40,166 nucleotides of DNA. Origin: a virus. Of the stretch, positions 1-40,166 are shown piece after piece (the first letter of the stretch is position 1; each line of letters starts with the position of its first letter). The stretch lies in the IMG/VR virus record IMGVR_UViG_3300044821_000021, positions 1 to 40,166 of that record, one strand, 5' to 3'. A program made the position numbers and the translations under genes. The notes beneath the pieces are model-generated. The model searched no databases, was not told the DNA's origin, and saw only the letters and a list, made by a program, of their open reading frames with translations.

Positions 1-127
1 AAGACGCGTTTAAAGAAGATGGAAAAGTCTAGTGAACAGATAAAGAAGGTTGAGGAATTTAATTCATTGAGTAGAGAGATGCATCATCTTGAAACGGCTA
101 TAGATATGTTGAAGTGTGTGAATAGAT
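1..127. repeat. Left copy of 127-base end repeat (circular closure)
   Basis: Bases 1-127 are identical to 40040-40166. The same reading frame crosses both copies, so joining them restores one intact gene. The exact length of 127 matches the maximum k-mer of a widely used assembler. This favours assembly overlap of a circular or circularly permuted molecule over a biological terminal repeat. Confidence 0.95.
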
Positions 128-147
128 TACTGTACCCACACAAGTGA
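1..147 (+). CDS. Hypothetical protein, C-terminal part (gene crosses the circular join)
   Basis: This is the 3' part of a 67-residue gene whose start codon is at 39983. Codon 20 of that gene is base 40040, which equals base 1 here, and the frame runs without interruption to TGA at 145-147. The product is a short, charged, probably helical or coiled-coil protein ending in RLLYPHK. It is coupled by an ATGA overlap to the preceding 52-residue gene. No family recognised. Confidence 0.8.
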   Translation, partial: KTRLKKMEKSSEQIKKVEEFNSLSREMHHLETAIDMLKCVNRLLYPHK

Positions 148-245
148 GTTGTCTGGTTTTTTCGTACAACTGAAATTTCCCTTTTCAAAAATAACTTTGC
201 CATCTACTATGCGGAAAGATTAAAACATTTATTATAGGTATACCG

Positions 246-593
246 ATGTCACATATAGACCACGAGTCATATTGGCGAGAACGGTTAAGTGAAAAGAATA
301 TATTGTTGCGTAAGATGATACGCGAAGCGGCGATAGAAGAACAAAAGTATTATGAAGGCTTTAACGTTGGAAGGGAAAGACATATGTTTAAGGATGAGAT
401 ACAAGATGTGCATAACGTGTATGTAAATGCATTGAACGAGATAGATGAAGAGTTAGAAAGTGTTCAGCCTGTGCTTTTGAACTATATGAAGGACTTCATA
501 AAGCTGCACGAGAATAGAGAGATATTCGTTGAGAAGTTAGAGACATTGAAGTGTAAGTTATCCTCAAAGGAGAAAGATAAATGCTGTACTTGA
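246..593 (+). CDS. Hypothetical charged helical protein
   Basis: The 115-residue product is rich in Glu, Lys and Arg and lacks hydrophobic stretches. It looks largely alpha-helical, possibly coiled-coil in its second half. A weak AGG lies about 8 bases before ATG 246. It follows a 98-base gap and leads a tightly overlapping rightward run: its end overlaps the next gene at 581 by 13 bases. No family recognised. Confidence 0.7.
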   Translation: MSHIDHESYWRERLSEKNILLRKMIREAAIEEQKYYEGFNVGRERHMFKDEIQDVHNVYVNALNEIDEELESVQPVLLNYMKDFIKLHENREIFVEKLETLKCKLSSKEKDKCCT

Positions 594-787
594 TGCTTTT
601 TCCTCAACATAACATCAGTGGAATGATAACAAACAACTTCCATGCAGAATTTACCAATGACATTCATAGAGTTTATGAGTCTTTGCTTAAAGAAGGAGTT
701 GTTGTCTATAAACTGGATAGACTGACACAAATTACAGACGTAGAGATGAACTATAAAGAGATCGTCAAGGAGATGACAGATGAGTGA
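581..787 (+). CDS. Hypothetical protein (68 aa)
   Basis: ATG 581 follows a good AAAGGAG ribosome site 8 bases upstream, inside the end of the previous gene. The product begins MLYLMLFPQH and resembles a small mixed alpha/beta soluble protein. It overlaps the next gene by 8 bases. No family recognised. Confidence 0.65.
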   Translation: MLYLMLFPQHNISGMITNNFHAEFTNDIHRVYESLLKEGVVVYKLDRLTQITDVEMNYKEIVKEMTDE

Positions 788-995
788 ACAACAAGAGAAG
801 CCTAAGCAGTATTTAGTAATGGTAGACATGATTGGTTTATCATGCATGGCAAAGCTGATGCCTGGATTACAATTCGTAGAGGTAGAGGGAATGTCTATAC
901 CTGATAACAAGAATCATCAACTTCTAGTCACTCCAATGCCTAATCAGAAGGTGGAAGAGATTGTGCAGCCTTCAGAAGAGCCAATGGTGGCTTAA
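780..995 (+). CDS. Hypothetical protein (71 aa)
   Basis: ATG 780 sits within the end of the upstream gene (8-base overlap), and its TAA at 993-995 overlaps the next start as TAATG. These are signs of translational coupling. The sequence has a short hydrophobic core region and an acidic, proline-containing tail. No domain recognised. Confidence 0.65.
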   Translation: MSEQQEKPKQYLVMVDMIGLSCMAKLMPGLQFVEVEGMSIPDNKNHQLLVTPMPNQKVEEIVQPSEEPMVA

Positions 996-1207
996 TGAGA
1001 AAAGCAATTGAATACTACTTGGCTGACCAGTCTCAAGTAGAACCCTTTGGTAAGTGGGCTTTTGGGGATGGTTATGAAGAGTTGGATCACTCTCTAAAGT
1101 TCATGGAGAAGTGGAATGAACTACACGGAGATGATCTTACCTTAAAACCAGATGGTATGATTAGTAAAGACATACCAAAGATGATTGCGTTATGGACGAA
1201 AACATGA
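995..1207 (+). CDS. Hypothetical protein (70 aa)
   Basis: Begins at the ATG sharing one base with the previous stop codon. The product is soluble, rich in Trp, Asp and Lys, begins MRKAIEYYL, and is probably a small alpha-helical domain. The next membrane-protein gene starts in its last codons. No family recognised. Confidence 0.65.
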   Translation: MRKAIEYYLADQSQVEPFGKWAFGDGYEELDHSLKFMEKWNELHGDDLTLKPDGMISKDIPKMIALWTKT

Positions 1208-1401
1208 AAGGATTTCGGGTGTCGCTGCCTATGCCACCAATAATAATATCGATGATTCTTAACTTTATTCAGCTGTGTGTGGCGATACTCTTTTTATCTG
1301 TCTGGATGACTGTTCTCTTGGTCGTTCTAGGTATTATCAGACTAATATGTATGGTATGTGCCTTTGGAAGTGCTAAGGTGACTAAAAGGGAGGATGTGTG
1401 A
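1204..1401 (+). CDS. Small two-helix membrane protein
   Basis: The 65-residue protein has two strongly hydrophobic segments (about residues 12-33 and 36-55) and a short basic/acidic tail, TKREDV. I prefer ATG 1204 because it forms an ATGA overlap with the previous stop, as elsewhere in this operon; an in-frame ATG at 1192 would add four residues. Size and topology fit a class II holin, but many small phage membrane proteins look the same and no lysis enzyme is nearby. Function unproven. Confidence 0.65.
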   Translation: MKGFRVSLPMPPIIISMILNFIQLCVAILFLSVWMTVLLVVLGIIRLICMVCAFGSAKVTKREDV

Positions 1402-1598
1402 AGATAACAAAGATAGCAGAACTCAATCGTCAGATTAAGAGGTTGATCGTAGAAGATAAAGTTAAGGATTATCCCGTAGAGTACGAGTTCAATCAAGGTA
1501 TGGAGTTTCCGAACTACAGAATCATAGTAGAGAAAGTGGATAGTGATTTCTATATAGACTCTAAGGGAACCAAGTGGATTAGGGAGCAGAATGAGTAA
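1398..1598 (+). CDS. Hypothetical protein (66 aa), GTG start
   Basis: The likely start is GTG 1398, overlapping the upstream TGA as GTGA. The product is charged, with a short basic N-terminal helix and a beta-rich C-terminal half. It overlaps the RNA ligase start by 8 bases, placing it in the same coupled operon. No family recognised. Confidence 0.6.
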   Translation: MKITKIAELNRQIKRLIVEDKVKDYPVEYEFNQGMEFPNYRIIVEKVDSDFYIDSKGTKWIREQNE

Positions 1599-2568
1599 GG
1601 GTGGTTTAGTATACATTGGTAAAGTCATAGATATTCAGCCCATACAGGGAGCAGACTTCATCGCTTCGGCAACCGTGGTTTGTGGAGAAGGGGGGAAGTG
1701 GAGAGGTATTGTTAGGAAATCTGACTTCTCTACAGGAGATATATGTACTGTATTTCTTCCTGATGCCTTAATTCCCGAAAGAGAAGACATGTCCTTTATG
1801 AAATCCAGTAACTGGCGTGTAAAGATGCGCAGATTTAGAGGTGCACCCAGTGAAGTAGTAATTATGCCATGCATATTGAGTTCTGAGTTAACGATGGTTG
1901 GTTCAGATGTTACCCCTCTTTATGGAGTAACTAAGTATCATAAGCCTGTGCCTGCTCATCTTCAAGGAAAAATGGTGGGTGAATTCCCTGGTTTTATCCC
2001 TAAGACAGACGAACCTAACTATCAAAACGCAGAAGGTCAAGAATACTTAGACAAACTTCATGGAAATGCTTACTACATCACTGAAAAGTGCGATGGCTCC
2101 TCTACTACGGCATTCAGATACAAGGGTAAATTCGGGGTTTGTAGTCGAAATTGGGAGTTAGAGAGAGATGAGAATAACGGTTATTGGCAGACGGCAATAA
2201 AATATGACTTAGAGACTAAACTTCCTGAAGGATATGCGCTACAATGGGAGACTTGTGGGCCTGGAATACAATCTAATCCGATGGGACTGTCAGAAATATC
2301 AGCTTTTGCCTTCAGTGGATATAAAATAGACGAACATCGATATTTAGAGATGAATGAGTTTTGGAGTTTGATAGATGAATTAGGCTTTCCAACATGCAAA
2401 TTGCTTGATGTAGGAATAGATTTCGATAAAACAAATGTCAATTTGCTTGGTGAAGGGATTTATGACAATGGAAAACAGAGAGAAGGTGTAGTCGTACGCT
2501 CTCAAGAGAATGTTTTGGGTGGAAAGCCGATTAGCTTTAAGGTTATTAATCTAAACTATGAGAAATAG
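1591..2568 (+). CDS. RNA ligase, Rnl5/DraRnl (DRB0094) type
   Basis: A 325-residue nucleotidyltransferase-type RNA ligase. Visible motifs: adenylation lysine K166 in EKCDGSS (motif I), SRNWEL at 185-190, LQWETCGPGIQ around 218-228 (motif IIIa), REGVVVRS at 297-304 (motif IV) and SFKVIN with K317 (motif V). The N-terminal 100 residues match the OB-type module that distinguishes the Deinococcus ligase group (PIQGAD..., then VRKSDFSTGD). In that family the enzyme seals nicks with a 3'-OH/5'-phosphate using ATP, so RNA repair is the expected role. All core motifs are present, so the enzyme should be active. It starts within the previous gene by an 8-base overlap. Confidence 0.9.
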   Translation: MSKGGLVYIGKVIDIQPIQGADFIASATVVCGEGGKWRGIVRKSDFSTGDICTVFLPDALIPEREDMSFMKSSNWRVKMRRFRGAPSEVVIMPCILSSELTMVGSDVTPLYGVTKYHKPVPAHLQGKMVGEFPGFIPKTDEPNYQNAEGQEYLDKLHGNAYYITEKCDGSSTTAFRYKGKFGVCSRNWELERDENNGYWQTAIKYDLETKLPEGYALQWETCGPGIQSNPMGLSEISAFAFSGYKIDEHRYLEMNEFWSLIDELGFPTCKLLDVGIDFDKTNVNLLGEGIYDNGKQREGVVVRSQENVLGGKPISFKVINLNYEK

Positions 2569-2820
2569 ATGAATGAAACAGACCAATGTGCTTTTGAGAA
2601 AAAAGTAATAGCTAATGATGAAGTTTATGGGGATTTCCATAGTTATATTCGCGTTTTTAGTGCTTTAATTTCATGTATGAAAGAAACAAATAAACTACAT
2701 GAAAGAAGTTGTGAGTTCTTTCGTCTTACATTTAGACCAAGTAATATATCTGATAATTCTGGCATGAGCCCATTTGTTTTTGAGATGCGTTGGGGTAATA
2801 AAAGTGAAGGTGATAAATGA
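2569..2820 (+). CDS. Hypothetical protein (83 aa)
   Basis: ATG follows the ligase TAG directly, with no spacer and no clear ribosome site, so translation is probably coupled to the ligase. The product is soluble with several aromatic residues and a polar tail. The next small gene begins inside its stop (ATGA). No family recognised. Confidence 0.6.
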   Translation: MNETDQCAFEKKVIANDEVYGDFHSYIRVFSALISCMKETNKLHERSCEFFRLTFRPSNISDNSGMSPFVFEMRWGNKSEGDK

Positions 2821-2987
2821 GTGACATATCTGAAACTATTAATAAAAATTGTAGAGAAATACTTTTAGCATCATTTGAAGTTGTTTTATCTGAAGATTCT
2901 AAAGATGCTGAATTCAGCTTAGCTGTAAACTCAATTAATACCGTGTTAGAATATCTTATTTCTAAAAGGAAAGATGATGAGCGGTGA
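2817..2987 (+). CDS. Small hypothetical protein (56 aa)
   Basis: Starts at ATG 2817, overlapping the previous TGA as ATGA, and runs 56 codons to TGA at 2985-2987. The product begins MSDISETINKN and alternates polar and hydrophobic residues like a helical protein. It fills the otherwise empty space between its neighbours and overlaps the next gene by 14 bases, matching the pattern of this operon. No family recognised. Confidence 0.65.
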   Translation: MSDISETINKNCREILLASFEVVLSEDSKDAEFSLAVNSINTVLEYLISKRKDDER

Positions 2988-3213
2988 ATGTGATAAGTGT
3001 TCAGAGCATACTCAAGACTGTAAATGTAATAACAATCTCCCAGATCGCATGATTAATGCAGTGATAAGGCTTGGTAGGGCTCAGCAATACCTAGATGTTT
3101 TGCTAAAGTCAGATGTATTCAAGGGTGCGCAGCCAACAAGAGATAGAGTGGCGTGTTTGAATGATAATATGTGGTTCTTAATGAACATTCTTAGAGGTAA
3201 TGATGAGAGTTGA
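2974..3213 (+). CDS. Small protein with Cys-rich N-terminus
   Basis: The 79-residue product has a cysteine cluster near the start (CDKCSEH...CKC, about residues 6-18) that could bind zinc, followed by a helical region. A good AAAGGAAAG ribosome site precedes tandem ATGs at 2974 and 2977; the second is better spaced. It overlaps the next gene by 14 bases. No family recognised. Confidence 0.65.
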   Translation: MMSGECDKCSEHTQDCKCNNNLPDRMINAVIRLGRAQQYLDVLLKSDVFKGAQPTRDRVACLNDNMWFLMNILRGNDES

Positions 3214-3514
3214 TATACCAATGCTGAACTACTTTCTAGAAGTTCCTGGAATGAATGATGAGGTGAAGGTTTGGGCTCAGATGTTCTTCGATGATGGTAG
3301 TGTTACTCAAGGGAAATACATCTCAAGGAGTACTTACGATAAAGAAGAATATATAAGACGAATAGCCACCGAGTTTCTTACCGAAACCCAGAGAGAAGAA
3401 GGTGTTCTTTTCATCTGGGGTGCTGGTAGAGTCTACGCAAAGAAGTGTAAATTACTTCTTTTTAGAAGAGGACCCTTTAAGGGGAGTAAGACTCTTAGGC
3501 TTCGCAATCTTTGA
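3200..3514 (+). CDS. Hypothetical protein (104 aa), C-terminus antisense to a small gene
   Basis: Tandem ATGs at 3200 and 3203 follow GAGG; the second is better spaced. Residues 1-84 look like a folded soluble domain. Residues 85-104 are basic and lie entirely opposite the minus-strand gene 3452-3619, so they may be an extension acquired after loss of an earlier stop. It is the last gene of the rightward operon that began at 39828. No family recognised. Confidence 0.65.
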   Translation: MMRVDIPMLNYFLEVPGMNDEVKVWAQMFFDDGSVTQGKYISRSTYDKEEYIRRIATEFLTETQREEGVLFIWGAGRVYAKKCKLLLFRRGPFKGSKTLRLRNL

Positions 3515-3619
3515 TTGCTTCTGTCCATCACTATAAGATGCTAAGATGCCAACACTCTTGGCAGGCTTAGGGGATATACGGATACTTTTTTCATTTAACG
3601 CTTTCATTGATTTGGCCAT
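3452..3619 (-). CDS. Small lysine-rich protein (55 aa)
   Basis: Read leftward from ATG 3619, which follows an excellent AAGGAG site, the frame stays open for 55 codons to TAA at 3452. The product starts MAKSMKALNEK and ends SSKKK. It is very basic, with Ser, Pro and Gly but no membrane segment. The last 63 bases overlap the end of the plus-strand gene 3200-3514 tail to tail. Basic composition suggests nucleic-acid binding, but this is inference only. Confidence 0.7.
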   Translation of the reverse strand: MAKSMKALNEKSIRISPKPAKSVGILASYSDGQKQSKIAKPKSLTPLKGSSSKKK

Positions 3620-3630
3620 AACAAAACTCC

Positions 3631-3659
3631 TTGTTTTTCTTACCTTTTCTCAGTAAGAT
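3631..3659 (+). promoter_or_regulatory. Candidate sigma70-type promoter for the 3693 gene
   Basis: TTGTTT (3631-3636), a 17-base spacer and TAAGAT (3654-3659) match a housekeeping promoter moderately. The predicted start near 3666 coincides with a TGTAAAG element at 3667 that recurs before the 6014 gene. The region separates divergent genes. Confidence 0.35.
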
Positions 3660-3692
3660 GAATTTATGTAAAGTATTTATTTAGGAATCGTT

Positions 3693-4148
3693 ATGAGTGG
3701 CCCAAATCCACAAGATCCGTTGAGTCCTCTATATGATTTTATAGATGAACAACCAGCGGATGAATTTCCTCAAACCCCAGACTCATCATTAAGTCACTTT
3801 ACGTATCGTCAGTTTACCCCAGAAGCAATTACTGCGGCTTTGCCTATAGTAGTAACAAAAACAGGGCATGGTTTACAAAATGGACAAGCTGTTCGTGCAA
3901 TTCAATTTATTAGTGTTCCCTTGGCTAGTGCTACTGGCATGGAGCAACTTAACATGGGCTTGTTTTACGTCCAACAGGCCACTACTAACACTTTTCAGCT
4001 GTATAATGCTAGTGGTGTCCCTATTGATGGCCGTTCGTTCACTCCTTATGTACAAGGCGGTCAGTTCGTTGTGAATGGTCCTCAGATTCTATGTGTTAAT
4101 CCTTCTCACTTCCCTCCTCCAGGCATTCCAATCTTTCCTCCAGTGTAA
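3693..4148 (+). CDS. Virion-associated protein with E1-FCCH-like beta domain
   Basis: The 151-residue product has a Pro/Asp-rich N-terminal arm (1-50), then a domain at about 52-125 with the pattern GHGLQNGQ...GMEQLN...FYV...TFQLYN...FTPYVQGG. This is the beta domain common in phage structural proteins and similar in layout to the one in the capsid-associated protein at 12262. An AGGA site lies 7 bases before ATG. It sits away from the morphogenesis cluster with its own promoter, flanked by minus-strand genes, like a separately acquired cargo gene. Its exact place in the virion is unknown. Confidence 0.65.
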   Translation: MSGPNPQDPLSPLYDFIDEQPADEFPQTPDSSLSHFTYRQFTPEAITAALPIVVTKTGHGLQNGQAVRAIQFISVPLASATGMEQLNMGLFYVQQATTNTFQLYNASGVPIDGRSFTPYVQGGQFVVNGPQILCVNPSHFPPPGIPIFPPV

Positions 4149-4263
4149 TTTCATCGCAGTTACAGACAACAAAAACATCAAAAGACACGCCGTCTTTTCT
4201 GTTCATTACGTAGTCGAAGTCTAGACATCCTTTACATAGGACATCAGGGCGTTGTTTGGTCAT
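4096..4263 (-). CDS. Small Cys-pair (zinc-ribbon-like) protein (55 aa)
   Basis: ATG at 4263 (leftward) follows GGAAGGA at 7-base spacing, and 55 codons run to TAA at 4096. The product carries CKGC at residues 10-13 and CNC at 34-36, a spacing compatible with a small zinc ribbon, then an acidic tail. It overlaps the Cys-rich gene upstream by 20 bases and the plus-strand 3693 gene by 53 bases at the 3' ends. Function unknown. Confidence 0.7.
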   Translation of the reverse strand: MTKQRPDVLCKGCLDFDYVMNRKDGVSFDVFVVCNCDEITLEERLECLEEGSEKD

Positions 4264-4474
4264 ATGTCATCCTTCCATTGGATAGCTTCCACGTTCTCTC
4301 TCTGTGATGTGTAGGTGTAGGTTCTGGTTGTGTAGTCGGTGTGCCTAATACAGCCACAGAAACAGAGTAAACGGCCTGTTGTGGTGGTGTTTTCTTCTTG
4401 CAGCATGGTAGACAACTGATTATCCATCTACATGGAGCGCACCAACAGCTTGTCTTGCAACACTCGGAAGACAT
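4244..4474 (-). CDS. Cysteine-rich small protein (76 aa)
   Basis: Reading leftward, AAAGGA stands about 6 bases before ATG 4474. The first 27 residues contain nine cysteines (pattern ECCKTSCWCAPC...SCLPCC) followed by KKK, then a Pro/Thr/Gln-rich, probably unstructured tail. The cysteines could bind metal or, if exported, form disulphides; the short hydrophobic WIISCLP segment is too weak to call a membrane helix. It lies over the end of the interrupted gene upstream. No family recognised. Confidence 0.6.
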   Translation of the reverse strand: MSSECCKTSCWCAPCRWIISCLPCCKKKTPPQQAVYSVSVAVLGTPTTQPEPTPTHHRERTWKLSNGRMTYDQTTP

Positions 4475-4617
4475 ATCTCATCCTTTTGTAAGGTAAACTC
4501 TTCTATTACATCCATATTCCATATACATCCACTTGAACAATCCCATCCGTAATACCATCTAGTTACTGGTTGTAATCTGCATCCCCATTGATATGGAGAA
4601 ATGATTATTCCGTCATA
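4420..4617 (-). pseudogene. Detached C-terminal part of the 4618-5004 gene after an in-frame TAA
   Basis: Directly after the TAA at 4618-4620, the same frame stays open for 65 codons without an ATG at its beginning. It encodes a distinctive conserved-looking block: YDGIIISPYQW, then WYYGWDCSSGCIWN. From memory, that block forms the C-terminus of a family whose N-terminal part is the adjacent 4618-5004 product. The first usable ATG is only after that block. So this is either a decaying gene, a stop-codon readthrough product, or a single-base error. The last ~18 codons also overlap the Cys-rich gene starting at 4474. Confidence 0.6.
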
Positions 4618-5004
4618 TTACTTCATTATATCTTCCCACTGCAACCAATAGATATATGGAGGTCTTGTTATGTCTTTCATGAATCGTCCAAAGTCAGATG
4701 GATCGTTTCCAGAGTATTGTAAACCAAAGTTAATTACTGCTTCTGGAGTGTATAGATAAGCTATTCTGGCAGTGTCTTTTATCTTAATATGATACTTGTA
4801 TTTAAGGCACTCTATTCTAAATTCTTCATGCTCACACCATGTTTTCCAGTTCTCATCTTCTTCGAAGTCTTCAACACTAAACCATAACCCATGTGGTTTT
4901 TGGAATACAAAACCGATCTTGTCTCTATGCAGATCATGAAAGTCTTTCTTTAGTTCAACGACTTCATTTGCAGAGTAGTGATAGAGTTTCTTAGGAAGCA
5001 TCAT
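4618..5004 (-). CDS. Conserved phage/viral protein, truncated by TAA before its C-terminal block
   Basis: The 128-residue product begins MMLPKKLYHYS and contains KPHGLWFSVEDFE (about 37-49), features of a conserved family of unknown function. The reading frame is stopped by TAA at 4618-4620, just before the family's YDGI...WDCSSGCIWN block, which continues in frame downstream. TAA ends many other genes here, so code reassignment is unlikely. It overlaps the preceding gene by 14 bases. Confidence 0.65.
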   Translation of the reverse strand: MMLPKKLYHYSANEVVELKKDFHDLHRDKIGFVFQKPHGLWFSVEDFEEDENWKTWCEHEEFRIECLKYKYHIKIKDTARIAYLYTPEAVINFGLQYSGNDPSDFGRFMKDITRPPYIYWLQWEDIMK

Positions 5005-5242
5005 TTACCTGTTTTATATCTAGTTTTGCAGAGATCCTGTAAATCTTTATCCATTTTAGGTTTTCATTGGCAGGATGGGATTTTCTAATAGCTTCTGGTA
5101 TTCTTCTTTGGCAAGTTTTTATTAACTGTTCACATGTATGGTCAAGTGGAAGTGAAGCAAAGAAATAGCTAGACCAACCACTGACTCCGAATGTAATAAC
5201 ACAGTCCAGTTCGGGTTTTTCAACGAAGATAGGTAGCTTCAT
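4991..5242 (-). CDS. Hypothetical protein (83 aa)
   Basis: Starts (leftward) at 5242, overlapping the metallophosphoesterase stop by 4 bases, so translation is probably coupled. The product begins MKLPIFVEKPE, has a Gly/Ser/aromatic stretch (GVSGWSSYFF) around residue 20, and a basic helical second half. No family recognised. Confidence 0.6.
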   Translation of the reverse strand: MKLPIFVEKPELDCVITFGVSGWSSYFFASLPLDHTCEQLIKTCQRRIPEAIRKSHPANENLKWIKIYRISAKLDIKQVNDAS

Positions 5243-5910
5243 AAGATTATCCGTATGGGTTTATTAACTGGGTTATATCTCTCATCCATGATTGATGCAT
5301 TTACAAGATGAATGCCATTGGCGTGTTTAGAGTGACCATAAGCTTCATGAATATGTCCTGTTACATGAAGTTTTAAATTAGGAACCATGGAAAGCATCCA
5401 CATCCATAGTAATGGACTTCCAACAGAAGGGCCAATAGAACCATCTAGGTTTTTAACCCAGTCATAGTTTCCAAAAGATGGTGAGTGGGTGATTAGAATG
5501 TTGGTATCAGTAGGAATCAACATCCACTTTTCAGAAAGCTCTTTCTCTGTGTCGAATGTGAAAGCTTTGCAATGCGGATTCATTCCTGGAAAGGTTTTTG
5601 TCCATGGAGAGCCCCATATCTTTAACCCTTCGAATTCTGTTCCAGAATCACACAAGTATGAGATATGACTTTTATCTCTTTTATCAGAAGATAAGAAAAA
5701 ACCTTTCATTGGAAGGAACGCATATCTTCCATCGTGATTCCCAGAAATCCAAACCACTTTTTTATAATCCTGTCTAAGAATCCAATCACAGAAAACTAGG
5801 TGCTCTTCTAATGTATCTCTCGCCGTCAAATCCCCTGCTACAATAAGTAAATCTCCACCATGTAAAGCGGGTTTACATCCATGTAAATCGCTTATGCAAT
5901 CGATAATCAT
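5239..5910 (-). CDS. Calcineurin-like metallophosphoesterase
   Basis: The 223-residue protein shows the metal-binding motifs in order: SDLHG near the N-terminus (D-x-H), GDLTARD (GD), SGNHDG (GNH), ITHSPS (H) and VTGHIHEAYG (GHxH). Members cleave phosphomonoesters or diesters with two metal ions; the substrate cannot be told from sequence. It is the first gene of a leftward set ending around 4096 and diverges from the 6014 gene. A TGTAAA-N5-TTTACA palindrome lies within its first codons (5861-5877) and may regulate it. Confidence 0.9.
   Translation of the reverse strand: MIIDCISDLHGCKPALHGGDLLIVAGDLTARDTLEEHLVFCDWILRQDYKKVVWISGNHDGRYAFLPMKGFFLSSDKRDKSHISYLCDSGTEFEGLKIWGSPWTKTFPGMNPHCKAFTFDTEKELSEKWMLIPTDTNILITHSPSFGNYDWVKNLDGSIGPSVGSPLLWMWMLSMVPNLKLHVTGHIHEAYGHSKHANGIHLVNASIMDERYNPVNKPIRIIL
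5861..5877. promoter_or_regulatory. Palindrome TGTAAA-N5-TTTACA (operator candidate 1)
   Basis: Arms TGTAAA and TTTACA flank GCGGG, with a further half-site GTAAATCGC at 5883-5891. Near-identical palindromes occur at 17677-17692 and 30008-30023. This copy is inside the beginning of the metallophosphoesterase gene, and coding constraint (a repeated Leu-His-Gly) could contribute. Confidence 0.4.
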
Positions 5911-5977
5911 GTAGGCATTTCTCCAATAGTATATCTCACTATATCAGACATAGCTATTAGGCGACATAAAAAATGCT

Positions 5978-6007
5978 TTGTAAAGTAATTATTTTAATCT
6001 GTATAAC
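5978..6007 (+). promoter_or_regulatory. Candidate promoter for the 6014 / terminase operon
   Basis: TTGTAA (5978-5983), an 18-base spacer and TATAAC (6002-6007) resemble a sigma70 promoter. The predicted start is at or within a few bases of ATG 6014, and no ribosome site precedes that ATG, so a leaderless message is possible. The -35 region overlaps TGTAAAGTA-ATTATTTT (5979-5995), matched at 3667-3682 in 15 of 16 bases. Confidence 0.35.
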
Positions 6008-6013
6008 ACGAGT

Positions 6014-6409
6014 ATGAGAGAAGAACTTGAAAAACAATTATTTGACGACTTCCCGTTGTTGTACGACAGGAAAGCTGACTACAGATCTTCATGCATGGGA
6101 TTTGGATTCGAGTGTGGAGACGGATGGTATGGGCTGATAAGAGAGCTGAGTGAAAAGCTATATCCTCTCGTAGTTGATATGCATTCTAGGCCTCAAGAAT
6201 ACGATATGTATCCTACAGCATCTCAAGTTAAAGAGAAGTTTGGTGAGCTAAGGTTTTATATGAACTGTGCTAGCGATGAGATGTATGACTTAATAAATCA
6301 TTATGAAGATGTAAGCGGAAAGGTGTGTGAAGTGTGTGGTTCTAACGGAGAGATAGACTACTCGGAGAAATGGTTGTCTTCAAGATGTGACCAACACAGG
6401 AAAGTATGA
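6014..6409 (+). CDS. Conserved phage protein with C-terminal zinc-ribbon-like motif
   Basis: The 131-residue protein contains GFECGDGWYGLIRELSEKL (about 30-48) and a KEKFGELRFY block, both typical of a small family widespread in phages whose function is unknown. It ends with CEVCG and a later Cys/His pair that can form a zinc ribbon. It overlaps terL by 4 bases and leads the packaging operon. The family match is from memory of its conserved blocks. Confidence 0.75.
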   Translation: MREELEKQLFDDFPLLYDRKADYRSSCMGFGFECGDGWYGLIRELSEKLYPLVVDMHSRPQEYDMYPTASQVKEKFGELRFYMNCASDEMYDLINHYEDVSGKVCEVCGSNGEIDYSEKWLSSRCDQHRKV

Positions 6410-7896
6410 TTCTGACACAAGAAAAGGCATTTGAACTATTAGGTAATCAAGAATGGCGTTTAGCAAACCTGTATAAGATCAAGGATAAAGAAGGGAATGT
6501 CGTTGACTTTGAACCAAACTGGGCTCAGAAGACCCTACTGAAGTCTCATAACTTGAATATAGTTTTGAAGGCTAGACAGCTTGGTATCACTACTTACCAC
6601 GCGCTGAAGTTCTTAGACTACTGCCTTTTTCAACCTAACACCAATGCGGCTATCGTAGCCGACAATAAAGACATCGCAAGAGAAATCTTCGTAGACAAGG
6701 TAAAGTTTGCTTATGACAATCTACCACAGTTCGTTAGAGACATGTGCCATGCTTATCGAGACAACGTTCATGAAATGCGTTTTGCCAATGGTTCAGTATT
6801 TAGAGTGGCTACTTCATTACGAGGTGGAACACTTCAGCTCTTACACATCACAGAGTTTGCTAAAGTCTGCCAAGAGAATCCAACAAAAGCCAATGAGATT
6901 ATTTCTGGAGCTCTTAATGCCGTTCAAGCAGGCCAGTTTGTATGCATTGAGTCGACAGCAAGGGGAAGGGAAGGTCATTTTTATAACTTATGTAAGTCCG
7001 CTCAGGCAATGGAAGATTCTCAGACTCCTTTGGGGACCTTAGATTGGAAACTTTGGTTCTTTCCTTGGTGGCAACATCCTGACTATGTACTAGATTCAAA
7101 AAATGTATTGATAAGTAAAGAGATGTCAGAGTATTTTGAAGCCTTAGAGTGTAAAGAAATTATTTTAACCCCAGAGCAAAAAGCATGGTACGTAAAGAAA
7201 ATGCTTACTCAAGGTGAATACATGAAGAGGGAATACCCCTCTACACCAGAAGAAGCGTTTGAGAGTGCTAACGAGGGTTATTACTTTGCCAAGATGATAT
7301 CTACAGCTAGACAAGAGCGTAGAATATGTCACTTGCCTTATGACGAGAATGCAAAGACTTACACTGCTTGGGATATAGGAATCGGAGATAGCAACGCAAT
7401 CTGGGTTTTCCAACTAGTTGGTAAAGAAGTCCATTGCATTGACTATTACGAGAACAGCGATGAGCCCCTAGCTCATTACATAAAATGGCTTAAGAACAAG
7501 CCTTACATGTATGAGAAACACTTTATGCCTCATGATGCTGCGTCTCGTTCTTTGCAGAGCGGTAAAAGTTTAGTGGACATAGCTAGAGGAATGGGTCTTA
7601 AGATAGACATTCTCCCTAGAGATACTAACGAGATGTTTGGAATAGAATGTCTCCGAAGTATGCTTCCACGTTTTTTCTTTGATCAAACGAAATGCGAAAA
7701 GGGAGTAAAGGCTGTTGAAAGCTTCAGAAAAGAGTGGAACGAAAAGCTTGGATGTTACCGAGAAAAAAGCTACCACGATTGGGCATCTCATGGATCAAAA
7801 GCGCTTATCTACTGTGCGGAAGCGGTTCAAAGAACCGGATCTGGTGCAGGTATGTCAGCGGAAGAATGGAATAGAATGAGAAGAGAGTGGCTATAA
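6406..7896 (+). CDS. terL: Terminase large subunit
   Basis: The 496-residue packaging motor has an ATPase domain with Walker A LKARQLGITT (about 54-63), Walker B LLHITE with catalytic E150, and coupling motif STARG (183-187). The nuclease domain follows: AWDIGIGDSNA (D323, D328), a CIDYYE strand (D345) and MPHDAA (D377). It translocates DNA into the procapsid through the portal and cuts concatemers. ATG overlaps the previous TGA as ATGA. The gene order terL-portal-scaffold-capsid is canonical. The small-subunit candidate lies about 7 kb upstream on the circle (38996). Confidence 0.96.
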   Translation: MILTQEKAFELLGNQEWRLANLYKIKDKEGNVVDFEPNWAQKTLLKSHNLNIVLKARQLGITTYHALKFLDYCLFQPNTNAAIVADNKDIAREIFVDKVKFAYDNLPQFVRDMCHAYRDNVHEMRFANGSVFRVATSLRGGTLQLLHITEFAKVCQENPTKANEIISGALNAVQAGQFVCIESTARGREGHFYNLCKSAQAMEDSQTPLGTLDWKLWFFPWWQHPDYVLDSKNVLISKEMSEYFEALECKEIILTPEQKAWYVKKMLTQGEYMKREYPSTPEEAFESANEGYYFAKMISTARQERRICHLPYDENAKTYTAWDIGIGDSNAIWVFQLVGKEVHCIDYYENSDEPLAHYIKWLKNKPYMYEKHFMPHDAASRSLQSGKSLVDIARGMGLKIDILPRDTNEMFGIECLRSMLPRFFFDQTKCEKGVKAVESFRKEWNEKLGCYREKSYHDWASHGSKALIYCAEAVQRTGSGAGMSAEEWNRMRREWL

Positions 7897-7935
7897 AAAA
7901 AAATTTGCTTCGACTATCAACAAATTATTTGAGAC
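7894..7935 (+). promoter_or_regulatory. A-tract leader before the portal gene, similar to the one before the capsid gene
   Basis: Directly after the terL stop the sequence runs TAAAAAAAAATTTGC and ends in an AT-rich stretch containing ATTTGA before ATG 7939. A similar TAAAAAAATTTTGC ... TTTTTTGA layout follows the scaffold gene at 11258-11300. The shared element may be a promoter, processing site or enhancer of translation; neither copy shows a classic -35/-10 pair. Confidence 0.25.
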
Positions 7936-7938
7936 TCT

Positions 7939-9972
7939 ATGGGTGGTTACGTAGCTACAGGATCTAATAACGAGAAAGTCTTTCAGTTCACGCAGTTCTT
8001 CTATGACGCGTATCGAACTTGGGGGGTTTATTACGCAGCCGCTTATAGAGATTTGCGTGCCTATGCAGGAGATAACTGGACTAACTTAGAGAAGTCCAAG
8101 CTTGAGAAGCAAAACAGAATGATCTTAGAGCTTAATAAGATTCGAAGGGTTGTGAATCTATACTCAGGCTATGAAAGAGAGAACAGAACTGCCACCGTAT
8201 GTACTCCTGTAGAAGGTTCGGATGTTAAGACAGCAGACCAATTCTCTGATGTGATGTACTACGTTTATGACAAGGCTAATGCAGATTACATAGTCTCAGA
8301 AGCGTTTGAGCATAGCCTAAAGACTGGTTTGTCGATCATCGGCATATACATGGACTACACAAACGATAAAGTCAATGGTGACATAAAACTATACTGGAAG
8401 CCATTCAATGCACTGATGCTTGATCCATATTTCACTAAGAGAGATCTAAGTGATTGCGATCAGGCATCTACAAGAGACCTTCTATCTAAAGAACAAATCA
8501 AGTCAATGCTTCCTTGGATAGATCCAAGTGTTATCGATAATCTGCCTACAGGTATACGTGACAACAAATATCAATACCTTGGTATCTATAGACAATATAA
8601 CTCTACATACATCGCAAAGAACCTTTGTACATACGATCAGTACTGGAAAAGGATTAACAAAGAGCAGAAGTACTTAGTTGACATGGAGACTGGTGTCACC
8701 GAGGAATGGAATGGTGATAAGGACGAAGAAAAAGAACTAAAGGCAATGCTTAAGGAAACGCCTAGACTTCAGCTAATATCATCTCACAAGCGTACTGTAG
8801 AGCTTAATATCATTGTATCTGGTCAACTAATGTATACAGGTCCAGACCCAACAGGTTTGGATACATTTCCTTTTGTCCCTGTACTTCTCTATCACGAGCC
8901 TTTGATCGATACCTTTGAACTAAAAATTCAAGGTATCGTTCGTTCTGTGAGAGATGCTCAGAGGCAATATAACAGAAGACATAGTCAAATTATAGACTTA
9001 ATGGAATCCATCATCAACACAGGATGGATTACCAAGAATGGTGCTGTATTAGACCCAAATATGCTTATGCAAGCAGGTCAGGGTAAACAAATCGTAGTAA
9101 ATGAAGGTTATGATGTTAACGCAGACGTACGAGAGATCTCTCCACCAAACATACCCCCAGGTTATTTGCAATACCAAGACATCATCGACAAGAACATCAT
9201 GGAGATCCCTGGTGCTTCTGATGAGCTTCTCGGTCTTTCTTCTGTTGGTGACTCACAAGTGTCAGGAAAGCTTGCCGAAGTGCGGGCCTCAAACGGTCTC
9301 AAGGGAAATAGAGGAATCTTTGACAATCTCGAACAATCGAAGAAATACCTAGGGAAACTAATCATAGAATGCATTCAGAAGAACTATTCTCCTGGAAAGA
9401 TAGAAAGGATAATAGGAGATGAACCAACTCAAGAATTCTTCTCAGGTCAATTCGAAGAATATGACTGCGCGATCAAACAAGCGGTCAAAACGGCAACACA
9501 ACGCGAAGCTTACTACTATCAGCTACTTCAATTGGTCGCTCTTGGGGCCCCTATTCCTTGGGATAAGATCTTAGAGGTCGCTCCTCTTCAGGGAAGCACG
9601 AAGATACATGAACTTCTAGCACAACAACAAGAACAACAAGCAGCAGCAGCTCAAGCAGAATTAGAAGCTGTAGAGATGAAGAAAATGCTTGATATGGCTG
9701 CCGTAAATCAATCTACAGCACTTGCAGAAGAGCGTAGAGCTAGAGTACTTGCCGACATTGGATTAGCTAAAGAGCGTGAGTCTGAGGTTACACAAAACCA
9801 TGCAAAAGCATTCTTGGATAATGCCAAGACTATTGCTCAGATAGAAGATATTCCTCGTAAACGATTGATCGAGGTACTAGAGCTCGCTGCCACAATAAGG
9901 CAGAACGAGAAGCAAGAGGCAGAGGCCGAATTGCAGAAGGACATGAAACGGGCAGAAGCCCTCAAACAATAG
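7939..9972 (+). CDS. Portal protein (P22-like)
   Basis: The 677-residue protein has the layout of P22-type portals: an N-terminal region with YSGYERENR, a central stretch VRDAQRQYNRRHSQIID, then GASDELLGLS and SGKLAEVRASNG. It ends in a long Gln/Ala/Glu-rich helical barrel region (about 560-677). Portals form the dodecameric vertex ring for DNA passage and tail attachment. Start ATG 7939 has only poor ribosome-site similarity. It is followed 7 bases later by two small coupled genes. Confidence 0.92.
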   Translation: MGGYVATGSNNEKVFQFTQFFYDAYRTWGVYYAAAYRDLRAYAGDNWTNLEKSKLEKQNRMILELNKIRRVVNLYSGYERENRTATVCTPVEGSDVKTADQFSDVMYYVYDKANADYIVSEAFEHSLKTGLSIIGIYMDYTNDKVNGDIKLYWKPFNALMLDPYFTKRDLSDCDQASTRDLLSKEQIKSMLPWIDPSVIDNLPTGIRDNKYQYLGIYRQYNSTYIAKNLCTYDQYWKRINKEQKYLVDMETGVTEEWNGDKDEEKELKAMLKETPRLQLISSHKRTVELNIIVSGQLMYTGPDPTGLDTFPFVPVLLYHEPLIDTFELKIQGIVRSVRDAQRQYNRRHSQIIDLMESIINTGWITKNGAVLDPNMLMQAGQGKQIVVNEGYDVNADVREISPPNIPPGYLQYQDIIDKNIMEIPGASDELLGLSSVGDSQVSGKLAEVRASNGLKGNRGIFDNLEQSKKYLGKLIIECIQKNYSPGKIERIIGDEPTQEFFSGQFEEYDCAIKQAVKTATQREAYYYQLLQLVALGAPIPWDKILEVAPLQGSTKIHELLAQQQEQQAAAAQAELEAVEMKKMLDMAAVNQSTALAEERRARVLADIGLAKERESEVTQNHAKAFLDNAKTIAQIEDIPRKRLIEVLELAATIRQNEKQEAEAELQKDMKRAEALKQ

Positions 9973-9979
9973 GAAACAT

Positions 9980-10243
9980 ATGGCTAAAGGGACATCTACA
10001 TCTAACAAGATGATGCCTCGCATGGAGACATATGGTGGACAAAATAACCCAGGTTATCAGCCACCACAAGGCTCAGCAGGCGCAAGCGCTTTCGGTGCTT
10101 ATAGCACAAAAAGCAATCCATTGAGCGTTCCAAAAAAAGGATCAGCTATCGGTCCTGGTTATGGTAACTCAGATCGTATGAAAGCGATGGATGCAAAAGA
10201 ACAAGAAGCAAGGAAAGAGAGCCTTCGAGGACAGCCATGCTAA
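9980..10243 (+). CDS. Small Gly/Ser/Pro-rich structural-region protein (87 aa)
   Basis: A GGAAACAT ribosome site precedes ATG 9980, 7 bases after the portal stop. The product is low-complexity (Gly, Ser, Pro, Gln, Lys) and probably unstructured apart from a basic C-terminal helix. Its end overlaps the next gene by 7 bases. Its place between portal and scaffold suggests a morphogenesis role, but no family was recognised. Confidence 0.65.
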   Translation: MAKGTSTSNKMMPRMETYGGQNNPGYQPPQGSAGASAFGAYSTKSNPLSVPKKGSAIGPGYGNSDRMKAMDAKEQEARKESLRGQPC

Positions 10244-10608
10244 TTACTTCGCCTAGACAGAAGCTACAAGAACATATTGATACAAGAGAAGGGATCACTT
10301 CTCACTTCAACTATCTTCTTGAAAAGATCCTAAATGACAATCGTCATAAGGATAAGTACTGGATTCTGGGTAAGGCGAAGATTGAGAAGAAGAAAGGCAA
10401 AGATATCGTACGTCCGTTTTTACAGGCATGCGATGAAAAGCCAGGAGTTATTAGAGAAAGCTTCGTCTATGAAGTGGACAATAGACGCGGTGTTAAAACT
10501 TTACTTTGGATCATGCATCCAGGTGACTTATTAAGTTTTCCCACTTTAGGGAAGTCCATCCGTGTAACCGGCGGGAATACGGGTTCAACAATCTTGCTAC
10601 CGAAGTAA
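10237..10608 (+). CDS. Conserved small protein of the head-gene cluster (123 aa)
   Basis: The product includes YWILGKAKI, RPFLQACDEKPG and VYEVDNRRGVKTLLWIMHPGD, blocks that look like a conserved family found between portal and scaffold genes in related phages; no function is known. Start ATG 10237 overlaps the previous gene. The stop codon lies in the loop of a 6-bp hairpin at 10597-10614. Confidence 0.7.
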   Translation: MLITSPRQKLQEHIDTREGITSHFNYLLEKILNDNRHKDKYWILGKAKIEKKKGKDIVRPFLQACDEKPGVIRESFVYEVDNRRGVKTLLWIMHPGDLLSFPTLGKSIRVTGGNTGSTILLPK

Positions 10609-10614
10609 CGGTAG
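10597..10614 (+). other. Hairpin around the stop codon before the scaffold gene
   Basis: CTACCG and CGGTAG form a perfect 6-bp stem with loop AAGTAA that contains the TAA stop. No U-tract follows, so it is not a typical terminator. It may protect or process the message between the two genes. Confidence 0.35.
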
Positions 10615-10630
10615 GATAATAGGGAGTTTT

Positions 10631-11260
10631 ATGAGTTTAGAAGAACAAGAAGTCGTTCCAGCTGCTGTCTCCGAGCAAGTGGAAGTCGAGTCACAGGATC
10701 AACATCAAGAAGAGCCAAAAATGGTTCCTCTTGCTGCTTTACAGGCTGAGAGAAGAAAACGCCAAGAGTTTGAGACACGTAATAAGATTTACGAAGAGAT
10801 GATGGCGAAGAAGAATATCGAGCCTGAAGAAGAGGAAGACCCAGAAGCATTAGTGACTAAGGGATCTTTCAAAGAAGAGAAAGCTCTCACTAAGAGAGAG
10901 ATTCTTGAGCAGGTCTACCAAGATATGAATCCTGAGGCAGTTCAAAAGATTAACACGTATCTGAAACCAATTTTGGACAAGAAGCCTTGGTTAGCAGCTT
11001 CGTTAGACAGTGCTGTAAATCGTTTATCCCGAGCGAGCGAAATCGTTGATGACTACATGCATTTGGTAGAGGACAAACCTAAACCAAAGACATCGCCATC
11101 AGTAGATGCTCAAAGGATAGTCGCTAACGCTAATAAGCCCAGATCCCCGAATGAAGTAGGAAAGTCTGCGCAGCCTAGTGGTACCGAATATCTTAAAAGC
11201 ATCCAGGGGAAAAAGGAATTTAGGGAGTACCGAGCGAAGATGTTACGAGGCGAGGCATAA
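10631..11260 (+). CDS. Scaffolding protein (probable)
   Basis: The 209-residue protein is strongly charged and Gln/Glu/Lys-rich with a predicted coiled coil and no hydrophobic core, and lies directly before the major capsid gene, the usual place for a scaffold. A clear GGGAG ribosome site precedes ATG 10631. Residues 170-209 are basic (EFREYRAKMLRG), as expected for capsid-binding tails. The call rests on position and composition, not a specific motif. Confidence 0.8.
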   Translation: MSLEEQEVVPAAVSEQVEVESQDQHQEEPKMVPLAALQAERRKRQEFETRNKIYEEMMAKKNIEPEEEEDPEALVTKGSFKEEKALTKREILEQVYQDMNPEAVQKINTYLKPILDKKPWLAASLDSAVNRLSRASEIVDDYMHLVEDKPKPKTSPSVDAQRIVANANKPRSPNEVGKSAQPSGTEYLKSIQGKKEFREYRAKMLRGEA

Positions 11261-11300
11261 AAAAATTTTGCCGCTCTTGTCAAAACATTTTTTGACTAGG
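11258..11300 (+). promoter_or_regulatory. A-tract and AT hairpin leader before the capsid gene
   Basis: After the scaffold TAA the sequence continues AAAAATTTTGCC and then has GTCAAAA and TTTTGAC as a 7-bp stem with a 4-base loop, then AGGAG before ATG 11309. It resembles the leader before the portal gene. It could stabilise or boost the capsid message. Confidence 0.3.
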
Positions 11301-11308
11301 AGATAAAA

Positions 11309-12253
11309 ATGGCCGCCGGAACAACAACGACAGTACAAGTAGACCCAGAAGTCAACTTGTTCTTCGACAACATATTGCTGGATAGACATCAGCCTTACTA
11401 CGTTTACGGGTACTTTGCCCAAGAAAGACGTATACCTCAGAAGAATAGCCGAAACGCAATCTTCCGTAGATTTGACAACTTAGCAGACGCACTTACTCCT
11501 CTTACTGAAGGCGTAACTCCAAATGCTGAACAAGTTACTAAATTCGATATCACAGCGACTGTATCCCAATACGGTAAAGTTGTTGAGTTATCTGATGACG
11601 TAATCATAACAGTACAAGATCAGACAGCGAACGAAGTTGCTGACATGCTCGCTCAGAACATGGCATCGACATACGACAAAATCGTTCGTAACATGCTTGT
11701 GGCTACTTCTGCGCAGATAGACTGCTTAAACGGCGTTAACGGGAATGCGATCACTGAAGCTACTACAACTGACTTAGAACTTGCTGTTGACTATGTCACT
11801 GAGAACAACGGTAAGAAGTTATCTCCAAACCAAGAAGGTACTAATGCCTTCGGAACTGCACCAGTTTGGGCAGCCTACTGGATGATCATTTCTACCGATC
11901 TAAGAACTGACTTCAAAAACTTAGCTAACTTCTTGGCAACTGCTGACTACCCAAGACAGCAATCTGTTCTAGAAGCAGAGCTAGGATCTTGTGATGAAGT
12001 TCGTCTAGTCATGACTTCTGAAGGTTACAAAGACACAACTGTAGCTCCAGCTGTTTACTCAAACATGCTGTTTGCTGCTAACGCTTACGGTCGTATCACT
12101 ATCGATGATCAGTCGATGGAAATGATCATAAAGCCTTTAGGCGCAGGACAAGACCCGTTGAACCAAAGACAAACAATGGGTTGGAAGGGCCGTCTTGGAT
12201 CAGTAATCCTTGATGACTCATGGTGCGTAAACCTTAGAAGTACAAAAGGATAG
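11309..12253 (+). CDS. Major capsid protein, N4-gp56 family
   Basis: The 314-residue protein begins with the family pattern QVDPEVNLFFDNILLDR, followed by RRIPQKNSRNAIFRRFDNL and TPLTEGVTPNAEQ...DITATVSQYGKVVELSDDV, all hallmarks of N4-gp56 HK97-fold capsid proteins. A strong AGGAG site precedes ATG. It is followed at 12262 by a decoration-type gene and then a strong terminator, which would keep capsid transcripts abundant. N4-type capsid with a P22-type portal but no virion RNA polymerase argues against a true N4 relative. Confidence 0.95.
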   Translation: MAAGTTTTVQVDPEVNLFFDNILLDRHQPYYVYGYFAQERRIPQKNSRNAIFRRFDNLADALTPLTEGVTPNAEQVTKFDITATVSQYGKVVELSDDVIITVQDQTANEVADMLAQNMASTYDKIVRNMLVATSAQIDCLNGVNGNAITEATTTDLELAVDYVTENNGKKLSPNQEGTNAFGTAPVWAAYWMIISTDLRTDFKNLANFLATADYPRQQSVLEAELGSCDEVRLVMTSEGYKDTTVAPAVYSNMLFAANAYGRITIDDQSMEMIIKPLGAGQDPLNQRQTMGWKGRLGSVILDDSWCVNLRSTKG

Positions 12254-12261
12254 GTGAAAAC

Positions 12262-13011
12262 ATGACAGCTCCAATAGGAACAGCAAGAAACGTCTTTACT
12301 GGGTTAAGAGAACTCAGTCAAGTCACAAATACATATGCTGGTTATTTACAATCAGCAGGCGCTGCTTACAACTTAGTGTTGCCTTGGCAGGCCGACAAAC
12401 TTGAGTGGTACAACTATACAAAGTATGCCACTAACTCAAATAACTTATCAGGTGTTTGGTTCAGAGATTTCCCTGCTGGAGATGCTCTAATTATAGCACG
12501 CGGCACAACTACTTTGACTTCTACATTAGAAGCAACAAACGGTGTGACGATTGCAAACACAACTGGTGGTTTTGCCAATGAACATTTGGTTATTAGCGGT
12601 ATTACAACTGCTACTCCAGGTGTAGTTACAACAACTACAAATCATAATCTTACAGATCTTGATAGAGTAGTAATCACTAAAGTAATTGGAACAGCAGCAG
12701 CTGAATTAAACAATAATACATATGTAGTTGATGTGCTTTCTGCAACCACATTCGCATTATATGACACATTCGGTGTTCCAGTCACCGTAGTAGGTACATA
12801 CACATCCAGTGGTCAGGTAACTAAGATTGCTCCTTTACTAGGACAAGTTAGTTCTCAGTCTAATTATCCAATTCCACAGAACTCAATTCAAGATTATCCG
12901 ATTCAATATCGTCTAACTTTGGGTAGTGCTGTTATGGGTGCGGATAATGACGTTATCTACTTCGTTGCAACTAAGTTTAACGCTTATTTCAACTTAGGTG
13001 ATGTCGCTTAA
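12262..13011 (+). CDS. Capsid-associated protein with E1-FCCH-like insertion (possible decoration protein)
   Basis: The 249-residue protein is rich in Thr, Asn and Ala. Around residues 114-190 it has a beta domain with the pattern TTNHNLTDLDRVVIT...LNNNTYVVDV...TFALYDTFG, matching the FCCH-like module frequent in phage structural proteins. It is 8 bases after the major capsid gene and before the terminator at 13018, implying high expression and a head role such as decoration. Confidence 0.7.
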   Translation: MTAPIGTARNVFTGLRELSQVTNTYAGYLQSAGAAYNLVLPWQADKLEWYNYTKYATNSNNLSGVWFRDFPAGDALIIARGTTTLTSTLEATNGVTIANTTGGFANEHLVISGITTATPGVVTTTTNHNLTDLDRVVITKVIGTAAAELNNNTYVVDVLSATTFALYDTFGVPVTVVGTYTSSGQVTKIAPLLGQVSSQSNYPIPQNSIQDYPIQYRLTLGSAVMGADNDVIYFVATKFNAYFNLGDVA

Positions 13012-13017
13012 TCACAA

Positions 13018-13042
13018 GGGAGGGGATGAGTTGTCCCCTCCC
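13018..13042 (+). terminator. Strong hairpin terminator after the capsid genes
   Basis: GGGAGGGGA (13018-13026) and TCCCCTCCC (13034-13042) form a perfect 9-bp, GC-rich stem with a 7-base loop, followed by ATTTTAAAA. Its GC content stands out in this AT-rich genome. The short T-tract suggests partial termination, reducing tail gene expression relative to capsid. Confidence 0.8.
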
Positions 13043-13059
13043 ATTTTAAAAGAGGGAAC

Positions 13060-13557
13060 ATGAGTAAGAAGAATAAAAAAGATGAAGATGCGGCTTTGAT
13101 GGAAGCAGCAGTATTAAGTGGACAGTACACTCCAGAACCTAAACCTGAACCTTTTGACTTTGATACTTTCAAGTTAACTAAGCTTGAAGATTTTGATGTG
13201 TATAACTCACACGTTAGAAAACACAACAGAGCGTGTGTTCATGAGAAGAATAAGATGAAGATTAAAGTGCCAGACGAGTCTTTCTACAAGAAGTTTAAGA
13301 CAAAGTTTCATCGATTTCAGCAGATGGAAAACGTTCTAAAGGTTCGTTTGAGAAATAAAGCTATTGATTGGAAAGGTGAACTGAAGTCAGGTGGAACATA
13401 CATGCTGCCTATGCCAGTGATTACTTTCTTGAACAAGCTTGCCACACCAGACTTTAGTGAAGTCAAAGTTGAGCATGGAAATGCAGTGCATACTGAGACA
13501 AGACAGACTGGGGAAACACCTCGCTTCTCTTGTAACGTACTTGAATACGCCGCATAA
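13060..13557 (+). CDS. Structural-region protein (165 aa)
   Basis: The product has a lysine-rich, acidic N-terminal arm, then basic helices (about 55-115) and a C-terminal beta-rich part with GGTYMLPMPVITFLNKLA. AGAGGG precedes ATG 13060, just after the terminator. Position between capsid and tail-adaptor genes suggests a head-completion or assembly role. No named family recognised. Confidence 0.65.
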   Translation: MSKKNKKDEDAALMEAAVLSGQYTPEPKPEPFDFDTFKLTKLEDFDVYNSHVRKHNRACVHEKNKMKIKVPDESFYKKFKTKFHRFQQMENVLKVRLRNKAIDWKGELKSGGTYMLPMPVITFLNKLATPDFSEVKVEHGNAVHTETRQTGETPRFSCNVLEYAA

Positions 13558-13566
13558 GGATTAAAG

Positions 13567-14334
13567 ATGGTTAATACACCTACTGGGCCTGTAATACCTC
13601 AACCTTCTAATGGTTCTACAGGTTCAAACATCTTACAAATCATTCGCAATGTAACAGGTCGGGTTGACAAAAACGATCCGGCCTTTACAGATGCGATCAT
13701 GTTTGATTACCTGAATGCTTTTGTTCAGCAAGAACATCCGCAAGAAGTGCGTATATTCGAGAACCAAACATGGTGGGATTTCACTATAGATGAAAACTCA
13801 GATGATCCTTACCCAGTAGACTTAGATGCTTTGGGTTTCAGTACTATAAATGCTCCAGCATATATCTCCTTTACAGATCCAGCGTTAAATCCTAATACCT
13901 TTCAGCTGTTTTGGTACGAAGACCCAAGAGATTTCTATGCGAGATGGCCTTGGAATAACGTGTTTACTCCTCAAATGCCTACCTATGTTTTGTACTACAA
14001 CAACGAGTTAACGTTTAGAGGACCTCCAGATCAAGAGTATAGCGTTCGTATCTCCGCATATAAGATTGATTACTCTTTTGCCGGTGGGTCATTGACTAAT
14101 GCAGGTTCTATCTTAGATGGAACTGGCATGACAAACACAAGCAATCTCAAGAATGCTCCTAGGACATATCTTACACGTTATTTTGCTTATGGTGCCGCAC
14201 TAGACATCTTAAGCGACTATGGTGAGATGGATAAATATAACGAAGTGTTTCAGGTCTACAGAAGATATAGAGGCCAAGTGTTGGCTAGAACCTGGGATCA
14301 ACTTTCATCACAAAGAACCGGACCTGATTTTTAA
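13567..14334 (+). CDS. Head-to-tail adaptor / tail-tube A-like protein (probable)
   Basis: The 255-residue protein includes PAFTDAIMFDYLNAFVQQ, a Trp-rich beta region (NQTWWDFTID, FYARWPWNN), ELTFRGPPDQEYSVRIS, and a C-terminal helical part with RTYLTRYFAYGAALDIL. This size and layout, directly before a large tail-hub protein, fit an adaptor of podovirus type (T7 gp11-like role). Assignment is by layout and position. Confidence 0.6.
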   Translation: MVNTPTGPVIPQPSNGSTGSNILQIIRNVTGRVDKNDPAFTDAIMFDYLNAFVQQEHPQEVRIFENQTWWDFTIDENSDDPYPVDLDALGFSTINAPAYISFTDPALNPNTFQLFWYEDPRDFYARWPWNNVFTPQMPTYVLYYNNELTFRGPPDQEYSVRISAYKIDYSFAGGSLTNAGSILDGTGMTNTSNLKNAPRTYLTRYFAYGAALDILSDYGEMDKYNEVFQVYRRYRGQVLARTWDQLSSQRTGPDF

Positions 14335-14343
14335 GGAGACAGT

Positions 14344-14955
14344 ATGACTTTCGATCCAGCAGTACCATTAAATAGCGATTCTCCATCGATCTTTCCGGCA
14401 CAGAATCAGACGAACATGTCTAGGTTAAGAACCATAATTGCAGCTGATCATCAGTTTAACAATACAGCAGCTGGAAACGATGGCTATCACAACCTGATAC
14501 ACATGACTCTTCAGGCTCCATCTGGCGCTTTAGCATCTACCGGTAGGTTTTACTCTAAGATCTCTGCGGGGAGAGTTCATTCTTTCTACATGGACAATGC
14601 GGCAGCGGAATATCAGATTACTCCAACAATGCCTATTAGAGCTTCAGTTAACTTTACTGGATCAGCAGTGAACGGAGCTCAGGTGATAAGAAGTCAGTAC
14701 AATGTGGCATCTGTAACACGTACATCTACAGGCGGTTATACAGTCGCATTTACAACCGCAATGCCAGATAATAACTACATAGTTCAGGTGTGTGGAATGA
14801 GAGATTCCGACGATGTTCTAAAAGCTTTTGTTAGAGGAAGCGGAACCTACGGAAATTCTATGGCAACAACTTTTGTAAGGATTGGGTTTGCTGGATCTTC
14901 CAGTGCATTCTTAGATCCTTTGATGGGTAGCGTAATCATATTTAGTGTAACATAA
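14344..14955 (+). CDS. Minor tail structural protein (203 aa)
   Basis: The N-terminal part has PSIFPAQNQTNMSRLRTIIAAD and NDGYHNLIHM, a pattern seen in phage tail-associated proteins; the rest is Ser/Thr/Gly-rich beta structure ending in GSVIIFSVT. AGGAGACAGT precedes ATG 14344. It lies between the adaptor and hub genes, so a tail or connector component is likely. Exact role unknown. Confidence 0.6.
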   Translation: MTFDPAVPLNSDSPSIFPAQNQTNMSRLRTIIAADHQFNNTAAGNDGYHNLIHMTLQAPSGALASTGRFYSKISAGRVHSFYMDNAAAEYQITPTMPIRASVNFTGSAVNGAQVIRSQYNVASVTRTSTGGYTVAFTTAMPDNNYIVQVCGMRDSDDVLKAFVRGSGTYGNSMATTFVRIGFAGSSSAFLDPLMGSVIIFSVT

Positions 14956-14956
14956 C

Positions 14957-17398
14957 ATGAGCTATTCACCTTACCTTATATCAAACTATGCGACTGGATT
15001 CGACAGAGAGCTTCAGCCTTGGCTTTTGCCAAATGATGCATTTACAGATCTATTGGATGGCTATGTCTATAGAGGAGTAACTAATAGTCGAGATGGATAC
15101 TCTGGGTTTGCTAATGGACTAAAGTCTACATACACTGAAAGTCGAATGGTTCATAATGTATCGACATCTTATACGGTAATTGGTGTTATAGATGGGGTTA
15201 ATGATACTTATGCGATTCAAGTTACCCCTCCAGTTATTCCTAATAGTTTAACGATTACAGGATCTAATCCAGTTCAAGTTGTTACTGATGATGGAGCAGG
15301 AAATTTAGTTGGGGCTGGAACGGGCACTGTTAATTATGTTACAGGAGCAATAGCGTTAGTCTTTACGGCTCCTCCTGCTGTTGCATCAACAATCACAGTA
15401 GCATATGGAAACTTTTCAGTAGGTAGTGGTAGTGCTGGTCCTTATGCGAATACTGTCTCTAATATACCATTACGTCGTGGAACAATTACAATAACAGCAG
15501 GTGCTCAAAGTGCTACAGACGATGGAGTTGGTGGTTTTATAACAACACCTGTCGGTGGTTCAGGAACTGTAAATTATGCAACGGGTGCTATTAGTATTAC
15601 TTTTAATGCTGTTGTAGCAATTGGTGTACCTATTACTATTTCATTTGATTATCATCCTGGCTTGCCAGTGATGGGTATTATGAATTTCTATCCTACAAAT
15701 AACATTAGGCAGTTAATAGTTGCGGATACAAGATATGTTAATAGATACAATCCGGCTACAGATGTATTAGATGATATCCCAGCTGGAACATACACTGGTA
15801 CAAGTAAGGACTTTTGGTCATGGGTTAACTATGCTGATCCATCTAGTGTTCCTAGACTTCTATTCAGTAATGGAGTCGTTGGAGATGTAATCCAAGTTTA
15901 TAATGGAACGACTATTGTTAACTATGCTCCAACATTCACTCCTGGAACATTGAATGCTCGTCAGATGTTCAATAATAAAGATAGACTTGTTCTATTTCAA
16001 ACTATAGAAGCGGGAACTTTATTTCCAAGACGAATAAGAATATCTGGAACCGGTGCTGATTCTGATAACTTCGATAATACCGCTGTAGGCGCTGGATTTA
16101 TTGATATACCTGATAACACATGGTTCTTTGGAGCTGCATTTAACAGAGATGACATCTTATTCTTTACAGAAGAAGCTACATGGACTTTGAAATATACTGG
16201 TAATGATGTTACTCCATTCACATTACAAAAGTTAGATGGCTCTAGAGGTTCTGGTGCAGCATTCTCAGTTATTAGCTATCTCAATAGAACAATGGCAGCA
16301 AGTCGTAGGGGTTTGATTATATGTGATGGATATCAAGTTGATCGTATGGATAACAACATACCAGACTTCACCTTTGAAAATATTGATGGAGGTAACTTTG
16401 ATCATTGTTTCTCTGGTTTCTTTGATGAAGATAGAGATGTATACACACTTTATCCATCTAAAGGAGTTGTTAAACCTCCTTTAGTTCCGGTTGATGGATC
16501 GGATAGAATCTTAGTAACAAACTTCGAGGAGGATAACTATGCAGTATATCGAATTCCGTTATCATGTGTGGGAAACTTTCAGAGTGCTTTTACCCTACTT
16601 TGGTCTGATCTAACAGCTGCTAATGGATTCCCAAACTGGGATGCAATGTCTATAAAGATAGGGAACTGGAATGCATTCCCATACACTAAAGCTGTTCCGA
16701 TAGCTATTGGTGGTGGACATAAGGGAGAGATTTGGAGACTCAATGACGCTGAAAGTGAAGATAATCCTCAGATGATTAGGGCTATCACTGTGATAGATAA
16801 TCAAACTATTAGGGTAACAACCGATTGGAATAACTATGAAGTTGGCGATTATATAGTGTTTGAAAAGGTTGGAGGAATGGTAGAAATCAATGATAAGCAA
16901 GGAAGGATAAAATCTCCTATTGTAACTGCATACAACACATTCGATGTAGATTTCGGTCAGAGTCATGGAGGTTTTAGCGCTTATACTTCTGGAGGAGAGA
17001 CATCCAGAGTTATTCCATTTGAGGCTATATCAAAGAAGTTAAACCCTTGGATCGATTCGGATAAGAAAGTTAGATGTGGATGGATATATTTCTATGTAGG
17101 TGTATCAGAAACTGACCTTACTGATTGGGATGAAGACTCTACTCCAGTGCCTGCACAACTTAAAATAGAGGTTTTGGTTAATAACAATGAAGCACCAGAC
17201 TTCTCAAACCCTCAATTTACCTATTTAGTTGACTGTAGTGCGATCAACGGAGAAAAGGGGGGTAAGAAGTGGGTTAAGATCTGGATCAATCAGGTAGGGC
17301 AATTCTTGCAGTTTAAGATGAGCAATGAACAAGCAGGTGCAGAAATTAGAGTTCACGCAATGATGCCAGGATTCCAACCTATAGGAAGGTTGATATGA
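14957..17398 (+). CDS. Tail hub / nozzle-type protein with tandem Ig-like insert
   Basis: This 813-residue beta-rich protein fits the tail tubular B (nozzle) position of podoviruses. Two tandem beta modules at about 95-151 and 174-231 share VTDDGAGN / ATDDGVGG and GTGTVNYVTGAI / GSGTVNYATGAI patterns, and appear to be an insertion in the N-terminal part. The remainder has repeated blade-like motifs such as RQLIVADTRYVNRYN and RLLFSNGVVGDVIQVYNG. It overlaps the next gene by 4 bases. Surface exposure of the insert is inferred. Confidence 0.75.
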   Translation: MSYSPYLISNYATGFDRELQPWLLPNDAFTDLLDGYVYRGVTNSRDGYSGFANGLKSTYTESRMVHNVSTSYTVIGVIDGVNDTYAIQVTPPVIPNSLTITGSNPVQVVTDDGAGNLVGAGTGTVNYVTGAIALVFTAPPAVASTITVAYGNFSVGSGSAGPYANTVSNIPLRRGTITITAGAQSATDDGVGGFITTPVGGSGTVNYATGAISITFNAVVAIGVPITISFDYHPGLPVMGIMNFYPTNNIRQLIVADTRYVNRYNPATDVLDDIPAGTYTGTSKDFWSWVNYADPSSVPRLLFSNGVVGDVIQVYNGTTIVNYAPTFTPGTLNARQMFNNKDRLVLFQTIEAGTLFPRRIRISGTGADSDNFDNTAVGAGFIDIPDNTWFFGAAFNRDDILFFTEEATWTLKYTGNDVTPFTLQKLDGSRGSGAAFSVISYLNRTMAASRRGLIICDGYQVDRMDNNIPDFTFENIDGGNFDHCFSGFFDEDRDVYTLYPSKGVVKPPLVPVDGSDRILVTNFEEDNYAVYRIPLSCVGNFQSAFTLLWSDLTAANGFPNWDAMSIKIGNWNAFPYTKAVPIAIGGGHKGEIWRLNDAESEDNPQMIRAITVIDNQTIRVTTDWNNYEVGDYIVFEKVGGMVEINDKQGRIKSPIVTAYNTFDVDFGQSHGGFSAYTSGGETSRVIPFEAISKKLNPWIDSDKKVRCGWIYFYVGVSETDLTDWDEDSTPVPAQLKIEVLVNNNEAPDFSNPQFTYLVDCSAINGEKGGKKWVKIWINQVGQFLQFKMSNEQAGAEIRVHAMMPGFQPIGRLI

Positions 17399-17676
17399 CA
17401 TTCAATCTACCTCTATATAAGAACTTTGGTTCAGAGATTAAAGAGATATCACCTGTATTAGCAAACCAGCTTTCACAAATGTATAGCGATATTGTGAATG
17501 CTATTAGCTTAGGTATTAAAAAGAACGTACTTACTGGAGCAGACCCAGCTGCTAACGATCAAAGGAATTCCATCTTCTCTATAGGAGATATAGCAGTAAG
17601 AATAGATACAGACACAGCATGGATTATGACATCAAGGACTACTCCAAATGCTGTGACTTGGACAAAAATTACATAA
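17395..17676 (+). CDS. Small tail-region protein (93 aa)
   Basis: ATG 17395 overlaps the hub stop as ATGA. The product has an N-terminal helical part (PVLANQLSQMYSDIV) and a beta-rich end, with IGDIAVRIDTDTAWIM resembling the short carrier/attachment modules found before internal virion proteins. A regulatory palindrome lies just after its stop. Function unknown. Confidence 0.65.
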   Translation: MTFNLPLYKNFGSEIKEISPVLANQLSQMYSDIVNAISLGIKKNVLTGADPAANDQRNSIFSIGDIAVRIDTDTAWIMTSRTTPNAVTWTKIT

Positions 17677-17692
17677 TGTAAATCGGCTTTAC
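17677..17692. promoter_or_regulatory. Palindrome TGTAAA-N5-TTTACA (operator candidate 2)
   Basis: TGTAAA and TTTACA flank TCGGC in the 29-base gap before the internal virion gene at 17706. The right arm is part of CTTTACAAAGG, which also precedes the fibre gene at 22119-22129. Related full palindromes lie at 5861 and 30008. Confidence 0.45.
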
Positions 17693-17705
17693 AAAGGAAA
17701 AGATT

Positions 17706-18344
17706 ATGCCTAAACCAAATTATACAGGTGGTGCTACTGGAGCAATTTCAGGAGCAGCTACAGGATCTGCCTTTGGGCCAGTAGGAACAGTAGCTGGTGG
17801 AATTATAGGTGGAGTAGCTGGATTATTTGGAGGTGGAAGTAAGAAAAAGAAGAAGAGATCTACCCTAGATAAAAACCAACAACGATTGAATAAATACCAA
17901 CATGAAGGAATTCTAGGTAAAGGTCCTTTAGCTGATCTTTATAATTACAATCCAGAAGAAGCAAACTCTGTGTTTGATAAGACAATTGCCAATCCAGCCT
18001 ATCGTAAGTTTAAAGAAGAACTAGCTCCAGGTATCACCGGTCAATTCCGTAGTAATGGATTGATGAATAGCTCATATGCTGGAGATGCTTTATCTAAGAT
18101 AGCAAGAGACATCCAAGAAGGATTAGACGCTCAGAGGTCTCAATATCTTTATGGAGAGCAGAAAGATGCTAGATCGGCTAAGAGAAATGCTATAGAGAAC
18201 ATCCAAGGTAACCAAACCTTTGCATACGACAAGGCTGCACCAACTAATAGTGGTTTTGATATTGGATCTGTTCTTAAAACAATCACTCCAGAAATGATTG
18301 ATCAGACAAAGAACTACTTTAATAAAACTCCAGGAGCAGCGTAA
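17706..18344 (+). CDS. Internal virion / ejection protein with glycine-zipper segment
   Basis: The 212-residue product has a Gly/Ala zipper (about 8-42; GGATGAISGAATGSAFG and VAGGIIGGVAGLFGGG), then a run of basic residues KKKKKR and a helical body with FRSNGLMNSSYAGDALSKI. Such membrane-inserting zippers are typical of podovirus ejection proteins that line the channel for DNA entry. AAAGG precedes ATG 17706. First of three genes in the usual ejection-protein order. Confidence 0.75.
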   Translation: MPKPNYTGGATGAISGAATGSAFGPVGTVAGGIIGGVAGLFGGGSKKKKKRSTLDKNQQRLNKYQHEGILGKGPLADLYNYNPEEANSVFDKTIANPAYRKFKEELAPGITGQFRSNGLMNSSYAGDALSKIARDIQEGLDAQRSQYLYGEQKDARSAKRNAIENIQGNQTFAYDKAAPTNSGFDIGSVLKTITPEMIDQTKNYFNKTPGAA

Positions 18345-19573
18345 TGCCTCAACTACAAGTTGTTAATACATCACGTGACAAGCCAGATCCTACTGGAGTT
18401 GAAGAGTTCTTCTCTAAGTTAGGCAAAGACTATAAAGACAAGAGAGACCAAGTTGAGATTGGTAATCTTATAAGTCAATACCAACAGAATAGACAGGATG
18501 CAAACGCTTGGGAAGATCTGCAATTAGGGTTAGAGAAGAGTGATATATCTCCAACCAAGAGATTACAGACTCAGCAGAGTTTGAATGATATGAAGAAGGT
18601 TATCATTGAGAAAGACAAGTTGTTGAATAAACAAGTTGAACAAACTCAAAAAGAAGTTGATAAACAAAAACAAGAAGTCCAACAAGAGACTGCTAGACTA
18701 AAGACGCGTGAAACTCTTAAGAAAGCTGGTGCAACAGAAGAACAGATTGATCTATATGAATCCTCTCCTGTAGGAGGACAAACAAAGGTTGTTGGAAGCA
18801 TTGTTGAAGAGCAAGAGAGGAAGAAAACTCCAGCTGGTTTAGTCTCACCTGAAATAGAAGATTATGATAAGGGTCTTACACCAAAAGAAAGAGTTAAGAG
18901 ACAAGATGCTAGATACTCAGTTCAAACTCCTCTTGTTATGAAGAATTCCGAATCACTGCATGGATTAGAGGCAGAGAGTCAATCTATTGGTTTGTTACAG
19001 GAGTTAGACCAAACAGGAAGAGTTGGAGAAGGATTACATAAGCTAAATATAAATCCTAAGACTGGAGATCTATTTCTTCCCCAAGCCGGTACTCCTGAAG
19101 AACAACTGTTTGTTAAGACAGTTAATGACTTCACTGTTAAAGCTAAAGATTCCTTTGGAGCTCGAGTAACAAACTTTGAATTAGATCGATTCATGCAAAG
19201 ACTCCCTACTCTTGCCAACTCAAGAGAAGGTAGAGCTTTGATCATGCGTCAGATGCAGATTGTGAATCAGATTAACCAACTAGAGAAGAGAGAGATTCAA
19301 AAGGTTTTCGATCAGTATGGAGTAAGAAACATTGACTATGCTGATGCAGAAAATAAGGCTAGAGAATCTATAAAAGATCAGAAAGAAGACCTTAGAAAAG
19401 AATACTTCAATCTAGAACAGTTGGCAAAGAAAGAAGATGCAGAGACAACTAAGAAGATCAAAGAAAAGGTTCCAGAAGGTTATACACCTTTGAGAAAACC
19501 AGATGGAACTATCAAAATGTTTCCTACTAAGAATGTTCCTAACTTAGAAGAAAAAGGATATAAGCAAATATGA
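18344..19573 (+). CDS. Internal virion protein, coiled-coil
   Basis: The 409-residue protein is mostly alpha-helical. A long Gln/Lys/Glu coiled coil spans about 75-130 and further helices lie at 320-375. There are no membrane segments. It shares one base with the previous stop (TAATG) and overlaps the next gene by 4. Size and order match the middle ejection protein of podoviruses. Confidence 0.7.
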   Translation: MPQLQVVNTSRDKPDPTGVEEFFSKLGKDYKDKRDQVEIGNLISQYQQNRQDANAWEDLQLGLEKSDISPTKRLQTQQSLNDMKKVIIEKDKLLNKQVEQTQKEVDKQKQEVQQETARLKTRETLKKAGATEEQIDLYESSPVGGQTKVVGSIVEEQERKKTPAGLVSPEIEDYDKGLTPKERVKRQDARYSVQTPLVMKNSESLHGLEAESQSIGLLQELDQTGRVGEGLHKLNINPKTGDLFLPQAGTPEEQLFVKTVNDFTVKAKDSFGARVTNFELDRFMQRLPTLANSREGRALIMRQMQIVNQINQLEKREIQKVFDQYGVRNIDYADAENKARESIKDQKEDLRKEYFNLEQLAKKEDAETTKKIKEKVPEGYTPLRKPDGTIKMFPTKNVPNLEEKGYKQI

Positions 19574-21333
19574 ATCCAAATGCCGCACAAGCTGTAGAGA
19601 ATGAAGAAGCTGGTATCGAAGAGATGGAAGAAGATATTGATTATGATGCCATATATGGTGGTATAGATATACCTGATGTTTCCAAAGACAAATCTGCTGC
19701 TTTACAAAACAGCTATGCTAAAATATTTGGTGATGTAGCTAAGCAAGGCGTTAAAGAAACTTTGATAGGTGCAGGTGGCACATACGGAGACTTACTTGAA
19801 CTAGCAGGTTTAGGAGGACAATCTCCTGGAGAAGAGGCTAGAAATACTAGAGACTTTGAAACTCTTTCACGTATGCAGGAACCTGGATATCAACCATCAC
19901 TAGAAGACATTTCATCTTTGAGTGAAGGATCTGAAGGACCACAATCATTTCGTCTCCCAACATCTAATGATCTAAGATCTGTAAATGAGTCTTTAGGTGG
20001 ACCAGGAGAAGCTGAAACTCCTCAAGGTAAATATGCTGCAAGAGCAGGAAAGTTATATGGTTCTGGATTAGCTTTTGGTCAAGTGAATCCAATACCAGCA
20101 GTAGCGGCAGGAACGGCCGGTCAAGCAGTTGAAGATTTCGGTGGTGGACCAATCTTACAAACAGCAGCTGAAATAGCAACTTTATTAGCTACTCAAGGTA
20201 AGAGTGGTGCATTATCTTCAAGTAAGAAATCTGTTCAAGAGAAGATTGATAGCTTGAGAAAACTGGGATATGCTGATGAGGATATTACTTTAGCTATCAA
20301 TGCTGCATATAAGAATGGAAAGAGAACTCAAATAGCATCGAAAGGAGCTAAGACAGAGAAGGCATTTGAAGACTTCGCAAACAAGTCAGATAAGATCGTT
20401 TCGGATATTATATCAGGTGAAGTTCCAGGAATAGAGAAGGGAACAAAGTTCGTTCATGAGATGGCATCAGATGCTTATGGACAGGTTGCTAAAGAAGCAG
20501 CTGGAATTACTATCACCAACTCAAAACCATTCCTCGATGCGTCTAAGAAAGTAGTCGATCAACTTCAAAACACTCTTGGTAAGAACCCAGAAGCACAAGC
20601 TTTCATAAAACGAATTTCAGAAGCAGCAATGGATGCAACTCAATATCCAAGTGCAGAGAAGATGATGAACTTCTATAAAGAACTTAATTCTATGGGTAAC
20701 TGGCTTGGTAGAAATCAAAAAGATAGACTTATTACTCAGATGAAAGATGGTATCAAAGAGACATTTAGAAAAGAAGGCAAGCAAGGAAGTGAGTTAGCCA
20801 CTAAGTTTGAGAAGGCTAATAAAGGTATCCAGAAAGCTTATAAAGCAGAAGAGATGAGTGAGTTGTTGCAAAAGGTGACTACTCAAGACGGAATAGACTA
20901 TAAAAAGATGTCTAAGCTGTTTGATAAGAAAGAAAATGTTGAGCTATTCAAAGACGTTTTAGGACCTACTCAATCTAAAAACATAGAGTTAATAGCTAAG
21001 ACTGGCAAAGAGATCAAAGATTTCGATAAGGCTTGGAAGTCAGTTAATAACATTAAAATTGGTACTGGAGCTGATTTAGCTAGAGCTGGATTAGGAAGTT
21101 ATTATATCTATCATGGAGATTGGCAAGGTTTAGCAGCAGTTGTGGCTACCAAAGCAGGCACAGGAGCTATTAAAAAACTAGCTGAGAAGTCTCTAACTGA
21201 TCCTAAGTTTCAAAACTTATTGATTAGAGGTCTTCATGCGATCAAAGTATCTTCACCACAAACTTTTAAATCTGTTCAGTCTGGAATGAAGAAATACTTT
21301 GATGAAGAAGGAATTGATATACCTTTAGATTAA
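19570..21333 (+). CDS. Internal virion / ejection protein (587 aa)
   Basis: The N-terminal 30 residues are acidic. The middle has Gly/Ala-rich hydrophobic stretches (about 160-225; FGQVNPIPAVAAGTAGQAV), and the C-terminal half is helical with a Gly/Ala segment near 505-540. I see no transglycosylase or lysozyme motif. It is the third coupled gene of the ejection module. Its stop codon lies in an AT-rich hairpin (21322-21346). Confidence 0.7.
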   Translation: MNPNAAQAVENEEAGIEEMEEDIDYDAIYGGIDIPDVSKDKSAALQNSYAKIFGDVAKQGVKETLIGAGGTYGDLLELAGLGGQSPGEEARNTRDFETLSRMQEPGYQPSLEDISSLSEGSEGPQSFRLPTSNDLRSVNESLGGPGEAETPQGKYAARAGKLYGSGLAFGQVNPIPAVAAGTAGQAVEDFGGGPILQTAAEIATLLATQGKSGALSSSKKSVQEKIDSLRKLGYADEDITLAINAAYKNGKRTQIASKGAKTEKAFEDFANKSDKIVSDIISGEVPGIEKGTKFVHEMASDAYGQVAKEAAGITITNSKPFLDASKKVVDQLQNTLGKNPEAQAFIKRISEAAMDATQYPSAEKMMNFYKELNSMGNWLGRNQKDRLITQMKDGIKETFRKEGKQGSELATKFEKANKGIQKAYKAEEMSELLQKVTTQDGIDYKKMSKLFDKKENVELFKDVLGPTQSKNIELIAKTGKEIKDFDKAWKSVNNIKIGTGADLARAGLGSYYIYHGDWQGLAAVVATKAGTGAIKKLAEKSLTDPKFQNLLIRGLHAIKVSSPQTFKSVQSGMKKYFDEEGIDIPLD

Positions 21334-21346
21334 ACCCAATCTAAGG
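21322..21346. other. AT-rich hairpin at a tail-to-tail gene junction
   Basis: A 9-bp stem with one bulged T and loop AAACCC spans the stop codon of the 587-residue virion gene where it meets minus-strand genes. No U-tract follows on either strand, so termination would be weak. Confidence 0.3.
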
Positions 21347-21392
21347 CTAAAGCTATTCCAAACAAAAATGAAACTATTAATGTAGTGATCAT
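21330..21392 (-). CDS. Possible 20-residue membrane peptide
   Basis: Reading leftward, a weak GGGA lies 9 bases before ATG 21392. Twenty codons encode an almost wholly hydrophobic peptide, MITTLIVSFLFGIALALDWV, whose TAA overlaps the end of the opposing gene. It follows two minus-strand membrane protein genes, so a tiny membrane protein is possible. Such short frames arise by chance, so this is tentative. Confidence 0.25.
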   Translation of the reverse strand: MITTLIVSFLFGIALALDWV

Positions 21393-21396
21393 TGAA

Positions 21397-21627
21397 TTAT
21401 CCCATCTTCTTTTTTTCAAGGTCCAAAAGTTTATAATGAAAGTCTTTCATTTCCGTTTGAATAGCTGATATCATTGCTTTAGATTCATCATGAATAGATC
21501 TTACAAGCTCTCTGTTAGCTTCTAGTTTAGAATCCATATGACGTATATCATTTCTAGATTCCGTTCTATTCCAAATGAATAAACCAAATACACCAATGAA
21601 AAATATAGCAAACTGTGTCCATTCCAT
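21397..21627 (-). CDS. Small membrane-anchored coiled-coil protein (paralogue of 38177-38404)
   Basis: The 76-residue product has one N-terminal transmembrane helix (about 3-20) after MEWTQ, then a charged coiled coil ending IQTEMKDFHYKLLDLEKKK. The 38177-38404 product shares the MxWTQ start and IQQEMKDFHTKL block, so the two are duplicates or independent acquisitions of one family. AAGG precedes ATG 21627. Topology (short N-terminal anchor, cytoplasmic or periplasmic coil) resembles i-spanins and holin-associated proteins, without proof. Confidence 0.7.
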   Translation of the reverse strand: MEWTQFAIFFIGVFGLFIWNRTESRNDIRHMDSKLEANRELVRSIHDESKAMISAIQTEMKDFHYKLLDLEKKKMG

Positions 21628-21644
21628 AAATTACCTTGTTTTTG

Positions 21645-22001
21645 TCATTTTGTAAGCAATTGAATTAAGAAATATTTAGGTGCATATATTATCTTTAGCA
21701 TCTTATGAGATTGTTCGATAAATGATATAAATAGTGGAATTGTTAAAAAACCACAAATTGTACACCTCAAAACGGAAAGCATTGTCCAATCTCCGTATTT
21801 ATCAAAAGAAGGATTGTTAAAGAAGTAAAAAAACAAAACCACAAGAGTTAAAGTGCACACTGAAAACAATATCAAGCTATAAACAGTTGAAATGTAATGA
21901 TATTTGTAAGCTTGTTGTATGATTTCTGGGCATTCCTTGAGTAGAAATTGTTCAGAACGCTGTAGGTATTCAAGTAGTTTTGTACTTATCCCTTCGTCCA
22001 T
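21645..22001 (-). CDS. Two-helix membrane protein (118 aa)
   Basis: The product has a soluble N-terminal helix (1-35), two strong transmembrane segments (about 39-61 and 77-96) and a basic tail. GGAG precedes ATG 22001, and its TGA is 17 bases before the next membrane gene. Lying between virion and fibre genes, it is a holin candidate by topology only. Confidence 0.65.
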   Translation of the reverse strand: MDEGISTKLLEYLQRSEQFLLKECPEIIQQAYKYHYISTVYSLILFSVCTLTLVVLFFYFFNNPSFDKYGDWTMLSVLRCTICGFLTIPLFISFIEQSHKMLKIIYAPKYFLIQLLTK

Positions 22002-22030
22002 ATTAAACTCCTATATAGTGTTCTTGTATC

Positions 22031-22060
22031 TATATATAACATCCCTTCGAGTATGAAATC
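22031..22060 (-). promoter_or_regulatory. Candidate leftward promoter for the 22001 membrane genes
   Basis: On the minus strand, TTGATT, an 18-base spacer and TATATA lie in the divergent gap between the 22001 and 22137 genes, giving a start roughly 20 bases before ATG. Moderate match to sigma70. Confidence 0.3.
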
Positions 22061-22118
22061 AATGTGAAGTAATTTATATATACTTTCGCTACCTCTTTCT
22101 GATAGTTTAAAGAAAATA

Positions 22119-22128
22119 CTTTACAAAG
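22119..22128 (+). promoter_or_regulatory. CTTTACAAAG element before the first fibre gene
   Basis: CTTTACAAAG lies 9 bases before ATG 22137 and overlaps the AAAGGGG ribosome site. The same ten bases occur at 17687-17696 and, in reverse orientation, at 5976-5985, each near a gene start. It may be a half-site of the TGTAAA palindromes. Confidence 0.3.
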
Positions 22129-22136
22129 GGGTAAGT

Positions 22137-23270
22137 ATGTCTCTTGCACGATCTTCAACACAATACATGGGCGTAAGGGCCATCCTTCCTCCCGATTTAC
22201 AAACAGCCAGAAGAGCTCCAACATCAGCGGATAGATCTTATGTAAAAGGAACTTTATGGTTAGACACAGTTGCTGATGCAGCATATATGTATCCAGGTTC
22301 AGGTGATTGGATTGCTTTAGGTTCTGGTACTACAGGAGCTATAGTCACACTTACAGGAGACTCTGGGGGTGCAATCGCTCCGGTTGGAGGCAATATTGAC
22401 ATCTTAGGAGGTAATGGTGTTAGCGTTGTAGGGACTGCTGGAACCTTAACTATATCATTGACAGGTGGTGGAATTGCAATGGATTCCTTTGTGCCTGATG
22501 CAGGTACAAACCCAGTCGTTCCGACCGCTCTAGGCGCAGTGACGATGGCAGGTACAGCAAACCAGATTACTACTACTGGCGGTCTTAATACTCTGACATT
22601 CAGTGTTCCAGCGACATTCATCGCTCCAGGAACAATTGCTTCTACGACTACTTTAACAGCAGGATCTTCGCTTTCAGTGACGACTTCTGCGGTGATTGGA
22701 ACAACTCTTACTGCTACAGGTGGTTTAACTACTCTTGCTGCATTAACTCAAGTTGGCACAACACTCATTAACACTTCTGGCGCTGCTGTGACCACAATTG
22801 GTACAGGAGGTACTGGAGCTGTATTAATTGGTAACGCAACAGGTAACACTGCCGTCACTGGTTCTGTGACAGCATCTACAACACTAACAGCTACATTAGG
22901 AGCAATCACTGCTACTAATGGTAACTTCGTTGGTTCAACATCTGGAACAGGGATTCTATTAACTCAAGCACAAGCTTCAGGTGTAGCAGCCTCTCCAGTC
23001 GTTGTTAACGGAAGATCTGGAAGAGCTACCTTTACTTCTGTTTCTATCGCAGCAGCAGCCGATCTGACCTTAACTCTTACAAACTCCTCTATCACAGCTT
23101 CTACTACAGCAGTTTTGATTAGCATGAGTGGAGCAACAACTGGTTCAGCCCTATCTATCAAGAGCAAGACTGCATCATCTGGATCTTTGGCGATTGTTGT
23201 TACAAACGGTACAGGTGCAACAACTACAACAGCAGATATCCAAATTGACTTCTTAGTCGTTAACGCATAA
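22137..23270 (+). CDS. Tail fibre protein
   Basis: The 377-residue protein has an N-terminal attachment part (KGTLWLDTVADAAYMYPGSGDW). Then come fibre-type motifs (LTGDSGGAIAPVGGNIDILGG and a TLTISLTGGG strand) and Thr/Gly/Ala-rich repeats. It ends in a C-terminal module with VVVNGRSGRATFTSVSI...LVVN. This is a common layout for trimeric phage fibres that bind host receptors. AAAGGGG precedes ATG. Confidence 0.8.
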   Translation: MSLARSSTQYMGVRAILPPDLQTARRAPTSADRSYVKGTLWLDTVADAAYMYPGSGDWIALGSGTTGAIVTLTGDSGGAIAPVGGNIDILGGNGVSVVGTAGTLTISLTGGGIAMDSFVPDAGTNPVVPTALGAVTMAGTANQITTTGGLNTLTFSVPATFIAPGTIASTTTLTAGSSLSVTTSAVIGTTLTATGGLTTLAALTQVGTTLINTSGAAVTTIGTGGTGAVLIGNATGNTAVTGSVTASTTLTATLGAITATNGNFVGSTSGTGILLTQAQASGVAASPVVVNGRSGRATFTSVSIAAAADLTLTLTNSSITASTTAVLISMSGATTGSALSIKSKTASSGSLAIVVTNGTGATTTTADIQIDFLVVNA

Positions 23271-23278
23271 GGAGTCGT

Positions 23279-23620
23279 ATGTCAGCAAAGAAAGTTTACT
23301 TTGACACCTTACGCTCTCTAGCGTTCGGTGGCATTTCAGGAACATATGCTGCGGTTGGAACACCATTAACGGTTAACGGACGCATTATATGTTTCACTAA
23401 CAAGACGCAAGGCGATGTGATCTTCAGCACGGATAACACCAATGCTGATGGTCAGATTCTTGTACCGGCAGGGTCGTTCAAGTTGTATGACCTTACATCC
23501 AACTTAGTACCAGGTAAAGACGATAGCTTCGTCCTAGCTGTTGGCACTCAGTTCTATGTTAAGCAAGTTACTGCACCTGTAAGTGGAGCCGTGTACATTG
23601 AAATCGTCTATGCGGAATAA
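23279..23620 (+). CDS. Conserved fibre-associated virion protein (113 aa)
   Basis: The beta-rich product contains SLAFGGISGTYAAVGTPL, VPAGSFKLYDL and GTQFYVKQVTAPVSGAVYIE, a pattern of a small conserved virion protein often beside fibre genes. AGGAGTCGT precedes ATG, 8 bases after the fibre stop. It overlaps the next gene. Probable fibre accessory or baseplate component. Confidence 0.7.
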   Translation: MSAKKVYFDTLRSLAFGGISGTYAAVGTPLTVNGRIICFTNKTQGDVIFSTDNTNADGQILVPAGSFKLYDLTSNLVPGKDDSFVLAVGTQFYVKQVTAPVSGAVYIEIVYAE

Positions 23621-24263
23621 GTCAGAGGTTGATCTTAGGGTATCGCAAGAGCTTAAGAACAACCAAGACTTCATATATCAAACAAACCAGGCAATCCAGA
23701 ACTTACGTTTTGGATTGTCTGAATTGAATCGTCAGAATGAAAAGCTTTCTGAGATCTTACATCTCATGGTTAAAAAACTTGAGATTAACTTTGATAACCA
23801 AAGCGAACAAGTTTCACATAAGATAAAGAAACAAGAAGGAGTGATAAGTGAACATGAAAAAACCATGGATACATTCACTAAAGACTCGTCTAAGAAATTT
23901 ACTTTGATCATGCAAAACTTTGTTGAAGTCACTGAGTTTCAAAAAGCAATCGAAAGAATAGATCAAAACCAAAGAAAGTTAGAAGAAAGGCTCAATGTTT
24001 TAAATGGAACTATGCTTTCTTCGTTCGGATTGATAGATGGTCAAATTAAGAACCAGATTGACTCTGTAAGGAAAGATCTTACATTAACCATCCCTGAAGT
24101 CAACCCATTAGAAAAATCAATTGGTGACAAGATAAACTCTGTCTACGTCGATTTCTCTGGATTGACTAAGGAAATAGCCGTTCTTAAGAAAGCCGTTGCC
24201 TATGACCAGAAAAAGTTCGAGAACGTCTATACATTAATCGAAAGATTGAAGGCAGGTAAGTAA
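23610..24263 (+). CDS. Coiled-coil tail-associated protein
   Basis: The product is a long, charged alpha-helical protein with heptad-like repeats from about residue 10 to 205 and no membrane segment. I take ATG 23610, which overlaps the previous gene by 11 bases; an in-frame GTG at 23583 would add nine residues, and neither has a clear ribosome site. It shares one base with the next fibre gene (TAATG). A fibre chaperone or shaft role is plausible. Confidence 0.65.
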   Translation: MRNKSEVDLRVSQELKNNQDFIYQTNQAIQNLRFGLSELNRQNEKLSEILHLMVKKLEINFDNQSEQVSHKIKKQEGVISEHEKTMDTFTKDSSKKFTLIMQNFVEVTEFQKAIERIDQNQRKLEERLNVLNGTMLSSFGLIDGQIKNQIDSVRKDLTLTIPEVNPLEKSIGDKINSVYVDFSGLTKEIAVLKKAVAYDQKKFENVYTLIERLKAGK

Positions 24264-25960
24264 TGTCCCAAGCAGGTGAGATAGATGTCGTACAAAACAA
24301 TCCAGACATCCCAACCTCTTTCGTCACTGATGATGGAGCAGCAGTACCAATATTTAACGTTCTCGAAATCCTAGGAACGGCAGTAGCAGCAGGAACAACA
24401 CCTGTTGAAACTACTGGATCTGGAAACACAGTAACTATAGAAGTACAAAGGTCTCAAACCAGTGCATTATCAGATGCAAGCAAGGTTGGTCTAGCTGTTT
24501 TTGACTCTGCTGGATTTGCTGTTGATGCAAATGGTTTTGTGACTTTATTAGGCGGTGGATCTGGTATTACTAATGTCAATGTGGATGCTAATACAGCACC
24601 AGGAACAGACCCAGTAGTTCCTGTAATGGGATCAATCACTGTTACTGGTGGACAGGTTGCTACTGGAGTCATTGGAACTAATGTCATAAGAACAAACTCT
24701 CTATCAGCTAATACATTCACTATACAGATTCAAAGATCAACAGCAGTAGCAGCAACAGACATAACAAAGAATGGAGTGTCTCATTTCAACTCTACAGAGT
24801 TCAGTGTGGATGCTAATGGATTTGTCTCACTAGCAGGTGGTGGAATAGCTATAGATTCTATCGGAACTCAAACAGGAACTAATCCAATATCTCCAACAGC
24901 TGGAGGTTTAGTAACGATAAATGGAGCAGTTGTAGCTGCCGGAACAAATCCCGTAAGAACTGACGGAACTGGCGCAAACACTATGGCTATAGAAGTCCAA
25001 ATTAGCCAAGCTATCGCCGCTACAGACGCAACTAAAATTGGTTTATCTAACTTCAACTCTGCCAACTTTTCTGTTGATGCGAATGGATTTGTTTCTCTTG
25101 CTGGTACTGGTGGAGCTGCAATACAGACTATCACTGGTAATACTGGGGGTCCAGAAGTTCCATCAGCTGGTAACTTTAACATCGTAGGAACAGGAAGTAT
25201 TACTGTCGCTGGATCTGCTAATACAGAAACAATCCAACTGACTGGGTTAACAAATCATGCCATACAAATCGGTGCTGGAACAGCCACATTAACTCAACTA
25301 GCAGCCACAGCAACTACAGGTCAGATACTTCAGAACAATGCTTCTGCCGACCCATCTTGGTCCACAGCAACTTATCCATCTACAACAACAATAAATCAAA
25401 TTCTATATAGCTCTGCTAATAATGTTGTTTCGGGTTTATCCACAGTTAATAGAGCTGTTTTAACTACGGGAACAACGGGTATACCGGTAATGACGGCACT
25501 TGCAGTTGATGGGCAGATTATAATCGGCTCAACAGCCGGAGCACCTGCGGCAGCTACATTGACAGCAGGTGCAGGTATTAGCATCTCAAATGGCTCAAAT
25601 AGTATTACTATTGGAGTAACAGGTGCTGGATTTATCTGGACAGATGTAACGACTGCTACACAAGCGATGTTGGTGGAAAACGGTTATATTACCGACAGGG
25701 GAGCAGGAGTTGTGTACACTTTGCCAGCATCAGCCGCAATTGGCGATGAAATTAAATTAGTTGGAAAGCTTGGAATTACAACAATCACACCTAATGCCAA
25801 TCAACAAATCCTAATGAGCAGTGCGTCAGGTACGGTAGGAGTCACAGGAACAGTCGTTGGCACAAATGTGGGCGATTGCATAGATTTAATTTGCATTACA
25901 TCGGGAGCGAGTAGTGTGTGGCGGGCGGCGAACTGGGTGGGCAACTGGACAATTAATTAA
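24263..25960 (+). CDS. Tail fibre protein with three tandem repeats
   Basis: The 565-residue protein carries three repeats of 89-95 residues. Each ends with FxVDANGFVxLxGG, with the conserved Val at about residues 87, 182 and 271; each also includes an IEVQRSQ/IQIQRST/IEVQISQ strand and an A-x-D-A-x-K-x-G stretch. The C-terminal part (about 480-565) has YTLPASAAIGDEIKLVG and ends VWRAANWVGNWTIN, a typical fibre tip fold. Repeats make it prone to length variation by recombination. Confidence 0.8.
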   Translation: MSQAGEIDVVQNNPDIPTSFVTDDGAAVPIFNVLEILGTAVAAGTTPVETTGSGNTVTIEVQRSQTSALSDASKVGLAVFDSAGFAVDANGFVTLLGGGSGITNVNVDANTAPGTDPVVPVMGSITVTGGQVATGVIGTNVIRTNSLSANTFTIQIQRSTAVAATDITKNGVSHFNSTEFSVDANGFVSLAGGGIAIDSIGTQTGTNPISPTAGGLVTINGAVVAAGTNPVRTDGTGANTMAIEVQISQAIAATDATKIGLSNFNSANFSVDANGFVSLAGTGGAAIQTITGNTGGPEVPSAGNFNIVGTGSITVAGSANTETIQLTGLTNHAIQIGAGTATLTQLAATATTGQILQNNASADPSWSTATYPSTTTINQILYSSANNVVSGLSTVNRAVLTTGTTGIPVMTALAVDGQIIIGSTAGAPAAATLTAGAGISISNGSNSITIGVTGAGFIWTDVTTATQAMLVENGYITDRGAGVVYTLPASAAIGDEIKLVGKLGITTITPNANQQILMSSASGTVGVTGTVVGTNVGDCIDLICITSGASSVWRAANWVGNWTIN

Positions 25961-25972
25961 AAAGGATAAATT

Positions 25973-26452
25973 ATGGTATTACTATCAACTGTTACAATTG
26001 ATCTAGGAGCAGGAACTGCGATTTTAAATTGCCAATCAGATGGAAGCCTGTGCGAAAATATTACTTATGATAATTCATTACAGACGATCACCTTTGTTGA
26101 AAGAGGAGAATTGTTTATTCCATCATTAGATTATATCCAATTATCTGAGCAGTTTAAAATTTTAGAGACTGCTATTCAGTTCAACTTTTTCCCTAACCAG
26201 TTTGCAACGCAACCTTGGAATCAAGTTGTAACCGATAATACCTTAGAAACTGGATCAGGCCAATGGAATCTAACAATGTCATCGGTGGTTCTTGATCCAT
26301 TAGTCATTGAATATTCAGCCATTTTATCTCTTAATCAAGTTCAATTGCATAAGAGAGGAAATCCTAAAACGATTGAATTCCCTGAGTGGATTGCATGTCT
26401 AGAGCGTTTGAAATCATATCAAGTGCAGTTAAGAAACTATTTCAGCATTTAA
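25973..26452 (+). CDS. Fibre-region protein (159 aa)
   Basis: AAAGGATAAATT precedes ATG 25973. The product has a beta-rich N-terminus and a C-terminal helical part with IACLERLKSYQVQLRNYF. It lies between a fibre and a spike and is probably a tail accessory, but no family was recognised. Confidence 0.6.
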   Translation: MVLLSTVTIDLGAGTAILNCQSDGSLCENITYDNSLQTITFVERGELFIPSLDYIQLSEQFKILETAIQFNFFPNQFATQPWNQVVTDNTLETGSGQWNLTMSSVVLDPLVIEYSAILSLNQVQLHKRGNPKTIEFPEWIACLERLKSYQVQLRNYFSI

Positions 26453-26461
26453 GGAGAAACG

Positions 26462-27814
26462 ATGGCTCAACAGATCTTAAGTACAAATACTTTTACAACG
26501 GCTAAATGGATTGTTTCTGCAACAGCATCCAATGGAACTCATACAACAATAGCTGCTGCCTTAACTTCCGCTTCTTCCGGAGATACAATATTCATTAGAC
26601 CAGGTACTTACACTGAAAATATAACTTTAAAAGCAGGAGTTAATTTAACTGCTTATCAGTGTGATTCTGGATATACTGGTGGAGTTGCTAATGTTATAAT
26701 AAATGGAACATGTTCTTTTTCATCAGCAGGAACAGTATCTATTAGTGGTGTAATGCTACAAACTAATGGATCAACTGCATTCCTTGCGTTAAGTGGAAGC
26801 GCAGCATCAATTGTAAATTTAATGGGATGTAATTTAAACTGCACAAGTAATACAGGTATCACAAATAGTGTGGCAAATACATCATCCATCGTTACTATTA
26901 CAAACTGTACAGGTGATTTAGGAACTACAGGAATAGCTTATTTTTCTGATAGTTCTACAGGTATCATGGTAATTGAAGATTCTACTCTTGTAAATTCAGG
27001 ATTATCTACAACTGCTAGCACAAAATCAGCTGGCTCTATAGCCATTGTAAGATCAAAGTTGTTTGCAACTGTTACACACTCTTCATCTAGTGTAAATTCT
27101 TTATATGATCATTCTAGACTCGATTGCGCTGCAATAAATACTACTGCATTAACAACTAGCGGAACAGGAAGAGTTACAGTGCAAGAGTGTATTTTTGCTT
27201 CTGGATCAGCTTCTTCCATCTCAATAGGTTCTGGAACAACTGTAGTTTTATCAAATACAAGTATTGATTCTACAAATACGAACGCTGTAACAGGTGCTGG
27301 AACTTTACAATATACGGAATTTTGTACTATAAGTAGTGGAAAATTATTCAACACAACAACTTTAACAAAACAAGCATGTCACGCAAATTTATATGGTATA
27401 ACTACTGGAGTAGCTCCGGCTGCTGGCTTTGTCGGAGAAAGTATCAGAGGTTATAATGGAAGCCCAATTAGTTTAACAACAAACACGCCAGTTAATATTA
27501 CCAGTATTAGTTTAACACCAGGGATCTGGGATGTTTCTGGAATTGTACAATACAGTAGCAATACAACCACTAACACAACCGCTTATCAGATTTCTATATC
27601 AGCAGTAAGTGCAACTCAAGCAACTATTGGTGGAGATGATAATGTTAATATCCAATGGGGAAATGGTGTAGTACGACATGGGCCTGCTCTAACAATTCCT
27701 TCATTAAGAGTGACACTTTCTGCTACAACTACTTATTATTTAGTGGCACAAGCAACTTTTACATTGTCAACTTTAACAGCTTTTGGAAGAATTTCAGCGA
27801 CGAGAGTGGCTTAG
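26462..27814 (+). CDS. Tail spike with pectate-lyase-like beta-helix
   Basis: The 450-residue product begins with HTTIAAALTSASSGDTIFIRPGTYTENITL-type sequence, the standard entry to a right-handed parallel beta-helix (about 28-310). A C-terminal beta module follows (TPVNITSISLTPGIWDVSG ... FGRISATRVA). Such spikes bind or cleave surface glycans; catalytic residues cannot be identified. Its last 21 bases overlap the opposing glycosyltransferase gene. Confidence 0.8.
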   Translation: MAQQILSTNTFTTAKWIVSATASNGTHTTIAAALTSASSGDTIFIRPGTYTENITLKAGVNLTAYQCDSGYTGGVANVIINGTCSFSSAGTVSISGVMLQTNGSTAFLALSGSAASIVNLMGCNLNCTSNTGITNSVANTSSIVTITNCTGDLGTTGIAYFSDSSTGIMVIEDSTLVNSGLSTTASTKSAGSIAIVRSKLFATVTHSSSSVNSLYDHSRLDCAAINTTALTTSGTGRVTVQECIFASGSASSISIGSGTTVVLSNTSIDSTNTNAVTGAGTLQYTEFCTISSGKLFNTTTLTKQACHANLYGITTGVAPAAGFVGESIRGYNGSPISLTTNTPVNITSISLTPGIWDVSGIVQYSSNTTTNTTAYQISISAVSATQATIGGDDNVNIQWGNGVVRHGPALTIPSLRVTLSATTTYYLVAQATFTLSTLTAFGRISATRVA

Positions 27815-28648
27815 ATCGGATAAAATCTCATCTCTTACTGAATTCAATTCTTTATTAGCTTCTATTATTGCATCATCATATCCCCATGATCTTCTTCTGG
27901 GGATCTTCTTATTATGCATAAAGTGTTCATCTCTAGTCCAATAGTGATTGATTCTAAATATGTTTACGCTATGTTGCTTACTCATACAATCAACATTCCG
28001 CTCAAAATTCTCTGTGACTATATGCTTTGGAGGGTACATAAAGAAGAAGTGAGGATTTAAGCATTGAGAGACGTATTCAGGTCTTACGATACATTTGATG
28101 TGTTTATTAGCTGCATAACCTAACTTAGCACGCATGATTAGGTGATCAACCATATTCTCACCTTTAGGAATCTTGTCTACACCTGAGGTTCCATACATCA
28201 CCCAGTTAACTCCTATCCCACCATACAGTTCGTATTTCTTTAGTAACTTGTTAAGATTCTTGCCTTGAGGGTTAAATAAAAACTCATCTGTATCTAGAAA
28301 TGCACACCACTTGACTCGTCCTGAAATCTTATTAATGCAGTCCATATAGGCACCACATTGAATAGATATCCACTTACCCCCATCATTCTCATGATTGAAG
28401 TTCCAATCAAAGACTTCTACTGTCTTGTTTTTTATGTAAGGGCTTAAGATTTTCTTATAGTCATCAGGACTTCGATTATTATAAAGATAGAAGTGTTGAA
28501 CGCCTTGTTTCTTATGGCATTCGATCCATTCTGGAAGGTACTCCACATCATCTTGAAATATAGCGCATACACACAAATTGTACTCGTAAGCTTTTAAATT
28601 ACAGAAGCTTAAAACAAATAATAGTATTATTGATATATATATCTTCAT
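27794..28648 (-). CDS. Glycosyltransferase family 92-like, with signal peptide
   Basis: The 284-residue protein starts with a signal-peptide-like hydrophobic segment (2-18) and a possible cleavage after NLKA. The GT92/DUF23 core follows: CAIFQDDVEYLPEWIECH, FYLYNNRSPDDY, and DTDEFLF (119-125) carrying the metal-binding DxD. The family transfers sugars from nucleotide donors. An exported glycosyltransferase is unusual in a phage, since nucleotide sugars are cytoplasmic; the segment may instead be a membrane anchor. It is coupled (ATGA) to the membrane-protein gene upstream. Likely role: modifying host surface glycans. Confidence 0.85.
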   Translation of the reverse strand: MKIYISIILLFVLSFCNLKAYEYNLCVCAIFQDDVEYLPEWIECHKKQGVQHFYLYNNRSPDDYKKILSPYIKNKTVEVFDWNFNHENDGGKWISIQCGAYMDCINKISGRVKWCAFLDTDEFLFNPQGKNLNKLLKKYELYGGIGVNWVMYGTSGVDKIPKGENMVDHLIMRAKLGYAANKHIKCIVRPEYVSQCLNPHFFFMYPPKHIVTENFERNVDCMSKQHSVNIFRINHYWTRDEHFMHNKKIPRRRSWGYDDAIIEANKELNSVRDEILSDLSHSRR

Positions 28649-29223
28649 GCTTTCTCAAGTATGTCTTTATAGAAGTCGCTCATCTCAAAATGATGCTTAC
28701 TTTCTAGTAACAACGTTTGCATCTTGTTCCATTGATTCCATTGATATAGTCCATAAGCAATAAGATTTGCTTCGAGAGTGATTACAACAGCTGCGAAGTT
28801 GCAGTTGTTTAGAGAGATTACTAAAGCCTGACTGAATAGGTATATAGCTGTATTCTTATCAGTCTCGTTAGGAATCAATGTACACATGGTTTCTGCTTCT
28901 CTAAAGCATCTTTGTCCCTCTTTGAGGTGATGCTGCATCTTATCTCTATATTCTTTCTGCTGTGCTGGCCTCAACGCCATGTAATCAATGAATCTAGATT
29001 TTCTTAAGTCACTGATCTCTACGCTACAGTCATAGAAAAAAGCATTTCGTTCGTAATAATCTTCACATTCACTAGCCTGTAGATACGAATCAAAGAATAT
29101 GTTCCATCCCAAGCATATTGTGAATACGCGCACGTAATGTAGCGCAGCGTGTTTCTTCTTAGTTAATATCTCTACCAGAAGATGTGTGGATGTGATGAGT
29201 GTAGGTAATAGAATCAGATTCAT
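28645..29223 (-). CDS. Membrane-associated protein coupled to the glycosyltransferase (192 aa)
   Basis: The N-terminal region has hydrophobic segments (about 1-20 and 29-47) that could anchor it in a membrane. The remainder is helical and Cys/Met-containing (DYYERNAFFYDCSVEI, then FREAETMCTLI). Its stop overlaps the glycosyltransferase start, so both are made together. No family recognised. Confidence 0.65.
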   Translation of the reverse strand: MNLILLPTLITSTHLLVEILTKKKHAALHYVRVFTICLGWNIFFDSYLQASECEDYYERNAFFYDCSVEISDLRKSRFIDYMALRPAQQKEYRDKMQHHLKEGQRCFREAETMCTLIPNETDKNTAIYLFSQALVISLNNCNFAAVVITLEANLIAYGLYQWNQWNKMQTLLLESKHHFEMSDFYKDILEKA

Positions 29224-29293
29224 TTTGATCCTTTAAGATATGTGATGATAAATGATCGTGAATGCAAGACTATATAACACTAAATATATATAG

Positions 29294-29319
29294 GCAACCG
29301 AAATGAGAAATTCGGTTGC
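29294..29319 (-). terminator. Terminator of the leftward recombination operon
   Basis: GCAACCGAA and TTCGGTTGC form a perfect 9-bp stem with an 8-base loop, 8 bases beyond the last small minus-strand gene. On the minus strand it is followed by a T-rich run, CTATATATATTT. It separates the operon ending at 29327 from the glycosyltransferase pair. Confidence 0.7.
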
Positions 29320-29326
29320 GATAAGA

Positions 29327-29440
29327 TTACTTCTTCTTGGATTCTTTCTTAGCTTCCTTACGATCCTCTTTCTTTTCATAGGCTTTGGATTCTGAAGCTT
29401 CATGTTTTTTGTGCTTCATTGTTTCTTTTTCTTTCTTCAT
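29327..29440 (-). CDS. Small lysine-rich protein (37 aa)
   Basis: Begins at ATG 29440 (leftward), sharing a base with the previous stop as TAATG. The 37-residue product is almost entirely Lys, Glu, Ser and Ala and ends KKESKKK. It is the final gene before the terminator. Such tiny basic/acidic proteins are often overlooked in phages; function unknown. Confidence 0.55.
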   Translation of the reverse strand: MKKEKETMKHKKHEASESKAYEKKEDRKEAKKESKKK

Positions 29441-29571
29441 TACTTTTTCCTTTCTGTCTTTGATTTAATGATGTCTTTCTTAAGCTTAACATCATCTTTG
29501 ATTTGAGCTCTAAATTCTTTATCATCCTTCTTTATGTGTTTTAGAAGTGTTTTCTTCTCTGATGCTTTCAT
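29440..29571 (-). CDS. Small lysine-rich protein (43 aa)
   Basis: A strong GGAGAAG ribosome site precedes ATG 29571 (leftward), and 43 codons run to TAA shared with the next gene. The product, starting MKASEKKTLL, is a charged Lys/Asp helix. It overlaps the upstream 74-residue gene by 50 bases in another frame. Function unknown. Confidence 0.6.
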   Translation of the reverse strand: MKASEKKTLLKHIKKDDKEFRAQIKDDVKLKKDIIKSKTERKK

Positions 29572-29746
29572 TTAACTTCTCCTTTTGTTTCTTGTAATCT
29601 TTATAAGCTTCTCTAATCGCTTTTTGCTTTTCGTTTACGTCTAGTTTTCCTTTGTGGAACATCTTGCATAGCCAAGACGCTTTCGCTGCTTTCTTCATCT
29701 CTTCCGGATCGTTCTTCACGTGTGGTTCCGCTTCCATCACTTCCAT
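29522..29746 (-). CDS. Charged helical protein (74 aa)
   Basis: AAGGA lies about 10 bases before ATG 29746 (leftward). The product has an acidic start, then a basic helical body with EKQKAIREAYKDYKKQKEKL. A longer frame across 29613-30080 covers the same bases but is rejected: this gene and the 44-residue gene at 29986 explain the region with better starts. No family recognised. Confidence 0.6.
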   Translation of the reverse strand: MEVMEAEPHVKNDPEEMKKAAKASWLCKMFHKGKLDVNEKQKAIREAYKDYKKQKEKLNESIREENTSKTHKEG

Positions 29747-29768
29747 CTTCTGCTTTCCTTAAGTTTAT

Positions 29769-29828
29769 GACCCACGCATCATTGAGAATTAAATTGTTAA
29801 CATTTAATCTATAGTGAGATGGTGGGTC
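29769..29828. promoter_or_regulatory. Nested inverted repeats in the 105-base gap before the 29746 gene
   Basis: GACCCAC (29769-29775) and GTGGGTC (29822-29828) form an outer 7-bp repeat. Inside, ATTAAAT (29788-29794) and ATTTAAT (29802-29808) flank TGTTAAC. This could be an operator with a promoter or a long mRNA stem. It is the only real gap in this operon. Confidence 0.4.
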
Positions 29829-29851
29829 GGTTGGTTCTCTATATATTAGTT

Positions 29852-29986
29852 TTACTTCTTCTTCTTGCTGGAGCCTGCTTTGCTGAACGCTATTGCTACT
29901 GCCTGCTTCTGCGGCTTTCCACTTCTTACTTCTGTTGCTATATTCTCTGATATAACTTTTTTTGACTTTCCCGTCTTTAAGGGCAT
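29852..29986 (-). CDS. Small conserved-type basic protein (44 aa)
   Basis: ATGGAGAAACT places GGAG 5 bases before ATG 29986 (leftward). The product starts [16 protein letters not shown] and includes [17 protein letters not shown], then KKKK. I recognise this pattern as a small family common in phages of many hosts, function unknown. Its recognisable pattern shows that the longer overlapping frame (29613-30080) is a shadow. Confidence 0.75.
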
Positions 29987-30007
29987 AGTTTCTCCATTTA
30001 TTTAACA

Positions 30008-30023
30008 TGTAAAGCCGCTTTAC
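30008..30023. promoter_or_regulatory. Palindrome TGTAAA-N5-TTTAC (operator candidate 3)
   Basis: TGTAAAGC-C-GCTTTAC is palindromic through its core and sits just upstream of the 29986 gene (leftward) after the previous stop. Matches the layout of the sites at 5861 and 17677, with a GC-only spacer here. Confidence 0.4.
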
Positions 30024-30024
30024 T

Positions 30025-30282
30025 TTATTCCGTTTGGTCTGGTTTTCTCTTCCAATACAAGACTTTATCTCCATCTTCAAGTTTAGCTCCGTCCCAGTTG
30101 ATTCCTATTGACCAACCACAGACGGATGGTTTTCCTTGAAGCTTTAGATAGGCAAGGTCGTAATCTCCAGGAAGGAATTGTGCAGCATCCGCCCATCCAT
30201 CTTCGTCAAAATGAACGTCGTTATAAGAAAACTTTCTGAATCGTTTCCCTGTATTGACTAGGTCTTTACCTACTTTCTTCAT
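30025..30282 (-). CDS. Hypothetical protein (85 aa)
   Basis: Start overlaps the preceding stop as ATGA. The product is soluble, with a Trp/Gly/Asp-rich middle (DEDGWADAAQFLPGDYD, VCGWSIGINWDG) suggesting a small folded domain. It belongs to the leftward recombination operon. No family recognised. Confidence 0.65.
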   Translation of the reverse strand: MKKVGKDLVNTGKRFRKFSYNDVHFDEDGWADAAQFLPGDYDLAYLKLQGKPSVCGWSIGINWDGAKLEDGDKVLYWKRKPDQTE

Positions 30283-30500
30283 AGTGCTGATGCTGGTATC
30301 GTGAGTGTAGGAGTTACTGAAGTGCTAGGAGTGTTAGTAGCAGTCTCATCTACTACATCAGCTGCTTCACCTTGAGTGTGAACCATAGTAATAGAGTACG
30401 TACAGCTAGATAGGCCTACTGCTACACATCCAATGAATATCATTGTGATGATAAGCATTAGAACGACACCAACAACGTTTGTTCTCTTTTCTTCTACCAT
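30279..30500 (-). CDS. Predicted lipoprotein (73 aa)
   Basis: The N-terminus has a basic start and a hydrophobic segment (about 9-33) ending GLSSC, a good lipobox with Cys33. Mature residues begin CTYSITMVHTQG and end in a Thr/Pro-rich tail. The gene starts inside the stop of another tiny lipoprotein (TAATG). An outer-membrane or surface role, for example in exclusion or lysis, is inferred. Confidence 0.7.
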   Translation of the reverse strand: MVEEKRTNVVGVVLMLIITMIFIGCVAVGLSSCTYSITMVHTQGEAADVVDETATNTPSTSVTPTLTIPASAL

Positions 30501-30613
30501 TACTTTATCTCCTCTGTTGGAGGTGTTTCGTCTTCATTACAATGCAGTTGATGCATACAGAAACAGCTAGCCAGTAATAGGATTACCCCAATCACGCGCA
30601 TTAAATCTTTCAT
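30500..30613 (-). CDS. Tiny predicted lipoprotein (37 aa)
   Basis: AGAGAGG precedes ATG 30613 (leftward). The 37-residue product begins MKDLMRVIGVILLLASC, a compact signal peptide with lipobox LASC (Cys17), followed by a short acidic, Pro/Thr-containing tail. Size and layout resemble Rz1-type outer-membrane spanins. It overlaps the end of the upstream gene by 47 bases in another frame and is coupled to the next lipoprotein gene. Confidence 0.65.
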   Translation of the reverse strand: MKDLMRVIGVILLLASCFCMHQLHCNEDETPPTEEIK

Positions 30614-30782
30614 GTAACCTCTCTGTTTTAAGTTCTCTATTCTTAAACACCTTAAATAGTGCTAGAGCGAATGTATCCCCACATTCCATGTGAGATAACA
30701 TATATGCACACTCACCTAATCCAAGACCTCTATCTAACATCCAGTCACAAAGTTTTTGTGCTTCTTCAACTTCAAATATCAT
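30567..30782 (-). CDS. Hypothetical protein (71 aa)
   Basis: Start overlaps the ERF gene stop as ATGA. The product is soluble and helical, beginning MIFEVEEAQKLCDWMLDRG, with several Cys and His residues. Its 3' end is shared in another frame with the tiny lipoprotein gene. No family recognised. Confidence 0.65.
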   Translation of the reverse strand: MIFEVEEAQKLCDWMLDRGLGLGECAYMLSHMECGDTFALALFKVFKNRELKTERLHERFNARDWGNPITG

Positions 30783-31402
30783 GCAGCCTTTCTCTTACCT
30801 TTCCATGTGTTAAATTTAGACTCTAAATCTTTATCTTCCAAGAACTTAGAAACTGTTTCTTGTTCTGAGTAACTAAAATGATTCATGACTACTTTTACAT
30901 ATTCCATAACAAGTTCTTTATCTTGCTTGTCAAACATCTCTAATAGTTTCTTCAGGTTCTTCTCTGCTGATTTTGCATCTACCTTTCCTCTACCAACGGC
31001 TGCTTCTCCATCATCATCACCATCTTCATCTGCTACGATGCCAATCATTCCACAAAGGCTATATCTCTTAGCATACGTCATAGCTGATCCGATGGCCTGA
31101 CTATCCATCTTGGAAGGTATCAAAGGGAATTCAGACTTCATCCATTGACCAGATATATGTGCAAGCATAGTCACAAGCATTAGTTTACCATCTACTGTCT
31201 CACATGACTGAATGACTGCAAGGCCATTACTGGATAAAGGAGTTCTACATGCATCCATACATGAGGCAAAGTCTGCATATCGACTCTTGAAGTGAGGATT
31301 TACCTTATTGAATACAGCAGGCTTCATCACTGATTGAGCTTTTGAAAGAGCTGATACTAAGTCTTTTATGTCTTCTGAATGATGATTAATAGTTATTGTC
31401 AT
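30779..31402 (-). CDS. erf: ERF-family single-strand annealing protein
   Basis: The 207-residue product has the ERF core: NPHFKSRYADFASCMDAC (about 35-52), LSSNGLAVIQ and SQAIGSAMTYAKRYSLCGMIGI (about 101-122), followed by acidic DEDGDDDGE. ERF proteins anneal complementary single strands and drive phage recombination and genome circularisation. Next to it lies a PD-(D/E)XK nuclease that may supply the single-stranded ends. Confidence 0.92.
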   Translation of the reverse strand: MTITINHHSEDIKDLVSALSKAQSVMKPAVFNKVNPHFKSRYADFASCMDACRTPLSSNGLAVIQSCETVDGKLMLVTMLAHISGQWMKSEFPLIPSKMDSQAIGSAMTYAKRYSLCGMIGIVADEDGDDDGEAAVGRGKVDAKSAEKNLKKLLEMFDKQDKELVMEYVKVVMNHFSYSEQETVSKFLEDKDLESKFNTWKGKRKAA

Positions 31403-31620
31403 TAATATGTACCTCTGTAATATAGAAAGCTTTCTAGATGCCTTCTCCAGGCTTCTGCTTCTTTCTTCTCATAGTCTGCTATATCGTCCCCATAATCCCA
31501 CTGTGGAGATCTTTGGTTTCCACGCGATCTCCCCCTTACTTTTTCTGCGCTTCCTACCTCTAAGGCTTGTTTTCTCCACGCGTCTAATCTTGATTGCATT
31601 TCTGGGCTTAAGTCGCTCAT
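31402..31620 (-). CDS. Hypothetical protein (72 aa) between nuclease and ERF
   Basis: The product is hydrophilic, with a basic Arg/Gly/Ser/Gln middle (VRGRSRGNQRSPQWDYGD) and a Trp/aromatic C-terminus. It shares one base with the ERF start (TAATG), so is made together with it. It might assist recombination, but no family was recognised. Confidence 0.65.
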   Translation of the reverse strand: MSDLSPEMQSRLDAWRKQALEVGSAEKVRGRSRGNQRSPQWDYGDDIADYEKKEAEAWRRHLESFLYYRGTY

Positions 31621-31623
31621 GTG

Positions 31624-32166
31624 CTAATCCTTTTGGAAGAAGTGAGTCCACACCTGGTATATGGCTAAAAAAAAACCATCGTCAATAGGGTACTCGTATA
31701 TTTTTGCTTGATGACCATGTTTGTTAAGATGAAGAAAGTAGATCTTGCGTATGTCATGGCCTGCTTTCTTTGCTAGATAGGCGTAGGCACATCCCTGTGC
31801 TTTCCATGTCTTGGATGGTCTATTTGAAGTCTTTATATCTACGATAGCAAGACCGTCTGGTGTTTTAATGATTAGGTCAACTTGTCCCGTAATCTTTAAC
31901 TCATCATCCCAAAACCGTTGCTCCATCATTATGACTTCATGGCCCAGACTCCACCACTTCTTAAAGGAGTCAATATATCCACTGGTCTCATCATCAGTTC
32001 CAATCTCTCCGATGTCTTGCATTATCCCTTCACAGATCTTATGAACTTTGGTTCCTCTCTCTGCTGCATGGGATACAATGTTAGCATCGATCTTGTCTAA
32101 CCCGGAGAAAGGGTAGAGAATATTTGTGACGCGGTTATAGTTTTCTCTAGTGTTTTTGTCTTTCAC
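31624..32166 (-). CDS. PD-(D/E)XK nuclease (RecB/Cas4-like)
   Basis: The 180-residue protein shows the motifs of the superfamily in order: ERGTKVH with H42; ITGQVDLII with D97; LAIVDIKTS with D110 and K112; and a following AQGCAYAY (Q124...Y) as in RecB motif 3. Such phage enzymes resect DNA ends for ERF-type annealing. It lies two genes upstream of erf in the same operon and overlaps the preceding small membrane gene by 4 bases. No iron-sulphur cysteine cluster is visible. Confidence 0.85.
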   Translation of the reverse strand: MKDKNTRENYNRVTNILYPFSGLDKIDANIVSHAAERGTKVHKICEGIMQDIGEIGTDDETSGYIDSFKKWWSLGHEVIMMEQRFWDDELKITGQVDLIIKTPDGLAIVDIKTSNRPSKTWKAQGCAYAYLAKKAGHDIRKIYFLHLNKHGHQAKIYEYPIDDGFFLAIYQVWTHFFQKD

Positions 32167-32348
32167 GATGTAGAGTTTGTTTTAATTGTTTTAAAAGTAA
32201 GCTTTGGTGTATATGCGACAGTACTAACAGGATCTTTATATGCAATGAAGATTGCGAAAGTAATCACGAGAATGAGAAACAATAAGATAGCTAGAAGCAC
32301 ATATCTTTTGTTGATTCCTTCCATGATTTCCTTCCACACTTCGCGCAT
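32163..32348 (-). CDS. Small single-pass membrane protein (61 aa)
   Basis: The product has a basic N-terminal start, one strong transmembrane helix (about 16-36) and a Thr/Lys-rich C-terminal tail. It is the first gene of the leftward recombination operon and overlaps the nuclease start. Function unknown. Confidence 0.65.
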   Translation of the reverse strand: MREVWKEIMEGINKRYVLLAILLFLILVITFAIFIAYKDPVSTVAYTPKLTFKTIKTNSTS

Positions 32349-32403
32349 TTTCTGAACCGAGTGTAAATCTTTATTTTAAACACAACCTAGCAGAAAAGTT
32401 TTG

Positions 32404-32414
32404 CTTGTGACAAG
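32404..32414. promoter_or_regulatory. Palindrome CTTGTGACAAG in a divergent promoter region
   Basis: An 11-base palindrome lies between the divergent recombination (32348) and replication (32442) operons. On the plus strand, TTGCTT with TAACAT 17 bases later forms a fair promoter around it; on the minus strand, TTGTCA overlaps it. An upstream TGTAAATC-TTTATTTTAA (32362-32379) resembles the elements at 3667 and 5979. A repressor or activator could control both operons here. Confidence 0.4.
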
Positions 32415-32441
32415 TTATTTTTTTAACATGCGTGATATTTT

Positions 32442-32762
32442 ATGATTGATGTCTTGAAAGCAGAAGTGAAAGTTAATGACACAAGAATTGGAATAGTTGA
32501 CGTAATGTACTATGACTTAGTTGTTTACTGTGATATATGTTTATATAAGAACGAAAATCTCTGGATTAGAATGCCTGAAGTGTGGTTAACACCAGAAAGA
32601 AAGAAACGTTTTAACTCATGGCCTCAAAAGTGCAAATCAGATCACTTTCAGAATGTAGTTTTAAAAAAAGTATTTGACATGATAGGCTTAACTTTAGAGA
32701 TTGCCATAGAAAAACGAAAAGAGTTTATAAACAAGAAACGAAAACAAAAAAATAGCTCCTAG
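32442..32762 (+). CDS. Possible SpoVG-like DNA-binding protein (106 aa)
   Basis: Residues 1-80 give the pattern of SpoVG-type proteins: alternating strands, a VYCDICLYKNENLWIRMPE stretch, then a basic loop, and a helix with HFQNVVLKKVFDMIG. The last 20 residues are strongly basic. SpoVG proteins bind DNA or RNA and regulate genes; the match is structural and only tentative. First gene of the replication operon. Its stop lies in the hairpin at 32753. Confidence 0.6.
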   Translation: MIDVLKAEVKVNDTRIGIVDVMYYDLVVYCDICLYKNENLWIRMPEVWLTPERKKRFNSWPQKCKSDHFQNVVLKKVFDMIGLTLEIAIEKRKEFINKKRKQKNSS

Positions 32763-32781
32763 GTTTTACACCTAGAAGCTA
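32741..32781 (-). terminator. Intrinsic terminator, minus strand
   Basis: Bases 32753-32764 and 32770-32781 form a 12-bp stem with a 5-base loop. On the minus strand the stem is unbroken, with one G-U pair; on the plus strand that position is a C/A mismatch. On the minus strand it is followed by TTTTTTTGTTTT. This is a classic intrinsic terminator for a leftward RNA, and no leftward protein gene explains it. It directly abuts the folded element at 32784-32899. Confidence 0.75.
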
Positions 32782-32783
32782 TA

Positions 32784-32899
32784 GACTTAATGAAAACTAT
32801 CTGTCTGTCTGAAAAATGATTCCCGGCAAGGAATCTAGATAAGATCGTAAGATCGAGGACCCAATACCTCCGATTTTATCCAGATAGCATCATTAAGTC
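32784..32899 (-). ncRNA. Candidate structured RNA: three-way junction with 17-bp closing stem
   Basis: Closing stem: 32784-32793 with 32890-32899 (10 bp) and 32797-32803 with 32881-32887 (7 bp), separated by a small internal loop. Arm 1: 32818-32823 with 32830-32835 (6 bp, loop CGGCAA). Arm 2: 32838-32847 with 32871-32880 (10 bp), a 7-base bulge, then 32855-32858 with 32867-32870, loop ACCCAATA. The terminator at 32753-32781 begins 2 bases beyond, favouring a minus-strand RNA of about 160 bases. Arm 2 has one G-T pair that is better on the plus strand, so a plus-strand leader for 32925 is the alternative. A TATAAA (minus, 32930-32935) is the best -10 candidate, with no good -35. Confidence 0.55.
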
Positions 32900-32908
32900 C
32901 AGAGTAAA

Positions 32909-32923
32909 GTTCTTTTGGAGAAC
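32909..32923 (+). promoter_or_regulatory. Hairpin over the ribosome site of the 32925 gene
   Basis: GTTCT and AGAAC form a 5-bp stem with loop TTTGG, so the GGAGA ribosome site is partly paired one base before ATG 32925. It could lower or regulate translation; a leftward RNA from 32930 would be antisense to it. Confidence 0.35.
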
Positions 32924-32924
32924 C

Positions 32925-33197
32925 ATGGATTTATATGCTATTACCTCACAAGAGATCCTGGAAAGGATTTCACGTCATTGTCCTGAAGCATTATCTACAT
33001 ATTTACAATGTATAAACAGAGCAGATTCTAACGGAAGTATCTACTTCTCTAAGAGTTTAGTCGAAATTGACATGTCTGAAAAATGGGCTAAGTTCAGAAA
33101 TAGAATCAAGAAATTGGCCTTAGAGAACCTTCTGGAATGGCATCCATTTAATGATGGCATATCAGTAACTTTGGTGGACCATAATGAAAATGAGTAA
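32925..33197 (+). CDS. Small winged-helix-like phage protein (90 aa)
   Basis: The product begins MDLYAITSQEILERISRHCPE and continues with helices and a basic stretch (KFRNRIKKLALENLLEWHPF), a layout like a small winged-helix DNA-binding protein of the early region. It overlaps the next gene by 14 bases. Its start region is covered by the hairpin and candidate antisense RNA described alongside. Confidence 0.65.
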   Translation: MDLYAITSQEILERISRHCPEALSTYLQCINRADSNGSIYFSKSLVEIDMSEKWAKFRNRIKKLALENLLEWHPFNDGISVTLVDHNENE

Positions 33198-33468
33198 GCC
33201 GGCTGTTTGTTGTGATAGCTGTTTTGAGAAGATTGCAAATAGAAGTACCAGCGCTGCTAGGCTCTGGCTTGACTTATGCGATCTAGAAATTGCTTCACAA
33301 GGCTTATTTGGTTTAAAGATTAAAGATTCCTCTGTGTTGCGTATCTTAGAACTTCTTGGATTCATTCTAACGACAGATTCCTCAAATGTACTTATGGTTA
33401 AGGTCAACGGCAAGAAGACTGATGCTATGGGAACATATTTCTGTGGAGGCAAGTGCGATGAAGTCTGA
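33184..33468 (+). CDS. Small Cys-cluster protein (94 aa)
   Basis: Contains VCCDSCF near the N-terminus (Cys9, 10, 13) and YFCGGKC near the C-terminus (Cys87, 91), which could together bind one zinc ion around a helical core. GGTGGA precedes ATG 33184 at 5-base spacing; ATG 33190 is an alternative. It overlaps both neighbours. Likely an early regulatory protein; family unnamed. Confidence 0.65.
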   Translation: MKMSKPAVCCDSCFEKIANRSTSAARLWLDLCDLEIASQGLFGLKIKDSSVLRILELLGFILTTDSSNVLMVKVNGKKTDAMGTYFCGGKCDEV

Positions 33469-33766
33469 TCTAAAGATATGCAGTAAATGCAACTGCGCTA
33501 AGACCATGGATAGTGATTTCTATCTATGTCAAGGCAAGGTTCGCAGTGAATGTAAGAAATGTACCATCAAGAAGAACGTTCGCTATCAGCGTCGAGTAAA
33601 AGCGTGGAAACACCGTTATGTCGACAATGATGAGAAGCGTTCCTACATGATTGAGTACTATGCAGCGAACAAAGAAAAATTCGCTGCATACCGAGCTAAA
33701 CGTAAAGCAAAGTTTCCTGACTACCATAAAGAGTATGCCAGGAAACGCAAAAATGAAAAACCATAA
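33458..33766 (+). CDS. Zinc-ribbon protein with HNH-associated-type N-terminus (102 aa)
   Basis: Start ATG 33458 has GGAGG 9 bases upstream; a longer frame exists but lacks such a site. The product has CSKC (Cys8, Cys11) and CKKC (Cys32, Cys35), then a basic helical tail with YYAANKEKFAAYRAKRKAKF. This pattern is seen at the N-terminus of phage HNH endonucleases, but no HNH catalytic motif is present, so it may be a nuclease remnant or a stand-alone DNA-binding protein. Confidence 0.65.
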   Translation: MKSDLKICSKCNCAKTMDSDFYLCQGKVRSECKKCTIKKNVRYQRRVKAWKHRYVDNDEKRSYMIEYYAANKEKFAAYRAKRKAKFPDYHKEYARKRKNEKP

Positions 33767-33799
33767 CAAAAATATGCCTGGATCGAACTCCCAGGCATA
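33767..33799 (-). terminator. Hairpin with minus-strand T-tract
   Basis: TATGCCTGG (33773-33781) and CCAGGCATA (33791-33799) form a perfect 9-bp stem with a 9-base loop; on the minus strand TTTTTG follows. On the plus strand AAAAGG follows, so it would stop leftward antisense transcripts rather than the operon. It sits between the zinc-ribbon and initiator genes. Confidence 0.5.
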
Positions 33800-33810
33800 A
33801 AAGGATATCC

Positions 33811-34815
33811 ATGAATGCTGATGTCAGTATAGATAATCAAACTTTACCAGTCAACAATGAAGATAAAAGAAGCACGATTATTCGCGTGGTTCATAATAGA
33901 GAAAATCCCTTTGTCCAGTTAAATAAACAAGCTTTATGGGATACAAACCTTTCTTTAAAAGCCGTAGGTTTATGGGCTAGATGTATGTCTCGTCCAAATG
34001 ATTGGCGATTCTGTATTAAAGAATTAGTAGGTAAGTGCAAGGAAGGAAGAAAATCTATAGACAACGCAATGAAGGAATTGATTCAAGCTGGATACGCTTA
34101 TAGATTAGAATATTCTGAAAGACAGGAAGATGGAAAGTACAAAACTTCTGGAGTAGAATATGTCTTCTTCGAATTCCCCGCTACTCAACAAGAAAAAGAT
34201 GAACAACAAGAGACTTTCAAAAAAAGTTTCCAGAATTCCCTTTTCGGAAAATCCCGTTACGGAAAATCCCGAAAGGAGCACCTACTAATATATAATCCTA
34301 CAGAAATAGATCTAACGGAAAAAGAATTAACTCCTCCTATACCTCCTCAATCTCCCGATCTGCCCAAACAGTCAAATGGAGAAAAAGCAAACGCTGTCGC
34401 TGAGGAGAGTTTAGATAAATCTTCTAAACCTAAAGAAAAAAGAGCAAAGCAAGAATTCACTCCAAAAGTCCGAGAGGTTGCCAATCAGCTTCTTAATGCA
34501 ATCGTTGCAGCTAATCCAGATTACAAGCCACCTTCAAATCTCACTTCCGTTCTCATGAGCGTTGATCTCATGATTCGCATAGACAACCGAGACCCTGATA
34601 AGATACTTGATGTTTGCCAATGGGCCTTAGCTGATTCGTTCTGGTGTGACAAGATGTGTAAATCTAATCCTGCTGATTACCTACGCAAAGAGTTCGCAAG
34701 ATTCTCTATGAAGATGAATGTAAAACCTGAGAAGAAAGAACGTAAGTTTGCACCATCTTCACGAGAAGAAAGAACTAATGCTATTGCTGAAGAAATGGAG
34801 AGAAATGCCATATGA
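33811..34815 (+). CDS. Replication initiator protein (N-terminal winged helix)
   Basis: The 334-residue protein has an N-terminal winged-helix domain (about 35-110) with LSLKAVGLWARCMSRPNDW and a recognition-helix region GRKSIDNAMKELIQAGY. A low-complexity Pro/Lys linker (about 175-220) and a helical C-terminal domain (225-310) with DPDKILDVCQWALADSFWCDK follow, as in phage initiators that pair with a DnaC-like loader. The next gene is such a loader, overlapping by 4 bases. Two 12-base direct repeats inside the gene (34245-34271) may be the origin. Confidence 0.75.
   Translation: MNADVSIDNQTLPVNNEDKRSTIIRVVHNRENPFVQLNKQALWDTNLSLKAVGLWARCMSRPNDWRFCIKELVGKCKEGRKSIDNAMKELIQAGYAYRLEYSERQEDGKYKTSGVEYVFFEFPATQQEKDEQQETFKKSFQNSLFGKSRYGKSRKEHLLIYNPTEIDLTEKELTPPIPPQSPDLPKQSNGEKANAVAEESLDKSSKPKEKRAKQEFTPKVREVANQLLNAIVAANPDYKPPSNLTSVLMSVDLMIRIDNRDPDKILDVCQWALADSFWCDKMCKSNPADYLRKEFARFSMKMNVKPEKKERKFAPSSREERTNAIAEEMERNAI
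34245..34271. other. Candidate replication origin: direct repeats in the initiator gene
   Basis: CGGAAAATCCCG occurs at 34245-34256 and 34260-34271 (15-base period), encoding a repeated GKSR. Lambda-type phages keep their origin as repeats within the initiator gene. AT-rich sequence lies on both sides. Only two exact copies are visible, so this is suggestive. Confidence 0.4.
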
Positions 34816-35645
34816 AAACACTAAATTCAATAGCTAGAGATTCTCTTCCTCCTGTAAGCGAAGGTAAAATCGTTGATATGATTGCTGTTTTAGGTGGGTA
34901 TAGAAAACTAGGAGCTCCCACTCTTTCAACAGAACTCAAATGCATGATATGCGAAGGCAAAGAGCATTACACGCCACTTGTTGACCCAAAGATAGACGCA
35001 ACTAGAGTATGGATCTGCGCAAAAGGCGATTGCGTGACCAACAGCAAACAAAATACGTTAAAGGCTACCACCACACCAGTCACATCACAAAGATGCGTGC
35101 AATGGCCTTTATTTTGCGAAATGAACGGTATTGGAGATGAGCATCATAATGTTAAGTTTGAAAACATACAACAATCAAGCGGTAAAATCGATTATCTACT
35201 TAAGTTTGCTAATAAACCTAGGGGTATTATCCTCATGGAAGGTGATCCCGGATCAGGCAAAACTTATGCGTCCATGGCTACTGCCGAGTTTTTCACTAGA
35301 ACGAACTCGTCGTGTATCTTCACTACCCAGAAACAAATGCTTAGTAACTGGTTAGATACTTTTAAAAGTGACAGGGTTAGTAATTATATACCTAAGCTAA
35401 TGGAATGTAGTTTTCTTGTGATTGATGATTTCGGTACAGGAGATGTTTCACCTGGTTTCATGAGCTTCTTTATGGACCTAATAAACACTAGAATGCAATG
35501 GACAACTAGAGGAACCATTATAACAACTAACCTAGATTCAAAAAGATTCACTTCATTCTGTGGAGAAGCTTTATCAGATAGAATAAACACAGGTCAACAA
35601 ATGAAGTTTGAAAGTAAAACAAGAAGAACTAAAACAATATTATAA
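34812..35645 (+). CDS. DnaC/DnaI-like helicase loader ATPase
   Basis: The 277-residue AAA+ protein has Walker A GDPGSGKT (144-151) and Walker B LVIDD (202-206), then a sensor-type ITTNL segment. The N-terminal part carries four cysteines (CMIC 44-47, CAKGDC 69-74) suitable for a zinc finger. Such loaders place the host replicative helicase on the origin bound by the initiator encoded just upstream. Overlaps the initiator gene by 4 bases. Confidence 0.85.
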   Translation: MKTLNSIARDSLPPVSEGKIVDMIAVLGGYRKLGAPTLSTELKCMICEGKEHYTPLVDPKIDATRVWICAKGDCVTNSKQNTLKATTTPVTSQRCVQWPLFCEMNGIGDEHHNVKFENIQQSSGKIDYLLKFANKPRGIILMEGDPGSGKTYASMATAEFFTRTNSSCIFTTQKQMLSNWLDTFKSDRVSNYIPKLMECSFLVIDDFGTGDVSPGFMSFFMDLINTRMQWTTRGTIITTNLDSKRFTSFCGEALSDRINTGQQMKFESKTRRTKTIL

Positions 35646-35659
35646 CAATAGGAAACTAT

Positions 35660-35965
35660 ATGTATAACTTTAAATTTATAAGTCATGAATCATTTCCAGA
35701 AGATCAATACACTAAAGAAATTGTCTATCTAGAAGTTGGAGAGAAAGAAAAATATCGTGTTGGTTACGCAAGAAAGCAATCTAAAAATGGTGGAATGTTT
35801 TGGAGTGTTATAAGTGCTGGTGTAACAAAGAACGGAAATAAGATATATAAAGATTCGTTTATTATAGATAGTAATATACAAAAAGAAGACATTAAAGCTT
35901 TTCTAGAAAGTCGTGGTTGGGAAAAGAAATTAGATGCTAGATATGAAGAAAACCCACCATTCTGA
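35660..35965 (+). CDS. Conserved phage protein of the replication operon (101 aa)
   Basis: The product contains TKEIVYLEVGEKEKYRVGYAR and GGMFWSVISAGVTKNGNKIY, a conserved pattern of a small phage family of unknown function, with a C-terminal helix FLESRGWEKK. It lies between loader and resolvase genes and might bind nucleic acid or accessory factors. AGGAAACT precedes ATG. Confidence 0.65.
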   Translation: MYNFKFISHESFPEDQYTKEIVYLEVGEKEKYRVGYARKQSKNGGMFWSVISAGVTKNGNKIYKDSFIIDSNIQKEDIKAFLESRGWEKKLDARYEENPPF

Positions 35966-35973
35966 GGAATGCA

Positions 35974-36255
35974 ATGAACGAAAAAGAGAAAAAACAGCAT
36001 ATAGATAAGTTTAATAAGGACGTTGCTTGGCTAAAAGCCAATGTTCCAAGAGATGATATATATGAGTTTGCAGAACAAGCTTTAATGGCAGCTGATTTCT
36101 TGATCGGTAGACTTAACGAATGGGTAGATGTAGTGGAAGAATGCGAAGATGATAAAATATTAGAGGCTTGGGTTAAGAACATTATGGGAATACGCATTCT
36201 TAGAGAGAGAGAAAGGTATGGATTTATTGATACAGAGCTAAAGGATATCATTTGA
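35974..36255 (+). CDS. Hypothetical helical protein (93 aa)
   Basis: Soluble, mostly alpha-helical and acidic; begins MNEKEKKQHIDKFNK. Its TGA overlaps the TTG start of rusA (TTGA). No family recognised. Confidence 0.65.
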   Translation: MNEKEKKQHIDKFNKDVAWLKANVPRDDIYEFAEQALMAADFLIGRLNEWVDVVEECEDDKILEAWVKNIMGIRILRERERYGFIDTELKDII

Positions 36256-36893
36256 AAATAGTGATACCAGGAGTCCCAATTCCTCAGGCAAGAATGAGGC
36301 ATTCAAACTTTAAAGGCTTTGTAAAAACATATGACCCAAAGGCTAAAGAAAAGAAAGTCATAAGACATCATCTAGAAAGCAAAAAAACTTTACTTTCATT
36401 TGAGTATCCAAGAATCACTTTTCTGTTTCATATGCCCATTCCTTCATCTATTCGAAAGAGAGACGTAGATCTTTATAACTCAGGGAGACTGAAGCACGAC
36501 AAAAAGCCTGATGTAGATAACTTAGTCAAACTTTACTTAGATTGCTTAGATGGTATTGCAATACATGGAGACCAAAAGGTTTCTCTTGGTCCTTGTATTA
36601 AAGTGTATCATCCTGATCCTAAGACTGTTATATGGATTAATGAGACTACGAAAAAGCTAACTCCTTGGGAATTGGATGTTGCCTTTTTAAACGCTGAAGA
36701 ACCCGATATACCGTCATTTTCTGTACTGGATTACCCTTTCGGTTCTTGTAGCCTTTGGTCTCAAGTTCGTTCGCTATTTGACCGTACGTTAAGCCCTCTT
36801 GATGCCATTGAATCATTAGAGCGACCTGCTCTGCCTCCTGCTTTTCAGGAATTAGAAGATATGGCTTCTTATACGAATGGCATTTATCTTTAG
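36252..36893 (+). CDS. rusA: RusA-family Holliday junction resolvase with antisense-encoded C-terminal extension
   Basis: TTG 36252 is the likely start (AAAGGA 6 bases upstream, TTGA overlap). Residues 1-131 form a complete RusA domain: VIPGVPIPQARMR at the start, KPDVDNLVKLYLDCLDGIAI with D87 and D89, then GDQKV with D107, equivalent to the three catalytic aspartates. Family members are usually about 120-140 residues. Here 82 more residues follow, all lying opposite the 3' end of the recombinase gene. The extension is Pro/Leu-rich and unlike RusA. It resolves branched DNA during replication and recombination. Confidence 0.88.
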   Translation: MKIVIPGVPIPQARMRHSNFKGFVKTYDPKAKEKKVIRHHLESKKTLLSFEYPRITFLFHMPIPSSIRKRDVDLYNSGRLKHDKKPDVDNLVKLYLDCLDGIAIHGDQKVSLGPCIKVYHPDPKTVIWINETTKKLTPWELDVAFLNAEEPDIPSFSVLDYPFGSCSLWSQVRSLFDRTLSPLDAIESLERPALPPAFQELEDMASYTNGIYL

Positions 36894-37377
36894 TCATCTG
36901 CAATCTTGTCTCATCGGTTTTATATCCATACCAAGCAGTTCCAACTTTCTCCATGTTCGCTTGCTTTCTCTTTAAACCTGATATAGTTCGTATGCGTATA
37001 TTGTTTCTCTCTGTCTCTCCTAAGAATGCATAGATGTGGATGTTTGCATTGTCTATATGAGGCTCATAGAGAGATACAACAGTAACACCTTTCTTGATTA
37101 GCTTACTTCTGTATATATAAACCAACTCTTCTCCATCCCTAGCCAATCTGTCTAGCTTATAGATCACTAAGGTATCACCCTTCTTTACGAACTCAAGCAT
37201 CTCTTTAAGCTTAACTCTATCATCCATGGGTATGCGACTGGAAGTCTCTGGCTCATCGAACTGTACGATTTCATCGTCAGGTTGCCTGTTAGCCTCTACA
37301 TACTCAAAGCATTCTTTAATCTGGTTGTCTACAGTTTGCAACTTAGTAGACACTCTACTAAACACTACGTATCGCAT
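36646..37377 (-). CDS. Serine recombinase (resolvase/invertase type)
   Basis: The 243-residue protein has the resolvase catalytic domain: FSRVSTKLQTVDNQ with nucleophile S10, and VIYKLDRLARD with R77 and R80 (positions of the conserved DRLxR). A long helix follows (ETERNNIRIRT), then a C-terminal helix-turn-helix with QEGLTYGQIANELETKG and MTVYRVLQRLKR. The family catalyses inversion, resolution or integration. It is next to an XRE repressor, fitting a lifestyle switch. Its last 82 codons overlap the RusA extension tail to tail. Confidence 0.9.
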   Translation of the reverse strand: MRYVVFSRVSTKLQTVDNQIKECFEYVEANRQPDDEIVQFDEPETSSRIPMDDRVKLKEMLEFVKKGDTLVIYKLDRLARDGEELVYIYRSKLIKKGVTVVSLYEPHIDNANIHIYAFLGETERNNIRIRTISGLKRKQANMEKVGTAWYGYKTDETRLQMTKDKCHSYKKPYLLIPEKQEAEQVALMIQWHQEGLTYGQIANELETKGYKNRKGNPVQKMTVYRVLQRLKRQHPIPKELAFS

Positions 37378-37709
37378 TTCTTAACTTTTGGTTTTCTGAT
37401 CATTGATCTCGCTTTAGTCAACTCAATCATTTTTAGTTTATCAACCATCACAGGAACGTTAAAATCATCTGGAAGAAGCTCTAAAACACCATATAATTGA
37501 TCATAATATAGTTTAATGTCTCTATCTATGTCCCATATAATTGTATTAGCTCTAGAGCATAAATCATCCTTGTTTCCAAATATACCGATCTCAATAGCTC
37601 TAGCATGAAAGGTTCTTAATGTTTCGAGAGAGATAATACCTGCTCCTAATGACATTGCATAGTCCTCAAGACTTTTCATTTTCTTTGCGTCTACATACGT
37701 ATGATCCAC
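37365..37709 (-). CDS. Hypothetical protein between repressor and recombinase (114 aa)
   Basis: GAGG lies 7 bases before GTG 37709 (leftward); ATG 37679 gives a protein ten residues shorter without a ribosome site. The product is helical, including SLETLRTFHARAIEIGIFG and ARANTIIWDI-like stretches, and ends overlapping the recombinase start by 13 bases. It may be a regulatory partner; no family recognised. Confidence 0.6.
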   Translation of the reverse strand: MDHTYVDAKKMKSLEDYAMSLGAGIISLETLRTFHARAIEIGIFGNKDDLCSRANTIIWDIDRDIKLYYDQLYGVLELLPDDFNVPVMVDKLKMIELTKARSMIRKPKVKKCDT

Positions 37710-37875
37710 TCTTTGACCTCAGTTCTTTAAGTTCTTTGATGTATAGTCTAGATGGAGCAGTCTTTCCATTCTCCCATCTATTCACCGTTACTACTGTCGT
37801 TCCAAGCAATTGGGCAAACTTCTCTTGAGACACACATAACTTCTTTCGTATCTCCATTATTTCTTCTGGTGTCAT
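37666..37875 (-). CDS. XRE-family helix-turn-helix regulator
   Basis: The 69-residue protein is a single lambda-repressor-like domain: MEIRKKLCVSQEKFAQLLGTTVV and then TVNRWENGKTAPS, the typical XRE helix-turn-helix (about 15-38). It likely represses early promoters, possibly via one of the palindromes listed here. It is coupled to its neighbours and lies just before the recombinase pair. Confidence 0.88.
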   Translation of the reverse strand: MTPEEIMEIRKKLCVSQEKFAQLLGTTVVTVNRWENGKTAPSRLYIKELKELRSKSGSYVCRRKENEKS

Positions 37876-38183
37876 CTTCCCTCGCTTAACTTTCTAAACA
37901 ATTCAGCCACTCTGATTTTCCTAAACTCTTGATCTACAAATGGATGCTCTCCATCACTATCGTATGCAAAGTAAAGTTCGTTTAACGACCATTCACGTGT
38001 ATGAACATATGGCGTACTCATTAAACATTGAATTGTATCCTCATCTGTTGGGTTTAATGCATATATATAGCATGCCCATTGAGATGAGTTGTAAATAAAC
38101 TTTACTTCGGAATAACAATTCATGGAGTCCGCACGCGGACCCCAGTTAGCTATTAAGGATTGCTTAATAGATTCACTTAGCAT
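37872..38183 (-). CDS. Conserved-type phage protein (103 aa)
   Basis: I choose ATG 38183 (leftward) because GAGGA stands 7 bases upstream and it overlaps the prior stop; an ATG at 38204 would add seven residues. The product has MNCYSEVKFIYNSSQWACYIYALNP-type sequence and EWSLNELYFAYDSDGEHPFVDQEFR, a pattern I associate with a widespread phage/bacterial family of unknown function. Part of the regulatory operon. Confidence 0.65.
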   Translation of the reverse strand: MLSESIKQSLIANWGPRADSMNCYSEVKFIYNSSQWACYIYALNPTDEDTIQCLMSTPYVHTREWSLNELYFAYDSDGEHPFVDQEFRKIRVAELFRKLSEGR

Positions 38184-38404
38184 TTCTTTTCCTCTATAGC
38201 GCATAATCTCATTTTAAACTCTAGGTCTTGCATAGCTAACTTTGTATGAAAATCTTTCATTTCTTGTTGAATACTTCTAATAATCTCTAGAGTTTCTTTT
38301 CTTTGTTCTTCAAACTTCTTATCTAGATTTAGATACAAAGCAACAACGGTCCCCAGGTTGGTCATCATAATAGCAAATATAGCCAACACTTGTGTCCAAT
38401 CCAT
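38177..38404 (-). CDS. Small membrane-anchored coiled-coil protein (paralogue of 21397-21627)
   Basis: A strong AAGGAG precedes ATG 38404 (leftward). The 75-residue product has one transmembrane helix (about 5-26), then a charged coil with IRSIQQEMKDFHTKL, shared with the 21397 product, and ends CAIEEKKC. Its presence in the regulatory operon, while the second copy lies beside tail genes, suggests an early/late pair. Function unknown. Confidence 0.7.
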   Translation of the reverse strand: MDWTQVLAIFAIMMTNLGTVVALYLNLDKKFEEQRKETLEIIRSIQQEMKDFHTKLAMQDLEFKMRLCAIEEKKC

Positions 38405-38406
38405 AT

Positions 38407-38664
38407 CTATACTCCTTTCTTCTTATCCACGTGGTTCTTGATTCCTGCGTCCATTCCCATTCGTAATATGCGTAATGCCTCTCTATGATCTGGGGCAGTC
38501 TCATATAACGCTACGGTCACGTAACGAATGATGAGATAGAATAACTCACCAGTCTCTATATCATCAATATGTGCTTCTAAGACAGTCAATAAGTCCTCTT
38601 CTAAATCGTTTATCTTGTCTTGCGTCAAAATCTTATTGACGTTAGACTGAGGTAGATTTTTCAT
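38407..38664 (-). CDS. Hypothetical protein, first gene of the leftward regulatory operon (85 aa)
   Basis: ATG 38664 (leftward) has AGGAG 5 bases upstream. A longer frame from 38712 would have to be translated through a hairpin and has no such site. The product is helical and acidic in the first half (KINDLEEDLLTVLEAHIDD), with LFYLIIRYVTVALYE as a hydrophobic helix, and ends KKKGV. No family recognised. Confidence 0.7.
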   Translation of the reverse strand: MKNLPQSNVNKILTQDKINDLEEDLLTVLEAHIDDIETGELFYLIIRYVTVALYETAPDHREALRILRMGMDAGIKNHVDKKKGV

Positions 38665-38675
38665 ATCGCTCCTAT

Positions 38676-38706
38676 GAGCCAGTTGCGAGCTGGCTCTTTT
38701 CTTGTT
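38676..38706 (+). terminator. Intrinsic terminator, plus strand
   Basis: GAGCCAG (38676-38682) and CTGGCTC (38690-38696) form a perfect 7-bp GC-rich stem with a 7-base loop, followed on the plus strand by TTTTCTTGTT. It lies in the 5' leader of the leftward operon, so it could stop rightward (antisense) transcripts coming from the replication operon. Confidence 0.7.
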
Positions 38707-38725
38707 ATACACGCCATGTTAGTAT

Positions 38726-38765
38726 ATTATATCAGTATATATCACTATTTAACTTAATCAGTCAA
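38726..38765 (-). promoter_or_regulatory. Promoter(s) for the leftward repressor-recombinase operon
   Basis: On the minus strand, TTGACT (38760-38765), 18 bases, TATATA (38736-38741) form a good sigma70 promoter; a perfect TATAAT lies at 38726-38731. Transcription would start about 50-65 bases before ATG 38664 and include the hairpin at 38676. Confidence 0.55.
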
Positions 38766-38867
38766 TACCAAAACAACTTTACTTTCATTTGTGTAGCATT
38801 GTTGTTGGCATTACATACACATATTCAGTCTCTTACAACTCATAATGCAATGGATTAAAATAATTAG

Positions 38868-38907
38868 TTGACACAAAAATAGACCAAGTTTCATGATTCG
38901 GTATAAT
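38868..38907 (+). promoter_or_regulatory. Rightward promoter for the small-terminase region
   Basis: A perfect TATAAT (38902-38907) has TAGACC 16 bases upstream (38880-38885) as the best-spaced -35. A perfect TTGACA at 38868-38873 is 28 bases away, too far for the same promoter unless activated. The start falls near 38914. Confidence 0.5.
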
Positions 38908-38913
38908 CAGTCT

Positions 38914-38959
38914 TGAACATAGCGACCGCTGCGCTTAGGCGGATTGGTATTCATGTTTA
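38914..38959 (+). other. Stem-loop at the predicted 5' end of the 38996 transcript
   Basis: TGAACAT (38914-38920) pairs with ATGTTTA (38953-38959) around an inner CCGCT/GGCGG stem (38926-38930 and 38938-38942) in a GC-rich patch. The outer stem starts at the predicted transcription start, so it could cap and protect the message. Confidence 0.4.
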
Positions 38960-38969
38960 GTCTATAGAC
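38960..38969. promoter_or_regulatory. 10-bp palindrome in the small-terminase leader
   Basis: GTCTATAGAC is a perfect palindrome, 27 bases before ATG 38996 and just downstream of the stem-loop. Operator candidate only. Confidence 0.25.
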
Positions 38970-38995
38970 CTGTAACACAAAGTAAAGAGTTAATT

Positions 38996-39412
38996 ATGGC
39001 AGGATTCCCTTCACTAGCTAAAGGTAACCAAATAGGCGAGACCGCTAAACGGCCTAAGCCAGGCATACCGCTTGATAAAAATATTTTGATAGAGCTGATA
39101 GAGAAACATGGTGGTAATATATCTAGAGTAGCTGATGCAATGGGTACAACTAGAGGTACTGTAAGACGTAGATGCCAGAATGATAAAGAGCTTGGTGAAG
39201 CTTTAGAAGATGCAAGAGAAAGAAGCATAGATGAATTAGAGAAGTCTTGTTGGGAAGATGCAATAGCTAATAGAGATACAGCACTACGCTGCTTCTTACT
39301 CAAGACGCAAGCTAAGCATAGAGGTTATGACCAAGACGAAGCTAAGAATGCAGCTAAGGATATAGCTACAGCAGCCTTTGACTTCATCATCAGCAAGCAA
39401 GACAAGAAGTAA
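38996..39412 (+). CDS. terS: Terminase small subunit (probable)
   Basis: The 138-residue protein has a helix-turn-helix (HGGNISRVADAMGTTRGTVRRR, about 39-60) typical of DNA-recognising small terminases. A helical oligomerisation region follows (ELGEALEDARERSIDELEK) with the DTALRCFLLKTQAKHRGYD block seen in many TerS proteins. It would select packaging sites and hand DNA to TerL. It lies about 7 kb before terL on the circle. The promoter and stem-loop just upstream give it separate control. Confidence 0.75.
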   Translation: MAGFPSLAKGNQIGETAKRPKPGIPLDKNILIELIEKHGGNISRVADAMGTTRGTVRRRCQNDKELGEALEDARERSIDELEKSCWEDAIANRDTALRCFLLKTQAKHRGYDQDEAKNAAKDIATAAFDFIISKQDKK

Positions 39413-39741
39413 TAGACCTCTCACAGCATGGTGTCACATGCATACTCACCTACATAAACAAGCTTTACTTTGGTAACTACGTGAACATGTGGTTACGATT
39501 GGTTGCCATGTAGGGTCCCATCCATATATTAAATACTTGATTCTAGTGACCACAGGACCCTAAGTAGTACCGGTACTATGTATCTATATATCTCATGACC
39601 TCTGCCATAAAGACTTCACTTTCTCACTTAAAGAAAGTCTTTTCAGATTACATCTAGATCGATCTATCATATAGACACCTACCTAGAAAAAAAACTCCCA
39701 GACTTTTGTGAATAAAGAAACCTATTTACTCTATTGAATAT
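39413..39741. other. Non-coding, palindrome-rich region after terS (packaging-site or RNA candidate)
   Basis: No convincing gene. It holds a 10-bp hairpin with loop GAAC (39473-39496, two G-U pairs), TAGGGTCC and GGACCCTA as an 8-bp stem (39511-39518, 39555-39562), and a perfect 14-bp palindrome TAGTACCGGTACTA (39565-39578). It also holds AAAGACTT/AAGTCTTT (39609-39616, 39635-39642) and TAGATCGATCTA (39655-39666). In many phages the packaging recognition site is in or near terS, so this is a reasonable pac candidate. Confidence 0.45.
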
Positions 39742-39822
39742 GGAGGTTAGAAGAATCTCATCACATGTAAAAAAATCCTCCCCAGAAAATATAGTGTTAT
39801 ATAGTGTGTGATAAAAAGGAGG
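39742..39822 (+). promoter_or_regulatory. Leader with two GGAGG copies competing for one CCTCC
   Basis: GGAGG at 39742-39746 and GGAGG at 39818-39822 (the ribosome site, 5 bases before ATG 39828) can each pair with CCTCC at 39777-39781. Pairing with the first frees the ribosome site; pairing with the second hides it. Two TATAGT boxes (39790-39795, 39800-39805) between them could be a promoter; TGTAAA at 39766 is the only nearby -35-like sequence. Confidence 0.4.
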
Positions 39823-39827
39823 TTTGT

Positions 39828-39986
39828 ATGAGAACACATAAGAATATTGCTATGACTGCATGGGAATGCATTACGAAAGCCATAGATGACTTTAATGATG
39901 ATAGTGCTGATGGTCATGTGGTGCATTATCCGAAAGAGTTGCAGGTGGATGGAGAGGTGTACTATGCCGAAGAGTTACAAGAATGA
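39828..39986 (+). CDS. Small acidic protein (52 aa)
   Basis: ATG 39828 follows a perfect GGAGG at 5-base spacing; an upstream in-frame GTG (39804) would place the ribosome site inside the gene. The product begins MRTHKNIAMTAWECI and is acidic (DDFNDDSADG, EELQE). First gene of the rightward small-gene operon that continues over the circular join. Function unknown. Confidence 0.7.
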   Translation: MRTHKNIAMTAWECITKAIDDFNDDSADGHVVHYPKELQVDGEVYYAEELQE

Positions 39987-40166
39987 TACACGAGATGGAT
40001 GAGTTGAGATTAGACATAGGTGTGATAATCAAGATTCTAAAGACGCGTTTAAAGAAGATGGAAAAGTCTAGTGAACAGATAAAGAAGGTTGAGGAATTTA
40101 ATTCATTGAGTAGAGAGATGCATCATCTTGAAACGGCTATAGATATGTTGAAGTGTGTGAATAGAT
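39983..40166 (+). CDS. Hypothetical protein, N-terminal part (continues at base 1)
   Basis: ATG overlaps the previous TGA as ATGA. The frame is open to the window end and, through the shared 127 bases, continues at base 1 and stops at 147, giving 67 residues. The product begins MIHEMDELRLDIGVI and is charged and helical. Confidence 0.75.
   Translation, partial: MIHEMDELRLDIGVIIKILKTRLKKMEKSSEQIKKVEEFNSLSREMHHLETAIDMLKCVNR
40040..40166. repeat. Right copy of 127-base end repeat (circular closure)
   Basis: Identical to bases 1-127; see the left copy. One of the two should be removed to obtain the circular sequence. Confidence 0.95.

Follow-up and report, generated by a model that had tools for sequence, protein, structure and literature searches.

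The gap of 162 bases (32763-32924) that separates the 32442 gene (106 aa) from the 32925 gene (90 aa) in the window, a virus record of 40,166 bases, is likely to be a translational switch under antisense-RNA control. A comparison of relatives at the sequence level supports the parts from which such a switch would be built, namely a conserved promoter and terminator of a leftward RNA, both of two alternative leader helices, and co-variation of the three arms that form them. We infer that both RNAs are made, that they pair in cells, and that lower translation is the output.

According to the proposed mechanism, the left arm of a closing stem would act as a pre-emptor that keeps the right arm engaged, leaving the start region of the 90-aa gene free (ON state). 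A leftward RNA of about 120 nt, predicted to start in the loop of the inner hairpin P2 and to end at a minus-strand terminator, would be complementary to the whole left half of the leader and, by pairing with it, would release the right arm. The freed arm would then pair with the start codon region and close the ribosome site (OFF state), shutting the head of an operon that includes an O/DnaD-like initiator and a DnaC-like loader. RNase III cleavage may contribute to the lowered translation. One short stretch would combine three roles, being promoter, template for the antisense RNA and switching arm of the mRNA.

Fold of the gap and the gene that it precedes

The structure that a preliminary description had assigned to the gap is indeed present, comprising a closing stem of 10 plus 7/8 bp, two inner hairpins and an adjoining terminator. 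On the plus strand, the leader fold places the left arm (pre-emptor) at 32784-32803, the inner hairpin P3, which is common to the folds of leader and antisense RNA, at 32818-32835, the inner hairpin P2 at 32846-32880, with the antisense +1 opposite its loop, and the right arm, whose partner is either the left arm or the start codon region, at 32866-32901. The latter region (32917-32942) consists of the Shine-Dalgarno motif GGAG (32917-32920), the ATG at 32925 and the first codons. Folding of 32741-32899 gave a minimum free energy of -61.5 kcal/mol for the minus strand, as compared to -33.2 ± 4.0 kcal/mol in shuffles (z -7.0), and of -53.1 kcal/mol for the plus strand (z -8.0); the backgrounds of the two strands differ, and the z-scores do not settle to which strand the structure belongs. 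A search of the window with Rfam covariance models returned zero matches up to E = 1, in keeping with the original impression that no known RNA family is involved.

The controlled gene (32925-33197, plus strand) is the first of the replication operon, which includes the O/DnaD-like (33811) and DnaC-like (34812) replication genes. Alignment, AlphaFold and Foldseek predict a winged-helix protein: the AlphaFold model reached a pLDDT of 82.5, and its best PDB match was the wHTH DNA-binding domain of CodY (E 0.0086, prob 1.00). The PHROGs search yielded zero matches and Pfam a single one below the cutoff (CX9C). Going by the modelled fold, the 90-aa protein is likely a DNA-binding regulator or a replication accessory. 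Among named phages, we found neither nucleotide relatives of the locus nor a convincing relative of the protein. The ATG of the downstream gene, at 33184, overlaps the 3' end of the 90-aa gene, so that coupling may spread the effect of the switch onward. A type I toxin-antitoxin system was considered and rejected, the target being a predicted winged-helix protein of 90 aa, whose sequence is not hydrophobic, and not a small hydrophobic toxin.

On the other side of the gap, the 106-aa gene (32442-32762, plus strand) ends inside the terminator hairpin. By eye its product looks SpoVG-like (..VVYCDICLYKNENLWIRMPE..), with no match in Pfam; the gene is lost or degraded in several relatives, in which the switch stays. 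Further upstream, a palindrome, CTTGTGACAAG, lies at 32404-32414 inside a divergent promoter gap, and a GACAAGTT(A)TTTTTT box, a possible operator, recurs upstream in relatives.

Conserved architecture in diverged relatives

Searches with the 90-aa protein as query yielded 18 and then 25 loci in viral contigs and one MAG contig. These represent 24 distinct loci, the window included; the 25th, the distant L006, came from a search with DnaC, and its 90-aa homologue was found as an open reading frame with a leader of its own. Further protein scans for more relatives were saturated. Of the 25 distinct loci, 21 show the arrangement described above ahead of the homologous 90-aa gene, with strongly diverged sequence, and one or more parts are missing from the other four (L021, L024, L040 and L046). 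Nearly all loci show, on the plus strand, an A run, a GC-rich hairpin and then a long-range stem around hairpins. The right arm is on average 56% identical among relatives, promoter bases counted in. Even L006, a much more distant locus, contains the same parts. Because MAFFT alignments over all relatives misalign the diverged stems, we used swapped-partner permutation tests instead of column covariation or a covariance model.

Two relatives have unusual layouts. In L009 (upstream of 6001), the right arm pairs with a nearby partner to form a simple long hairpin and no three-way junction is closed; the promoter, the terminator and the start-codon pairing are retained despite this variant layout. 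In L013 (upstream of 6001), tandem repeats (GGACANATGGACA...) lie between the terminator and the left arm; they resemble copies of its own ribosome site and start (GGACAGATGGAT), as if a decoy arm had been multiplied. As for the host, the one MAG contig and a TTACTTTG box had suggested Bacteroidetes; the terminase relatives come mostly from proteobacterial phages, so that a Bacteroidetes host is only one possibility.

A putative leftward RNA with its own promoter and terminator

Scanning for intrinsic terminators revealed a terminator-like site on the minus strand only (32746-32782), consisting of a stem from 32782 to 32752 followed by T6. The list of open reading frames contains no leftward protein gene that would account for it. 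In nearly all relatives a U run abuts the terminator hairpin, and in 22 loci the breaks in its stem showed a G-U/A-C asymmetry of 28:6 favouring the minus strand, where composition alone would give about 1.7:1. We conclude that the terminator serves a leftward RNA; on both its strand and the missing protein gene, the preliminary description is borne out. For the junction helices the corresponding ratio was 43:35, without clear strand bias. Once base composition is allowed for (again about 1.7:1), this value is not decisive, and the strand of the junction cannot be assigned by the G-U test.

Promoter scans placed an antisense -35 element, TGGACT, at 32896-32901 and a -10 element, TAAAAT, 17 bases from it at 32873-32878, both on the minus strand; the plus-strand complement of the -35, AGTCCA, is part of the switching right arm. 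Across the loci, the minus-strand base of the closing stem reads TGGACT, TGGACA or TAGACA, with TANNNT 17-18 bases further on. Of 25 loci, 19 match the fixed pattern T[TAG]GA[CT][ACT]-N17/18-TANNNT, mostly with an A eight bases past the -10. With generic sigma70 scoring, 17 of 25 loci have a leftward site whose -35 is 14-32 nt away from the ATG, as compared to 2.4 expected from shuffles, the position range having been set after the sites were seen. The -35 is mostly TGGAC and not TTGAC, which lets its complement pair with ATGGA.

Together, the retained promoter and terminator and the fold delimit a candidate antisense RNA of about 120 nt (32746-32865, minus strand), with its +1 at the A at 32865 and its 3' end in the U run 32751-32746; in the relatives its predicted length is mostly 100-124 nt, ranging from 82 to 191 nt. 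Judged from sequence, a leftward small RNA ending at the minus-strand terminator is thus very probably encoded, a counter-transcribed RNA with promoter and terminator of its own within the leader. The preliminary description had envisaged a leftward RNA of about 160 bases folded as a three-way junction. The leftward RNA and its terminator stand, while the length has to be revised, as the conserved promoter lies inside the closing stem: the promoter occupies the 5' arm of that stem, so an RNA that starts there is about 120 nt long, is without this arm and cannot form the junction. Its 5' end had been placed opposite the ribosome site of the 32925 gene. Beginning in the loop of P2, the RNA has its 5' end about 50 bases short of that site and is therefore antisense to the leader, not to the Shine-Dalgarno motif.

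For the leader itself, 13 of 22 loci have a rightward motif, NNGA[CT][AT]-N17-TA..[TC]T, immediately to the left of the hairpin, with 0.1 expected by simple shuffling; the pattern was derived from the same sequences, and it has a -10 that departs from TATAAT. Generic sigma70 scoring gives this promoter no support (5 of 22 loci versus 3.8 expected). The motif is not recognisable in the window, where the leader must therefore originate further upstream.

Two predicted helices compete for the right arm

When the leader was folded without its left half, the right arm paired with the start codon region. In the window, the fold of the released half gives TGGATTTA (32926-32933) and ATGCTAT (32935-32941), both on the plus strand, as the alternative partners. 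Permutation tests revealed that this pairing is specific to each locus: the duplex of right arm and gene start amounted to -16.95 kcal/mol for cognate and -13.26 kcal/mol for swapped partners, with none of 20,000 permutations as good (z -5.6). In sliding gene windows, the signal peaked at -18 to +30 (z -4.3 and -5.0) and was gone further downstream. It persisted in a 16-locus subset thinned of near relatives, which addresses the kinship of these non-independent loci in part, and, more weakly, when the -35 part was left out. Pairing of the left with the right arm was -30.7 kcal/mol for cognate and -15.4 kcal/mol for swapped partners (z -14), amounting to strong compensatory change across relatives, which the preliminary description had named as a check of its stems. 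On average, 27.8 of the 36 right-arm bases are engaged by the left side and 17.6 by the gene side; since 14.8 of them are common to the two helices, the helices compete. In many loci, moreover, the left arm is similar in sequence to the gene start (p 0.002). As computed, the leader can thus form two mutually exclusive helices that have one arm in common, one of them closing the ribosome site.

How much energy it takes to open the ribosome site was computed for the whole leader and for a covered state, in which the left half, the part complementary to the antisense RNA, was taken out of the fold. The cost was 5.7 kcal/mol for the former and 13.3 kcal/mol for the latter, a rise that all 21 loci examined show (p 1e-6); for the window the two values were 6.3 and 16.4 kcal/mol. 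Replacing the right arm in the covered state by those of other phages reduced the cost to 9.9 kcal/mol (p 4e-5), and shuffled or no right arms gave 7.1 and 5.0 kcal/mol. All ON and OFF energies reflect thermodynamic folding alone. Two loci, L017 and L019, are predicted to be mostly in the OFF fold even without the antisense RNA. The best account of the closing stem is that it represents one state of a rightward mRNA leader.

Alternative explanations

The locus could instead hold a simple antisense RNA of the OOP/sar type, whose duplex with the leader is cut by RNase III or directly blocks ribosomes, the alternative pairing of the right arm being incidental. The position beside replication genes, the terminator and the full complementarity all accord with this, and OOP does act via RNase III (PMC12197685); we nevertheless regard it as unlikely, because it leaves unexplained both the co-variation of right arm and gene start and the kept complementarity of the two arms. 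Direct action of the antisense RNA on the start codon in trans, conceivable because the 3' part of this RNA is similar to the right arm, is very unlikely. The left arm is like the gene start in several relatives, for example L032 (ATGGATCTA) and L006 (TGTGGATCAAAACATA versus TGTGAATCAATACATA), yet the antisense body pairs only weakly better with cognate gene starts (z -2), as compared to z -5 for the right arm. The single leftward RNA of about 160 nt that contains a three-way junction folds well on paper and is nonetheless hardly credible: it needs an upstream promoter, and none is seen conserved there, the conserved one sitting inside the closing stem.

Two further readings invoke the DNA or its replication. 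In a single-stranded DNA promoter of the Frpo/ssi or M13 c-strand origin type, the closing stem would form in single-stranded DNA as a -35/-10 duplex from which polymerase makes a primer or early transcript. The stem does span about -35 to -10, the +1 lies in or near a loop as in Frpo (PMC11541004), and G-U pairs in the stem are without strand bias. Such a promoter predicts neither co-variation between right arm and start codon nor a conserved terminator ending the RNA, and the window derives from a tailed dsDNA phage without an obvious single-stranded entry stage, so we judge this reading quite improbable. Replication control or priming by RNA, in the manner of ColE1 RNA I/RNA II or of the noncoding-RNA origins of extrachromosomal mycobacterial prophages, is the least probable of all these readings, even though the noncoding RNA adjoins replication genes and RNA-based prophage origins exist (PMC7157519). 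Its co-evolving partner is the start codon of a protein, and O/DnaD-like and DnaC-like proteins are already encoded in the operon. A packaging RNA like that of phi29 was considered, shape being conserved while sequence has diverged, and rejected, as the element lies at a replication operon and co-varies with a start codon.

Relation to known antisense systems

The closest parallels to the proposed switch are plasmid copy-control systems. In staphylococcal RepA_N plasmids, pSK41 RNAI is an antisense RNA of about 83 nt directed to the leader, well upstream of the start, and the proposed effect of its binding is to induce a stem-loop in which the ribosome site is sequestered (PMC5703833). The phage element would share the antisense-to-leader layout and the sequestering stem-loop, a comparison by mechanism and not by sequence: it would control a phage winged-helix gene heading a replication operon and not a plasmid rep gene, the promoter of its antisense RNA lies within the switching arm, and its pre-emptor often mimics the start codon. 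The controlled gene is not a RepA_N initiator. In the pT181 RNAI/repC leader and pIP501 RNAIII systems, a pre-emptor and the lower stem-loop compete for the 5' arm of the latter, and the antisense RNA captures the pre-emptor side (PMC5703833). A pre-emptor arm trapped by antisense RNA is likewise proposed here. The output in pT181 and pIP501 is transcription attenuation, whereas the lower stem of the phage leader includes codons and shows no U run, so that translation is the likely output; scanning 31900-33300 revealed no terminator-like site on the plus strand of the kind that a pT181-type attenuator has. From its sequence, the element would work like pSK41 and pT181 copy control, yet we do not file it as a member.

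Among phage RNAs, lambda OOP is likewise a short leftward RNA with its own promoter and terminator, antisense beside replication genes. The antisense target of OOP is the end of cII, and its action goes by way of RNase III (PMC12197685; PMC5869508). The comparison with OOP made at the outset was right as a general idea and does not extend to the target: OOP overlaps the 3' end of cII and has no leader switch, whereas the RNA described here lies opposite the 32925 leader and reaches no more of the 32442 gene than its last codons. P22 sar is a phage antisense RNA that lowers translation of a regulator (PMC12197685). Its target differs, being ant. A competing leader helix of the kind proposed for the phage switch is not known for sar. 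The Frpo/ssi promoters of conjugative plasmids carry their -35 and -10 inside a hairpin stem (PMC11541004), as the antisense promoter does here; no co-variation with a start codon is known there. Our search of the open-access literature found no phage antisense RNA that refolds a leader likewise. The logic is known from staphylococcal plasmids, and the phage example appears to be new as far as this literature showed.

Possible roles of the switch

If the proposed switch operates, it would bring the pre-emptor/sequestor logic of plasmid copy control to the control of a replication operon in an uncultivated phage group. With over 20 natural alleles, in which three arms co-evolve, compensatory mutations would provide a direct test. 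It is possible, albeit doubtful, that the antisense RNA is a diffusible immunity determinant by which a resident phage silences the replication operon of incoming phages of the same leader allele. Were this true, selection on compatibility would explain why relatives differ almost completely in the sequence of stems and loops and yet retain the architecture, the promoter and the pairing with the start codon, and the alleles would be an RNA analogue of repressor immunity groups. An RNA working in trans would constitute an RNA-based superinfection barrier.

Elsewhere in the window, three genes deserve mention. A minus-strand gene at 27794-28648 encodes a family 92 glycosyltransferase (Pfam E 1e-29), which is unusual for a 40-kb phage, and the plus-strand gene at 1591-2568 encodes a 325-aa protein that by eye looks like an RNA ligase. 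The minus-strand gene at 36646-37377 encodes a short serine recombinase with a resolvase domain and the start of a recombinase domain, perhaps a truncated or compact integrase.
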